A DNA stretch of 51,571 nt, from positions 1-51,571 of the IMG/VR virus record IMGVR_UViG_3300031578_000050. The stretch is one strand, 5' to 3'. The notes below the pieces were generated by a model. That model did no database searches. It saw only the letters and a list, made by a program, of their open reading frames with translations, and was not told the DNA's origin. The translations under genes and the position numbers were made by a program. Shown in pieces: positions 1-51,571 of the stretch (the first letter of the stretch is position 1; every line of letters begins with the position of its first letter). This DNA comes from a virus.

Positions 1-3000
1 TTACTGTAACTATAGCCTGACTATGTAAGGCGGTTTCAAAAGAATTCGTATGAGAAGCGCCATTCCAAGCCAAGTTCCTTTCTGAACGTTGTACAACAGC
101 TGCGGCTACATGAATCGCATAAGTAGCTTGAGCTAAACCAGATGAACTGTTTCCGCTAGCAGAAAATGTTACTAAATATGTACCCACTGCCGGAGTAGAT
201 GTCATATCAGCCATTTGCGTATAAGTCACAGATGTGGTGCTGGTATCAGTGGTAGCTGATACTTCAGTTCCACTACCAGTAGCAATAGTTGAAGAAGAAG
301 TGATAATCCATACCGCTGCTCCAACGGTTGAGGCAACACACACATACTCTGTTTGAGTAGTAATATTTATCCACCGGGAACCAATTACATACCCCGCAGA
401 AGAATCATCATTAACCGTAGGGGCTACTGCCGCTGCTAAATTTGATTGTGGTTGAAACCCTGCTGCGGTACTACTCGTGACAGCGTGTAATGTGCCCACT
501 GTTTGATCACCATGAGCGTGTACGTGATCGGCTCTAGCAACAGTAGCAGCAACACCATCGCTATTTGCCGTTCCAATTGTAAGCGGAGAGCCTGCGGCTA
601 CTCCATGTTGATGATCGTTTCTAGCAAATGAAGCCCCCACCCCTTCTGTTGCAGCGGTCCCCACAGTAACTGCAACAGGCACTCCGGTCGTTACTGCATC
701 AGCTGCCCCAGGAACGTGTCGGGCAGCATGGGTAGAAACATCAACACCATCTACTGTACCAACATTGGTAATGTTGTTAGCACCAAGATTAAGATTGCCC
801 GTCATAGCGCGAGAACCGGCAGTTAACAAATATTGAACATGATCGTCTGAACCAAGATTTGATAATAAACTATGATTAGTAACCCCTCCTCCGCCCCCGC
901 CTGATAACGCAGTTGCTGCGTTTGGATCTGGGCGTATATCTATAATACTATCAATACCACTACCTTTAAGAACCACAATTTGAGCTAAATAACAACCACT
1001 CTCCTCCATAAATGTAGGAACTGTAGCACGATCTGCCAATTCGGCATCCACTGCTGTTTCAAATTCTTCATCACCTAGTATTAAACTAATTCTACCATCT
1101 GAAGTTAATATAGCAGTATCAGTACGATAATATCCATCTGACATAACCGTAAGAACACCAGCATCATCCCATTGAGTAATATTTAAACTGGTTTGTCCAG
1201 CTATTTCGGTTGCTCCATCTGCTCCATAAAAATATGAGAAAGTAGCATCGCCACCCGAGCCTGCATAAGAAAACAAATCCAGCGCTCGATAATATGATCC
1301 GGAATCTACTTGAATTTTTGTGATTCCGGTACCTTGAGTAAGTGCTAATCCAGAATTTAACGCAAACTTTCTTGTACTTAACAAATACTCATGTAACCGA
1401 AGTTTAGTTTTGTCTACTTCTGAATATACTTTATGTATAAACCGTACTCCTACCCCGCTAGTAGCTACCTGTGCTAATTTGATAGAAGATTCTCCTGGTT
1501 CTGAAGTAGCCACTGCAAGCACTTCATTCTCACCATCATAATAAACCCAATTAAGTGTATTAGCGGTTAAAACAAGATTGTCAGCCTCCCAAGTAACAGT
1601 GGTTAAATCAACTGGAGAAGCTCGTACAACCCAACCGGTTCCTGCTGATACATCAACGCTTAATCCTCCTCCATCTGTTACTACTCCGCCACCATTAGTA
1701 AGCCCGCTGGACATGTTGTCATGAAAAAACTGACCCAAATCAGTACGGCGACCAACTCCACTTTCTGGAAATTGATACGTAACACTGCCGATAATAACAC
1801 TTTCACGTTCTGACCTGTCTTCTAAAATTCCGGTTAATAATCCCCCTGCTACAATGCTGGTTTTTAATTCGTCAATTGATCCTTGTGCATAAATAGTTCC
1901 AGTTGCTGATAAAATCTCGAAATTAACAGTACAATCAGTTAAACAATTGCCCGTCGAAATAATAGTATTAGTCCCAGATGCTCCTGTTCTAAGCGCCGCG
2001 TTTGCGTTATAAAAACAACAACCCTGCACCAACAATCCAGCATTATCATTAACAAAAATACAAGATTGATTAGCGTTCTTTGGTGCAATTCCAAACAAAC
2101 AACCAAACACCTCGGCGTTTCCCTGATCCGTTGCTTTAATTGCAGTTTCAATTGGATTATCTGTAAAACCCCCTAATACTCCGGGTTCTACTGTCATTAT
2201 ACAGCTTGTTATATATGCGGTTGAATCAGCTCCGTTAATATGTATAGCAGCATCAGTAATCTCATCCCCTGCTAGGGCTACCGAAGCCCTTAGCCAACGA
2301 ATTACTGCGCTAGCGCCTCCTCCTATAAAGATGCCAGTAGAACAGTTTTTAACAGAACAGCTTAGCACATTGGATGGTTCTCCAACTGTAGCAATTCGAA
2401 TTAATGCTTTTGCTGAATCGGTTACTCCCGAAAAATTGAGTCCGATTAATGCTCCTCCTGACATTGAATATAAATTCTCATTAGGATTAGATGCAATCAC
2501 ATTTGTTGCGCCTGGACGTTCTCCATTAGTATTGGTTATGATGATGCCGGTTGGAACGGAGGTAGGTTCCTCTACATAATCTCCAGCAAAAACTTCAATC
2601 ACCCACCAATTACTGGCACTTGCACCAGCCGCAATAGCTGCATCAACCGCTTCCTTAATTGTCATGTAATCATAAGGAGGATTAGGAGCTACTTTAAAAC
2701 GATTGCTATTTCCGCTGTATCTGGGGCGAGTAGCCTGTAAGAAAATTTTACCTAATACTCCAACTGAAGTAACCGTACCAATATAAGCAGAAAGGTTCGG
2801 AGCAATTGGTTCGACGTTAGTAAAAGCACCAGCTACAGTTTCTGAAACGTATAACTTATCTCCATTCGAATATCCTACCGTATTTATATCATTAACAACA
2901 CCAATGGTAGTAACAAAACCAGCCTCATCATTAGCAATATCATGTGTTGCCATGCCAATAAAGTTATCAACCGTAGCGGCACTATCTGCTTGGGCTAAAG

Positions 3001-3997
3001 CAATAGTAGGAACCTCAGAGAAACTGCCATTAATATAAACTAATTGTCCATTGGTAATTGTGGCGCCAGTTTTGTTTACCACACGAACCCAAGATTCCTG
3101 ACCGACCTGTAACGCTACGTCTGATATATCACTGTAAACCCTAAGCGTTTTGTTTGTGTTATCGTATGATAACCTTCCCTCTACATAGGAAGGTGCGCCT
3201 AAACCGGTTGTTAAATCTATTGTTCGTATTGCGGCATTCTCTGTCCAATCCGGATCCCCTGCGGCTTGCGAGTTTAATAATTGCCCAGCAGCAATCCCAC
3301 TCGCGGATAATAATACCTTATCAGTTGCAGACATAAATCCAGCTTCAGTTGTGGTTGCTTCGGAATGTAAAGTACCACCAAGCTGGTCGCCATGTATATC
3401 CTGAATTAAAACGTTAATTACACCATTTGTCGCATCGGCATATACAACAGCACCTACTGTTTGTATTACACCAGTTGTTGGTGCGGTCTCGGTTAGGGCT
3501 CCAGCAACAGCTTCCGACACATATAATGTATTACCTTCAGTTAAAGTGTCTGTATCAACATCAGTTAGCGCGCCTGCAATTAATACATAGCCCGATACTA
3601 AATTAGTAAAATTCTCTTCCGCAATACCAAAAGCAGGCATGGTCGCTGACGAATCCGCTTGGGCTAATTCACAAGTAATGGCAGAATCGCCAGGGCTGTA
3701 ACCAACTATCCTAACCGCCTGCTCCTTGGTAATACTTCCGGCAGTAGCTTTGAGCGCTGGTACTCTTACTTTGTTGGAGTCAGAAATGCTACCCGTACTT
3801 ACTGATATCCAAGTGGGAGTAATAGAGGTAAGCATCCAAATAGTATTATTATCCAACTGGCGAGCAAACTTACCCACATCAGTTAACGCCAAACCGGTAG
3901 CAGCAGCACGAGCAGTAGCATCATCATACTCAAAAGAATAGGAAATATGAATACCATTTTCAATTGTTTGTTCGCAATGTTTACCGCTGGTAGTCAT
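1..3997 (-). CDS. Tail fibre / receptor-binding protein, 3' end outside window
   Basis: An open frame starts at the ATG at 3997 (N-terminus MTTSGKHCEQTIENGIHIS) and I found no stop in the stretches I translated, out to base 1: about 1,332 codons with the C-terminus missing. The N-terminal part has the tail-fibre style 'ATGLALTDVGKFARQLDN...WMLTS'. Around 2700-1900 the protein has short Gly/Asn/Cys-rich strands typical of a right-handed beta-helix (pectate-lyase-like) shaft. Near 900-500 there is a glycine hinge (six G), then 'SDDHVQYL', 'RAMTGNLNLGANNITNVGTV' and two metal-site-like histidine pairs (NDHQHG, ADHVHAHGD), all common in distal fibres. It follows the 363-aa gene by 9 bp and closes the tail part of the operon. 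Role in adsorption is inferred from these features; the receptor-binding tip lies outside the window. Confidence 0.85.
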   Translation of the reverse strand, partial: MTTSGKHCEQTIENGIHISYSFEYDDATARAAATGLALTDVGKFARQLDNNTIWMLTSITPTWISVSTGSISDSNKVRVPALKATAGSITKEQAVRIVGYSPGDSAITCELAQADSSATMPAFGIAEENFTNLVSGYVLIAGALTDVDTDTLTEGNTLYVSEAVAGALTETAPTTGVIQTVGAVVYADATNGVINVLIQDIHGDQLGGTLHSEATTTEAGFMSATDKVLLSASGIAAGQLLNSQAAGDPDWTENAAIRTIDLTTGLGAPSYVEGRLSYDNTNKTLRVYSDISDVALQVGQESWVRVVNKTGATITNGQLVYINGSFSEVPTIALAQADSAATVDNFIGMATHDIANDEAGFVTTIGVVNDINTVGYSNGDKLYVSETVAGAFTNVEPIAPNLSAYIGTVTSVGVLGKIFLQATRPRYSGNSNRFKVAPNPPYDYMTIKEAVDAAIAAGASASNWWVIEVFAGDYVEEPTSVPTGIIITNTNGERPGATNVIASNPNENLYSMSGGALIGLNFSGVTDSAKALIRIATVGEPSNVLSCSVKNCSTGIFIGGGASAVIRWLRASVALAGDEITDAAIHINGADSTAYITSCIMTVEPGVLGGFTDNPIETAIKATDQGNAEVFGCLFGIAPKNANQSCIFVNDNAGLLVQGCCFYNANAALRTGASGTNTIISTGNCLTDCTVNFEILSATGTIYAQGSIDELKTSIVAGGLLTGILEDRSERESVIIGSVTYQFPESGVGRRTDLGQFFHDNMSSGLTNGGGVVTDGGGLSVDVSAGTGWVVRASPVDLTTVTWEADNLVLTANTLNWVYYDGENEVLAVATSEPGESSIKLAQVATSGVGVRFIHKVYSEVDKTKLRLHEYLLSTRKFALNSGLALTQGTGITKIQVDSGSYYRALDLFSYAGSGGDATFSYFYGADGATEIAGQTSLNITQWDDAGVLTVMSDGYYRTDTAILTSDGRISLILGDEEFETAVDAELADRATVPTFMEESGCYLAQIVVLKGSGIDSIIDIRPDPNAATALSGGGGGGVTNHSLLSNLGSDDHVQYLLTAGSRAMTGNLNLGANNITNVGTVDGVDVSTHAARHVPGAADAVTTGVPVAVTVGTAATEGVGASFARNDHQHGVAAGSPLTIGTANSDGVAATVARADHVHAHGDQTVGTLHAVTSSTAAGFQPQSNLAAAVAPTVNDDSSAGYVIGSRWINITTQTEYVCVASTVGAAVWIITSSSTIATGSGTEVSATTDTSTTSVTYTQMADMTSTPAVGTYLVTFSASGNSSSGLAQATYAIHVAAAVVQRSERNLAWNGASHTNSFETALHSQAIVTV

Positions 3998-4006
3998 TAT
4001 TGTCCC

Positions 4007-5098
4007 TTAAAGTACTAATAATATTCCCTGATCATTTACTAACCATCCCTGATCTGAAGTGAGAGGTATGGCTACAGAAAAATTCTCTCCATTAACTGAA
4101 TACAAAACTTCGCCCACCTGGGTTGGTTTTGGTAGCCCAGGTCCCGAAATTATCCCATTTACTACCATAGTACGTAAAGCCGATTCGTCCATGCTATCTA
4201 AACATTCACGATATGGATAATAAAAATCAATATAATTTGGAGGTTGCTCAACCTCCCATGTATATGGTACTGAACTATCTAAATGAAACCCTGGTTGTAC
4301 AGCTCGGAATTCAACCTCTACACTGTAACCATCTACTCCATAAGTTCCCTGCCGTGTACGCCCGTATATTCGCCAACCAGAATGAGTACCAGCAAATACA
4401 AATAAACCCGATGAACTGTACCCATCCAGTATGTCTACCTCGGTAGCGTTTAGATTTCCTGCATCAGCCCCGTCACTTATAGGAACTCCAGTACGATTAA
4501 TTGTATCAGCATATGGATAGGTACCATATACTCCAGACATTAAATAATAACCATCACCTACCGAAATCGAAGCGTTATCAAATTTCCGATTAACAACCAA
4601 TGACTTAGCATCAGTGGTCTTTCCAGCTATGTTAGATAAATTAACTGGAACAGCAGTAACCGTATCTGCACAGCGATAATATTCTGGTACGGGCTGATCA
4701 TATCCAACCCCTTTAATCTGTGCCCGATCAGTACGAACATAATTAAGATCATCTGCTAAAGAATAGGGATAACGCTCTGACCAATCTAATCCAGTTTCTG
4801 CAACCGCAGTAGAGTGCTCAATAATTACCGTGCTAGCGTTTATAAATTCTGTAATTAGAAAAGTACCATTGTTATTAACACTAGACAGGGTAAGAAAATT
4901 ACCCACACTTACGCTAGACATTCCAGATAGCCCGGATACTACCCCGGCAACCGTAATAGTTCCGCCAACCCCACTGCGAATAACGGCACCTAAACCTGCC
5001 GATTCATCAGTTAAAGGTAGTACAGTATCTGCTGGATTAGAAGAACCGGCGATATCTAACTGTTGATCTGCTGCATGTACACGCCTATAAACCGTCAT
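4007..5098 (-). CDS. Unknown virion/tail protein, 363 aa
   Basis: Starts MTVYRRVHAADQQLDIAG and overlaps the stop of the upstream gene by an ATGA, so it is translationally coupled to it. Residues 30-100 are rich in short beta-type strands (TITVAGVVSGLSGMSSVSVG, then a 'GTFLITEF' strand), the remainder is aromatic and Tyr/Asp rich (YPYADTINRTGVP, YIDFYYPYRECLDSMDE). No signal peptide or membrane segment is visible. It sits between a 198-aa connector-like ORF and the tail fibre, so a baseplate or fibre-attachment role is a reasonable inference from position only. I do not recognise the family. Confidence 0.8.
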   Translation of the reverse strand: MTVYRRVHAADQQLDIAGSSNPADTVLPLTDESAGLGAVIRSGVGGTITVAGVVSGLSGMSSVSVGNFLTLSSVNNNGTFLITEFINASTVIIEHSTAVAETGLDWSERYPYSLADDLNYVRTDRAQIKGVGYDQPVPEYYRCADTVTAVPVNLSNIAGKTTDAKSLVVNRKFDNASISVGDGYYLMSGVYGTYPYADTINRTGVPISDGADAGNLNATEVDILDGYSSSGLFVFAGTHSGWRIYGRTRQGTYGVDGYSVEVEFRAVQPGFHLDSSVPYTWEVEQPPNYIDFYYPYRECLDSMDESALRTMVVNGIISGPGLPKPTQVGEVLYSVNGENFSVAIPLTSDQGWLVNDQGILLVL

Positions 5099-5691
5099 GA
5101 CCGTACCATATAACTTGATATTAATTGACTATATTCATTGGGCGTAAGAGAAACCATTTCTATAGTATCAAAGCCTGTGCCCGCCCCACCAGATTCAGAT
5201 ACTATATAATCAGTAGTTTCAATTAGCGTTCTGCCGTTATGAATAATAGTAATACGAAAATCGTTGTTTCCCAAAGCTCCTTGCAGAAACTTATCCGGAA
5301 CGGTAAAAATACGATTAATACTATCTCGGGCACCAACGAGCGGTACTCCTTGTTTAAACACATAAGGAGTAGCTCCTAGAGTGTCTAAACCTACCGTGAT
5401 GCCAACTGATTCTAAAAACGCTTTATGGCATGGATCAAATTGTAATAAGTTTATATTTGATTCTACTACTCTTGCTTCACGAGTTTCTAATTTGATTCGT
5501 AAATTACCTTTTAGCAATTCATGTCTAATATCCGCTTCAGAAGTATAAGGTATATCCATCAAATCTCTTACCGCACCATTTTTAATGGGGTAATTGAAGA
5601 TGCGAATAGTTTTATTACCCCGGGCGGTATTTCTTACCCTAAAAACCGTAGGACATATTTTAGGGAATATAGTATGATATCCAACACCCAT
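5095..5691 (-). CDS. Unknown neck/tail protein, 198 aa
   Basis: Starts MGVGYHTIFPKICPTVFRVRN at an ATG that shares one base with the upstream stop (TAATG). The N-terminal third is basic with short strands (NKTIRIFNYPIKNGAVRDLMDIPY), followed by an 'IRHELLKGNLRIKLETREARVVESNINLLQFD' section and a beta-rich C-terminus (FRITIIHNGRTLIETTDYIV). The 'NYPIKNGAVRDLMDIPYTSEADIRHELLKG' region looks like that of phage proteins annotated only as virion structural. Its position between a 263-aa helical protein and tail genes suggests a head-tail interface role; this is inference. Confidence 0.78.
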   Translation of the reverse strand: MGVGYHTIFPKICPTVFRVRNTARGNKTIRIFNYPIKNGAVRDLMDIPYTSEADIRHELLKGNLRIKLETREARVVESNINLLQFDPCHKAFLESVGITVGLDTLGATPYVFKQGVPLVGARDSINRIFTVPDKFLQGALGNNDFRITIIHNGRTLIETTDYIVSESGGAGTGFDTIEMVSLTPNEYSQLISSYMVRS

Positions 5692-6482
5692 TAATCCTTT
5701 ACCTCGTCACAAATAGTAATCGTAATGGTCCGCTGTGCCCTTTTCTCTCCTGTCCGACGAAAATCATTATTGCCAAATATAGCCTCAATAATATTCTGTT
5801 GAGCATTCTTATTTCCATCTATTATAATTGGACCTGAACTGGTCTTCGTCTGCCCTCCCGTTTCATTTAGATATACTCCACGTTTGAGCAGGTTTTCATC
5901 TTTGTCCAGCAGTTTACGGCGCAAATCAGACTCGCTAATCTTGGCTAATTCATCCATACTGAGCCGATATCGGGCATATAATAACTGTTCTAAATAGGCT
6001 ATCTGGGGACGGAATATCTCGTTATCTCCCTGTTTTATTCTTAATACCCGTTCTATCTGGTCATATAAAACCCTAGAATAACTTTCAAAGTATTCGGGGG
6101 CTGTGCCGTAGGCTTCCTTAATGCCTTTAAGAACGCCCATAACCTTAGAAAACAAATGAATCCTGCCCTGTAGCTCCTCATCAATAAACGATTGAGCACG
6201 ATTCCAATACTGGAGATTAGTTCTGGGGTTACGGTCATGTTCCTGATCAATCCGGCGGGTATCAAAAGCCACCTTTGTGAACCCCGGTTGTAAAGCCCTA
6301 ATAGCTGCTTTACGAGCACTACGAGTAACACCAGAGGGCTCTAGATCGTGTTGTATCCTATAAAGCCGTTCTTTAGGGACATGATGAGCGCCAGAAGCCG
6401 ATAGTATTTCATAATCTTCAGCTAATTTGTATAGTAATTCAGCATTACCGGCTAGGGGTAATTTCTTGTTACTTATATGCAT
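5691..6482 (-). CDS. Unknown virion-cluster protein, 263 aa
   Basis: Predominantly helical, charged protein (MHISNKKLPLAGNAELLYKLAEDYE...). It carries one of the recurrent K-x-A sites (FTKVAFD, about residues 88-94). The central part is Tyr/Arg/Glu rich (YFESYSRVLYDQIERVLRIKQ), the C-terminus is basic (RRTGEKRAQRTITITICDEVKD). It is the first gene after the terminator at 6520-6545, so it probably has its own promoter in the 37-nt gap, although no strong Shine-Dalgarno is visible before the chosen ATG (upstream bases are CATATTTTCGAT). A function cannot be assigned. Confidence 0.75.
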   Translation of the reverse strand: MHISNKKLPLAGNAELLYKLAEDYEILSASGAHHVPKERLYRIQHDLEPSGVTRSARKAAIRALQPGFTKVAFDTRRIDQEHDRNPRTNLQYWNRAQSFIDEELQGRIHLFSKVMGVLKGIKEAYGTAPEYFESYSRVLYDQIERVLRIKQGDNEIFRPQIAYLEQLLYARYRLSMDELAKISESDLRRKLLDKDENLLKRGVYLNETGGQTKTSSGPIIIDGNKNAQQNIIEAIFGNNDFRRTGEKRAQRTITITICDEVKD

Positions 6483-6519
6483 ATCGAAAATATGCGTTAA
6501 TATTCATACCCAAAAAGAA

Positions 6520-6545
6520 AGGGCGGCTCCTTTTGGAACCGCCCT
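6520..6545 (-). terminator. Rho-independent terminator after the endonuclease-acyltransferase gene
   Basis: The minus strand reads a stem starting AGGGCGG, with an internal mismatch and a short apical stem closed by GGAA/TTCC around a 4-nt loop, and ends with TTCTTTTT. The stem is about ten base pairs. It lies 23 bp beyond the stop of the 6568-8286 gene and separates the mobile cassette from the tail genes. Confidence 0.88.
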
Positions 6546-6567
6546 AAAAATACACAAAACTAAAGAT

Positions 6568-8286
6568 TTAGACTACAACTTTACCATGATAACTTTCCTG
6601 CACAAAAGCTCCAGGAAATTTCAGCTTATACTGTGCCAATCCGCCGGTAGCCATTCCTAGATTTATTTCGAATGGTCCATATTTGAGTAACTTCTCATAG
6701 AGTTTAATATCGGTAAATTCAGAAAGACCGGGATAATCCTTAGCTAATGCTTTACCGATGATATATGAGCAATGTCCATTTTGAACCGGAGAGGCAACGC
6801 CAAAAGAGATAAGCTGATCTTTATCGTAGACAAAAATACATTCACAATTTTGATGATATTTGTTGGTGAAAAAGTACAAGTTTTTACTACTATAATCTCT
6901 GAAATACTTATCACCCAATGTATCAGACCAACGATTAAGCATTACGTTTAAATCTTCTGTATTATGCAAATCATCTATTGTGTAATGGTTATAACGGTTT
7001 ATATAATTTCTGAGCTTTTTATTATTTCCGCCGAACAAGTCTAAATTATTTATTGGAATAATAACTGATTGTTGTGATTTAACTCTAACTTTAAAGTGTT
7101 CTCGGAGTTTGAGAAGATTTGGTCCTGAGAGATATAAGACACTAAATGTCTCCAGATGTTTCAACCATGCTATATCGTTTTCATTTAAAATATGATCATT
7201 CAAAATTACCATATAATTAATTTTACGTACCTGCCAGAAAAATATGTCGCCCTGGTGTTCTATATTTTTAGATAACTTCCCTAACATGCTAGGAGCACAA
7301 TAATCGTCAAAAAAACTATGACCAACAAAAGTAGACGCTCTGTTAATTATATTATAATGTTTTCCACATTTTCTATTTTTCTGATGCTCAACTAGTTGTA
7401 AATACTTTTCATACTTTCTTTTTAACGTTATTTCAGAATTACTTCCTTTATACAACCAATCACAAATGGTATGAATTTTTTCATTCCCTCCCGTTTGCAT
7501 TTCATATGTATTATTATTAGTTTTTGAAATGTAACAAATAGTACTCGTTAATCCTAATTTATCATATAATATGGTATTAATATAATCTACGAATTCCTTA
7601 GTACCAACCAGAGACCATTTCCATTCTTTTTGTTTTTGACGAAAAGTTAAGCAACCATCGCCATCAAAATATCCACGAATAAAATGTGAATGTAACTTGT
7701 CATCTAACCATTCTGGATATTTAATTATAAAACTTTTAGCCCTTGGACATCCTAAAGCTGTCATTTTACTGCATATATGTTTACTATATATTCTAAGATT
7801 AGAAACACCATCTTCACAATTAATCTTATGTTCAGGTATGCCAAAGAATTTTGCTATTTTTATAACATGTTCATGATCTTTGTCAGACAGACTAATAGTA
7901 AAAGTTCTATCGCTATTATACGCATCAGCATAAAAGAAACCTAACCAATATGCTTGAGCTTTAGTTTCAACCTTGTCAAACACATGCTCCTTTAATTCAA
8001 TAATACGACTACTTTCTGCTACAGAACGTCTTATTCCCCTGTCCTCAACCCATTTTAAGATCTTTCGTTTACTAATTGAAAATTTATCGCTTAATTGTTT
8101 GGCTGATACCCCTTCCCTATACAAAGTACAAACATAATCTATGTCTCCTTTAAAATCTTCCTCCTTTAATTCAATATTGTTTTCTCGTACTGTCTTTTTA
8201 AGATCAGTACTGTTTATTTTTAATAAATGTGCTGTACGTTGAATTGATAATCCTTTTTCAATATATCGTTTAATATCGGTTAACAT
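6568..8286 (-). CDS. Tandem HTH + LAGLIDADG endonuclease fused to GNAT/DUF2156-like acyltransferase
   Basis: Start chosen at the ATG at 8286, which overlaps the upstream stop (ATGTTAA, 7 bp) and has AAGGAA about 10 nt before it; an in-frame TTG at 8316 is less likely. The product is 572 aa. Residues about 3-85 hold two helix-turn-helix units (each with a G-x-S-x-x-x-x-A/L pattern). Residues 112-122 (AYWLGFFYADA) and 201-211 (HFIRGYFDGDG) are the two LAGLIDADG helices of a monomeric homing endonuclease, each with its acidic residue. Residues about 380-570 resemble the GNAT-like fold of phosphatidylglycerol lysyltransferase/FemAB-type proteins (KKLRNYINRYN, IFVYDKDQLISFG, YPGLSEF, INLGMATGGLAQYKLKFPG). 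The endonuclease should cut an intron- or gene-less target; the acyltransferase substrate is unknown. No intein splice residues are seen, so this is a real fusion. Base composition is visibly more AT-rich than neighbouring virion genes. Confidence 0.88.
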   Translation of the reverse strand: MLTDIKRYIEKGLSIQRTAHLLKINSTDLKKTVRENNIELKEEDFKGDIDYVCTLYREGVSAKQLSDKFSISKRKILKWVEDRGIRRSVAESSRIIELKEHVFDKVETKAQAYWLGFFYADAYNSDRTFTISLSDKDHEHVIKIAKFFGIPEHKINCEDGVSNLRIYSKHICSKMTALGCPRAKSFIIKYPEWLDDKLHSHFIRGYFDGDGCLTFRQKQKEWKWSLVGTKEFVDYINTILYDKLGLTSTICYISKTNNNTYEMQTGGNEKIHTICDWLYKGSNSEITLKRKYEKYLQLVEHQKNRKCGKHYNIINRASTFVGHSFFDDYCAPSMLGKLSKNIEHQGDIFFWQVRKINYMVILNDHILNENDIAWLKHLETFSVLYLSGPNLLKLREHFKVRVKSQQSVIIPINNLDLFGGNNKKLRNYINRYNHYTIDDLHNTEDLNVMLNRWSDTLGDKYFRDYSSKNLYFFTNKYHQNCECIFVYDKDQLISFGVASPVQNGHCSYIIGKALAKDYPGLSEFTDIKLYEKLLKYGPFEINLGMATGGLAQYKLKFPGAFVQESYHGKVVV

Positions 8287-9566
8287 TTGGTTGGTTTCCT
8301 TAACACGTAAAAACAATCTGAAGATTTAGTAGACATATGTGAACGAGAATAAGTTATCTCTAATGTGCGGTTTAAACTATATTTGCTTGCTCTGATTAAA
8401 TAAGGGGCTAAATTTTTGCTCATGTTCACAACAAAAAACCCCCGAGGCTTCAACATTTTATCGACATTGTTTATAGTAATTTGCCACCAATTTAAATAAT
8501 TTTTAAATCCGGTATTATACGCTTGTGTTTTATCAAGAGAATAAATCTCTTTATTGAAAAATGGAGGAGATGAAAAACAAAAATCTACTTTTAACGAAGG
8601 ATTAAAATACTCTGAGCCTATGTTGTGCAAAACTGCTGGTAAATTCCATCGGTCTTTGATCCTTTCTAAAGCACAAATGGTTTCTGTCCAAGGATCTAAC
8701 CCAATATATTGCTTAACAAAATGTGCCCCCAACATCCTCTGCCCAAATCCAGCAGAAATGTCCAAAACAATACTACTGGGATTTGTAAACTCCCTGTATA
8801 TAGTCTTTGCTAACTCGGGTCTGAATATGCTGGCTCCAAATGCCGTCCATGAAGTCCTCATTCCCTGTCGTAACATGTTTCCAGTTATATTAAATTCATT
8901 ATTTACTCGGTTTTTTATTACTTTCATTAACTTATCATCATCATTAAAACATTCAATCATGCTTTTTTTACTGCCCACCGAACCGCTAACAAAAAAATAA
9001 TGTTGATTATAATGTTTAAATATCTTTAATCCAGCTTCTCCTCGGCTGTTTATTATATTTCCATCAATGTTTCCACAAGATTTAACCAACCTCTTAAAAT
9101 CGTCATTTAATTCGTTATCTGTATAATTTGGGTAAGGGAACCCATGTTTTCTAAAGTAACCAAATAAAAAGTCCGCAACTTCGTCCTTCTCTCCTTGTGA
9201 AAGAGTATTTAAATACGTGCTAGATAATTCTTTGCTCTTGTAGAAAACAATAGACGAGGTATTATACCTAGATACCTTGCGTTTATTTAAAACTGGTATT
9301 CTTATTTCTCCCCCTAACCTTTTAACAACTCTACATACCGTAGACGCAGATACACCCACATCTTGCGCTATTAACTCAGATGATTCCCCAGATAAGTATT
9401 TGTTAAATATAATTGATTCTAATTTTTTATTTATTCTTCTTGGGCGACCTTTGATATTATTTTTTTTAAGTACTCTACAAACTTTTGCTTGCGATACGTT
9501 TAGACTACGGGCAATTTGTCTAGTACTTTCTCCAGAATCATAAAGATTTATAATTTCGTGCTGCAT
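8280..9566 (-). CDS. Tandem HTH + DNA methyltransferase-like protein, 428 aa
   Basis: Residues 6-36 and 53-85 are two resolvase/homeodomain-like helix-turn-helix units (ESTRQIARSLNVSQAKVCRV; ESSELIAQDVGVSASTVCRV). Residues about 265-425 form a Rossmann methyltransferase: motif I VLDISAGFGQRMLGA at 267-281 with the acidic end of strand 2 at GLDPW, and motif IV FSSPPFF at 331-337, of the S/D-P-P-Y/F type used by amino-methylating (N4-cytosine/N6-adenine) DNA methylases. Between them, residues 110-240 are unassigned. Known family chemistry: methyl transfer from AdoMet to an exocyclic amine. The target here is unknown, and a non-methyl modification cannot be excluded. It is coupled to the downstream endonuclease-acyltransferase gene and starts after a terminator and a direct repeat. 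The chosen ATG at 9566 has no clear Shine-Dalgarno. Confidence 0.82.
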   Translation of the reverse strand: MQHEIINLYDSGESTRQIARSLNVSQAKVCRVLKKNNIKGRPRRINKKLESIIFNKYLSGESSELIAQDVGVSASTVCRVVKRLGGEIRIPVLNKRKVSRYNTSSIVFYKSKELSSTYLNTLSQGEKDEVADFLFGYFRKHGFPYPNYTDNELNDDFKRLVKSCGNIDGNIINSRGEAGLKIFKHYNQHYFFVSGSVGSKKSMIECFNDDDKLMKVIKNRVNNEFNITGNMLRQGMRTSWTAFGASIFRPELAKTIYREFTNPSSIVLDISAGFGQRMLGAHFVKQYIGLDPWTETICALERIKDRWNLPAVLHNIGSEYFNPSLKVDFCFSSPPFFNKEIYSLDKTQAYNTGFKNYLNWWQITINNVDKMLKPRGFFVVNMSKNLAPYLIRASKYSLNRTLEITYSRSHMSTKSSDCFYVLRKPTKC

Positions 9567-9578
9567 TACGAATAATAC

Positions 9579-9671
9579 ACCGATTCAATTGACGGCACTC
9601 GACAGCTAGTTGGTTCATATTTTTTGATGTGCTACCGATTCAACTGATGGCACTCTTGTTGTCTTGGTTCA
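9579..9671 (-). repeat. Two imperfect 38-39-bp direct repeats upstream of the methyltransferase-like gene
   Basis: On the minus strand each copy reads TGAACCAA, a variable 8-9-nt gap, then GAGTGCCRTCARTTGAATCGG. Copy 1 is 9634-9671, copy 2 is 9579-9617, so the period is 54-55 bp. They occupy the non-coding interval between the capsid terminator and the methyltransferase-like start. They could be operator sites for the tandem HTH proteins, or a duplicated insertion scar; the sequence alone does not decide. Confidence 0.7.
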
Positions 9672-9706
9672 ACATTTTAGACGCAGAGGGAACGCTTCAA
9701 AAACCA

Positions 9707-9736
9707 AAAGGCAGTCCACAAAAATGGACTGCCTTT
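9707..9736 (-). terminator. Strong rho-independent terminator after the major capsid gene
   Basis: A 12-bp perfect stem (AAAGGCAGTCCA with TGGACTGCCTTT on the opposite arm) closes a 6-nt loop. On the minus strand it is followed by TGGTTTTTG. It lies 32 bp beyond the capsid stop at 9768 and isolates capsid transcription from the downstream cassette. Confidence 0.9.
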
Positions 9737-9767
9737 CGGGTTACAATTTGGCTTGTTTTAAGCTACA

Positions 9768-10501
9768 TTACGCGCCGATGAGGGTGCTCTTGTTGCCCTT
9801 GGCACAACCGCGGGGGTTAACAATACCAATGCCAATGATTTCCGACACGACCCATCCTAATTTTAGTTGACGGGGCTCGTCGGCGGGAAGGACCTCGATG
9901 TCCTGACGAACAGGCATGACACCAACGAACTCGGGGTCAGCACATCCGTAGACTGTACCTGGGGGAACGATCTTTGAGACCATGATATCAGCGCCCCAGA
10001 TATGAGCATAGAGCCCAGTCTGGAGAATTTCGCGCTGAGTCACCGGGTCCACTTCGCCACCACCGGCACCTTGTCCACCACCGGACGCCCAATTAAGAAT
10101 ATCAGTATACTCATTGATATTCATGAAGAACTTAGTTGTAACCAAGTCCCAGCGATCAATCTGGACCTTAATTTCAACCAAATCCGCCTTGAGCATTCCG
10201 CTATCAGCGATATCTTGTACTCCGTTTTCAACCGCAGAGGCAGAATCGATCGCCGCGAAAACGTTGCCATCTTCCTGAGCCATGATTTCTTGACGCGCCT
10301 TCTGCACGGCACGGTCAATCACGTTGAACCGACGACGCTTAACCTCGGCAATACGAACGGTGGGGTTCGAGTAGATCTCGAACTCGGGTATCGTTACGCG
10401 GTCGCCGAATACGCGGCTTTCGGGTCCGGTGCCATTGCTAGAAACAACAACAGCTGCTACATCAATATCTCGGTCATATACTGGAAGGGCGCCTTGAGGT
10501 A
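9768..10501 (-). CDS. Major capsid protein, exon 2
   Basis: Second exon of the intron-split capsid gene (exon 1 is 11486-11771). Joining 11486 to 10501 restores an uninterrupted 339-aa frame and gives the junction ALVVDP-L-PQGALPVYDRDIDV, a continuous HK97-fold-type sequence with the conserved L-P-Q-G-A element. This exon encodes PQGALPVYDRDIDVA, the E-loop/P-domain region (FGDRVTIPEFEIYSNPTVRI, then RRRFNVIDRAVQKARQEIMAQED spine helix) and the A-domain (GLYAHIWGADIMVSKIVPPGTVYG), ending GNKSTLIGA. The GTG at 10322 is an internal valine, not a start. The protein would form the icosahedral shell; it lies downstream of protease, scaffold and decoration-like genes as expected. HK97-type assignment is from pattern recognition, with no search run. 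Confidence 0.9.
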
Positions 10502-11485
10502 CAATTATGTTAATCTATACATCTCTGTATAGTTCAGACTATATCATCATCCCGGACTGGGAGTTTGGCATGTAGTCGTTGAGGAGCGGTGATAATCTTA
10601 TACTTCATACAATTTATTATATGGGGCTCTACAATTTCACTTAATATCATGCTATTACGCTTATTTGCAGATAAAAAGTAATATTCTTTATTATTACGTG
10701 TATACCCACACACTTTAATATTAATACCGAATTTCATTTTAAGGATTCTTTGAAGCAAGACATTTTCATCTTTAGAGAATCCATCAGTAGAGATTCTGAT
10801 ATTAACATTTTTATTCAAGGAACCATCATCCATTATCCAAGTTGCCAAAGAGAGAGGTGTAACACAATGTTCTATTTCGGGTCTTACAACTTTTTTACGA
10901 TTATCATAAAACAGTTTATTATAAAACCTAAAACCATCATGGGTTACTGTATTAAAAGTATACATATCATTCCGTTTATTTATGATATTCACGAAATTAG
11001 CTAATATCTTTTTTTTCCAGATCACCAAATCTTTTTGTTTTTCACAATGACCTATAATCAAGCGAAACGATTTATTTTTTCTTCCATGCGGGGCGACACA
11101 GCCATCACCGAGCAAGGTACCGACAATCATTTCGTGTTGTTCTTTAGAGATTGGGGTACGTTTCAAGCCATAATATTTACGCTGTTCATTTATGATCTGA
11201 ACATCCCATTTTTTAAGCATACGAGCGACAGAGGATCGATCAATGCCCAAGAGTTCTGCAATCTCATAGGTCGTTTTATGTTTATTTGAATAGAGGTCGA
11301 TGATTTCTTGTTGTTGCATTATCATCTTTCCTGCTGATTGTCTGCGTATCTTTTAAATTTTAACTATAACATTTTTCACTACAGCTCGATGCTAGCAGTA
11401 TTTTATTTATAGTATTAAAAGCTTTTGCAGATGTTCCAGCATATAGCCAAATTTTCCTAACTAAGTTAGGCCGCCACACTAATCG
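10502..11485 (-). mobile_element. Group I intron in the major capsid gene
   Basis: The 984-nt insert interrupts the capsid codon for Leu in 'DPLPQGAL'. The 5' site follows U at 11486 (exon end CCGU). P1 can be drawn as CCGU-CG paired with UGGCGG in the intron, which puts a U.G wobble exactly at the splice site. The intron ends with G at 10502, as required. Near the 3' end the minus strand has GATATAGTCTGAAC, a typical J8/7-P7' core element, followed by a P9-like hairpin CTATAC-agagat-GTATAG. The reading frame from exon 1 meets a stop (TAA at 11466) inside the intron, ruling out an intein. The insert encodes a LAGLIDADG endonuclease whose last codons overlap the catalytic core. Confidence 0.9.
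10534..11319 (-). CDS. Intron-encoded LAGLIDADG homing endonuclease with N-terminal HTH
   Basis: Start chosen at the ATG at 11319 because AGGAAAG is well placed before it; the ATG at 11325 abuts that Shine-Dalgarno. The product is about 261 aa. It opens with one helix-turn-helix (TTYEIAELLGIDRSSVARML), followed by two LAGLIDADG helices, MIVGTLLGDG (about 64-73) and SLATWIMDDG (about 157-166), each with the catalytic aspartate. The role, known for the family, is cutting the intronless capsid allele so that the intron is copied in; maturase activity occurs in some members. The C-terminal DDDIV codons are also the intron core GATGATGATATAGTC, so the gene and ribozyme have co-evolved. Confidence 0.92.
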   Translation of the reverse strand: MQQQEIIDLYSNKHKTTYEIAELLGIDRSSVARMLKKWDVQIINEQRKYYGLKRTPISKEQHEMIVGTLLGDGCVAPHGRKNKSFRLIIGHCEKQKDLVIWKKKILANFVNIINKRNDMYTFNTVTHDGFRFYNKLFYDNRKKVVRPEIEHCVTPLSLATWIMDDGSLNKNVNIRISTDGFSKDENVLLQRILKMKFGINIKVCGYTRNNKEYYFLSANKRNSMILSEIVEPHIINCMKYKIITAPQRLHAKLPVRDDDIV

Positions 11486-11771
11486 ACGGATCTACAACCA
11501 AAGCACGCCTGGCAATTCCCTGATAGTCGAGGTTACGACGAATAGGGTTAGCCATGGCCTGCGCCAACGCAATCTTACCTTCCTGACTCATAACAGCGCG
11601 CTCGATAAGGCTGTCGCGCCTGTCATCATTCATGGAGGGTTGACCCGCGAGGGTCAGATTGGAAGGAGCATTCTCTTCTAGTACAGACGCGAATTTTGCC
11701 ATTTGGGTGAAAGCTTCTTGCAGATTGCCTGCATTAAGTTCGCCCCTACTGTTAAAAATTTCGCCTGCCAT
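11486..11771 (-). CDS. Major capsid protein, exon 1
   Basis: First exon of the capsid gene, starting at the ATG at 11771 with GGAG eight nt upstream (AAAGGAGAAAATAAA). It encodes an N-terminal arm (MAGEIFNSRGELNAGNLQEA) with a helical segment containing MAKFAS, a K-x-A site like those in other head proteins of this window, then ANPIRRNLDYQGIARRALVVDP, the conserved sequence that precedes the L-P-Q-G-A element in exon 2. Splicing at 11486/10501 gives a 339-aa protein. Without splicing the product would stop after 101 codons (ending SISVAA), so intron excision is needed for virion formation. Confidence 0.9.
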
Positions 11772-11794
11772 TTTATTTTCTCCTTTACTACCTG

Positions 11795-11806
11795 CTTTAT
11801 ATAACC
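11795..11806 (-). promoter_or_regulatory. Candidate promoter element (TTATATAAAG) before capsid gene
   Basis: GGTTATATAAAG on the minus strand lies 23 nt upstream of the capsid ATG and directly after a strong hairpin. Almost the same decamer (TTATATAAAG) occurs at 12653-12662 upstream of the neighbouring decoration-like gene, and related TTATA motifs follow terminators at 18808, 43401 and 46565. No clear -35 partner was seen. This is a candidate only. Confidence 0.4.
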
Positions 11807-11823
11807 GGTAGATTTTGTGATGA

Positions 11824-11856
11824 ATTTGGGGCGGGCGCTCAGCGACCGCCCCAATT
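11824..11856 (-). terminator. Strong hairpin between decoration-like and capsid genes
   Basis: TTGGGGCGG pairs with CCGCCCCAA around an 11-nt loop, a 9-bp stem starting nine bases past the stop of the 232-aa gene. The minus-strand sequence after it is AAATTCATC, without a U-run, so it may be a weak terminator or an mRNA-stabilising 3' hairpin rather than a full stop. Confidence 0.6.
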
Positions 11857-11865
11857 CGGTTTAAA

Positions 11866-12564
11866 TTACATCTCCGGGTGGAAGTGAATGACCGCCTGGG
11901 TCATTTGTACCTGCTGCGGAGTGCTATTGGTGGGTGAGTTCAGTGCCGACACCAGATAATTCGGAGTCGTTACTAAGCTTCCGTTAGTCTGGAACTCAAT
12001 GAAGCGAGCAACCACGATTCCACCGGAATCGAAGTCATTAGCTGACACTGGAGTAAGCAGACCAGTCGCGGTAGCATACAGGGGGTCACCACCGGTTAGG
12101 GTTCCGTTTGCCGGATCCAAACCTTCGCTGCCAGTAACCACTGCATCTAGAGTGACAGCATACAGACCGGGTTTATCCCAGCAAGTAATCTTGCCACTGC
12201 CTGCCGCAGTGTGAGGTCCAAGGACAGTACCGGTACCAGGGCCGGAACCAACCTGTCCAACGATTGCACCAATCAGCTCACCGAACAGAGTTCCGTAACC
12301 TGAAGCACCATCATCGGACAAAAACAGTGGACGGGTGCCGTCAGCCAGGGTACGAGTTACACAGGGACGAATCTTTGTGGTTGTTCCTACGTAACCGTCT
12401 GTGCCGTCAGCATCCTTTGCTGCATGATCAGTTCCAAGGGGAACATAAATCAGCGAACAAACCTCACCACCCTTAAAACCAGTGGCTGCAAGGGTAATCT
12501 CGGAATCATAACCATCGAACTGACCAATAGGCTGAATTCCTGCTTGTAAAAGTTTAAGTGCCAT
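11866..12564 (-). CDS. Putative capsid decoration/stabilisation protein, 232 aa
   Basis: Starts MALKLLQAGIQPIGQFDGYDS with AAGG upstream. The protein is Gly/Thr/Ala rich, almost without lysine, and strand-rich (GEVCSLIYVPLGTD, GTGTVLGPHTAAGSGKITCW, LYAVTLDAVVTG, DPLYATATGLLTPV), ending in TQAVIHFHPEM. This composition, a sequence of the type 'GDPLYAT..G.L' found in head decoration and capsid-stabilising proteins, and the position immediately before the capsid gene support a decoration role. It is similar in size and style to the 231-aa product of 18084-18779. The assignment is inference from context and composition. Confidence 0.65.
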   Translation of the reverse strand: MALKLLQAGIQPIGQFDGYDSEITLAATGFKGGEVCSLIYVPLGTDHAAKDADGTDGYVGTTTKIRPCVTRTLADGTRPLFLSDDGASGYGTLFGELIGAIVGQVGSGPGTGTVLGPHTAAGSGKITCWDKPGLYAVTLDAVVTGSEGLDPANGTLTGGDPLYATATGLLTPVSANDFDSGGIVVARFIEFQTNGSLVTTPNYLVSALNSPTNSTPQQVQMTQAVIHFHPEM

Positions 12565-12666
12565 AACAAAACCTTAATTTGCGTATTTATGTTTACGCTT
12601 AATTGTCTTACTCTATGTCTTACATTACTGAGGTTAATTTTAACCAACCTCACTTTATATAATAAA
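12565..12666 (-). promoter_or_regulatory. Intergenic region with TATA-type motif and inverted repeat
   Basis: This 102-bp gap holds TTATATAAAG (12653-12662) followed on the minus strand by GAGGTT-n10-AACCTC (12630-12651), which contains a tight GGTTAA-AA-TTAACC hairpin (12632-12645). There is no U-run, so it is more likely a promoter plus operator-like or leader hairpin than a terminator. Confidence 0.4.
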
Positions 12667-13092
12667 TTATGCATTATATGCTAAGAAAATTTTAGCTATT
12701 TTAATTAATCTTTCATCACGGGATAACCGACGGGCAGATTGAGTCCGGGTTGGTTTTTTGCTCTTTTTCTTAGATTTGGGGGTTTTAATTTGTGGGGGGC
12801 TATTACGGAGTTTTATTTTAAGGGCAGCAGGAGAGTGGGTAGGAGGGGGTTTAGGTTCTGGGGTTAAATCCAGGAGCCTCTCAGCGTCCTCAAATAAACG
12901 TTCTATATCGTCCAGGGACAGCACATCTGGGGCATCGACCTGAAAGTGGGGATGTTGAGGGGCGGTAGGATCGATATTCAGGGGGAGATCTGGTTTTTTA
13001 ACGAAGTAATACGGACCATTTTCCTGACCGCTCCCGGCGAAGGGAGTATCATTAATGGTTTCCATATCCAGAGAGGTACCCCACTGTACCAT
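12667..13092 (-). CDS. Unknown basic, proline-rich protein, 141 aa
   Basis: Starts MVQWGTSLDMETINDTPFAG one base after the upstream stop. The first 50 residues are acidic and polar, residues 55-75 form an acidic helix (SLDDIERLFEDAERLLDL), and residues 76-125 are Pro/Lys rich (PEPKPPPTHSP, then KTPKSKKKSKKPTRTQSARR), ending in an amphipathic helix (RLIKIAKIFLAYNA). The basic tail could bind nucleic acid. No family recognised; conserved placement between the 150-aa ORF and the decoration gene suggests a virion component. Confidence 0.75.
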   Translation of the reverse strand: MVQWGTSLDMETINDTPFAGSGQENGPYYFVKKPDLPLNIDPTAPQHPHFQVDAPDVLSLDDIERLFEDAERLLDLTPEPKPPPTHSPAALKIKLRNSPPQIKTPKSKKKSKKPTRTQSARRLSRDERLIKIAKIFLAYNA

Positions 13093-13093
13093 A

Positions 13094-13546
13094 TTATTTC
13101 TTTAATTTAATGGGGTTATTTTTAGTCAAGCGATGGGAGCAGGTATCAGCCAGGACGCGCAATTCTTTATGATCGGCATTATCCATACGGAAGCCAAGGG
13201 CAACCAGTTCATTCACCAGATCTCGATAAGCATTTGCATACCGGTGCATGGTCAAGTTTCCATTATTAGGTTTAAGGGCAATTCCTGCCATGATATCTTG
13301 ACGTTCTCTGAGGTTTTCCACCAGCCCATTAACTCTATCATAAGCGGGGGCGATTACTACCGGATTAGGGTGAGCCTGATCCAGGATATCTTTATCGGAA
13401 TCATTAAGGGGAATATCGAGACCATACAGGGTTTTGATAGTATCGGCGTAGTCCTTATTTTTTGATTCGGGGACATCTTGCCCTTCCGAGATAAGACCTT
13501 GTTCCAGGGCAATCTTTACATAGTTATTAAACACTTCGTTTTTCAT
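13094..13546 (-). CDS. Unknown helical virion-cluster protein, 150 aa
   Basis: Starts MKNEVFNNYVKIALEQGLI with GGA seven nt upstream, and its ATG overlaps the upstream stop (ATGA). The opening EVFNNYVKIA resembles EVFRNYAQNELLKEA in the 98-aa protein at 17715-18011, suggesting a shared N-terminal element. The remainder is helical (YDRVNGLVENLRERQDIMAG, HRYANAYRDLVNELVALGFR). No known domain seen. Confidence 0.78.
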   Translation of the reverse strand: MKNEVFNNYVKIALEQGLISEGQDVPESKNKDYADTIKTLYGLDIPLNDSDKDILDQAHPNPVVIAPAYDRVNGLVENLRERQDIMAGIALKPNNGNLTMHRYANAYRDLVNELVALGFRMDNADHKELRVLADTCSHRLTKNNPIKLKK

Positions 13547-14724
13547 TCAGATTCCTTTGTAAGTTTTATCTTAGGGGCAGTTTGCCATATGAAATAATCT
13601 ACCACATCTTTAACAGAATGTATTGGAGAGCTTAGAATTTCGTTCTGAGGCATTTGTAATCCTCTTGGGGCGGAGGGGGTATAGTTAGTACTCAGAACTC
13701 TAAGCATCTGTATAAATGCGGGAGAAGTCATAACTAATTGATGGTGTTCCATTCCAACTTCCTGATACACTTTAGTTGCCCAGAAGAACATAGTATTTCT
13801 TATACTATCAACACCAGAGCCACCAGATTGTAGTGGAACAATCCATATTCTATTTTGCGAATTAATTCTATACGTCAATCCCAGCCCGGTAGGGGTCAGG
13901 TTATTAGCCATTTTCTGAGGCATAGGTACAGATACTGAGCGCGCAATAGGTTGTGTACCAGGGGAAACGATAGATGGAACTCCGGGTGTTATTCCGGATG
14001 ATTCTTCAGATTCTGGAGTTGGGGCACCACCGGGTTCTTTACCCATAACCCAACCAGCGGCACTAACGATAACAACAGCTTTAAGGATTTTTTTAATAGT
14101 CAGCTTAAGGAGTCCCAAAATTGTTAATCTACCTTGAGCTTTAGCGCCTGTACTTATAAGTTTGGAGAAGATAGCTTTAAGTATTCCTGTTTTAGGCCCG
14201 GCACTTTTAAAAATATCGGTTTTAAAACCTTCCCTGGCGGTACTCAACAATTTTCCTTCTTTAATCATAGTACGCAGTGGAAGAAAGTACTCACTAGTAA
14301 CAGGAATTCCACCGGCAGTTTGGATCGCCTCATTAGCAATACGTTCGGCATCAGCGTCAGTAAAGGGTTCACCGGAGTCAAGTTTTTCTTTAGTACTTCT
14401 GGCGGCGGTAGCTAAGATACTACCCAAGCTTACATCAAAAGCAATACCCACGATAGTAATAAACCATGCACCTAAGCCAAGGGGAGCCCAGATAGCGCCC
14501 AGCATTCCTGGAGCAAAGAAGGTTAGGACCGAATACACGCCTTCTTTATTAATACGTTCAGTAACTTCGGTAACGAGGTGGCTACCGAAGCTTTTTAATT
14601 CATCGATAGCGAATTCGGCAATGTTGGCATTTTTAATGAGCGAACCGTTTTCAAAGGAATACGTTGCCTCTAACAGAGCGAGGGTATTGATGAGGGTTTC
14701 GTCGTCATTATAAATGGTTTTCAT
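13543..14724 (-). CDS. Putative membrane-active virion protein, 393 aa
   Basis: Residues about 63-105 are a long hydrophobic stretch with Gly and Trp (VLTFFAPGMLGAIWAPLG, then WFITIVGIAFDV) that could span a membrane twice. A second segment lies at about 200-227 (TILGLLKLTIKKIL, AVVIVSAAGWVM). Between them is an amphipathic charged region. Residues 230-270 are Pro/Ser/Glu rich linker and the C-terminal 120 residues are soluble-looking. It lies between the 996-aa protein and small head-cluster ORFs. A role in genome delivery or as a channel-like internal protein is possible, but only the hydrophobic segments are direct evidence. Confidence 0.78.
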   Translation of the reverse strand: MKTIYNDDETLINTLALLEATYSFENGSLIKNANIAEFAIDELKSFGSHLVTEVTERINKEGVYSVLTFFAPGMLGAIWAPLGLGAWFITIVGIAFDVSLGSILATAARSTKEKLDSGEPFTDADAERIANEAIQTAGGIPVTSEYFLPLRTMIKEGKLLSTAREGFKTDIFKSAGPKTGILKAIFSKLISTGAKAQGRLTILGLLKLTIKKILKAVVIVSAAGWVMGKEPGGAPTPESEESSGITPGVPSIVSPGTQPIARSVSVPMPQKMANNLTPTGLGLTYRINSQNRIWIVPLQSGGSGVDSIRNTMFFWATKVYQEVGMEHHQLVMTSPAFIQMLRVLSTNYTPSAPRGLQMPQNEILSSPIHSVKDVVDYFIWQTAPKIKLTKESE

Positions 14725-17715
14725 TTACCACGGTCTATTGCTATATTGCTTAGTAAAAAGCGGAATAATCTGATTATCAATTAAGCTTTTCCATGGAAAA
14801 ACTTGATACCTAAACAGGTTACGAAATATACTTGGATCAACTGCTCCTAATTTTTGCATTTTCATTTGCCATTCATCTGCAATAGTATACAAATCTGCCC
14901 AAAAAGCAGAAGCGGTACTAATTTTATCTTGCAACTGTCCTTGTAAGGATGGCGGCACAAAAGGAGCAGACAAATCTTTAAAGAACTCGAATAAAAGTTC
15001 TCTAGTAATTAAACCTCGCCTAAGGAGTCCCGATCCATATTTTTTCGTCATAGTGTTGGGAAACAGGCTGTTTACACTTTTTCCCATTATTTTTTGTACT
15101 GTTAAAAGGTTAACTTCATCCCGTGAAAACGGAAAAGCGTTTATAACCTTTTCTGGTGATAAATCGTATTGAGCACCCTCGTGAAGACGTGCCGGCACAC
15201 CCGGGTCTTGCTGTTTAGGTTGTGATGGTTGTAGTACAGGTTTACTAGCACCTTCTAATTCGGCAACAGTAACAACATCGTTAAGTTGTTTTGTTCGGGT
15301 AACTGTTTTAAAGCGAGCCCCTAGTTCTTGCACTGCATTCATGTAACGATTATTCTTGAGCCATCTTGCTCTGTTCCAAAACCACAGTATCGCATATTGC
15401 CACTGAGCAACCGTTAAATTGTCGGGTTCCAATTGTGGCATTAGATCATTAAGAGTTAAGAACTCTAATAATGATCGAAAAGTTTTAAATGTTCCTACCG
15501 GTACCGGAATATCACCGGTCACATTTGTTTTGTACAAATCGGCGACATTAAATATTGTCTTAGTAATTTGATCCCAATTATCTACTTTAGGAACATTTGA
15601 TTTGTTTTCAGATGTCCCTGTGTCCATTGTTACACCGATTGCTTTAAAACCTTTTTTAATAACTTTTATGTTTGCATTAGCGCTAGCTTCTGCTTTAGCG
15701 CCAGATTTATATGTTGTTTTATAGTCAACGTTTCCATCAACATTTAACGTTTTAAAGATGGTCGCTACTTGTTTAAGAGCATTATTTGTATTAGCGCCCC
15801 AGATACCATCAGCTTGATTAATATCTTTTTGAGCACCAGCAGAGGCGCCTGTGCCTGATAATACAACAGCAATATCTTCGGACAAACCGTGATTCTTTAA
15901 CCACTCAGATTTACCCATGAAAAAATTGCCTAATCCAATTAAGTATTTTTGCATTTTAGTAACAGCATCAAAAGCTTCAGGATAACTTTTAATATAGCGT
16001 TCTCTAAAGGTGTCAAAACGCGCCGTTTGTGACTTGGTTACCGAGGGTGCTTTGCGAACCGGTTTGGTTGGTTTAGATGGTGGTGGAGATCCAAACGGAT
16101 TTAACGGATCTTGTGCAATCTTTACCATTGATAGTTTAGCACCAGAACTTTTGAGCATATTTTCTAACGCTATCAAAGCCTTGTCTAAATCCCCTAAGGT
16201 TTTGAATCTTGATTCCCAACCGGCAAATTTATTATCTTCTTTCGTACCCAAAGCCCGTAACAAATGCCAAAGGGTTGTGTTGGTGGGAAACTGGCGGCAG
16301 AAATTAGCTGCCGCTATATAAACCGGTGCCCAAGCTTTAGCTTTGGAATTTTTAGAAGCAGCTTTAGCAGCAATATCAAAACGCATAGCCAAATGACGAT
16401 TCACAGGCTGTCCATTTACCTGTTTTGTTAATAACAGCTTAGTTGATAGCGCTTTCCAAATTGGCACTGTTTGCGCAACACCCTCTAATTGTGCAGGACC
16501 AATAGTTACTTGTGGTTTAGTTAATACACCTTGTAATATTCCTTGCACTTTAGAAATGCTTTCTTGCAACTCATTATATAATTTTACCATACGAACATGC
16601 ATATCATCATCGAGCTTATTAATAAGCATGCTTTGAACATACTGATCAACGCCTTCCACCATTACAGCATGAAAAGCATCACGAGCGGTATTTAATTTAT
16701 GAAGAGAAGTTTTAACCTCATTTGGATTGTTTAGATTTGGGGCGGTGCCGAAATCAATGGCTAACTTGTGGGGAATTTTACTAATGTGTATATTTATTGC
16801 GTTATTAATGATATCTATCTTATTCTGAGCAAATAAAGATTCAAATTGACCGGGTTGGGCATTTACGGCAATTTTTTCAAAAATACGAGGATACTTTTGC
16901 TCAAATGTTATAAGTCCACCAGTCTTTTCTAAATAGAACTCTAACAATTTTCTGTTACCAGCGACAGGTGTTCCAACGCTGGCTTTACCTCCTACTAGAC
17001 CACCGCCAGTTTCGGTAAATAAAGTAATTTTTTGATCATTAAACTCCAACAAGTCAGGAGCATCTGATTCTATAAAAAAGATTTTTGTATTACCGATTCC
17101 CACCGAGGAGCCGTACGCAATAGTCCATTCTTTTTTATCATTAATAAGCGCAATAATACTATCACGATAATTTTGTAACTGCCCCCATTCCTGTTTTATA
17201 TCCTGTGCAGGAAGATTAACATCACGTTTAAGAGAACTCTCCCATACATCGGCGGTTTTACCTAATCCACTTTTCTTAACCCCATCAGGGTTACCTCCAG
17301 CTAATTTCCCAGTGGGCTTCTTATTAACCACATCATGGATCTTCTTCTGCTGGCTTGTCAGTGTCTCTACCTTGCCATATCCTTCCTTGGATGGCGCAAC
17401 CTCAACGTCCCCGTCCTGGTGAGAAAAATTAATCAGATCCTCACCCTCTTCTTCAAATACTTTATAAAGATGCGTCTCGGCTGTCTTGTAGATAAATAGC
17501 TTGGTCTCTAATGACTCGGCTTCTTTTACATATCCATTAGTTCGTAATCCGCGTGCTAAAGAAACTATGTCCTGAAACAGATCGTTGCTCGGACTGTATT
17601 CAACAGTCTGAGATGCACATTTGACAATCTTGGTGGGATCGTCTTTCTTAAGTTCCTGTTTCTCAAGCTCGCGCATAACTTCGCTATCTGAAAAACCAAT
17701 ATGCTTAAAAGTCAT
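14725..17715 (-). CDS. Large virion protein with peptidoglycan-binding-like segment, 996 aa
   Basis: Start ATG at 17715 shares one base with the upstream stop (TAATG). N-terminal 90 residues contain IVKCAS and the recurrent hairpin module (IVSLARGLRTNGYVKEAESLETKL, in two pieces). Residues about 100-560 are helical with few hallmarks. Around residues 590-650, 'MQKYLIGLG ... DGIWGANTNNALKQV' matches the pattern of PG-binding-1 repeats (two helices, D-G-x-x-G-x-x-T-x-x-A). The C-terminus (about 820-996) is a separate Pro/Gln-linked domain. Such a protein could be an internal or tail-tip protein contacting cell wall. No catalytic lytic motif was recognised, and the middle part is unassigned. Confidence 0.82.
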   Translation of the reverse strand: MTFKHIGFSDSEVMRELEKQELKKDDPTKIVKCASQTVEYSPSNDLFQDIVSLARGLRTNGYVKEAESLETKLFIYKTAETHLYKVFEEEGEDLINFSHQDGDVEVAPSKEGYGKVETLTSQQKKIHDVVNKKPTGKLAGGNPDGVKKSGLGKTADVWESSLKRDVNLPAQDIKQEWGQLQNYRDSIIALINDKKEWTIAYGSSVGIGNTKIFFIESDAPDLLEFNDQKITLFTETGGGLVGGKASVGTPVAGNRKLLEFYLEKTGGLITFEQKYPRIFEKIAVNAQPGQFESLFAQNKIDIINNAINIHISKIPHKLAIDFGTAPNLNNPNEVKTSLHKLNTARDAFHAVMVEGVDQYVQSMLINKLDDDMHVRMVKLYNELQESISKVQGILQGVLTKPQVTIGPAQLEGVAQTVPIWKALSTKLLLTKQVNGQPVNRHLAMRFDIAAKAASKNSKAKAWAPVYIAAANFCRQFPTNTTLWHLLRALGTKEDNKFAGWESRFKTLGDLDKALIALENMLKSSGAKLSMVKIAQDPLNPFGSPPPSKPTKPVRKAPSVTKSQTARFDTFRERYIKSYPEAFDAVTKMQKYLIGLGNFFMGKSEWLKNHGLSEDIAVVLSGTGASAGAQKDINQADGIWGANTNNALKQVATIFKTLNVDGNVDYKTTYKSGAKAEASANANIKVIKKGFKAIGVTMDTGTSENKSNVPKVDNWDQITKTIFNVADLYKTNVTGDIPVPVGTFKTFRSLLEFLTLNDLMPQLEPDNLTVAQWQYAILWFWNRARWLKNNRYMNAVQELGARFKTVTRTKQLNDVVTVAELEGASKPVLQPSQPKQQDPGVPARLHEGAQYDLSPEKVINAFPFSRDEVNLLTVQKIMGKSVNSLFPNTMTKKYGSGLLRRGLITRELLFEFFKDLSAPFVPPSLQGQLQDKISTASAFWADLYTIADEWQMKMQKLGAVDPSIFRNLFRYQVFPWKSLIDNQIIPLFTKQYSNRPW

Positions 17716-18011
17716 TATTCGTCCTCTACATTGAGCAACAATACGCCCTCAACAAAATTGGGATCAACCTTGGCAGTATATTCTGGATTGCTTGTGAATG
17801 CCTGTTGGAGCTTCTTAAATACACCACGAAGCTTGGGAGATGCATTTACTCTCCTTTGAAGCCCCTCAAAGTTGTCTAACGCACTATCTTTAGAGATAAT
17901 TTTCGCTGCCGCTTGAGCCTCTTCTTGAGCTTCTTTTAATAATTCATTTTGAGCATAATTCCTGAAAACCTCAGAAGACATTGCTGCCGCCCAATCCATT
18001 TTATCAGCCAT
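17715..18011 (-). CDS. Small helical virion-cluster protein, 98 aa
   Basis: Starts MADKMDWAAAMSSEVFRNYA with GGTG before the ATG. Contains EVFRNYAQNELLKEAQEEA, an amphipathic helix carrying a K-x-A site (LLKEA). The C-terminal half has KLRGVFKKLQQAF and ends in the acidic LLNVEDE. Its stop overlaps the start of the 996-aa gene, so the two are coupled. Function unknown. Confidence 0.75.
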   Translation of the reverse strand: MADKMDWAAAMSSEVFRNYAQNELLKEAQEEAQAAAKIISKDSALDNFEGLQRRVNASPKLRGVFKKLQQAFTSNPEYTAKVDPNFVEGVLLLNVEDE

Positions 18012-18038
18012 AAATGCACCTATGTTATGGTAACCTAT

Positions 18039-18046
18039 TATTTATA
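18039..18046 (-). promoter_or_regulatory. T4-late-like promoter box TATAAATA
   Basis: The minus strand of this 72-bp gap reads GCGTATAAATAATAGG, which contains the exact T4 late-promoter octamer TATAAATA, 28 nt before the ATG of the 98-aa gene. In T4 this box is read by a divergent sigma; here a small sigma-like ORF lies at 43474-43923. A chance match in AT-rich DNA is possible. Confidence 0.4.
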
Positions 18047-18083
18047 CGCGGTTATGCATTGAAGGCTGATTTTTCGCTACTAT

Positions 18084-18779
18084 CTAGAGCCAAATGAACT
18101 CTAAAAGCCTGTGTGTACTAGTAGGAGAACCAGATACTAAAGCAACACCAGGATATGTGTCCCCGGGCTTGCGAGTGGTTAATAGTCCATTTTCGCTAAC
18201 AAACAAATTTGCGTTAATAGGATACCTTTGTTGAGTTTCATATTGATCAGTTTGTGCAATAATTCTCTGGAACCAAACTGTTATCCTGCCGCTAGCATAT
18301 GTCGAATCATCCCCGGGTACGTTTGGAACTTGATAAGTATAATTAACTACGGTACGAATTGAATCCGGTAATCCATCACCGTCAGCATCAAAATTCAACT
18401 CTGTGCCGGCTAGAAATACTACCACTCCGTTGCGTGCAATTAACTCCACATCTACTGGGTCGGATACGAAACTACTCATCATAACGTTGGGGTTTTCTAA
18501 TTCGGCTTTAACGTCTTGTGGAGTTACCAAGGTGTTGTTTGGACCTGTTACGCCAGCAATCGGACCAGCAATTATTACTTCATCTACAGCGGAGGTGGTG
18601 AAGGCATTAGTTTTAACATCGTCAATAATGCCGATAGGGGCAATACCATCCGACACACCACAAACAACGTTATTACCCATAACCGTTAATTGTGCTGGTT
18701 GTCCTGGTTGAAATTCTGAGCTAGGATCAACAGGAAAGCTAAACGGAAGGCTATTACCAGATTGTACGATACGTAACAT
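18084..18779 (-). CDS. Putative decoration or strand-rich head protein, 231 aa
   Basis: Starts MLRIVQSGNSLPFSFPVDPS with AGGTGG before the ATG. 'FQPGQPAQLTVMGNNVVCGV' followed by DGIAPIGIIDD resembles the beta-barrel start of phage decoration/DUF2190-like proteins. The remainder is strand rich with few charges (VVVFLAGTELNFDADGDGLP, then TYASGRITVWFQRI). The D-A-D-G-D-G-L-P segment looks like a calcium-binding loop. Shares size and general character with the 11866-12564 product. It is bounded by a terminator and promoter-like motif upstream. Function is inferred. Confidence 0.68.
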   Translation of the reverse strand: MLRIVQSGNSLPFSFPVDPSSEFQPGQPAQLTVMGNNVVCGVSDGIAPIGIIDDVKTNAFTTSAVDEVIIAGPIAGVTGPNNTLVTPQDVKAELENPNVMMSSFVSDPVDVELIARNGVVVFLAGTELNFDADGDGLPDSIRTVVNYTYQVPNVPGDDSTYASGRITVWFQRIIAQTDQYETQQRYPINANLFVSENGLLTTRKPGDTYPGVALVSGSPTSTHRLLEFIWL

Positions 18780-18807
18780 AAACCACCTATTCTAATGCAA
18801 TTTTAAT

Positions 18808-18820
18808 CTATATATAACAC
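18808..18820 (-). promoter_or_regulatory. Candidate promoter element GTGTTATATATAG
   Basis: Lies just after the terminator at 18826-18855 and 28 nt before the ATG of the 231-aa gene. GTGTTATA is shared with elements at 46565-46577 and 43401-43410, which also follow terminators. Confidence 0.42.
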
Positions 18821-18825
18821 AAAAT

Positions 18826-18855
18826 AATACCCCCTGCCCGAAGACAAGGGGTATT
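18826..18855 (-). terminator. Rho-independent terminator after 145-aa gene
   Basis: AATACCCC pairs with GGGGTATT (8 bp, with further partial pairing in the loop). The minus strand continues ATTTTGTG. Located 25 bp past the stop of the gene ending at 18881. Confidence 0.8.
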
Positions 18856-18880
18856 AAATAATTTTAAGATAAATTAAGTG

Positions 18881-19318
18881 CTATTCCCACAATTTACTTA
18901 AGTCATTAAAATCATCGTCATCGCTGTCTCCTTCAGCGGTAACGACAACACTTGCCGCCTTTCCATCATCTGCACTAAACATCCAACCTTTTGTTTTTAG
19001 GTTTTTTACTGCTTCTTCACTAGACTTTGGCGACTTACCTTCTTTTTTATCCTCTTTATCCTTCTTGCTCTTTTTAGCCTTCTTTTTATCCTCTTTATCT
19101 TTTTCCGTCTTCTTTTTTGCGACAACTTCGATTAACCAAGTAACAAACTCTGCCTCTTTATATAACGCCTTGCCTTCTAATAGTTCTGCTGCCGAATTAA
19201 GGTGCTCCATTATTTTAACGTGATCTTGGTTAGTCTTAGTTCGTTCGAAGGCGTTTTTATAATAATTATTCGCCATTTCTTCTAAAATACTTTCATCTAC
19301 ACGATCTCGTTTAAACAT
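18881..19318 (-). CDS. Lysine/aspartate-rich virion-cluster protein, 145 aa
   Basis: Start chosen at the ATG at 19318 (MFKRDRVDESILEEMANNYY), which has AGGTG six nt upstream; an in-frame GTG at 19327 lies inside that spacing. Residues 35-70 carry the recurrent hairpin module (LNSAAELLEGKALYKEAEFV). Residues about 70-105 are an extreme Lys/Asp/Glu tract (KKKTEKDKEDKKKAKKSKKD). The C-terminus is acidic (GDSDDDDFNDLSKLWE). The mix of charged linker and hairpin resembles scaffold or internal head proteins. Follows the 299-aa protein of similar character. Confidence 0.75.
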   Translation of the reverse strand: MFKRDRVDESILEEMANNYYKNAFERTKTNQDHVKIMEHLNSAAELLEGKALYKEAEFVTWLIEVVAKKKTEKDKEDKKKAKKSKKDKEDKKEGKSPKSSEEAVKNLKTKGWMFSADDGKAASVVVTAEGDSDDDDFNDLSKLWE

Positions 19319-19342
19319 TTTATTCACCTTATAAGGCTATTG

Positions 19343-20242
19343 TTATCCGATTAGCCAGGAAAGATCTAGGTCGTTTTCGTCATCCTTCTCGTCTTTCTCG
19401 TCCTTCTCGTCTTCTTCCTCTTCGTCTTCTTCTTCTTCTTCTTCCTCGTCGTCGTCATCGTCTTCTTCGACGCCCTGTTTGACCCACTGATTAAGCTCTT
19501 GGAAAGCTTGTACGATTTCTGGATCCTCCATTACGAAATCTCCATCATCGGCTTCTAGAGCTTCAGGAATTTCTCCGGCTTCCTCAATACGTTCGGCTAA
19601 TTCTGTTTCTTCGTCGCCTTCTTCGCCTTCGTCTTCGATATCAATCTCTTCTTCAATTTCTTCACCAAGAGGTGGGGGCTCTAAAACAGGTTCACCAAGC
19701 TCTTCGTTTGCTGGCTCAAGCTCTTCGCCTGCATATTCAGCGCTAAATTTTTGTTGAGCTGCCTCATTGATAATCCGATCCAGTAACTTAACAGACTCAG
19801 CAGCACTAACAACTAGTCCCATTCCTTCTAGTGCTTCAGAAGTACGGACTAAAGTATTGATAACGTGATTAATTGCGCCAGCATAAGCACACTTATCATC
19901 GTCATCACCCTTTTTGCATTTGCACTTACCTTTGCATTTGCATTCTTTTTTACCCTTTTTGCCTTTATTTTTACCCTTTAACCAAGGAGGCTGTTCACCT
20001 TTCTTTGGCTTACCCTTTTTCTTGTCATCCTTATCATCCTTGTCGTCTTTATCCTCATCCTTTTTCTTGGAGGCAAATCGAACAAATGCGCGATAATTAG
20101 GGTCCTGGCTTAAGGCTTCAGAATATTCCTGTTCGGTAGACTCGACTACGGGGCTGGCAAAAATCCTCTTGAACTCTTCTTTTTCAAGCGTTTCACTCAT
20201 TTCAGCCGCAATTGCGTCACCAATATTTGAGTTTTTAATCAT
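19343..20242 (-). CDS. Highly charged head-cluster protein with Cys-Lys cluster, 299 aa
   Basis: Starts MIKNSNIGDAIAAEMSETLE with AAGAGG upstream. After a helical N-terminus and FVRFASKKK (a K/R-x-A type site) comes a Lys/Asp tract, then ECKCKGKCKCKKGDDDDKC at about residues 98-117, five or six cysteines alternating with lysine that could bind metal. Residues 120-155 hold the hairpin module (VINTLVRTSEALEGMGLVVS). The C-terminal 120 residues are almost entirely Asp/Glu, including runs of more than ten acidic residues, before NDLDLSWLIG. The pattern suits a scaffold or DNA-mimic-like internal head protein; no homologous family recognised. Confidence 0.75.
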   Translation of the reverse strand: MIKNSNIGDAIAAEMSETLEKEEFKRIFASPVVESTEQEYSEALSQDPNYRAFVRFASKKKDEDKDDKDDKDDKKKGKPKKGEQPPWLKGKNKGKKGKKECKCKGKCKCKKGDDDDKCAYAGAINHVINTLVRTSEALEGMGLVVSAAESVKLLDRIINEAAQQKFSAEYAGEELEPANEELGEPVLEPPPLGEEIEEEIDIEDEGEEGDEETELAERIEEAGEIPEALEADDGDFVMEDPEIVQAFQELNQWVKQGVEEDDDDDEEEEEEEDEEEEDEKDEKDEKDDENDLDLSWLIG

Positions 20243-20267
20243 TGTACAATCCTCTTAATAGATATAA

Positions 20268-20289
20268 GGACGGGGATTTAACCCCGTCC
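20268..20289 (-). terminator. Hairpin after protease-scaffold gene
   Basis: GGACGGGG pairs perfectly with CCCCGTCC around TTAAAT, 13 bp past the stop at 20302. The minus strand continues TTATATCTATT, only a weak U-run, so partial termination or an mRNA end-point is likely. The downstream Shine-Dalgarno AAGAGG is free of the stem. Confidence 0.65.
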
Positions 20290-20301
20290 CTACAGTCTAA
20301 A

Positions 20302-23300
20302 TTAGTATTTGCGATTCCTGAAAGCCGCGTCAAGATCATTCATCAGCGATTCTGTTCGAGTTTCTACCGCTGGTAAGGCTACATCTGGTGATCCCATCAT
20401 AACTTCCGATGGATACCCTACGTTGGGAATAGAAGCAGTCTTCTTCAGTGGATAGCGTCCAACCGTTGCCTTAAGATGTTCAAAGTTACCATCCGTAAAG
20501 GTCATAAGAGCGCTTACCTGCTCTGAGATGGCTTCACGGTTTCCACCGATAATACCACGCTGTGCCATTTCATGAGCTAACTCAAAAGCACGAGCTACCT
20601 TAACACGATACTTGGTATTCTCTTCTTCAGCCTTCTTGTTGTGATATTCCTTAACCAAATCATTCACGTACTGTGAAGATTCGCTATCGCCAGCTTCGCC
20701 CCACATCTGCTTCCAATAGGAAACTGCCTGCGGGTCTAGACCCTGTGAAATCAGTGCTGGGAAATCAGCAACAGGATCGATCTTGCCAGCTTGAACTAGC
20801 CGCTGAATATCTTCCGCCGCCTTGCGAACGCGAGGAGGTGCATTAGCAACATCCATCATCTTGGTGTGTGCTTCTGGAAGAGTCTCAACCTTGGCTAAAT
20901 CACCAGTAGGCTTAGTGTCCAAATCAGTAGTAAAACCACCGCTTGGATGCGCCTTCTGGAGCATGTCACTGAATGCTACGCCCTTCTGCGCAATCTTGGT
21001 GCGAAGGGCAGCTAAGTTCTCAGAACTGGCATTGCCCAACAGACCTTCGAGTTCCTGACTGGTATCAGCAGTTGCCTCGGCAGGTTCTCCGCCTTCAAAC
21101 TTGATATTAACCGCGTCGCCAATATCTTCATCTTCCGAAACGGAAATCTCATCTTCCAGCGGCTCATCTTCTTCGCTGGATAACTCTTCAAGATATGACG
21201 CTAAGGCTTCGGGATCGTCAGGCTCTAAACCGGCAAGATTGATATCAGCAATATCGGCATCATTCTTGTCGTCTTTTTCTTCCTTCTTCTCCTTCTCTTC
21301 CTTCTCTTCTTTTTCCTTCTTCTCGTCTTCTTTTTCTTTCTTCTCTGCCTTCTCTGCCTTCTCTGCCTTCTCGTCATCCTTCTCGCTCTTAGTCATTTCA
21401 GACTCCTCTCCAGCCCTCTTGATAAGAGCCTCTGTGCCGCGTGCGTACTTAACAAATGCCGACATAAGCTTATAAACGTTAGCAATCGTGCCCTTTACGT
21501 CATTAACCGCCTCAGTGGCTAAATCACTAACCACCTCGGAATTTTCCGTATTAACGGCACCATCTGTATTATAAACGTGCTGCAACAGTTGTAATTCTTC
21601 TTTATGATCGCTAAGATCGCTAATTGCCTGCTGCGCACCTTTAACCAATGCCTGGTTAAGAGTTTTGCGCATGGCGGGGAGTGAAACCGAGGCGGTTGCC
21701 ATTGCTTCCGGTCCTGGCTCTACAGCACCTTCCATTCCGCCAGCCTGCTCTTCTTTCAGAGACTGAACCTGACGCTTCATATCCGCAATCAGTCCATCAA
21801 CCTCATCTAAATTAGTAGCCAACGCCTCTGCTGGACTGCCACTCTCGCCGGTATCAACCGGAGGTTCGGCACCTTCGCCAGGCATTGCTGGTGGCATTTC
21901 GGGAACAGGAGCTGCTCCGCCAGCATCAGGAGGAGCACCAGGAGCTGCGCCTGGTCCTGCTACTGCCTGGGCACCCTTGAAAATAGACAGGGCGGTATTG
22001 AATCCCTGAGACCTGATGGTATCAAGAATTTTCTTTCCGTACACCTTGGTAGCAATACTGTCATAAAACGCAGCAACCTTATCAGGTCCGACCAGATCAT
22101 TAACAGAAGCGGTTAGAATCAGATTATCACCATGATAAATTTCCCAACGGTCCTGTCCTTTTTCTGCCGACTTTACAAAGCGAGCATTAAGCTTGGCACG
22201 AAGCAGCTTCTTCTTTTCAGCCAAATCGTTACCATACAAACCATCAGGCTTGCCAACGTTCGGGAACGGAGGAGCGCCAACCATTTGTTTATCTTCGTTA
22301 TTACGAATACCATCTGAATCTTCTTTTTCATACTTTGGTTTGCCGGGAGTGGGCTCGTTTACGCCACCGCCACCCTGGAAATAACCTTTGGCATCAATAG
22401 CGTTCTTAGCCCGCTCAAGCGCCGCTTCACGACGCATTTTGCGCTGTTCATTTTCTGCCGCCATACGCAGAAGCTTCTTTTTACGAGCCTCTTCTGACTC
22501 TGGCACAGACGCCGGGCTGGGGTGCATACCATCTACCGGACCCACATCAGGGAACGGAGGTTGTCCAACCATTTGTTTATCTTCGTTATTACGAATAGAA
22601 TCTGAATCTTCTTTAGGGTATTTTACTTGCTTTGGGGCTGGCTCATTTACGCCGCCTCCACCCTGGAAATAAGCATTTTTCTTATTAGTCATTGTATTGT
22701 CCTCAATATTATTTAAATGACCCTCTTCTACTGAAGCCATTTTATTGATAAAATTGTCTAGTTGAGCTACTTTTTCATTTAAAACTCTCGTAACGTCGGA
22801 AAGTAGCTCGGAAGCATATCGATCTGGAAATCCCTGAGGATTGTTTCCAGCCACATCGGACACTTCGGTCTCTGTCATTTCAAGAGAACCTCGACCTTGT
22901 TGTCCATAAGGCGGATTAACTTCCTCATCTTCTCCTAATGAATCGATTTTAGCTTCAATGTTTTTTAAATCTTCTTTAAGCTGTCGTACTTCTTCTAACG
23001 TCATTGCCCGTTTTTCTCTAACCATTTGTTCTTTTGCGTCTACATACTGGGCAATGCTATCAGCAGCAGCAAGCACACGACGAATTTTAGCACCCGGATC
23101 TGCGCCATTAACTACGATAGATAGCTCAATGGGCGACAGATCCACGTTAATTTCGCCATAACAAGTCTTTGATTTCATGTGCTCACAGAAATCTGCCTCT
23201 GTCTTGGCAACTCTGTGACACCCTAGTTCTGTACAAATTGCTCTACCAACTGCGGTTCCCATGGACACAGACGCAGCCATACCAGTAGACACTTTGTGAG

Positions 23301-23859
23301 CTAACTCTGGATATCCCACCTTATCCAAAGCGCAGAGGGCAACAACCCTTTGTCTTTTATCATCCCAATATGTATCAATCACAAGACCGCGCATCATATC
23401 TACAGATTGAGATTGATGGTCGAGACATAATGGTTTAGCTACCCATTTCTTATAAGCTTTCTTTAATTCTTGTGCTGGGAAGATATCGGCATTGCTATTC
23501 TTGAAAGGTTTAATATTTGGATCATTACAACGCCAAATCCATGTATCATTATCTGTATCCCAATGCGCTTCTACATCTTTACCATCAGCGGTCTTTTTTA
23601 AAGCGCCCGTTTCATCCAATAATGCGGCTTCCGCGGCATGCATCATAACAGCGGTAAAATAAAGAAAATCCTTAGCCTTTGGTGCAATTGCTTTACCGGT
23701 CTTAATCGACTCAGCGGCAGCTTCGGCAGAAGCGCGAGCTTTCAGATCGATAACCCCATCTTGAAACATTCTAGTTATTTCAGGATCATCATCATCCAAA
23801 ATGTTAGGCTTAAGGTCATCCTTGGTAACAGTTATTGCTTCTCCTAATTTGATAAGCAT
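20302..23859 (-). CDS. Prohead maturation protease fused to a long scaffold, 1185 aa
   Basis: Residues about 60-270 resemble the assemblin-fold prohead proteases: PLCLDHQS (H148 candidate catalytic His), GLVIDTYWDDKRQRVVA strands, then AASVSMGTA (S197/S199 candidate nucleophile). Immediately after the serine motif is CTELGC...FCEHMK (C209, C214, C225, H227), a small zinc-knuckle-like insertion known in large-phage proteases, and ELSIVVNGADPGAKI. Residues 270-1185 are scaffold-like: coiled-coil 275-325, two copies of a YFQGGGGVNEP module (about 395-440 and 492-540), Pro/Ala/Gly linker 660-720, an extreme Lys/Glu tract near 840-880, acidic 890-950 and a helical C-terminus. Known role: the protease cleaves capsid and scaffold inside the prohead. 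An ATG at codon 390 with GAGG upstream may start a separate scaffold. SD GGAG precedes the main ATG. Confidence 0.85.
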   Translation of the reverse strand: MLIKLGEAITVTKDDLKPNILDDDDPEITRMFQDGVIDLKARASAEAAAESIKTGKAIAPKAKDFLYFTAVMMHAAEAALLDETGALKKTADGKDVEAHWDTDNDTWIWRCNDPNIKPFKNSNADIFPAQELKKAYKKWVAKPLCLDHQSQSVDMMRGLVIDTYWDDKRQRVVALCALDKVGYPELAHKVSTGMAASVSMGTAVGRAICTELGCHRVAKTEADFCEHMKSKTCYGEINVDLSPIELSIVVNGADPGAKIRRVLAAADSIAQYVDAKEQMVREKRAMTLEEVRQLKEDLKNIEAKIDSLGEDEEVNPPYGQQGRGSLEMTETEVSDVAGNNPQGFPDRYASELLSDVTRVLNEKVAQLDNFINKMASVEEGHLNNIEDNTMTNKKNAYFQGGGGVNEPAPKQVKYPKEDSDSIRNNEDKQMVGQPPFPDVGPVDGMHPSPASVPESEEARKKKLLRMAAENEQRKMRREAALERAKNAIDAKGYFQGGGGVNEPTPGKPKYEKEDSDGIRNNEDKQMVGAPPFPNVGKPDGLYGNDLAEKKKLLRAKLNARFVKSAEKGQDRWEIYHGDNLILTASVNDLVGPDKVAAFYDSIATKVYGKKILDTIRSQGFNTALSIFKGAQAVAGPGAAPGAPPDAGGAAPVPEMPPAMPGEGAEPPVDTGESGSPAEALATNLDEVDGLIADMKRQVQSLKEEQAGGMEGAVEPGPEAMATASVSLPAMRKTLNQALVKGAQQAISDLSDHKEELQLLQHVYNTDGAVNTENSEVVSDLATEAVNDVKGTIANVYKLMSAFVKYARGTEALIKRAGEESEMTKSEKDDEKAEKAEKAEKKEKEDEKKEKEEKEEKEKKEEKDDKNDADIADINLAGLEPDDPEALASYLEELSSEEDEPLEDEISVSEDEDIGDAVNIKFEGGEPAEATADTSQELEGLLGNASSENLAALRTKIAQKGVAFSDMLQKAHPSGGFTTDLDTKPTGDLAKVETLPEAHTKMMDVANAPPRVRKAAEDIQRLVQAGKIDPVADFPALISQGLDPQAVSYWKQMWGEAGDSESSQYVNDLVKEYHNKKAEEENTKYRVKVARAFELAHEMAQRGIIGGNREAISEQVSALMTFTDGNFEHLKATVGRYPLKKTASIPNVGYPSEVMMGSPDVALPAVETRTESLMNDLDAAFRNRKY
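22258..22672 (-). repeat. Internal duplication in scaffold segment
   Basis: Two roughly 120-bp segments (about 22550-22672 and 22258-22384) are near copies. Both encode YFQGGGGVNEP..., then K/Y-P/E-KEDSD-S/G-IRNNEDKQMVG followed by PPFP-D/N-VG. Most changes are at third positions plus a short divergent stretch, indicating a duplication under selection for the protein. Confidence 0.85.
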
Positions 23860-23996
23860 TATTTCTCCGAAGTAGAAGCCTTCATTTCTTCTCGTTGTTC
23901 TCTTGCCCTACGCGCTACCTCTTCCAACTCGCGTTGAACTTCTTCTTCTTTATAAATCTTTAAAATCTTTTCTGGTTCTCCCTGTTTAATAAACAT
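23859..23996 (-). CDS. Small 45-aa ORF upstream of protease
   Basis: ATG at 23996 follows the upstream stop by two bases, and its TAA shares a base with the ATG of the protease gene (TAATG), so it fills the gap perfectly. The product begins MFIKQGEPEKILKIYKEEEV and is one charged helix of mostly Glu, Arg and Lys, ending KASTSEK. Shine-Dalgarno is weak (AGAGGTTAAGG). The exact fit between neighbours is the main evidence that it is a gene. Possible assembly adaptor or leader; function unknown. Confidence 0.65.
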   Translation of the reverse strand: MFIKQGEPEKILKIYKEEEVQRELEEVARRAREQREEMKASTSEK

Positions 23997-23998
23997 CC

Positions 23999-24706
23999 TT
24001 AACCTCTCTGGCGTAACCGTTTTTCTCTTTCTTGATATAATCTAACAACATATGGTTCCCGCTTCTGCACAGGAATATTAAGCTCTTGACTAGAATCTTC
24101 TATCCAGTTCTTTGCAAGAATATTGGTATTTATATGATCAATTATACGATCTTCTATCAGCTTTTTTAGTTCTGATATCTCTTTTTTAGTGTTTTCCATA
24201 GAAGAAACAACATTATTTCTAAAAGTAGAGCTAGTATAATTTCTAATAATAGCAACCAACCTATCCACATTATCTTCTACGTCGGTCGCATCATCTGAAA
24301 AAGATTCCAACAACTTGGAAATATGGGTATCAGATGAAAACTCTTTAAGCTTGGCTGCACACATGAACGCAGTCTTTTTAATACTCCAATCTTTGGGATT
24401 GGTGCCCGATACTGTGTCTTTACCCAAATACTCTTTTTCTATTTCTTCTGAAAAACGCCACAACGTAGCTCTGTACTTGTGTATCGATTCTTCTGATACT
24501 GTTTGGTATTCTTTAAATGGGTTGTATAACAAATTGAGATAATTGTTAAAGTTCATCAATTTATTAATTAATAACTTTAGCCAAGCAACCAATGTTGCGG
24601 CAATTTTTTTCTCTTCCTCTGGGATGTCCAGAGTCATTTCTACAGTGCCAGACTTTAACATATTTAAATACAAAATAAATGGTATATTACAACTGTACCA
24701 GCCCAT
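23999..24706 (-). CDS. Unknown helical virion-cluster protein, up to 235 aa
   Basis: The frame opens at 24706 (20-bp overlap with the phosphatase-like gene). Later in-frame ATGs at 24661 (MLKSGTVEMTLDIPEEEKK) and 24640 may be the real start; none has a clear Shine-Dalgarno. The product is helical with repeated amphipathic segments (LVAWLKLLINKLMNFNNYL; DNVDRLVAIIRNYTSSTFRN; KKEISELKKLIEDRIIDHIN) and a basic tail (REKRLRQRG). No recognisable domain. It sits just upstream of protease, so an assembly role is plausible. Confidence 0.7.
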   Translation of the reverse strand: MGWYSCNIPFILYLNMLKSGTVEMTLDIPEEEKKIAATLVAWLKLLINKLMNFNNYLNLLYNPFKEYQTVSEESIHKYRATLWRFSEEIEKEYLGKDTVSGTNPKDWSIKKTAFMCAAKLKEFSSDTHISKLLESFSDDATDVEDNVDRLVAIIRNYTSSTFRNNVVSSMENTKKEISELKKLIEDRIIDHINTNILAKNWIEDSSQELNIPVQKREPYVVRLYQEREKRLRQRG

Positions 24707-25922
24707 AAGGATCTATATCAACTAATCCGCCAGGTCCGCCGGCACCGGGAGTTCCGCCAGTAGCGCCATAATTTGTACCAGGAATTGAGCCCTGATAATC
24801 ACTTCTGGAACCAATTTCTGGTAATGATGGTACGCTGGGAATTGCCGGTGATCCTTGTCCTGATGGTAATTCCTCAGCAGTGGGTGACCCTATAGGTCCG
24901 CCTCCTAAAAAGGCTTCATTAACATCGTCTTTATCTAAAGCTTTAATAACACTCATTATATCTGGTGTTAGTTCTAATGTGGGTTTTAATATCAATTGTT
25001 GAACAGACTTCGGGGCAAATTTTAATGCTGCCGCGCCTTGTCCATACCCAATCCACAAATCAGCCACTGGTGGTAAATCACCATTTCTGACAACTTCAAC
25101 ACCATATCCAATAGACATTAAAAATTGTTTAAGCGTAGAATAAAACTTTCCTACGCCAGGAAACGGATCTCCCACAATAATAACTGCTGATTTAGTGGTT
25201 GCTTTTTTAAAAATCTCAGTAAGTATTCGCATTCTAGCTCTAATATTAACGGGAGGATATGATTCGCCTTCCGGCATAACCAAAGCAGAATGCCGCGCTG
25301 CTTGGGTTTGATCTATAACCGGATTAGATGTGTCAGCTACCGTAGAAGAATGTCCTTGGTTGTGTCCCTGTTCACGAAGGTAAGTAACAATATCATCTGT
25401 ATCAGATATATCAACAGTCACCTTTCCTTCTGTAGTTTCTCCAGTTTCTTCTTGTGCTTGAGAGGATGGTAAACCAATAACTTGATTCATTATCGTTTTT
25501 GCCGGGATAGATACGCCACGACCATAACCTAACGATTCTACTTTTTTAATAGCGGTAGCTGGACTTGCGCCATGCTTAACTACGTCATAAATGGCTACAG
25601 CAAAACCGGTACGATCCTGACCCAACCTACAATGCACCAATGTGGATCCTTCCGGTGTATCAAAAATCTGTCCATTCATTTCTCTTAGTTTCCGCCCTAC
25701 AGCTTGAATACTAGCTGGATTTTCTGGGTTGATTGGTAGCTGAATATGCTGCACATTAGGGGGCAATAAGCGTGCAATTACGGCTCCTGCTTCCCGGTCA
25801 AGAGAAATTACTTTTCTTACTTTAGGGTAATTATTTACGAGCCAATCCACCTGCGCTTTTAATCTTGGCGCACCACTTCGATATAACTTAGGATCGACTT
25901 GGCGAAAGTTAAGAGGCATCAT
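24687..25922 (-). CDS. Tyrosine/dual-specificity phosphatase-like protein, 411 aa
   Basis: Residues 5-150 match the DSP fold: FRQVDPKLYRSGAPR (typical 'v...lYRs' opening), KVRKVISLDRE, HIQLPINPEN, and the P-loop HCRLGQDRTG at 97-106, that is H-C-x5-R-T with Cys98 and Arg104. Family chemistry: dephosphorylation through a phosphocysteine. Residues 235-320 form an alpha/beta segment (SAVIIVGDPFPGVGKFYSTL ... DLWIGYGQGAAALKFAP) that resembles an alpha/beta-hydrolase elbow with the serine replaced by glycine. The last 60 residues are Gly/Pro rich, as in structural proteins. It overlaps the DUF5661-like gene start (stop/start at 25919-25922). Its position in the head cluster suggests a packaged or assembly-linked enzyme. 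Substrate unknown. Confidence 0.8.
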   Translation of the reverse strand: MMPLNFRQVDPKLYRSGAPRLKAQVDWLVNNYPKVRKVISLDREAGAVIARLLPPNVQHIQLPINPENPASIQAVGRKLREMNGQIFDTPEGSTLVHCRLGQDRTGFAVAIYDVVKHGASPATAIKKVESLGYGRGVSIPAKTIMNQVIGLPSSQAQEETGETTEGKVTVDISDTDDIVTYLREQGHNQGHSSTVADTSNPVIDQTQAARHSALVMPEGESYPPVNIRARMRILTEIFKKATTKSAVIIVGDPFPGVGKFYSTLKQFLMSIGYGVEVVRNGDLPPVADLWIGYGQGAAALKFAPKSVQQLILKPTLELTPDIMSVIKALDKDDVNEAFLGGGPIGSPTAEELPSGQGSPAIPSVPSLPEIGSRSDYQGSIPGTNYGATGGTPGAGGPGGLVDIDPYGLVQL

Positions 25923-26707
25923 ATATATTTCACCACCTCGTTAATCACCTGACGAACATAATATGGAGGTCTTCCATTAAGAACTGTTTTAATAAACGTA
26001 ATGGACTGTCCCAACGAAGCGGTGTTTGGACTCTTCTTGCTGGCAATTTGATACTCATCTAGCTCGTATATTTTTCTTTTCAAATTCAATAAAGAATACA
26101 ATCTTTTGTTGGGCTCAATACGGCGAGTTAAAAAACGAATAATTGCTGCAATACCACGACCAGCTGCGGTTGGATTGTCTATAGTTGCCATTGATTCAGC
26201 CAACTTAACCATACGAACTTTAATACCTTCGATCTTTTCCAGTTTATCATAATATTTAGGATCTTCAGTCAAATGATCAGTAGCAATTTCACGAGCAATG
26301 GATTTGTCATCGGTATGCTCCATTTCAACCTTGATTCCTTTTTCAAGTTGTTTTGGATCAAGGTCATCAGGTTCTTTTTTATCTGCTAGTCCGCCCGGAA
26401 TTTTGTCTTTAACATCATTTTTATCCTGCATTACCTGCATTGCTTCCATTAAAGCAGCATTATCAGGATCTTCTATTTCCTCTATGAAAGCTTTATCAAA
26501 AGCAGCTTTAAAAGCAGCCATAAACTTATGAAGCTTTTCAGGATCACCTTTCCTGAGTTTACGCATAATGTAAGAATAACTCAAATCAGATTGCGGAGTA
26601 GCCAAACCGGTCTCTTTTGCCAAAGCAATAAGAGCCTTGTTAGCTAAACGATCACATCCAGCCATACGAGACTCTTTGGCAAGTTTTCTCAATATATCTG
26701 CTTTCAC
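25919..26707 (-). CDS. DUF5661-like helical protein, 262 aa
   Basis: Starts with GTG at 26707 (VKADILRKLAKESRMAG, read as Met), preceded by a good GGAAG, and overlaps the upstream stop (GTGA). Residues about 115-165 read DPKQLEKGIKVEMEHTDDK followed by IAREIATDHLTEDPKYYDKL, the pattern of a small conserved domain I know as DUF5661 (name from memory). Contains MVKLAES, another V-K-x-A site, and an N-terminal helix related to the recurrent hairpin module. Role unknown. Confidence 0.78.
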   Translation of the reverse strand: MKADILRKLAKESRMAGCDRLANKALIALAKETGLATPQSDLSYSYIMRKLRKGDPEKLHKFMAAFKAAFDKAFIEEIEDPDNAALMEAMQVMQDKNDVKDKIPGGLADKKEPDDLDPKQLEKGIKVEMEHTDDKSIAREIATDHLTEDPKYYDKLEKIEGIKVRMVKLAESMATIDNPTAAGRGIAAIIRFLTRRIEPNKRLYSLLNLKRKIYELDEYQIASKKSPNTASLGQSITFIKTVLNGRPPYYVRQVINEVVKYI

Positions 26708-27003
26708 TTTATCTTCCTAGATTCGGCATTATGATACACGGAATGAATACCAATACCTTGGCGTGGCTCTAAAATAGTTTGAATTGACCAAGAGTTTATA
26801 TACACGGGTGTTGATTCTCCGTTAACATTCACTCTAACCACAACGCACTCATCAATAACATCAATTAACACACCGCGTAAAACACTTTTACGCTCTATAT
26901 CTTTTTCGGCTTTTAACAAAGATTCATGCGTGTCTCCTTGATAAATTTCCACAGTTTTACCAAGAAGAGCTTTTTTAATCGCTGTGGCAAAACCTAAAGA
27001 CAT
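26704..27003 (-). CDS. Small beta-rich protein, 99 aa
   Basis: MSLGFATAIKKALLGKTVEI then SVLRGVLIDVIDECVVVRVN and VYINSWSIQTIL: alternating strands like an SH3/Sm-type small barrel. Start overlaps the upstream stop by TAATG and its stop overlaps the next start. No family assigned. Confidence 0.75.
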   Translation of the reverse strand: MSLGFATAIKKALLGKTVEIYQGDTHESLLKAEKDIERKSVLRGVLIDVIDECVVVRVNVNGESTPVYINSWSIQTILEPRQGIGIHSVYHNAESRKIK

Positions 27004-27905
27004 TATTTACCTACTTCGATTTTATGCGAAAGTTTTGCTATAAAATTGTTTAAATTTCCATGAAGCTTAATCATTTCGAGGTTTTGTCCGGTAAGTGTTC
27101 CCAACTGTTCTAGTCTTGTTGCAGATTTTTGCCTAGCATCAATAAAATTGAATTTGTGTACCGAAAAGACTGGACGAGGTGATTTGGTACGAGCTGATAA
27201 ATCTGTTCCCTCAACCGTAACCTGTATTTGAAATGATGTACCGGGAATAATAAACGGATTTGTTATAATGCGATACTGCATTTCACCATTTCTATTAATA
27301 TCCATAGCAGATTGTGGAGATATCCATGATCCCACTATCTTGCCAGCTTTTATTTCTTTAGCTAAAGTATTATAAAATTCTTCCAACTGATCATGATTGT
27401 TAATAAAAGCATCAATTTTGTCTTGGGGAAGGTTGTGACGCATTAATGCCTCTTTTAACCCCCTAATGTTCCAAACTGCTTCTCGTATTTTGTTAGAAAT
27501 ATGAACTCGCTCAATTCGATCTAAACTAGCTGGAAGCTTTGGATACTGTTCCGTGAATTGATTTTGCACATCAGGATCTGCCGCTTTAGCGCTTTGTTCA
27601 TATTTAACTAGTTCTCCAACTAAACGTTTGGATATCTCCCGAACTCTGTCTACCGCAAAATTATATGATTCTACATCAGAATCCTTAATGGATTTGTGTA
27701 CCTCGGAAATATACTTTTCCAATTCATCAATATCACCCTTTACCGCTACAGAATCATTCTGTAATTTCATTACTTTAGCGCGATATTCTGGATCGGTAAG
27801 TTTACGATACCAGTTACGCAAACGACGCACAACACCAGCCACTTTGACAACCTGTTTGTTGTCTGTACGGTTTAATTCTAAAGCGGCAACAGTAAGCATC
27901 TCCAT
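27003..27905 (-). CDS. Unknown virion-cluster protein, 300 aa
   Basis: Starts MEMLTVAALELNRTDNKQVV at an ATG overlapping the upstream stop. VVKVAGVVRR is another V-K-x-A site near the N-terminus. Residues 40-170 are helical (VKGDIDELEKYISEVHKSIK), while 190-265 are strand rich (MQYRIITNPFIIPGTSFQIQ VTVEGTDLS region). A two-domain virion protein is likely; the function is not recognisable. Confidence 0.76.
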   Translation of the reverse strand: MEMLTVAALELNRTDNKQVVKVAGVVRRLRNWYRKLTDPEYRAKVMKLQNDSVAVKGDIDELEKYISEVHKSIKDSDVESYNFAVDRVREISKRLVGELVKYEQSAKAADPDVQNQFTEQYPKLPASLDRIERVHISNKIREAVWNIRGLKEALMRHNLPQDKIDAFINNHDQLEEFYNTLAKEIKAGKIVGSWISPQSAMDINRNGEMQYRIITNPFIIPGTSFQIQVTVEGTDLSARTKSPRPVFSVHKFNFIDARQKSATRLEQLGTLTGQNLEMIKLHGNLNNFIAKLSHKIEVGK

Positions 27906-30397
27906 TAGCCTAGAATCCTCTTCAACAAAGCTATGCGCCGCAAAGCGCTTGCCTTGCGTCTGCCTCTACGAGTGCTCTTGCTTTTGCCAACCTGTTGTGT
28001 AACCATATCTTCCTTCAACTCTTCTTCATCGGTATCAATGGGCGTCCGATAAGCATATACAGTATCAATTACATCAGCATACTTTTGTTTCATTTTTCGG
28101 TATCTGGGAGACAATACATTTACTGTAGCATCGGGATGCATTTTCTCCACCGCAGATTGAACACGGTTCTTGTCATCAGAGCTGCCATCGAAAAAGACAA
28201 ATACACGCCTGTCAGATTTTTCCTCCTTGGGCTTTTCTTCTGGTACCGATTCACTCTTTGGGGTAACCGCAGTCTCAGCCTCGGGTTCGGTCTCAGGCGC
28301 AGTCTCAAGTTTGCTTTCTGTTTCAGGTTCAGGTTCAGGTTCAGGTTCAGGTTCAGGTTCAGGTTCAGGTTCGGATTCCTTAAACTCTTCGGGCTCATTT
28401 TCGATTTCTTCATCTACCTCGTCTAAAGCGATAGATAGCATTGGATATCGTTTTACCAATTCATTTACGTTATCATATACTTGACTATGTTTCTTATCAA
28501 TATCATAACCTTCTTGCATAAATTGTTCAACTTGTTCTCTACCATCGGGACCAAGCGAAACTGCAACCACTTTTAATCCTAATAAAGCGCCTAATGCTTC
28601 AAGTAACTTTTCTAAATTGTTCGGGCGCTCTTTAAAACCAATAACCGCTAACTTGCCCTTCTTTTCCTGCTCTAGCTCTGACTCTGGCTCTGACTCTGGC
28701 TTGGGCGCCACGGGTTCAACCTTGGGTTCCACCTTGGGTTCAACTTTGGGTTCCACCTTTGGTACAGTTGGTTTCGATTCAGCAGGTTGAACTGCTTCGG
28801 ATTTTTGCTCACCCTTTTGTTCAGTAGTCTGTTCTCCCAACTCAGCTATATTACCAGGAACCTGTGTTTTAACTTCTTTGGGCTCTAATTGCTCTGTTAA
28901 TTGAATTGCTTTATCAGTGCTAGGATCGTATGCCCAAACTGAAACAACATTACGCCCAGCATCCAACCGTTGTAATATAAAACGCCTTGCCTGGCGAATA
29001 CGACTGGGGGACACGAACTCCACATCGGCATCCACTTGGGCTTTTATCATTTCAGCAACTTTTGCCTTCTTGGGAGCACCAATCGATTTGGCTAACAATA
29101 CAACTACCAAGTTAGGATTTTCTTTAGCTTCTTCAGTTACTTTGGGTTGGTTTTCTATATTTACAATACGATCTGGTTTAATCGGAGCCGCTTGGTTTAT
29201 AGCATCCTGCCTTAGTTTTGACATGTATTGCCGAACCGCTTCGACCGGAATAGCAACTCTCTTTTTGGTTTGAGCATCGTAGATGTCTTCCAAAGTAACT
29301 TGTCCAGACGGATCTACAATCGCTACTGGTCCATGTTCATCTCTAACCTCTTTACCAGTCTCCGGAATCTCACCTTCTGTTTCATCAAAAACAAGCTTTA
29401 GAACACGACGTGATTTGTTAGGATCTACCTCTAATCCAGATGCATCAATCCACCAAATATTCTTGGGTGGACGCCCCAGACGACCCTTCGGTTCAACCGT
29501 CTCTTCCCGGACTTGTGGCTCAGGAGATACGGGAGACTCACTTGGTGTGCCTGCTGGCTGAGTTGCTGGCTGTACAGCAGTTTGAGCCTCTTGTTGTTTT
29601 TGTTGCTTTTTCTCGCGCGCTTTTCGCATACGCTCAGTATCAGTAAAACGCTTTTTTGCAATCTCAATAATAGGAATTAAATGCTTAGCATAAACATCCC
29701 TAAACGTCTCTTCAAAACTAGCATGATACTTTAATAATTGATCGTATTGAACGGTCCAATCACTGATACGACCGCCGGCACGGGCTCGTTTCATTTCATT
29801 AAAGATTAATAAAACACGATTAACAAAACTCTTGGTAGTAGTAAGTAAACTCTGAATAGCATTTTTACGGAGCTTTACTTCCCTCCAATATGCGCGTTCT
29901 ATGGGATCATCAAAAACTTTGCTGTATATCCCTCCCATTAAATCCCAAAAACCAGCCTCTGCTACTTTTGCATCACCAAAGTAATCCTCTGATAAATAAT
30001 GTTCTTGAGTTTGAGAGTAATACTCATCTAACTCTTTTTGTGTCAAATCCGCAACCGGAGCGCCTATATCGATTGCTTCCCTAACCATCAGGTTGATATT
30101 GCCTATCCAATGAGCAACATCGATAAAACGCTTTTTCTTAAAAGCCTCTTCTGCTCTTTCTAATGAGGTCTTTAAATCAACAAGCTGCTCAGGAGCCCTT
30201 GTGCCACGCCCCAGCAAAGCCTCTCTCATAGAGTTGTCTGCCTCGCGCATTCTAGTCATTTTATCAGCATAACTACCGAATAATCTCTCCCCGATATTTC
30301 TACCCATTCCGCCGGGAGTAAACCATTGCCTCAAATAGCCGCCTAAACCATACCTTTGAGCAACGGCAATAAGCTCTTTATCGCGAGTCCTAGACAT
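27905..30397 (-). CDS. Large modular virion-cluster protein with EP repeats, 830 aa
   Basis: Start ATG at 30397 has GGAGG seven nt upstream, partly inside a hairpin. Residues 1-250 are helical (LGGYLRQWFTPGGMGRNIGE), 270-315 are a Gln/Pro/Ser linker, and 340-430 are strand rich (RVLKLVFDETEGEIPETGKE). At 440-500 and 590-650 are Rossmann-like alpha/beta blocks (NLVVVLLAKSIGAPKKAKVA; KLAVIGFKERPNNLEKLLEA). Linkers between them carry VEPK repeats and an EPEPEP run. The last 100 residues have another alpha/beta unit (RRVFVFFDGSSDDKNRVQSA) and a basic tail. The three similar alpha/beta units suggest internal repetition. Immediately downstream of portal; function unknown. Confidence 0.8.
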   Translation of the reverse strand: MSRTRDKELIAVAQRYGLGGYLRQWFTPGGMGRNIGERLFGSYADKMTRMREADNSMREALLGRGTRAPEQLVDLKTSLERAEEAFKKKRFIDVAHWIGNINLMVREAIDIGAPVADLTQKELDEYYSQTQEHYLSEDYFGDAKVAEAGFWDLMGGIYSKVFDDPIERAYWREVKLRKNAIQSLLTTTKSFVNRVLLIFNEMKRARAGGRISDWTVQYDQLLKYHASFEETFRDVYAKHLIPIIEIAKKRFTDTERMRKAREKKQQKQQEAQTAVQPATQPAGTPSESPVSPEPQVREETVEPKGRLGRPPKNIWWIDASGLEVDPNKSRRVLKLVFDETEGEIPETGKEVRDEHGPVAIVDPSGQVTLEDIYDAQTKKRVAIPVEAVRQYMSKLRQDAINQAAPIKPDRIVNIENQPKVTEEAKENPNLVVVLLAKSIGAPKKAKVAEMIKAQVDADVEFVSPSRIRQARRFILQRLDAGRNVVSVWAYDPSTDKAIQLTEQLEPKEVKTQVPGNIAELGEQTTEQKGEQKSEAVQPAESKPTVPKVEPKVEPKVEPKVEPVAPKPESEPESELEQEKKGKLAVIGFKERPNNLEKLLEALGALLGLKVVAVSLGPDGREQVEQFMQEGYDIDKKHSQVYDNVNELVKRYPMLSIALDEVDEEIENEPEEFKESEPEPEPEPEPEPEPEPETESKLETAPETEPEAETAVTPKSESVPEEKPKEEKSDRRVFVFFDGSSDDKNRVQSAVEKMHPDATVNVLSPRYRKMKQKYADVIDTVYAYRTPIDTDEEELKEDMVTQQVGKSKSTRRGRRKASALRRIALLKRILG
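28325..28372 (-). repeat. Eight tandem 6-bp units coding for Glu-Pro repeats
   Basis: The plus strand has eight consecutive AGGTTC units, read on the minus strand as GAACCT and encoding alternating Glu-Pro in the 830-aa protein. Identical units suggest replication slippage and variable linker length between isolates. A further 12-bp periodic stretch at about 28710-28760 encodes the VEPK repeats. Confidence 0.9.
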
Positions 30398-30400
30398 AAA

Positions 30401-30422
30401 CTGCCTCCTACCTAAAAGGCAG
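30401..30422 (-). promoter_or_regulatory. Hairpin over the ribosome-binding site of the 830-aa gene
   Basis: On the minus strand CTGCCT pairs with AGGCAG. The 3' arm includes part of GGAGG, the Shine-Dalgarno seven nt before the ATG at 30397. The stem lies in the 53-bp gap after the portal stop. It may lower translation relative to portal, or be an mRNA end. Confidence 0.45.
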
Positions 30423-30450
30423 TAATAATAATAGGTTTACTACATTACTT

Positions 30451-32301
30451 TTACATGGGTGCGCCGCCGGGCGGTGCTCCAGAGGGTCCGCCCATTGGTG
30501 ATCCGCCCATTGGCGGCATTCCACCCATTGGCATTCCGCCTAAGCCTCCGCCCATGCCTCCGCCCATGCCTCCAAGACCCATATCCATACCGCCCATCAT
30601 GCCACCCATCATACCGCCCGGTTGTGCAGCGTCATAAGCGCTCTCGCCTGGTAATGGACTCTCTTGTACTTCTTGAATCTCGCTGTCTTCACCAATTGAA
30701 CGTAAATCATTCAATGACATGCGCTGTAACGCTTCCATCTCTTTCATCTGAATTATTTGTTCAATGTTTTCCTGACGAATCTGGCGCATTTCTTCTTCAA
30801 ATTCCAGTCCCAAAGATCGATACACTGTCTGTAATGAAACATTCTTTGGTTGAGTAGATAATAATTGAGTTAAATTAGCAATATAATCACCCATATCAAA
30901 CAACGACATGTGATTCCACTCCACATCAGGCACGATAAGAACTTTCTCATCATTCTCGTAATCATAAAAATCATTAATGCGAGATATGGGGGCGAAAATT
31001 TTACGACGCAACCACTGAGAAAGCATGTTTCGGAATTGCATATACCGCTGTCGCAAAACATCCAACGCTACACCACCATTAGCATAAGTTACATCAGCTC
31101 CGCCATCCATAATTACCTGCGGAACTAATAAACCAATGTATATCTCTTTCAAAAGTTGAGTAATATCACCGGAAATATCGTATATTCCAGAACCTTTGCT
31201 AACGTATGTAACATCTACACCATCATGAGTAAAGATTTTGAAATCTTTATCATACTGAGCCTCTTCGAACAACTGACGCCATCCGTCTAAATCGTCAGGA
31301 GTTGGTTTGTAATTATCTCCTTCACCACCGATTTTAACTAAAGTAAGTGGGTTGATCATGTTGTCAGCTTGAGCAAATTTACTCTCGCGTAATTTATCTA
31401 GCAACATCAGTTGACGGAAACAACTTACCGGCAATCCAGTTCCTCTAATTTCATAAGGGCTTATGCGACGAGCGATATGGGACACGTAGAAGTTGTCCAA
31501 AGGAATATTCTCACCCCTTCTAACGTGCTCAACAATACTCTTATCCAACTGTTGCCGCTGCTGTACATCAGCAGGTCGATTTGAAGTACAAATACGCTTC
31601 AGATTTTCATCAGGACGCAAGCTGATAATAGGTTCTCCAGCAATAACCGAACGCTTTACCGAAATGTAATCAGGATTCTGTATGAGAATTCTGCTCCACT
31701 TAGCAGAACGTTCATCTAATTCTGCATAAACAAACGCCTCGCCAAGTGTCCAATATTCTTGAGCTATCTGTACACAAACATTGGTTAGATCAATTTCTTC
31801 ATTCATAGCCTGGAAGAAATTATTTACCTTCTCATTTTTGCATTTAATATTTAGTTTAGCAATAGGATAAGTAGAATGTAAAAAGATAGCATTCTGAACC
31901 ACGGGGTTTAGAGCATAAAAAGATCTACACCAAGCGTTAATAGTTGCTCTATCACGCGGTAGATTAAGGTTACTATTTAGCCATAGGGGAGAATAAACTT
32001 CGGGTACCTGACGAACGGTTCCACCAGATCCTTGATAGCCAGTACTTACACTAGTTCCGCCAGCACCTGTACCAAAAGTTCCAGAAGTTGTGGCACCAAA
32101 TTTACTAAGCCTAGCAGAAGTTGATTTTACATTTCCAAGAGGGGTTTTTTCGACTGCAAAATGAGTACTTCCGGGTTGTCTAAATTTACCAGCATTAGTT
32201 TCGTCCTCCAACACACTACGGCGATGTTGGCTCACAGCTTTAATCATATAATTGGTAATTACTGGAGGAGGAGCTTCCTGTAAATATTGCTGGGAATTCA
32301 T
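30451..32301 (-). CDS. Portal protein, 616 aa
   Basis: Located directly after the large terminase, the usual place. Residues 100-450 look like a portal of the large-myovirus type: PEVYSPLWLNSNLNLPRDRA, 'WCRSFYALNPVVQNAIFLHSTYP' (stem entry), 'EYWTLGEAFVYAELDE', 'ILIQNPDYISV', 'RRISPYEIRGTGLP' and 'LLDKLRESKFAQADNMINP', all typical of portals. The C-terminal 70 residues are a low-complexity Gly/Met/Pro tail. It forms the dodecameric DNA channel at one capsid vertex and docks the terminase. GGA precedes the ATG at 32301. Confidence 0.9.
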   Translation of the reverse strand: MNSQQYLQEAPPPVITNYMIKAVSQHRRSVLEDETNAGKFRQPGSTHFAVEKTPLGNVKSTSARLSKFGATTSGTFGTGAGGTSVSTGYQGSGGTVRQVPEVYSPLWLNSNLNLPRDRATINAWCRSFYALNPVVQNAIFLHSTYPIAKLNIKCKNEKVNNFFQAMNEEIDLTNVCVQIAQEYWTLGEAFVYAELDERSAKWSRILIQNPDYISVKRSVIAGEPIISLRPDENLKRICTSNRPADVQQRQQLDKSIVEHVRRGENIPLDNFYVSHIARRISPYEIRGTGLPVSCFRQLMLLDKLRESKFAQADNMINPLTLVKIGGEGDNYKPTPDDLDGWRQLFEEAQYDKDFKIFTHDGVDVTYVSKGSGIYDISGDITQLLKEIYIGLLVPQVIMDGGADVTYANGGVALDVLRQRYMQFRNMLSQWLRRKIFAPISRINDFYDYENDEKVLIVPDVEWNHMSLFDMGDYIANLTQLLSTQPKNVSLQTVYRSLGLEFEEEMRQIRQENIEQIIQMKEMEALQRMSLNDLRSIGEDSEIQEVQESPLPGESAYDAAQPGGMMGGMMGGMDMGLGGMGGGMGGGLGGMPMGGMPPMGGSPMGGPSGAPPGGAPM

Positions 32302-32317
32302 TTATTTCCTTTTTAGG

Positions 32318-34141
32318 TTACATTCTAGGAATATAACCAAGCACCGCCGGAATTTGTTTAGGACCTTGTTTATCCATAAGACCTGCCATTTTATTGCTAA
32401 AAGATCCTGTAACATCAAATTTATAAGCCAGATATGCATTCAATAATGCCATTAGCCCATCGTTCGGTGTATTGCCCTTAACATACCTAAAAATAGCCTC
32501 CCCATAGACGTTGGCGGTGGTTTTTATTTCCATACTAGAACATTGTTGAATTAGCCAATTGATTTTTTCAAAACTCTTATATGGAAAACGTATCATACCC
32601 CTCTTCATTAAACCAAATATTTCACCAATATAATAATCCTTCTCGAACACAATAGTAGGAGGAACATAATCTGAGTTGAATTTTATTCTATTATTTACAT
32701 GCGAAGATGCTTGGCTGGCAATAAAACGATTCCCATGTTCACGATATAAAAGCTCAGAAAGCTCGTTAGCAAATCCAATATCGCCTACTCCCAATTTTAC
32801 GCTGTACCTGCGAAACATTTCGTTAACAATTTCTTTCTTGGTATCTAAATTATTACGCTTAAGTAATGTAGCGAATTGGATAGACAAAAGATTTGGACCT
32901 TCTTCACTTAAAATAACCCCACAGCTGTAAGATTGTCCCTGAACACTTCTCTCACCACCATCAACGAAATCTTTCCCACCCCAGTCAAATCCAGCATATA
33001 CTTTCTTGTTTTCCGTGATGGAGATACCACCCGACATACTTCGGTCTGTATCAGCACAACACTCTCTAATTTCCTCAGGCGTGATGGGAGCAGCTTCGCC
33101 CCGGAAAAACTCTCCCAAGACTTCATTCTGAAACCCTCTTTCTGTCATTGAAGGGTTTACTTCCGGACGCTCATCAAGTATCTTCTCCTTGGTGTAATTG
33201 GGCATGAACATTTGGTTGATATGATAACCAATGTACCGAGTATTTTCCGGCTTCATTGGTACCCATTTGCCAAGCTCGGCGGCAGTGCGTTTATCTTGTT
33301 CACAGCCGCAATGTGGACACTTAACAATGTATCCATACAACCACGTTTTCTTCCAATCATCACAACCTGGAGTATACAGAGGAAATAGTTTATCACAATC
33401 CTCACAGCGTAAATGGTAATACTGCTGATTGGATATTTGCCACATATCCCAGTAATGACCGCCACGCTGTTTAGGTGTTCCCAGGAACACTTTTACTCCA
33501 CCGTTGCCATACTTTGCCTGCGCTAATAGTTTGTTAGCGTTGGCTATAGCTTCTTTGAAGATATCTTGGCACTCGTCATAAAAGATAATATCAGCAGTAC
33601 CACCACGAAGACGATCTGCATCAGGTCCGGTTGATTCTACGCGTAAAAAATTTCCATCCACAAACTGTTTGAATTGTAACGAGTTACTAGTTTGTGACGT
33701 TTTGTCCATAAAAGATTCTATAAAAGAAACCTTCTTGTTATTCCGCGATTCGTCTTCAATAAAACGAGATTGCGATATAGTGGCACGCAATTTTGTCTTG
33801 GCATAATCGTACACATGCACTAACGTGGGAAAGCAATGCAATACTCGTGCTGGTGGGCGTCCGTTGTTTCCAAACAGTCCTGACGCCATAAAGTACATGG
33901 ATAAAAAAGCCACCATAGTAGTGGCTCCTACCTGGCGTCCTTTAACCAAAACCACCGGCTTCGCTTCGGGATTTAATGCTGAGATGCCAATGTACCTATA
34001 TATGTCGGCAAAAGGCTTATACCCGTTGCCTTCTACACGAAAAGGTTTGCCATCTAGTGTGAGATTTGATTGACAGAAAAATACAGGATCTAAGTTACTT
34101 ATTCCAGATTTAAATTTATCAAATATCGAATGATCCTGCAT
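32318..34141 (-). CDS. terL: Terminase large subunit, 607 aa
   Basis: Walker A-type GRQVGATT at 68-75, Walker B IIFYDE at 185-190 (Glu190 candidate catalytic carboxylate) after RLRGGTAD, and a zinc ribbon at about 240-285 (CEDC, then CPHC). The RNase H-like nuclease starts at about 395 with YAGFDWGG (acidic residue of strand 1). It uses ATP to translocate DNA into the prohead and cuts the concatemer. It sits 7 bp after the 248-aa gene and 17 bp before portal. The zinc ribbon between ATPase and nuclease is like GpA-type and some large-phage terminases. The Walker A loop lacks the canonical final G-K-S/T (V-G-A-T-T), a variation seen in terminases. Confidence 0.94.
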   Translation of the reverse strand: MQDHSIFDKFKSGISNLDPVFFCQSNLTLDGKPFRVEGNGYKPFADIYRYIGISALNPEAKPVVLVKGRQVGATTMVAFLSMYFMASGLFGNNGRPPARVLHCFPTLVHVYDYAKTKLRATISQSRFIEDESRNNKKVSFIESFMDKTSQTSNSLQFKQFVDGNFLRVESTGPDADRLRGGTADIIFYDECQDIFKEAIANANKLLAQAKYGNGGVKVFLGTPKQRGGHYWDMWQISNQQYYHLRCEDCDKLFPLYTPGCDDWKKTWLYGYIVKCPHCGCEQDKRTAAELGKWVPMKPENTRYIGYHINQMFMPNYTKEKILDERPEVNPSMTERGFQNEVLGEFFRGEAAPITPEEIRECCADTDRSMSGGISITENKKVYAGFDWGGKDFVDGGERSVQGQSYSCGVILSEEGPNLLSIQFATLLKRNNLDTKKEIVNEMFRRYSVKLGVGDIGFANELSELLYREHGNRFIASQASSHVNNRIKFNSDYVPPTIVFEKDYYIGEIFGLMKRGMIRFPYKSFEKINWLIQQCSSMEIKTTANVYGEAIFRYVKGNTPNDGLMALLNAYLAYKFDVTGSFSNKMAGLMDKQGPKQIPAVLGYIPRM

Positions 34142-34147
34142 AAGAGC

Positions 34148-34894
34148 CTAATTTTGAGTGGTTGGCATCAACCCCGCAAAGGCATCACTATCTTCATTAG
34201 AATCATTGTCACGATAAACTCCTGCACCCAGTTGGGGAGTACCTGTATCAACAGACACCAATGCCTGTGCTTCTTCAATTTTATCACTTAACCATTGCGC
34301 AACTTCATTGTTGTATACGTCTTTATTTCGAACACCATGACGTATGCTAAAATTCTCTAAAAGACTTTGTTGTAACTGTGGAACGGTTACACCCATAGCA
34401 TGCAGGTCTTCAATCCTGTTCTTAATAAAGGTCTCAATATCACCGACAGCATCAGAATATTGAGCTAATAATTGGGGTATCTGCTTTGCTTCAGCGGCTT
34501 GCTTTACTTTTTTTTTTAATCCCAGTTTATCCAAGGACGCCATGCGCAAAGCAATTCGTGATTTAATACTGGAGGTTGCCTCTTTTTTTAAGCCGGTTTT
34601 ATGATCTGCCTGCTTAATTTCTGCCAAATAACTATCTAACCCAGTACGTTTACGAAAGTCTTTAACTGCATCTTCTACTGTAGCGTAACGTGGACGATTG
34701 ACTAGTATGTTTCTAACATTATCGAGATATCCTGCGCCTTGAGTTTGACGCCTACGTGCCTGTTGCACAACAGTATCTTGCTGATCTATTGATTTAGCAA
34801 ACTGCTTCAGCCAGGAGGCTACTTTGCCTTCTTGTTCGACTTCGTAGCCTCCCCCGTCGGCACTAACTGTAGTTATTTTTAAGGCACCTCTCAT
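34148..34894 (-). CDS. Unknown helical packaging-cluster protein, 248 aa
   Basis: Starts MRGALKITTVSADGGGYEVE with GGAG seven nt upstream. Helical, Gln/Lys rich (WLKQFAKSIDQQDTVVQQAR, then ARRRQTQGAGYLDNVRNILV). GLKKEATSSIKSR contains a K-x-A site and is followed by a hairpin-like helix (ALRMASLDKLGLKKKVKQAA). C-terminus acidic. Six bp before terL. Function unknown. Confidence 0.76.
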   Translation of the reverse strand: MRGALKITTVSADGGGYEVEQEGKVASWLKQFAKSIDQQDTVVQQARRRQTQGAGYLDNVRNILVNRPRYATVEDAVKDFRKRTGLDSYLAEIKQADHKTGLKKEATSSIKSRIALRMASLDKLGLKKKVKQAAEAKQIPQLLAQYSDAVGDIETFIKNRIEDLHAMGVTVPQLQQSLLENFSIRHGVRNKDVYNNEVAQWLSDKIEEAQALVSVDTGTPQLGAGVYRDNDSNEDSDAFAGLMPTTQN

Positions 34895-34904
34895 TTAATC
34901 TCCG

Positions 34905-35390
34905 TTATACTAGTCCGGTAATATTAACCAAACGCTTCCACTCTGCACTATTGGGTGCATCCATTGCAATTTGCCAGGATTTGAGATTCTTCTTAACCAT
35001 ATATCCAACCTGAGCTAAATATGCAGTAGCGGATTCTGGGTTCTGAGCAGCATCTTGCAACATTTTAACAACATACTGTGCATCCGGTGGCGCCATAGGA
35101 GCCCTCTGAATTTTCTTAAGGATATAAGGTATATTTTGCACCACTGGTACAATTCCGGTTCCATGTAGCGGGCCTCGTTCGGGCAATTTGCGCTGAAGTC
35201 CTTCTACTACGTCTCCTACCGGATTAACCATACCCTTACCAACACCCTGTTCAGTTTGGGCTAATTTGGTCAACAAGTCATCCTGCTGAGCACTGTTATT
35301 TTTCCTAAGAAGAACGAATAGTTTAGCCAACTTTTTAGGCTCCCACCCAGTAACCGCTGATAACTGTTCAATACTAAATTTCTTTGACAT
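34905..35390 (-). CDS. Unknown small helical protein, 161 aa
   Basis: MSKKFSIEQLSAVTGWEPKK opens with a possible HTH-like helix pair (SIEQLSAVTGWEPKKLAKLF), followed by LLTKLAQTEQG (K-x-A type) and a helical C-terminus (AYLAQVGYMVKKNLKSWQIA). GGAG precedes the ATG. It sits between the 305-aa and 248-aa genes of the packaging block. Role unknown. Confidence 0.75.
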   Translation of the reverse strand: MSKKFSIEQLSAVTGWEPKKLAKLFVLLRKNNSAQQDDLLTKLAQTEQGVGKGMVNPVGDVVEGLQRKLPERGPLHGTGIVPVVQNIPYILKKIQRAPMAPPDAQYVVKMLQDAAQNPESATAYLAQVGYMVKKNLKSWQIAMDAPNSAEWKRLVNITGLV

Positions 35391-35404
35391 CTGTTTCTCC
35401 GTGA

Positions 35405-36322
35405 TTAACCTGGGTAGTTAGCTGCCCAGTCAAAATTGTCTGATTTGGTTGTCTCAATATCTTCATCAGGTAAAAATCCACGATCTCTTCGAATCACATA
35501 ACCCATATCTTCTAATAATTGCAGTGTTTCTGCTTGTTCACGAACGGTTAAATTATAAGCTTTAACTTGTCGCGCAAATAAATCCTCAATATCATGCCCA
35601 CCTGAAACCATACCATTAATACAAGTACGAGCAATGCGAGACAATAAAATAGGTACAGTAACCATTACCCCTCTGACACCAGTAATCTTTTGAGCTTCTT
35701 TTACAAACCCATCATCTGTGTCCGCCTTCTTCTTCCTTTTTGGGCGCTTATTATTACGTACTCGTTCTAAACGTTCTTCTAACCGATCATAACCGTTGTT
35801 AATTTCGTCCCTAGCTTTTTCAATCTGAGCAATATCCAATTCGTCTTTAAGATCAGAACGTACGGCTCGTGAAATAGATTTATCTAGAGTTTGCAAAAAA
35901 GACATAGCGCGTTCTAATCCGGCAGTCTCTGTACCGTTATGATGGGGAATAGATTGAAACATCTTAGAAAGCCATGGCATAAAGGTGCTAACTCCGCCCC
36001 AATCCCACATGTCACGCTCTTCCGGAACCTCAACGTCATCTTCCTCCACTTCAACGTCATTGAGTTCCTCAGCTTCTTCGGCACCGGGAACAACGGGTAA
36101 TGTAAAAGTATATTCTTTAGGATCTTCGTCATCCACCTGGATCATTACCTTGCCAGTCAAGCCGCCCTCGTCAGCATATGATTCGTCGCCATCGCCTTCT
36201 TCTTCGACTATTAACTCTCCAGGGTCATCTGCTAAAAGAATATCCGAAATATCTTCGCCTTCTTCGTAGGCAACGGATTGTCCTTCCCAAGGTTCTGATT
36301 GAGCTGCTTTATTCAAAGTCAT
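35405..36322 (-). CDS. Acidic-N-terminus virion-cluster protein, 305 aa
   Basis: The first 100 residues are very acidic (EEGEDISDILLADDPGELIV; VEVEEDDVEVPEERDMW). Residues 115-190 are helical with basic patches (NNKRPKRKKKAD), then FVKEAQKITGVRGVMVTVPI (V-K-x-A site) and a C-terminal winged-helix-like segment (LLEDMGYVIRRDRGFLPDED). GGA precedes the ATG. Possibly DNA-binding; no family recognised. Confidence 0.76.
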   Translation of the reverse strand: MTLNKAAQSEPWEGQSVAYEEGEDISDILLADDPGELIVEEEGDGDESYADEGGLTGKVMIQVDDEDPKEYTFTLPVVPGAEEAEELNDVEVEEDDVEVPEERDMWDWGGVSTFMPWLSKMFQSIPHHNGTETAGLERAMSFLQTLDKSISRAVRSDLKDELDIAQIEKARDEINNGYDRLEERLERVRNNKRPKRKKKADTDDGFVKEAQKITGVRGVMVTVPILLSRIARTCINGMVSGGHDIEDLFARQVKAYNLTVREQAETLQLLEDMGYVIRRDRGFLPDEDIETTKSDNFDWAANYPG

Positions 36323-36971
36323 TTTTATCCTTCCAGCGCTCCAAGATTAATGATATATCACCCACTAATGGCAAAATAGTAGCTTTCTTTATTAATGATG
36401 CATTATTAGCATACGCTTGAGCAAAATGTACCAACAATTCCTTAACTTCAACGGGTAATGAATTAAATTCACCGTTCAAATCCTTAAGATACGCGGCGAA
36501 CTTCTCTATATCCTTTGAATCTTCACTGCCTTGTAAAGAATAAACCCCGTAATAAAGATTCCTACTTATATTGTCATCGCCATACCATCCCAGAGGATAA
36601 GAATATAAACCGTCCAACGTAGTGGTGTTGTAAACTTTTGAATAAAACGGGCTTCCTAGTAAACCATGCTCTTGAGATATACCAGGCGCGTTACTACCCC
36701 AGTTACATTCCACTATCTTTTTGTCTTTAAAAACCTTACCAGCATATTCACATCTCTGTTCAGGATTATTCCAAACCAATAACCGAGCATTTGTCAAAGC
36801 TACACTATGCCTTTCCGATTGAGTGGCTTTGTCACCTAGCATTTTGAGTGGTGCCATTTTTGTAATAAGGTTTCCAGCATTGGCACAAGCTTGTGGGATT
36901 TTTAAACCAAACGGACATTTATCAGACTCATTGTCACGCAAAACTGCTAGTTTAACTATTTTCTTACTCAT
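36309..36971 (-). CDS. Unknown virion-cluster protein with CPFG motif, 220 aa
   Basis: Start chosen at the ATG at 36971 (MSKKIVKLAVLRDNE), which has GAGG six nt upstream and overlaps the upstream stop; the frame extends to a GTG four codons earlier with no better signal. IVKLA is at the N-terminus. 'CPFGLKIPQACANAGNLITK' looks like a conserved element I cannot name. Aromatic central region (GLYSYPLGWYGDDNISRNLY). Overlaps the next gene start by 14 bp. Confidence 0.72.
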   Translation of the reverse strand: MSKKIVKLAVLRDNESDKCPFGLKIPQACANAGNLITKMAPLKMLGDKATQSERHSVALTNARLLVWNNPEQRCEYAGKVFKDKKIVECNWGSNAPGISQEHGLLGSPFYSKVYNTTTLDGLYSYPLGWYGDDNISRNLYYGVYSLQGSEDSKDIEKFAAYLKDLNGEFNSLPVEVKELLVHFAQAYANNASLIKKATILPLVGDISLILERWKDKNDFE

Positions 36972-37206
36972 CTGGTGCCTCACAGTTTTGTAGTATTAAT
37001 TCTGCCATCTTCTTTCTACGTTGACGACGTTCGCGACGTTTACGGTACTCTGGAATGCTGATTGGTTTGCCGTGATAAGGCGACTCTCCTGGTGCATAAT
37101 CAAAATTAGTACGCCATACGCCTAACGGTCCCAACTCCGGCGGAGAGCGAGGAACAACCGCACTGGGTTTTTTGGACTTACGTGTTTTTTTGCGCTTTTT
37201 TGGCAT
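36964..37206 (-). CDS. Small very basic protein, 80 aa
   Basis: MPKKRKKTRKSKKPSAVVPR at the N-terminus and RKRRERRQRRKKMAELILQN near the C-terminus flank a neutral middle (LGPLGVWRTNFDYAPG). Coupled to both neighbours (TAATG upstream; stop overlapping the next ATG). Likely nucleic-acid binding by composition; possible internal head protein. Function unproven. Confidence 0.72.
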   Translation of the reverse strand: MPKKRKKTRKSKKPSAVVPRSPPELGPLGVWRTNFDYAPGESPYHGKPISIPEYRKRRERRQRRKKMAELILQNCEAPDE

Positions 37207-37958
37207 TACATTCTTTTTAAATTACCTATAACTTCGCCAGCCATCTCTTTGCTAATACGAATCTTTTTCCACAAACCTAATTTATCCAACAATTTGGTAG
37301 TTATATTTCTATCATGTCTATATGCTTCCAATAGTTTTTTTGTTACATATTGGGGTTTAGCCTTATTGATATGATCTGGATGACGCTTTATAAAACGCAC
37401 AATTTCATCATCCAAATCAAAACCCATCTTGGCTGCCATATAAATAGAACGTACAATTCGTTTAGGATCGTCTCTTAGAGTTACTGCCGCTGGTAAACAA
37501 GTACGAATTAGTTTACGCTTGATATCGCGCAAACCCATTCCAGTTGGATCCTTAATGGTTTGTAAATCCATTGTCATTAACATAGAATTGATGGTAAAAT
37601 CACGGCTGTATAATTCCTGTAATATAGATGTGGGATGACGCAGCCCGGCACGTTTTAATCTCTGGTCTATATCTGGAGAGCGAAAATTAGAAGAGAAGTC
37701 TAGCTTGAGTCCTTCAACTTCAATTTGTGAGTGTCCGTCAGGGAAGCTCATATAATGTCCACGCTCGCCCAGGTGCTTAGCGATCTCTTTGCTTAGAGCC
37801 TGTATATCATCGTCTCCTGTGGTAATATCTAAATCTTCTACATTATCCAAACGACCCATTATTTTATCACGCGCCGCACCGCCTACAACAAAAGGGGCGT
37901 GAAACCTCCCCTCTTTTGCTACTTCCGCAACTAAAGATAATAGATCTTGAACCTTCAT
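37206..37958 (-). CDS. cca: CCA-adding/poly(A)-polymerase-type nucleotidyltransferase, 250 aa
   Basis: Class II tRNA nucleotidyltransferase head and neck: VVGGAARDKIMGR with GG-x-x-RD at 26-31, the metal-binding E-D-L-D at 41-44, RDFTINSMLM at 119-128, DPTG-x-GLRDIK at 138-147, and the base-selecting helix DDPKRIVRSIYMAAKMGFDL at 163-182. The usual body and tail domains are mostly absent: 250 aa against about 400 in bacteria. Family reaction: template-independent addition of C, C and A to tRNA 3' ends. In this setting it might repair tRNAs damaged by host defence or add bases to another RNA. It sits inside the packaging block, with TAATG coupling to the 80-aa gene. Confidence 0.9.
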   Translation of the reverse strand: MKVQDLLSLVAEVAKEGRFHAPFVVGGAARDKIMGRLDNVEDLDITTGDDDIQALSKEIAKHLGERGHYMSFPDGHSQIEVEGLKLDFSSNFRSPDIDQRLKRAGLRHPTSILQELYSRDFTINSMLMTMDLQTIKDPTGMGLRDIKRKLIRTCLPAAVTLRDDPKRIVRSIYMAAKMGFDLDDEIVRFIKRHPDHINKAKPQYVTKKLLEAYRHDRNITTKLLDKLGLWKKIRISKEMAGEVIGNLKRM

Positions 37959-39767
37959 TTACCTAACTCCGACTGGCGCCGGAGGCACCTCAACCTCAGC
38001 TGGGGCTCCCATTTCTGCTCCTGGTCCCGTTACGGGGCTTGCGGGTGCAACCTCGGCGCCTGGGGGTGTGCCTTCAGGAACTGGTCCAGCTCGGCGGGCG
38101 GCTTTATCGTCTTCGCGAGCTTGTTGCTGCTGCAACTTAGTATTAAGCGAACCTTCATCAGTAGTAGCTGCTCCGCGAAGCCTGGCTAGAATATCCTCAA
38201 CACGACTAAGAATATACTGGTTAGAATCAAACGCTTTATTAATAGCTTCTGATAGATTAGGAAAATAAGAGGAGATTCCCAACTGTTGCATTATTAAATC
38301 TACTATAGTAAGTTGTCTAGTTTTCTCTCGAACACGATATGCCTGTGCTAATCCGTCTAGTTTACTAACCAGATCATCAATAGTAACATTTTTAAGAGCT
38401 TCCTCAATATCTTGCTCTGCTATGTCCATGTGTTTCATGCGTTGTTCTGGAGTTTGGTCAGATACTAGCACTTCAGGCGCTGGCGCCGAGGTTTCCAAAT
38501 CAGGTACAACTTGGGCTACCGTCTTTAAACTAGAAGTTTTCTGAGTTGGCTCTTCGTTTAATTCTTCTTTTTCTGGTTCTGTCTCGCCCGTCATATTACG
38601 CACAAACTCTTCCATGGCGCGATGTTCATCGCCGGGTTTGGGAGGTGCGGCTGCTGGAGTTTCGGCACCAGGAAGTCCCGCATCTGCGCCGGGCGCACTT
38701 AAATCTCCCATTCCAGCCAACGGATCTTCACCTGGAGGAGCTAACGGATCGGCTCCAATAGGAGGGGGCGCAGGTTGCGCAAACTTGCGAACCATATCAG
38801 CTGATTTAACCATACCTTGAGCTTCAAGTTTATTAGCCTCTTTATGAATTAAATCATCCAATAAAACAGATCGTGCATTTACCGGAGTAGCAACCTGAAC
38901 TTTGCGCTTAAGATCGTGAAGAACCGCCAACCAGCGCTCATATTCTGTGCCCAACATTTTCTTAAATGACTCTAAGTTATTCATGAAAATCTTCTCAGCA
39001 GCTGCCAAACGAGCAATGAGTTTTTTCTTAGTTTCTTCCTGTTCAGCACGTAAAGCGGTGGCTTTTTGAGCATCTTGTTCTCGGGTTTGTTCCATTCTAC
39101 GCGCAACTACATCCTCATCTACTGACTCTGGTACTCGTGGAGGAACACCTGGTATTCGAGCACGTAAACTGTGAGTGGGAATCACGGCGCCATCTCCCAC
39201 CTCATGATACGCTGGTTGAGCTGTTTTGTATTTAAGATGGTTGTTGCCCTGATAAAAAGACAACCAGTGTTTAAAATCTAATCTGTCCATTGTTGTCCAC
39301 TTCTTGGTTACAATATTAAAAGCGGCTCCTAAATCAATTTCTTTCTGCTGAGCCAGGGCATATATCTCGCGCATACTTTGAACCCACTGCTTCATATTGT
39401 GTGGGTTTTGAATAAAAGCTTGACCGAACCCTTGAGGATATGCGGTTTTTTTCATAGGTATCTCGGCTTGCACCAGAGCTTCTGATACTGCTGTATAAAA
39501 ATTAAATATACTATTTAAAGGATGTTTTTTACGATTAGTATATATTATATGAGATAATTTAGCAATCTCATCGTTGTTTAATGGCTTATCCGTCCACTCC
39601 TCAGCAACTGAGCGCACATGAGCGGAGATTAAAAAGAAATCTTTAAAGTCCTGATCGTTCTCTACGCCTAATGCTGCCATCAAACTAGCATCATTATGAA
39701 GCAGTTGAGCCTCTTCTTTGGGAAGATTGGCATATCTAGTTACCTTATTTTTAAGATATTGAGACAT
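37959..39767 (-). CDS. Large helical virion-cluster protein with Pro/Ala linkers, 602 aa
   Basis: CGGAGGC precedes the ATG at 39767. N-terminal 160 residues are helical with aromatic residues (NSIFNFYTAVSEALVQAEIP, then MKKTAYPQGFGQAF). Residues 210-300 are a coiled coil (EQTREQDAQKATALRAEQEE). Around 315-335 is EANKLEAQGMVKSADMVRKF, a clear copy of the recurrent hairpin module with MVKSA. Linkers 340-390 and 560-602 are Pro/Ala/Gly rich. This layout (hairpins joined by low-complexity linkers) matches head scaffold or internal proteins. Function unknown. Confidence 0.78.
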   Translation of the reverse strand: MSQYLKNKVTRYANLPKEEAQLLHNDASLMAALGVENDQDFKDFFLISAHVRSVAEEWTDKPLNNDEIAKLSHIIYTNRKKHPLNSIFNFYTAVSEALVQAEIPMKKTAYPQGFGQAFIQNPHNMKQWVQSMREIYALAQQKEIDLGAAFNIVTKKWTTMDRLDFKHWLSFYQGNNHLKYKTAQPAYHEVGDGAVIPTHSLRARIPGVPPRVPESVDEDVVARRMEQTREQDAQKATALRAEQEETKKKLIARLAAAEKIFMNNLESFKKMLGTEYERWLAVLHDLKRKVQVATPVNARSVLLDDLIHKEANKLEAQGMVKSADMVRKFAQPAPPPIGADPLAPPGEDPLAGMGDLSAPGADAGLPGAETPAAAPPKPGDEHRAMEEFVRNMTGETEPEKEELNEEPTQKTSSLKTVAQVVPDLETSAPAPEVLVSDQTPEQRMKHMDIAEQDIEEALKNVTIDDLVSKLDGLAQAYRVREKTRQLTIVDLIMQQLGISSYFPNLSEAINKAFDSNQYILSRVEDILARLRGAATTDEGSLNTKLQQQQAREDDKAARRAGPVPEGTPPGAEVAPASPVTGPGAEMGAPAEVEVPPAPVGVR

Positions 39768-40519
39768 TACTTTGCCTCCGAGTTTGTAACCTGCTCATGT
39801 AAAATTTTAGCCTCTGCCAAAATTTTTTCTTGAGACTGTGGCCGCAATTCTTCTGGCAAAGAAAAGTCTTTCATCTTTTGACTAAAACGTTCCATAAACA
39901 AAAACGCCGCATCAGGATCAATCTCTGCCAGCACTTCCCTAACAGTGTCCTGCAATAACGCTACATACTGATCCATCACTTGTACAGTTACGTTATGCTG
40001 AATAACCTGATCGGGACGGTTATTAACCATTTTATCATATCTCTCACACAATCCGCCGAAAACTTCTATCCACTTAATTAGTCCATAATCCGGTTTAGTA
40101 TTCTCCGGATTGCTCTGCATCTTGTCAAAATATTGCTCAATTCTTGCCTTACCAATAACTACAAGCTCACCCATATATTGATAAATATCTATTTCTTTTT
40201 TACCAATTTCCTCGGCTACTTCCTGAATTCGTTCTTGATAAGTCTTATTGTTCTTTAACGATGCAGCTACTTTCTTTTGTATTTTCTGTCCGGTTTTGGC
40301 GGCAATTATGTCCTGCTGGATTTCTTTATACAAATCCAGATGCCCCTCTAAAAAATCCTTCAGTAATTTAGGTGATAACCTAAGATGAGTTTGTTCTTTT
40401 TGAGAGTATTTTATTTTCAGCCAGTCGCTGATATCTTTTGGCTGCACTCCATGAGTCAGCTTGCTGATAATTTCATCACAGTCTGGGTGTTCTAGAATCT
40501 TGGAAAAATCGGCAGTCAT
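39767..40519 (-). CDS. Possible terminase small subunit, 250 aa
   Basis: The N-terminal 60 residues (LEHPDCDEIISKLTHGVQPK, then DISDWLKIKYSQKEQTHLRL) have the layout of an HTH-type DNA-recognition domain seen in small terminases of large phages: 'hp..deIi.kl..G..p..Is.wLk..y......l'. Residues 80-150 are helical, and 170-220 could oligomerise (VMDQYVALLQDTVREVLAEI). It is upstream of terL in the packaging block but separated by several genes. GGAG precedes the ATG. The assignment rests on pattern and position only. Confidence 0.5.
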   Translation of the reverse strand: MTADFSKILEHPDCDEIISKLTHGVQPKDISDWLKIKYSQKEQTHLRLSPKLLKDFLEGHLDLYKEIQQDIIAAKTGQKIQKKVAASLKNNKTYQERIQEVAEEIGKKEIDIYQYMGELVVIGKARIEQYFDKMQSNPENTKPDYGLIKWIEVFGGLCERYDKMVNNRPDQVIQHNVTVQVMDQYVALLQDTVREVLAEIDPDAAFLFMERFSQKMKDFSLPEELRPQSQEKILAEAKILHEQVTNSEAK

Positions 40520-40524
40520 ACGAA

Positions 40525-41256
40525 TTAACTCCCGCCATTCAAGACCTCTTCTCTGGTGCTGAAATTCATGTGCTCTGGAGTGCGAAATCCAAGTTGTTGG
40601 GTCTGATTTTCAACAGAAGTCCCGGGTACCTTATTTCCATTAGCTGTGGTAAATCCGGCGTTATAATTAAATATCTTCTTAGTTACTGGGCACTGAAATA
40701 CATTATCTCCAATACGCATCAGTTGAACACCAGGCATATCCGGCGAGTACCGTGTGCTTAGTGAAGTTTCCAGGGGGCGAAATTGCTTTACTTTTTTATC
40801 AATAGCCTGTGCAGCTTCGTCAGCCCCAATCTCTTTTTTATGCTGCTCGTGAGCTTTAGTATAAGCTTCTTCTAATGCCTGATCACGATACTTTTGCCGC
40901 TGTTTTTCAATCTCGGAATCCTGTGCGGATTTAAAATTAGCTACTGAGTTTTTTTTTGATCCAATAGTAAACAGAATTTCATCCATCACTGATGCCTGCT
41001 TACGCAGTAAATCATCACCACTTTCATCAAAAGCATTAGCTACTTCTGCCATTTCATCCAACTGCTGCGCAGTAAGTGTAGGCTCAAGCTCATCCGTCTC
41101 TGCTGCTGCCATCTTAAGTATGCATGCACAACTTGCCAATGCGTCTGCTACCCGGGACAAAACTTCCCCTCCGCCCTGCTCAGCGGCAACTATAAGCTCA
41201 TGATCAGGATCGGTGAGCTGTTTGGATAATTCGTTAAGTAAAGTCGTAACTCTCAT
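40525..41256 (-). CDS. Unknown virion-cluster protein, 243 aa
   Basis: Starts MRVTTLLNELSKQLTDPDHE with GGGTGAT upstream. Ala/Glu-rich helical N-terminus containing CILKMAAAE (K-x-A), a Lys/Gln coiled region (DSEIEKQRQKYRDQALEEAY) and a C-terminal segment with strands and CPVTKKIFNYNAGF. Ends NFSTREEVLNGGS. No family recognised; located between the 529-aa gene and the possible small terminase. Confidence 0.75.
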   Translation of the reverse strand: MRVTTLLNELSKQLTDPDHELIVAAEQGGGEVLSRVADALASCACILKMAAAETDELEPTLTAQQLDEMAEVANAFDESGDDLLRKQASVMDEILFTIGSKKNSVANFKSAQDSEIEKQRQKYRDQALEEAYTKAHEQHKKEIGADEAAQAIDKKVKQFRPLETSLSTRYSPDMPGVQLMRIGDNVFQCPVTKKIFNYNAGFTTANGNKVPGTSVENQTQQLGFRTPEHMNFSTREEVLNGGS

Positions 41257-41266
41257 TGATCACCCT

Positions 41267-42856
41267 TTACAATCCTAAAAGGATTTTAGCATTCATGAAG
41301 CCGCCAGCCGGCTCAGTCTTCTCTTCATTCTGACGATATTTGGCATGCGCTACGCCATGCTCATCAATATAAACCTTATCGGGAGGCAAGAAAGTCTGCT
41401 CACAAACCTCATTACCATCGGATAGTTTTATTGTCTTTACTGCTAGGCTAACTGTCTTGCCACCTGCTAAAGCGTCATAATAAGCAGAAAACGCATGATG
41501 ATAAGCTGTTTTATCACCACTTGCGGCAATAGCGTTCAATATTTCACCAGCCTGAATAAAATTCTTATTCTCACAAGCTAGCTTCACCTTCTCGATAAGC
41601 TTACCAGGCTGCGCTAAATCAATCCCTAAACCAGCCGCTCGGGCTGTTCCATCTATACACATAAGACTATCAATGCCGCTCTTACTAAATTCGGCTGGTT
41701 GACCACTAGCCATAATAACAGTAGGATAGGTAGGCAAAGACTTTTCAATCTTAATTGGAACTTTAAATCCAGTATTCTTTAACGCTACGGCGTAGATTAT
41801 GTGGTCTTCAGACACGTCAGCCACTTTGATCTGAAAATCTGAGTACCCAAATCCGTTTAATGCCTGATTAATCAATTTACGTCCGGCATTAGCGGTATTG
41901 GCTCCAAACACAAACTCAGCCGTACCAGCTGCGGTGCTTAAATGCTTAGCAAAAGACTGTACCTCTGGGCTTTCTGGAATGTCCAGTTCGTACCCTGGAG
42001 CATCCTTCGAATCCACAATCTGCTGCAAAATAGCATTAGGATCATAAGAGGTGGGGGTTCCACCTTGTAAATTAGCCATTAAAACAATTTTTTCTACATC
42101 AGAAATAGGCTCAGCCATTCCGTGTTTGGCAGTTCGTATAATCTCTAAAATCTGTTTAACATCAGCCTGAATTTTTTGTCCTGCCGTTTTAACTACATAA
42201 TTAGCCAAAGTCTCTTCTGTCAGCCTAGTAAAGCCATCTTTACTAACAAAAGCATTAGGTAACAAAGCTTTATTAGCGCTTATCTCGACAGGAACAAGTA
42301 CGTGACTCCTACCTTTAGGGGTTTCGTACACAGCTTCACACAAAATGGCGTCTTCGTTTCCGGCTACGGTTTTAATCCGAGGATTTCCCGGCAAAACCCG
42401 TTTACAGTTAGCCTCGGCAACCTTAGCCACCTCTGGAGAATATGGTTTATATTCTGCTTTTTTATCAAATACCGATTCTAGAGCGCTTACCAACATTTTA
42501 TCAGAATGCTTCTCATAAAGATTGGAAAGGGGTTCTGGATTGATTGGCTTTCGTTCTGGAGCATCTGCTTTTTTGCCCAATTCGGATTCAAGAAAAGACC
42601 CGCATGCCGTGTTGTTTGTATACAATCTGCGGTACACGTCCCGAAGTTCAGCACGGGTAATGAGGGTTCCGCCATTTTTATTAGCACGATTAACAAGAAA
42701 CGATGCCATCATAATAATCGTTTGATCTTGCGGAAAACTCTTAGCCGCTTTGGTTAACCGGGTGGCTAATTGAGCGGTAAAGAACTTGTCTCCTTCAGCC
42801 AATTTGTTTCTCAAATTAGATACTAAGTTTTTCAAATTAGTAATATTGTTCGTCAT
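41267..42856 (-). CDS. Unknown virion-cluster protein, 529 aa
   Basis: N-terminal 60 residues resemble the hairpin module (LVSNLRNKLAEGDKFFTAQL, then ATRLTKAAKSF). VVKTAGQKI at about 222-230 and GKKAD/DKKAE are K-x-A type sites. Residues 130-210 are strand rich (RSHVLVPVEISANKALLPNA). Residues 330-400 contain a second mixed domain (DHIIYAVALKNTGFKVPIKI). C-terminus ends GGFMNAKILLGL. Weak GAGAG before the ATG. Function cannot be read from sequence. Confidence 0.78.
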   Translation of the reverse strand: MTNNITNLKNLVSNLRNKLAEGDKFFTAQLATRLTKAAKSFPQDQTIIMMASFLVNRANKNGGTLITRAELRDVYRRLYTNNTACGSFLESELGKKADAPERKPINPEPLSNLYEKHSDKMLVSALESVFDKKAEYKPYSPEVAKVAEANCKRVLPGNPRIKTVAGNEDAILCEAVYETPKGRSHVLVPVEISANKALLPNAFVSKDGFTRLTEETLANYVVKTAGQKIQADVKQILEIIRTAKHGMAEPISDVEKIVLMANLQGGTPTSYDPNAILQQIVDSKDAPGYELDIPESPEVQSFAKHLSTAAGTAEFVFGANTANAGRKLINQALNGFGYSDFQIKVADVSEDHIIYAVALKNTGFKVPIKIEKSLPTYPTVIMASGQPAEFSKSGIDSLMCIDGTARAAGLGIDLAQPGKLIEKVKLACENKNFIQAGEILNAIAASGDKTAYHHAFSAYYDALAGGKTVSLAVKTIKLSDGNEVCEQTFLPPDKVYIDEHGVAHAKYRQNEEKTEPAGGFMNAKILLGL

Positions 42857-42859
42857 ATA

Positions 42860-43327
42860 TTACTCTCTCAGCTCGGGATATTCTCTTAACAGTTCAGACC
42901 GATCCTGTTCCGACAATTCGCCTAGCATATTTTTACGGAAAGACGAGTCTGCCGCAAGTTTGCGTGGTAAACTTTCACAAATTAAATGAGCATCTTCCTT
43001 GGGAATTCCAACCTGATCCAACCCAATAGCAGTTACTGATGCGCCTTTATAAAACACATTAACTACTGTACCTGTTTTATCAGTCAAAGCTTCCCATCCG
43101 GCTTTCGACTCTTTTGGGGTGCTGGATTGTTCATACATAGCAACAATCACATCTCCCTCTTTGGTTTTTTGGATTTGCCACAGCCCATCAATGTCTTCGC
43201 TGTCCATAAAACGGACCACATCAAACGCAACTTTGACCAACTGGTGCTTCACATCCTCATAACGATAATGTTTCGGACGTGAAATATCGCCCTCTAACGT
43301 TGTATAATCAACAGAAAATTTGTCCAT
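42860..43327 (-). CDS. Unknown protein, 155 aa, first gene of the virion operon
   Basis: Start chosen at the ATG at 43327 (MDKFSVDYTTLEGDI) with TGGAGA five nt upstream; the frame extends to a TTG at 43339 without better signal. Contains HQLVKVAFDVVRF (V-K-x-A). The middle has strands (KEGDVIVAMYEQSS; TVVNVFYKGASVTAIG) and the C-terminus is charged and helical (SEQDRSELLREYPELRE). It follows a strong terminator and TATAAT-like motif, so it probably opens the head/packaging transcription unit. Confidence 0.78.
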   Translation of the reverse strand: MDKFSVDYTTLEGDISRPKHYRYEDVKHQLVKVAFDVVRFMDSEDIDGLWQIQKTKEGDVIVAMYEQSSTPKESKAGWEALTDKTGTVVNVFYKGASVTAIGLDQVGIPKEDAHLICESLPRKLAADSSFRKNMLGELSEQDRSELLREYPELRE

Positions 43328-43400
43328 GCGGGTCTCCAAAATACACGAAAGCTCATTCTGAATATGAAAAAAATAGTAGAAATATTCTAGGGATAATACA

Positions 43401-43410
43401 ATTATAACAC
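43401..43410 (-). promoter_or_regulatory. Candidate promoter GTGTTATAAT
   Basis: The minus strand reads GGGGGTGTTATAATTGTATTA right after the terminator at 43414-43447 and 74 nt before the ATG at 43327. TATAAT matches a bacterial -10 box; no convincing -35 is present at 17 bp, where the terminator U-run lies. Shares GTGTTATA with the elements at 18808 and 46565. Confidence 0.5.
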
Positions 43411-43413
43411 CCC

Positions 43414-43447
43414 CACAAAAAGAAAAGCCACCGATATTTCGGTAGCT
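43414..43447 (-). terminator. Rho-independent terminator ending the replication block
   Basis: AGCTACCGA pairs with TCGGTGGCT (9 bp, one G.U) around AATA, followed on the minus strand by TTTTCTTTTTG. It lies 27 bp past the stop of the sigma-like gene. Confidence 0.93.
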
Positions 43448-43473
43448 TTCGAAATCTTAATCATCTAGTTCTA

Positions 43474-43923
43474 CTAATATATATCGTCTTCCCCTTGTAT
43501 TTCTTGTATTCTCTGAAATATGTCTTGAATTTCTTTATCTTGTTCTATTATTTTCTGTATTTTATGTTTTGAGCCGCCATAAATTTTCCGGCCATTACGA
43601 TAATCACAATTCCCATTGATGCTTTTGGTTATGCTACTCTGGTTGACATGAAGTTTTTTAGCAATCTCGGTTTGTGTAAACCCTTTAGCATACAACTGTA
43701 TAACCTCACGCTGTCGTTTAGTAAGCTGGGTATTGACAATCCTCCAGAACGCTACTTTTAATTCGTCCTTTAAATTAAGTAATTCTTCATTGTAGCCCCA
43801 CGGATTTAATTGAGCGCTGATACCTTCAGAATCTGCAACCTCTGTGAGCATTTCTGGCGAACACGGTGATTCGACTAAAACCCATTGGTATTTATCACTC
43901 CGATTCTTTGACCTATCTGTCAT
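43474..43923 (-). CDS. Sigma-region-4-like HTH transcription factor, 149 aa
   Basis: Residues 67-105 read LTKRQREVIQLYAKGFTQTE then IAKKLHVNQSSITKSINGN, the standard sigma-70 region 4/LuxR-type helix-turn-helix that would contact a -35 or upstream DNA site. N-terminal 60 residues do not show region 2, and the C-terminal 40 are helical and Gln/Ile/Glu rich (KIIEQDKEIQDIFQRIQEIQ). AGGAG precedes the ATG at 43923. It closes the replication block, just before the virion transcription unit, so it is a good candidate for a middle or late gene regulator. Without region 2 it may work with another subunit or the host polymerase. Confidence 0.8.
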   Translation of the reverse strand: MTDRSKNRSDKYQWVLVESPCSPEMLTEVADSEGISAQLNPWGYNEELLNLKDELKVAFWRIVNTQLTKRQREVIQLYAKGFTQTEIAKKLHVNQSSITKSINGNCDYRNGRKIYGGSKHKIQKIIEQDKEIQDIFQRIQEIQGEDDIY

Positions 43924-43945
43924 TGAACTCCTGATAAGAATATCT

Positions 43946-44752
43946 TTAATCTAATATATCACCTCTTATGTTGTTTAAATCATACCCGGTTTTTACCAAT
44001 TGATCTGGGTCTTTTTCTGTTCTGTTTGCCCAATTAAAACTGCGCACATTCGCTATCTTTTTATACCTATGTAGGATAGTGTCGGTGGCTTTCCTTCCGG
44101 GTTTATCGTTATCTAGCAACAAATAGATGGTATCAGTATATCGCATTAATAGATAAAATTGAAATTTAGTTAAAGAAATTCCACCCAATGCAACCACATT
44201 ATCGAAACCATAGCGATGACAAGTAATACAATCGAACTGCCCCTCTACCACTATAACGTATCCTTTTTCTAAAATACTATGTTTAGCTTTGTACAATCCG
44301 AATAAGTTTAATGATTTACGAAATTTGGTGTTTTTATATTTGGATATATTTTTACGTTCTTGTTCAGCTTCTGATAATAGAGAACGTCCGACCATAGCAA
44401 CGATATCACCATTAAGGTTGCGATAAGGCATAACCAAATTATGTTCGCCTAAAATACCGAACATAGTAGGATGGGGAACGCCACCATCATCAATATATTT
44501 GTGATAAACTAAGCCGAGATCGAATAATAATTTTTCATCCACATACTCTGTAAGTAAATGTATTTTTTCATGATTTGGGAAATACCCAAAACTAAAACCC
44601 GCACAATAATATTCAGGAACCCTGGTTTTTATATATTCTCTTACCTGTACTGCTTCATTGCTATATTTTAACAAAGATGTACAAACGCTCATAACCTCAG
44701 CAAATGCTTCAGATCTTTTTAAAATTCGCTGAGATAGCGATTGTAAATTCAT
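43946..44752 (-). CDS. DnaG-type primase catalytic domain (TOPRIM), 268 aa
   Basis: TOPRIM elements: VVEGQFDCIT at 168-177 (catalytic Glu) and LLLDNDKPGR at 211-220 (D-x-D metal site). Upstream residues 40-150 match the DnaG RNA-polymerase N-domain (FSFGYFPN; MFGILGEHNLVMPYRNLNGD; FRKSLNLFGLYKAK). It makes RNA primers for lagging-strand synthesis. There is no N-terminal CHC2 zinc finger in this ORF; the adjacent 107-aa zinc protein, coupled by ATGA, may supply it. No helicase-interaction tail. Confidence 0.9.
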   Translation of the reverse strand: MNLQSLSQRILKRSEAFAEVMSVCTSLLKYSNEAVQVREYIKTRVPEYYCAGFSFGYFPNHEKIHLLTEYVDEKLLFDLGLVYHKYIDDGGVPHPTMFGILGEHNLVMPYRNLNGDIVAMVGRSLLSEAEQERKNISKYKNTKFRKSLNLFGLYKAKHSILEKGYVIVVEGQFDCITCHRYGFDNVVALGGISLTKFQFYLLMRYTDTIYLLLDNDKPGRKATDTILHRYKKIANVRSFNWANRTEKDPDQLVKTGYDLNNIRGDILD

Positions 44753-45072
44753 GATCGCAGCAAGAAGCTTTGAGCGAATGCGGGGGTTAAATAATCTAAA
44801 TGTCTTTTACAGCTAGCACAATGGATTTGTTTATCCTGTTTGATAGGAGGAGCAACGGAGCCGCAGAATCGACACTCAACCGAAAAAGCTTGTGATGGAG
44901 GAGGGGCTTTTTTAATTTGACCCAAGGACTTCATTTGTATTTTAGCAAAAGAGGTAACGCTTTTTATCGGCTTACCACATTCAGTACAAATCACCTCGTC
45001 ATTATTAACATCCAACATGGGCTCCATATTCTTGAAGCATCCCTTATTGTCACAACAAATTAAAAATCCCAT
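44749..45072 (-). CDS. Zinc-ribbon protein, 107 aa, adjacent to primase
   Basis: Two Cys pairs at each end: CDNKGC and CTECGK in the first half, CRFCG and CASCKRH in the second, so probably two zinc ribbons. The linker has KSVTSFAKIQMKSLGQIKKA. AGGAGATAT precedes the ATG; the start overlaps the DnaJ stop and the stop overlaps the primase start. Could be a detached primase zinc-binding subunit. I cannot confirm this from sequence alone. Confidence 0.78.
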   Translation of the reverse strand: MGFLICCDNKGCFKNMEPMLDVNNDEVICTECGKPIKSVTSFAKIQMKSLGQIKKAPPPSQAFSVECRFCGSVAPPIKQDKQIHCASCKRHLDYLTPAFAQSFLLRS

Positions 45073-46040
45073 TATATCTCCTGTTTTTCTAAAAGTTCTA
45101 TTAGTGGTTTAATATCATTTGGGTAATCAACATTAATATCGAACAAATGATCACCGCGACTTCTGGCGCCATAACTGCCAGCCTTAATAGTATTGCCATT
45201 TTTAATACCTGCCCTAATATTTAATGTAAGACTGCCTTTTACCGTTCGCACTTTCTTTTTTGTACCCTTTAACGCTTCCAACAAAGATAATTTTATAGTA
45301 GAATGAACATTTCCCTCATGATCTAAAACCATTTCTTTATCAGGAGTGACGGACACAATTATATACACATCAGAAAAAAACTGTGCCGGTCCCTCGGAAA
45401 CGAGATAGTTGCCAGCACGAGACAATCGCACTTGTTCTCCATTATGTAACCCTCCAGGAATATTTACTTTATGAGTGGCTTGTTCTGGTATATCGCCGCT
45501 ACCCAAACACGTCGAACATTTATGAGATTTCCTGCCCGTACCATTGCAAGACATACATGGAGTCATGAACCTAACTGAACTGCTAGAACGTTGAAACGAA
45601 GACGTTTGCATACCCGCTCCATTACAGCGTTCGCATTTGTCTACTTCCAAAACCAATCCTGCCCCATTACACAAAGTACACTTGACATAGCGGGTAAATT
45701 GTATTTCTCTTTCACACCCCAGTACTGATTCCTCAAACGAAATAGTAAGATGAACTTGTGGAGGTGGATGATTTGGTTGGCGATTAAAACTGCTAAAGTG
45801 AACAAAATTAGGAACATTAGACCACCTAGGAGCGTTCATAAACTCCGGTTCACTAGGTGGGTTTTTAAGAATCTGAGCTGCTTCGTTAATCTTTTTGAAT
45901 TTAGCCTCGGATTCTTCCTGATTATCTTTATTTTTATCAGGATGATGTTTAGCCGCTAGTTTCCGAAAGGCTTTATTAATATCCTCTTCGGAAGCTGATT
46001 CGTCCAACCCAAGGGTCTCGTAAGCTTCGTGTAGATTCAT
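45072..46040 (-). CDS. dnaJ: DnaJ-type co-chaperone, 322 aa
   Basis: J-domain at 1-60 with HPD at 33-35 (AAKHHPDKNKDN), then a short linker and a four-repeat zinc-finger region at about 130-200 (CTLCNGAG, CERCNGAG, CMSCNGTG, CSTCLGSG), then the substrate-binding beta domain (HKVNIPGGLHNGEQVRLSRA, DVYIIVSVTPDKEMV). That is a complete type I DnaJ minus the usual long Gly/Phe linker. It would stimulate host DnaK ATPase; phage lambda and others use host DnaJ in replication and assembly. Located between resolvase and primase with overlapping start/stop codons. Confidence 0.94.
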   Translation of the reverse strand: MNLHEAYETLGLDESASEEDINKAFRKLAAKHHPDKNKDNQEESEAKFKKINEAAQILKNPPSEPEFMNAPRWSNVPNFVHFSSFNRQPNHPPPQVHLTISFEESVLGCEREIQFTRYVKCTLCNGAGLVLEVDKCERCNGAGMQTSSFQRSSSSVRFMTPCMSCNGTGRKSHKCSTCLGSGDIPEQATHKVNIPGGLHNGEQVRLSRAGNYLVSEGPAQFFSDVYIIVSVTPDKEMVLDHEGNVHSTIKLSLLEALKGTKKKVRTVKGSLTLNIRAGIKNGNTIKAGSYGARSRGDHLFDINVDYPNDIKPLIELLEKQEI

Positions 46041-46558
46041 TTTTCTTTAGAAAGCCCAACGTGAAAAGCCGGCTCGACTCCATACTTCTCGTATAATTTC
46101 TGTATTTGTTTGGTAAACTTTCCCGTATATTGTGGAATCTTCTGCTTGCCCGCTACTGCTTTTACTAATTTATTATAAGATGATTTCATTAATTTAGGAG
46201 CTTTGGGTTCCTCTGAGGGGTGTATCCATTTTTCATCAGTATGAATTTTATTTGATTCTAAATAATCTGCCAAATTACGCAAGAAAGTAACCAGATTAGT
46301 ATGTTTATTGCCACCATATCTTTTAAAGACATTAGTTATTTTTCCTTCAATTGCATTTGCTTGAAAATGAACGACACCACGACACAAACCTTTACCAGAT
46401 TCGTCCGGTACTTCTGATTTTAAAGAGTGTAAATGATCTAGTGTAACTTTATCTAATGGATATTTTTTACCAAACAGTGGGCAAATATTATTTTGCTCAT
46501 TATGCCATTTTTCTTTTAAAGCTTTTAAATCTTTTCTTTTTAACTGTTTAAGGCTCAT
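46037..46558 (-). CDS. Endonuclease VII-like recombination nuclease, 173 aa
   Basis: 'CPLFGKKYPLDKVTLDHLHS' followed by 'GKGLCRGVVHFQANAIEGKI' matches T4 gp49-type endonuclease VII (D-H metal site, then R-G-...-N-...-G). It resolves Holliday junctions and branched DNA before packaging. Unlike gp49, most zinc-binding cysteines are gone (C-P-L-F and V-H-F-Q in place of C-x-x-C). The C-terminal 70 residues are helical and basic. The ATG at 46558 lies only six bases after a TTATATAG element, so the transcript may be leaderless or promoted further upstream. Confidence 0.82.
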   Translation of the reverse strand: MSLKQLKRKDLKALKEKWHNEQNNICPLFGKKYPLDKVTLDHLHSLKSEVPDESGKGLCRGVVHFQANAIEGKITNVFKRYGGNKHTNLVTFLRNLADYLESNKIHTDEKWIHPSEEPKAPKLMKSSYNKLVKAVAGKQKIPQYTGKFTKQIQKLYEKYGVEPAFHVGLSKEK

Positions 46559-46564
46559 GTTGAG

Positions 46565-46577
46565 CTATATAACACCT
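46565..46577 (-). promoter_or_regulatory. TTATATAG element between SSB terminator and resolvase gene
   Basis: AGGTGTTATATAG on the minus strand sits directly after the terminator at 46582-46611. It resembles the elements at 18808 and 43401. Its distance to the ATG (six bases) is too short for an ordinary leader, so it may instead drive transcription starting at or just inside the gene. Confidence 0.4.
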
Positions 46578-46581
46578 AAAG

Positions 46582-46611
46582 AAAAGGGCAGCCAACACTG
46601 ACTGCCCTTTT
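46582..46611 (-). terminator. Rho-independent terminator after SSB gene
   Basis: AAAAGGGCAGTCA pairs with TGGCTGCCCTTTT (one internal T.G) around GTGT, a 12-13-bp stem, with CTTT following on the minus strand. 25 bp past the SSB stop. Confidence 0.88.
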
Positions 46612-46635
46612 CAATATGGGATATGTTATTATTTA

Positions 46636-47337
46636 TTAAGATCCCGACTCTTCCTCTACTGCCGGGAAGTCGTAATCGTCAGCTTCTGCGTTGGTTTCGT
46701 TTGTGTCAGCTGTATCGGCTGTATCGGTTGATCCCCCGTTATTACTTTTACGGGCTTTACTCTTAGCATCGATAACAGCAATACGTTCCTCTACCTGTTC
46801 AGGAGTAGGGGGCGTACACTTACGTTTCAGTTCCTCTAAATCTGCCATTTGTTTGATTTCTAAATCGGCAGGAGTTAAAGGCTTGGGCCTCTTAGGAGTT
46901 ACAGTATAGTAACCAGTAGGTCCGCCCTGTTTGTCAACCTTGATGTCAACATCAAACTGAGTAGGATCGCCCCAATCTTCATCACGCACCAGTGCCTGAA
47001 TGCCCTTAAAGATAGAAACGCCCATGTCCAGAATCTTGTAACTCTGAGTAATTCGATCAATGATGCCAACCAACCAACGCCGCTTGGGTTTTAAACCACG
47101 CTCCATAAGCGGATCGCGACCATGATAAATGCTCGACAATACACGCTCACCATAACCAGGATCATTCTGATCGCTCTTATACCTGTGCATCAGATATTCG
47201 TGCGGCTTAGTAAGAATCCTCACTATGTTAGAGCCAGCATCGAGTCTCATGAAAAGATCCCGACGCGATTGATTAGGAGAAGTTGTCTGAGTTTCAACTT
47301 CGTCCCACGATACCATTCCGTATTTATTAGTATTCAT
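46636..47337 (-). CDS. Single-stranded DNA-binding protein, gp32-like, 233 aa
   Basis: N-terminal basic and aromatic region, then RRWLVGIIDRITQSYKILDM and VSIFKGIQALVRDEDWGDPT followed by FDVDIKVDKQGG: strands of an OB fold typical of phage gp32-like SSBs. The last 50 residues are Ser/Thr/Asp/Glu rich (STDTADTADTNETNAEADDY), the acidic C-tail that binds replication partners. GAGG precedes the ATG. It would coat ssDNA in replication and recombination. Followed by a strong terminator, suggesting a separate high-level transcript. Confidence 0.82.
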   Translation of the reverse strand: MNTNKYGMVSWDEVETQTTSPNQSRRDLFMRLDAGSNIVRILTKPHEYLMHRYKSDQNDPGYGERVLSSIYHGRDPLMERGLKPKRRWLVGIIDRITQSYKILDMGVSIFKGIQALVRDEDWGDPTQFDVDIKVDKQGGPTGYYTVTPKRPKPLTPADLEIKQMADLEELKRKCTPPTPEQVEERIAVIDAKSKARKSNNGGSTDTADTADTNETNAEADDYDFPAVEEESGS

Positions 47338-47355
47338 TATTTACCTCTTTGTTCG

Positions 47356-47715
47356 CTATTTGTTATATGACTTGTTTTCTACGTCTAGAATTCTTGCCCA
47401 GGGTATACGCTTGTTAACTATTTTTACTTTGTTATGCTGTTTGGCATGTTCTAGAGCGCCTGAATAATTTGTCAATTTTGTTTGCGTTTGTAGAGAAGTT
47501 TCGTACCCAATTACATCAACTCCATATGGTCCTTCTGTGTATTTGAGAGCCACATAAGACCTAAATTTTGCCTTACTAGTTGGGTCTTCCACTCTTACTA
47601 TGTATAGGATTTTATTAGTAGAATCCTTGTTTGATAGGCGCCTGGTAGCCTGTGTTCCAGCTACTGCCTCCTGTATCTGCACATCGCCAAATTGCTGCAT
47701 GTTATTTATGCTCAT
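47356..47715 (-). CDS. Unknown small protein, 119 aa
   Basis: MSINNMQQFGDVQIQEAVAG then strand-rich KILYIVRVEDPTSKAKFRSY and VDVIGYETSLQTQTK. Starts inside the recombinase stop (14-bp overlap); an ATG at 47700 is an alternative start. Placed between recombinase and SSB; possible accessory factor. No family recognised. Confidence 0.72.
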   Translation of the reverse strand: MSINNMQQFGDVQIQEAVAGTQATRRLSNKDSTNKILYIVRVEDPTSKAKFRSYVALKYTEGPYGVDVIGYETSLQTQTKLTNYSGALEHAKQHNKVKIVNKRIPWARILDVENKSYNK

Positions 47716-48748
47716 TCGGCGGAGGCGGCTCGACTTCTACGTCAGCTTCATCATTATCTTCCCAACCGTATTTGATTTTCTTTTCCAAGATATTATAGTC
47801 GGTAAGAAGTTTGATTCCACCAGCCGTAATTGCTAGCTCTAATTCGGCAATAGTATCTTCTCCATCGAACAAGTGGTTCTTGGATACTTTAGCTCTGCTA
47901 ACTATACCCTTCTTTCTTTTCATCTTATCGCGAGTAAAAGTTAGGTCGCCCTTACGTGTTAACTGCACAATAATAGAAGAGTAAAATTCTACTTTCTGTC
48001 CGCCCGATTCTTTCTGTCCCACCGACCCAATATTAGAGTAGGTTTGGTTAATTAACAATACAGATATTGTTTCGTCATTTGTGTTTTTGTTTTTATACTG
48101 TTCCATCAACCGAACAAAGCCACGCATGACTTGCCCGTTTTCTTTGGCGGCGGAAGCAAGCTGCTTTTTATCAGACATGCTTCCCTCATAGTTCCCTTTT
48201 GCATCAATGGTTACATCTTCATTTTTTGCAAGAGTGCCGCCAACTGAATCCCAAACAACCAAAATCTTAGAGTCAGGATCCATTTTCTTTGCTTCATGTA
48301 TGAAGCGTTCTGTTCTATCACCACCTTCCAATATTACTTTTGATCTTACGACCAAGAGGTTGTCAGAGCATCCACCAAAATACTTATCAAATCTGGTGGC
48401 GCTAAATTTGTTCTCAGCATCCCATAAGATAACTATACAACCCTGATCCTGCGCGTTCCTCATAAACTGCATAGCATGGGTGCTTTTACCACTATCAGGT
48501 CTGCCAGCAATCTGACAGATACGCCCAAATGGTAAGCCACGAATTTGTGTAAGACGCTCCCAGGGAGAGTCTTTCCAACACACAAACTGATCGTCACGAT
48601 TAGGACGGACGAGAGAATTACCGGTACTTACCTCTCCTGCTCGTCCTTTATCTTTTCCGTATGATGCCTGTACATTTTTAAGTAATTTACTAATGTCTAT
48701 TTTAGTAGACGTACTAGGTTTATTAGATGTTTTGGGTGGTCGTCCCAT
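47702..48748 (-). CDS. RecA/UvsX-like recombinase, 348 aa
   Basis: Start chosen at the ATG at 48748 (MGRPPKTSNKPSTST) with GGAG seven nt upstream; the frame extends four codons further. Walker A GRPDSGKST at about 82-90, Walker B-type ILVVWDSV, E-N-K-F-S-A catalytic-glutamate region and LLINQTYSN in the position of loop L2. The N-terminal 60 residues are a basic, Ser/Thr-rich tail. It would form filaments on ssDNA for strand exchange in recombination-dependent replication. Flanked by SSB and a small partner gene. Confidence 0.9.
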   Translation of the reverse strand: MGRPPKTSNKPSTSTKIDISKLLKNVQASYGKDKGRAGEVSTGNSLVRPNRDDQFVCWKDSPWERLTQIRGLPFGRICQIAGRPDSGKSTHAMQFMRNAQDQGCIVILWDAENKFSATRFDKYFGGCSDNLLVVRSKVILEGGDRTERFIHEAKKMDPDSKILVVWDSVGGTLAKNEDVTIDAKGNYEGSMSDKKQLASAAKENGQVMRGFVRLMEQYKNKNTNDETISVLLINQTYSNIGSVGQKESGGQKVEFYSSIIVQLTRKGDLTFTRDKMKRKKGIVSRAKVSKNHLFDGEDTIAELELAITAGGIKLLTDYNILEKKIKYGWEDNDEADVEVEPPPPNEHK

Positions 48749-48750
48749 AA

Positions 48751-49212
48751 TTAACTCCATTCATTTTTTCCTCTAGCCACTCCTCTGAAGTAGTGATGGG
48801 CATCTTTTAAAAATCCAAATAGATTTCGCCATTTATTATAATCGGCTTCTGCGTGGAATTGTTTTTTCTTAGCCCCTAATACCTTCGCATCTTTGGCTGT
48901 TTCTTGTTTTAATGCTGCGTCGCTAGTTTTACCGACCGCATTTTCTTTATAATAAAAGTATTGCTCCGATTCTATTCTCTCGACTTCAGCTTTCTTTTCT
49001 TTTGCCAAAAACTCAGCATCTGATAAGAATTCGGCAAGCTCTTTTTGAGCCTCAAGACATAGCGCAGCGGTACGGTCCGCGTTCTCCATGTCATACTTTT
49101 CTCTATGCGCCGTAGAGATTTCCAATGAGATGGCGCTAATGAGGCGCTCAACAACTTCGGCTCTAGTGGCAGTTTCATCGCTTTCGGGAGTAACCCAATC
49201 TACTTCAGTCAT
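48751..49212 (-). CDS. Unknown helical protein upstream of recombinase, 153 aa
   Basis: MTEVDWVTPESDETATRAEV then long charged helices (LEAQKELAEFLSDAEFLAKE; KDAKVLGAKKKQFHAEADYN) and an aromatic end KWRNLFGFLKDAHHYFRGVA. Starts within the upstream stop (ATGA) and ends two bases before the recombinase ATG. Position beside RecA suggests a recombination mediator (UvsY-like role), but no sequence match to UvsY was recognised. Confidence 0.76.
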   Translation of the reverse strand: MTEVDWVTPESDETATRAEVVERLISAISLEISTAHREKYDMENADRTAALCLEAQKELAEFLSDAEFLAKEKKAEVERIESEQYFYYKENAVGKTSDAALKQETAKDAKVLGAKKKQFHAEADYNKWRNLFGFLKDAHHYFRGVARGKNEWS

Positions 49213-49541
49213 GTTTTATTGACGGGTTTTTGCTTCTTCGGCTCGACCTTAGAACGTACCTTTTCTAATTCACCCTTTAGCTCTTTTAAAACTGCTTGGT
49301 GCTCGTTGTACATTTTTCTAACATATTGATGCACCATAATGTTCTGTAAAAACAATACCACCTCCATGCTAAATTTACCATTTGGAGGTCGTAAAAATGT
49401 TATTAATCCCAACTCATTAGTTTCAAATAAATTATTAAATAGTTCTTTACCACTAGTATAGTGTTGACAAATTTCCTGATAATATTTCCATTCGTCTTCT
49501 GTTAATTCTATTCTGCGATTAGCTATAATACGTAATGACAT
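49209..49541 (-). CDS. Unknown protein, 110 aa
   Basis: MSLRIIANRRIELTEDEWKY opens with a strand and helix, then LFETNELGLITFLRPPNGKF, helix MEVVLFLQNIMVHQYVRKMY, and a basic C-terminal coiled coil (LKELKGELEKVRSKVEPKKQ). Coupled on both sides (TAATG and ATGA). Not assigned. Confidence 0.74.
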   Translation of the reverse strand: MSLRIIANRRIELTEDEWKYYQEICQHYTSGKELFNNLFETNELGLITFLRPPNGKFSMEVVLFLQNIMVHQYVRKMYNEHQAVLKELKGELEKVRSKVEPKKQKPVNKT

Positions 49542-50221
49542 TAAGATCGCCTAATCTTACCGACCCCGCCCTGCCCAACCTCCAATTGCTGCTCAAGCCT
49601 GCGCATTCGATCTTCTCTTAACGCGGGGTGTAAATTGGACATATCTTGGTCTAAATTCTCGGAGGCTGCTACCGCACCTGGCATGGTGGCTTTTCTGTTT
49701 CTAGCAGGTTGTGTTTGCATTGCGGCTAGAACCTGTTTGGTATATTGAGGATCTCTAGCCTCTTCCACAAACTCTTCGTCTTCCTCAACAACTAAGTTAG
49801 AATTTCCCATATCTCCATAATCTACCCCTTGAATCTCTTGAACTAATTCTGCATAATCTTCAGGCTTCTTAACCTGCTTAATCCCTGCCTGTTTAAAAAA
49901 TTTCTGGATTCTGTTCTCGGGTACTTTTAATGTACCAGGAGTGGGTGCCCCAGCAGATCTCCCTTGCTGTGGTTTAGGCGTGCCATAAAACTCATTAACT
50001 GGTTCCCCTGTGCCAATTTTACGAAGCTCATAGTTAGACAGTAACCAACCTGCTATTCCTTGAGGATCGTTTGGCATAGTCTGCATAGCGTTTCCCAACT
50101 CCTGCAAAAGCTCCTGCATGGAATTGTTCATTATCTCTCCCCCGCAAGCTGGGCATTTGTTGTGCTGAATGCACGCCTTCCACTCTGGAGGAATATCTGT
50201 TTGACAACTGAAACATTTCAT
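49541..50221 (-). CDS. Zinc-ribbon protein, 226 aa
   Basis: N-terminal C-x-x-C pairs (MKCFSCQTDIPPEW, then CPACGGEI) within the first 28 residues form a zinc ribbon. Residues 30-70 are helical, and 80-135 contain basic segments (ENRIQKFFKQAGIKQVKKPE). The remainder is acidic with KATMPGAVAASENL. C-terminus basic (RMRRLEQQLEVGQGGVGKIR). GGA precedes the ATG at 50221. Possibly binds DNA or RNA polymerase; function unproven. Confidence 0.76.
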   Translation of the reverse strand: MKCFSCQTDIPPEWKACIQHNKCPACGGEIMNNSMQELLQELGNAMQTMPNDPQGIAGWLLSNYELRKIGTGEPVNEFYGTPKPQQGRSAGAPTPGTLKVPENRIQKFFKQAGIKQVKKPEDYAELVQEIQGVDYGDMGNSNLVVEEDEEFVEEARDPQYTKQVLAAMQTQPARNRKATMPGAVAASENLDQDMSNLHPALREDRMRRLEQQLEVGQGGVGKIRRS

Positions 50222-50453
50222 TACTAATCCTTATACTTTTTCCAATCCTTAATGTTTTTAAAAAGAGGGGGTTTGTTTTATTTTTATTCACCCTAGCTTG
50301 GCTTACTTTAATTTCCGCATCTTTAATTTTTTTAGCTGCTTTGTCTACATATCCACAACCACTACACTTTTCACCAGGAAAATAAATGCCATAACACGGC
50401 AGATTATTTGGGTATCTGCATTTAGGACACTCTTTTATTTCTTTAATTTTCAT
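50034..50453 (-). CDS. Zinc-ribbon protein; possible frameshift near 50245
   Basis: N-terminus MKIKEIKECPKCRYPNNLPC with C-x-x-C at both ends of the ribbon (CPKC, CSGC), then KKIKDAEIKVSQARVNKNKT. From about codon 65 the annotated frame runs 188 bp inside the next gene, giving a basic, low-quality tail (SRVEGVHSAQQMPSLRGRDN). A -1 shift at TTTTTAAAAAC would end the protein at TAG 50224-50226 with NIKDWKKYKD, two bases before the next ATG, which is a more typical arrangement. So the real gene is probably about 77 aa, ending near 50224, through a programmed -1 shift or a sequence error. ATG overlaps the DnaE stop. Confidence 0.7.
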   Translation of the reverse strand: MKIKEIKECPKCRYPNNLPCYGIYFPGEKCSGCGYVDKAAKKIKDAEIKVSQARVNKNKTNPLFLKTLRIGKSIRISNEMFQLSNRYSSRVEGVHSAQQMPSLRGRDNEQFHAGAFAGVGKRYADYAKRSSRNSRLVTV

Positions 50454-51571
50454 ACAAACCCATCCTGTATATCGTCATCATCGTCCAAATCGGCATACCC
50501 GCTATCTACCATCTCATCCTCTATTTCCTCTAGTAAAACGTCCCTTTCTGTATCATCTACATTGCGCTTCTTTCGAGGACTACGTATAGAAACCTTCCTT
50601 GCTACCCTGTCAATTGGCAATTGCGGGGGCGGACAACAACGCGCTACATCCCCAAATATTAATGATATATCACCTTCATACCAATTAAGCTCTCCATTTA
50701 TATATAACCCAAGCCCAGTATCAAATTTATATTTATTATTAAGAAGTTCTGAAATTCTATTTTGTAAATGCACCCACCCGTCTGGGAAGCACGTCATCAT
50801 CATTTGATTTCCCCAAGGATCGCTAAGAGCAACTTTAGCCATCACCTCACCATGAATTTTACTATCTTCTTTTTTAACCTTGAATTCAAAGAAGTTTCTC
50901 ACTTCCGCCTGTACCATAGTGATATGTTTGGTGTATTTACGCTGATCCTTTTCTGTCATATCCTCTGGAGGCGGGGGATGGATCTTAGACATCTTCTTGA
51001 AACTGGGAGCGCTTTTAGTAAAGAATCCGTTGTATACCTCAAATTTAGTACCAGTTAACCCCTCACCTAGATACTCCCGCTCCATTGCGTGTAATTCGGT
51101 AACTGACCACTCGCCTACATCTTCTGGCCACGGATACTTAAACTCCCCTCTAGTAGCTTCTGGTTTTTTCATATGCACCTGTATTTTCTTCTTAATATCA
51201 GAAGTATACAAGTACATCTGTTTACGCGTAAACCCGAATGAATCTAAACTACCGCTAGCTGCTAATGCTTGGATAGCGTCAGCACGAACCTTGCGACCAT
51301 CTGTTTTAAAAATGAAATCCTCAAAACTAGTAAACGGACGCTTGGCTAAAATCTCTGGAACAGCATCCTTGCCCATGTTTTTTAATGCATCCATACCGGT
51401 CATTAATGTATTATCATCAATAATAGTATACGTTGTATTAGATGTGTTAATATCTGGTGGGAGAATCTTAACTTTTAGTTGACGAATTTCTTCTTTTAAA
51501 TGAGCTATTTTATCTTTAGAGTTCTGTGCATTGGAATTTACTTCACTCATAAGGTTGGCTACTAAAAATTC
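50450..51571 (-). CDS. dnaE: DNA polymerase III alpha (DnaE)-type polymerase, C-terminal part, 5' end outside window
   Basis: The frame is open to the right edge, and the sequence EFLVANLMSEVNS continues the typical DnaE 'KAEFLAALLTSEM' helix, so the ATG at 51548-51550 is internal. Then 'LKEEIRQLKVKILPPDINTS' and 'TLMTGMDALKNMGKDAVPEI', the finger/HhH boundary of DnaE, 'PFTSFEDFIF', 'ALAASGSLDSFG' and an OB-like C-terminal domain. 373 aa are visible. The catalytic PHP/palm domains lie upstream, outside the window. Family function: replicative DNA synthesis. The C-terminus has an acidic tail (DDDDDIQDGFV). Fused versus split status of the polymerase cannot be judged here. Confidence 0.88.
   Translation of the reverse strand, partial: EFLVANLMSEVNSNAQNSKDKIAHLKEEIRQLKVKILPPDINTSNTTYTIIDDNTLMTGMDALKNMGKDAVPEILAKRPFTSFEDFIFKTDGRKVRADAIQALAASGSLDSFGFTRKQMYLYTSDIKKKIQVHMKKPEATRGEFKYPWPEDVGEWSVTELHAMEREYLGEGLTGTKFEVYNGFFTKSAPSFKKMSKIHPPPPEDMTEKDQRKYTKHITMVQAEVRNFFEFKVKKEDSKIHGEVMAKVALSDPWGNQMMMTCFPDGWVHLQNRISELLNNKYKFDTGLGLYINGELNWYEGDISLIFGDVARCCPPPQLPIDRVARKVSIRSPRKKRNVDDTERDVLLEEIEDEMVDSGYADLDDDDDIQDGFV

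Follow-up and report, generated by a model that had tools for sequence, protein, structure and literature searches.

A capsid-gene-linked phage cassette pairing a methyltransferase with a homing endonuclease-GNAT fusion

Why would a methyltransferase-like protein and an endonuclease-acyltransferase fusion be encoded side by side behind the capsid gene of a phage? The question was raised by two coupled genes in the window, by which we mean the whole 51,571-base virus record analyzed here, which is likely to be part of a larger phage genome. A sequence-only reading had described these genes as an AT-rich cassette between strong terminators next to the capsid gene, and had proposed a joint role in two-step modification of DNA bases, by analogy with the GNAT-fold Mom of phage Mu, on a homing element. 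Our analysis partly supported this interpretation.

Cassette layout and the two predicted proteins

The described layout was confirmed: both ORFs were present with their 7-bp overlap, and the cassette (GC 0.32; the capsid exons have 0.51–0.52 and the following gene 0.42) lay between two strong terminators. The order on the minus strand was capsid gene, terminator, ORF A, ORF B, terminator and a gene designated NEXT. The features are given below; here and throughout, L-numbers are labels of relatives' contigs or loci, and nearly all of these contigs are metagenomic.

9768..11771, minus strand: major capsid gene, the fixed upstream neighbor (phrog_2522 in both halves)
10534..11325, minus strand: LAGLIDADG_2 endonuclease ORF within the capsid intron (Pfam, 2e-34)
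9704..9739, minus strand: terminator behind the capsid gene, bounding the cassette upstream (16-pair stem and T run)
9634..9655, minus strand: 22-nt direct repeat, copy 2, GAGTGCCATCAGTTGAATCGGT
9579..9600, minus strand: 22-nt direct repeat, copy 1, GAGTGCCGTCAATTGAATCGGT, candidate binding site just upstream of ORF A
8280..9566, minus strand: ORF A, HTH-HTH-methyltransferase, 428 aa (Pfam, AlphaFold2, alignment to L013 and L011)
9312..9563, minus strand: tandem HTH region of ORF A, residues ~2–85 (Pfam HTH_23/HTH_38; L013 alignment)
8283..9194, minus strand: predicted methyltransferase domain of ORF A, residues 125–428 (N6_N4_Mtase, phrog_12517, AlphaFold2 fold)
8280..8286, minus strand: ATGTTAA, 7-bp overlap of the ORF B start with the ORF A stop (sequence)
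6568..8286, minus strand: ORF B, HTH-HTH-LAGLIDADG-GNAT, 572 aa from the likely start ATG 8286 (sequence, Pfam, PHROG)
7387..7998, minus strand: LAGLIDADG_3 homing-endonuclease domain of ORF B (LAGLIDADG_3, 1e-6, above the Pfam cut-off; phrog_4645, 9e-51)
6571..7362, minus strand: predicted GNAT (LPG_synthase_C/FemX-like) acyltransferase domain of ORF B (Pfam, AlphaFold2, Foldseek)
6520..6545, minus strand: terminator bounding the cassette downstream (11-pair stem and T run)
5691..6482, minus strand: NEXT, a conserved structural/virion-region gene and fixed downstream neighbor (follows the capsid gene or the cassette in relatives)

ORF A contained two HTH domains (Pfam HTH_23, 1e-9; HTH_38, 2e-9) and an AdoMet methyltransferase fold carrying VLDISAGFGQRMLG and FSSPPFF, as the sequence-only reading had recognized. 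The combination of a motif I with an SSPPF/Y motif is typical of amino-methyltransferases, and ORF A had DISAGFGQR as motif I and SSPPF as motif IV together with a Rossmann fold, which places it with predicted N4-C/N6-A amino-methyltransferases. The N6_N4_Mtase family matched over 61 residues with 32.2 bits (Pfam cut-off 26.7), the AlphaFold2 model was confident (pLDDT 90), and weak sequence similarity (E 0.004) was detected to TTHA0409 and a DNA cytosine-N4 methyltransferase. The HTH region was 38% identical to that of L013 over 91 aa (E 2e-20), and ORF A aligned with L013 and L011 over both the HTHs and the methyltransferase; in these two relatives a LAGLIDADG domain is present in between. 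ORF A itself has no such homing-endonuclease domain. The alignments indicate that it is a former HTH-HTH-LAGLIDADG-methyltransferase fusion which lost LAGLIDADG and kept its HTHs.

ORF B was listed as a 582 aa protein starting from TTG 8316; the likely start, with AAGGAAA ahead of it, is ATG 8286. Its tandem HTH, LAGLIDADG and GNAT/DUF2156-like composition, also proposed in the sequence-only reading, was borne out, with weak HTH matches in Pfam. Both LAGLIDADG catalytic motifs (AYWLGFFYADA and FIRGYFDGDG) were intact, as in the two-motif family, and the nuclease domain was 47–52% identical to the methyltransferase-fused nucleases of L213, L155, L148 and L197 and to the GNAT-fused nuclease of L131. 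The LPG_synthase_C match of the ORF B GNAT (1e-5) was just under the Pfam cut-off; in the relative L223 the same family scored 49 bits, above the cut-off. The AlphaFold2 model of the domain was confident (pLDDT 88), and a Foldseek search with it retrieved MprF, A-PGS, L-PGS, DUF2156, FemX and Sbb17 (E ~1e-10 to 1e-6, TM 0.55–0.67, identity 10–16%), consistent with the tandem GNAT fold of MprF/FemX-type transferases. The group of MprF, A-PGS/L-PGS, FemX and Sbb17 consists mostly of enzymes that use aminoacyl-tRNA. The modeled fold suggests acyl transfer by the GNAT, with the aminoacyl moiety of charged tRNA as the probable group. The likeness is one of modeled fold; at 10–16% identity the sequences differ, and the substrates of known members are lipids, peptidoglycan or antibiotics rather than DNA. 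No tRNA-dependent transferase of this fold group is known to act on DNA; for the ORF B GNAT, DNA is a putative acceptor and aminoacyl-tRNA a putative donor. An intein reading of ORF B was rejected because the nuclease is N-terminal, with no insertion within the GNAT.

Conservation of the pair and its nuclease partners

Relatives were recovered by profile-based scans only: neither ORF A nor the GNAT retrieved any from IMG/VR when used as a single sequence, and phage and plasmid records gave no tblastn match to the GNAT. The GNAT profile was run on IMG/VR contigs, and those with a full-length GNAT relative and enough flanking sequence were considered testable. The methyltransferase adjoined the full-length GNAT, or was one nuclease gene away, in 18 of 18 testable contigs (~15 phages). 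No whole GNAT without a methyltransferase was present among the testable IMG/VR contigs, and the sole methyltransferase-less GNAT, that of L141, was reduced to its 3' end. The pair lay 3' of the same capsid gene in all but one or two of the methyltransferase-GNAT contigs. For example, the closest relative, L131 (a 458-kb contig, GNAT 55% identical), had the capsid gene followed by an HTH-LAGLIDADG-GNAT fusion, the methyltransferase and NEXT. Another example is L231, in which HTH-methyltransferase, HNH, GNAT and NEXT follow one another in window order; the capsid gene ahead of it is in three pieces with LAGLIDADG_2 ORFs between. In L223 the two genes were still together although outside the capsid interval. 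These data support a conserved pair of methyltransferase and GNAT. The opposite pattern, in which the two genes occur independently with unrelated neighbors, had been named as evidence against a joint role; it was not seen for the GNAT, whereas the methyltransferase does occur widely without GNAT, and members of its family are also widely distributed, with no nuclease, in phages and in some bacterial contigs.

Fusions of the methyltransferase with nucleases were checked in ~24 distinct loci besides the window, and a capsid gene was upstream in all of them, usually adjacent. The nuclease domains were N-terminal and differed in type. Fusions to LAGLIDADG_3 were found in L011, L013, L014, L018, L146, L148, L151, L155, L197, L213 and others, and fusions to LAGLIDADG_2 in L002, L105 (twice) and L113; the partner was a Vsr-like nuclease in L005 and a TnsA-like nuclease in L012, and the methyltransferase of L136 had a further nuclease-like N-terminus. 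Both nuclease and methyltransferase motifs were intact in nearly all fusions. One nuclease type had two different partners, GNAT in the window and L131, and methyltransferase in L213, L155, L148 and L197.

A scan seeded with the nuclease only gave the clearest result and separated two groups. The close clade (at least 41% identity) lay behind the capsid gene, and 22 of its 23 loci had methyltransferase or GNAT as a fusion partner or neighbor, compared to 2 of 59 loci in the distant clade of plain stand-alone genes. In this and the other comparisons the loci are related by descent, so that P values overstate independence, and the nuclease and label models were built partly from the same loci. 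L248 contained a close-clade nuclease behind the capsid gene with neither methyltransferase nor GNAT. In a quick tree of the methyltransferases, which had some long branches, the capsid-linked members clustered (27 rows, support 96), and fusion state changed at least 11 times. Taken with the capsid-linked loci above, these results support a tie between the pair and homing endonucleases at one genomic site, in line with the proposed homing element.

The capsid-gene site and a parallel cassette

With the loci from other scans added, a capsid-protein-seeded scan yielded 72 non-redundant intervals downstream of the capsid gene. All 23 of those with the methyltransferase contained a nuclease gene or HTH relic, compared to 15 of the 49 without it. 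Empty sites, with ~94–250 bp from the capsid gene to NEXT, were detected in L180, L202, L206, L208, L186 and L215, and many intervals contained a tRNA nucleotidyltransferase-like gene (named from sequence, with no family search) or other genes. In L141, the final codons of a GNAT were left as a scar at the capsid site. Among isolated phages, Bacillus phage G (52%) and Tunturi_5 (35%) have relatives of the capsid protein, and no methyltransferase was found at the capsid site of either phage; gp28 of phage G adjoins the capsid gene and showed a weak match to endonuclease families. The empty sites and the L141 scar at the same place are indirect signs that the ORF B nuclease may home into cassette-free genomes.

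Endonuclease genes have been found beside capsid and other essential phage genes (PMC10448857), and an intron endonuclease cripples a co-infecting phage (PMC11620839). The window resembles these systems in having a LAGLIDADG gene beside a conserved capsid gene, with variable presence, a degraded scar (L141) and empty sites (such as L180, L202, L206 and L208), and differs from them in its fused and adjacent modifying enzymes.

A parallel arrangement was observed behind T4 gp23-type capsid genes (PF07068), unrelated to that of the window, in L005 (a 484-kb uncultured phage) and L012. In both, the capsid gene was followed by a fusion of a Hef-like homing endonuclease with a Mom-like domain and then by a nuclease-methyltransferase fusion. 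The Mom-like C-terminus of the L012 Hef-like fusion matched PF25680 with 27.3 bits (cut-off 27.1), and the L005 Hef-like protein and the Hef of Klebsiella phage RaK2 matched the same profile. Because L005 and L012 repeat it behind a gp23-type capsid gene, the arrangement of a nuclease-acyltransferase and a nuclease-methyltransferase behind a capsid gene is counted as seen twice, with different nucleases, acyltransferases and capsid proteins. Mom is a known DNA-modifying GNAT. The earlier analogy to Mom is strengthened by position, with an endonuclease-Mom fusion at the equivalent place in two gp23-type phages, but not by sequence kinship: membership of the ORF B GNAT in the Mom family was ruled out by sequence (hhalign probability to Mu Mom 0.3%), no match of this domain to phrog_1384 was found, and PF25680 was not among the Pfam matches of ORF B.

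Among known systems, jumbo-phage Mom-endonuclease fusions and Hef-like homing endonucleases (PMC7824862; phrog_3339; RaK2 ORF158) likewise join a phage endonuclease to a GNAT-fold DNA-modifying domain, and Iyer et al. (2021, PMC7824862) proposed that they shield the phage's own DNA and target that of rivals. A methyltransferase partner and a fixed position at the capsid gene were not found in the searched parts of the papers. The Hef-type proteins of L005 and L012 adjoin a nuclease-methyltransferase fusion behind the capsid gene as described above; the window, unlike the Mom fusions, has a LAGLIDADG nuclease and a GNAT that is non-Mom by sequence, with an MprF/FemX-like fold. Type IIG/IIC restriction-modification systems also combine nuclease and DNA methyltransferase in one polypeptide with shared DNA-recognition domains. 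In L011, L014, L213 and other relatives a nuclease and a methyltransferase domain are joined in one chain; in the window they are split over two proteins. The differences from the type IIG/IIC enzymes are homing-type nucleases with HTHs, with no target-recognition domain found, a mobile capsid-site location and the extra acyltransferase. PADLOC reported weak type II methyltransferase matches only and zero defence systems in the window. No description of homing endonuclease-methyltransferase fusions at capsid genes was found in the literature searched, subscription journals being outside its scope.

Possible roles of the cassette

Our best explanation, with a probability of roughly 0.45, is that the cassette may be a module in which a homing or interference endonuclease is accompanied by DNA-modifying enzymes that mark the carrier genome. 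In related cassette-free phages, the nuclease, guided by the tandem HTHs, would act on a conserved target within or close to the capsid gene, and either the cut would be repaired by copying the cassette in or the rival phage would be crippled. The methyltransferase would modify bases of carrier DNA at or around the target site, and the GNAT, in this lineage, would add an acyl group, probably aminoacyl from charged tRNA, to carrier DNA bases; both modifications would prevent self-cutting. The domain make-up and genomic linkage are observations from the sequences, whereas the three enzymatic activities, DNA as substrate of the modifying enzymes, the target site and a protective purpose are inferred. 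This explanation is favored by the complete pairing in testable contigs (L223 included), the excess of nucleases and relics in methyltransferase-containing intervals, the difference between the close and distant nuclease clades, the recurrent fusions with their kept motifs, the swap of nuclease partners, the HTHs kept by ORF A, the gp23-type parallel and the published precedents. Against it are L248, which has neither enzyme, the top rank of tRNA m2G enzymes (Trm11/TrmN) in a fold search with the ORF A methyltransferase, and the likeness of the GNAT to tRNA-dependent transferases, which are not known to modify DNA. In addition, free-standing homing endonucleases usually dodge self-cutting by divergence of the target sequence, so self-protective modification may be unneeded, and the methyltransferase family has other uses, given that it is widespread without any nuclease.

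A bolder version, which we regard as unlikely at present, is a homing restriction-modification system of very large phages that would cut the capsid region of rivals and mark its own copy with a methyl group and an amino-acid-like group from charged tRNA, a modification not yet described. If the self-marking module proposed above is right, homing endonucleases and restriction-modification, each a selfish or defensive type of DNA, are united in a single mobile element, which would explain how a homing nuclease is kept as a weapon without harm to its carrier. The GNAT family, whose neighbor is always a methyltransferase and whose fold is akin to that of tRNA-dependent transferases, would then be a candidate enzyme for a DNA modification not known so far. 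The empty, scarred and occupied capsid sites in related phages make the marking idea directly testable.

The main rival of the self-marking module, less probable but plausible in our estimate, is that ordinary homing endonucleases gathered at a capsid hotspot and that methyltransferase and GNAT are useful passengers, which would counter host restriction by genome-wide modification and be disseminated through co-conversion, fusions arising via loss of stop codons between neighbors. The known clustering of homing endonucleases near capsid genes and other essential genes (PMC10448857) is consistent with this, as are the abundance of the methyltransferase family in phages without nucleases and the separate nuclease and GNAT genes of L133 and L134, whose 4-bp overlap is one step short of fusion. 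Passengers of this kind leave unexplained, however, why one methyltransferase lineage was fused to several unrelated nuclease types while other neighbors stay unfused, why an equivalent pair is found behind an unrelated capsid gene, and why ORF A kept its HTHs after losing the nuclease domain.

It is quite unlikely that RNA or protein, rather than DNA, is the substrate of the methyltransferase and GNAT, for example tRNA, the RNA of the capsid-gene intron or the capsid protein. The fold matches to Trm11/TrmN, the resemblance of the GNAT to aminoacyl-tRNA-dependent transferases that modify lipids or peptides, and the adjoining capsid gene point in this direction, but the enzymes are fused to DNA-binding HTHs and DNA endonucleases, the methyltransferase has weak sequence similarity to DNA methylases (the N6_N4_Mtase match above cut-off and the two E 0.004 matches), and Mom, a DNA enzyme, occupies the equivalent place in L005 and L012. 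Very improbable is a conversion of ORF A to a regulator that controls the cassette by binding the two 22-nt direct repeats ahead of it, its methyltransferase domain being incidental: the repeats (91% alike, 13 and 68 nt upstream of ORF A, none expected by chance) and a weak resemblance of the tandem HTH to the repeat-binding protein Cbp1 (47.8 bits, cut-off 140) fit such a role, whereas the methyltransferase motifs are intact in a well-modeled domain, and a search in front of relatives found nothing general, comparable repeats being absent before most of them.

A separate observation, absent from the sequence-only reading, concerns the capsid gene, which has its own group I intron with a LAGLIDADG ORF. 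At the Rfam gathering threshold there were zero matches in the window; below it, Intron_gpI matched 10515–10686 (37.7 bits, E 1e-7). The intron (~10515–11476) separates the 5' part of the capsid gene (11477–11771) from the 3' part (9768–10514).

Capsid gene as a homing target

The major capsid gene of the window is itself interrupted, and three features describe this arrangement:

9768-11771: major capsid gene, split by a group I intron
10515-10686: 3' part of the group I intron (Rfam RF00028, 37.7 bits, below the gathering threshold)
10534-11325: LAGLIDADG_2 ORF within the capsid-gene intron

LAGLIDADG_2 ORFs also break the capsid genes of relatives into at least two pieces (L231, 217-3813; L139, 1754-6230; also L235, L236, L238 and L249), and the capsid gene is therefore a repeated target of homing elements.

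Other genes downstream of the capsid gene

Between the capsid gene and NEXT, the conserved downstream structural-region gene, about 40 loci (within L150-L212) carried a minus-strand gene whose sequence reads like that of a tRNA nucleotidyltransferase (CCA-adding enzyme). An extra stand-alone methyltransferase (L011, 4102-5244) lay head to head with a nuclease-methyltransferase fusion in one shared capsid interval. Two HTH-LAGLIDADG_2-methyltransferase fusions were found in tandem downstream of a capsid gene in L105 (4483-8936), a contig filed under Altiarchaeales and assigned to an archaeal genome; it is either a virus contig or a case of misbinning.

Repeats upstream of ORF A

Two direct repeats of 22 nt, 91% alike, are located directly upstream of ORF A, the HTH-HTH-methyltransferase gene:

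9579-9600: first copy
9634-9655: second copy

No further copies were detected elsewhere in the window or in the other loci. These repeats are possible binding sites for the tandem HTH domains.

Related domains in Klebsiella and Microcystis phage genes

In Klebsiella phage RaK2, a Mom-like acyltransferase domain forms the end of an annotated Hef-like homing endonuclease (L316, 2425-4134); this domain matched the profile of the L012/L005 nuclease-Mom fusions with an E-value of 3e-32. Microcystis phage Mae-JY30 has three adjoining genes (L009, 5136-7454) that may represent a DNA hypermodification operon: one is ParB-like, one codes for a protein distantly related to the methyltransferase, and one for a PLP-dependent enzyme of the PALP type.
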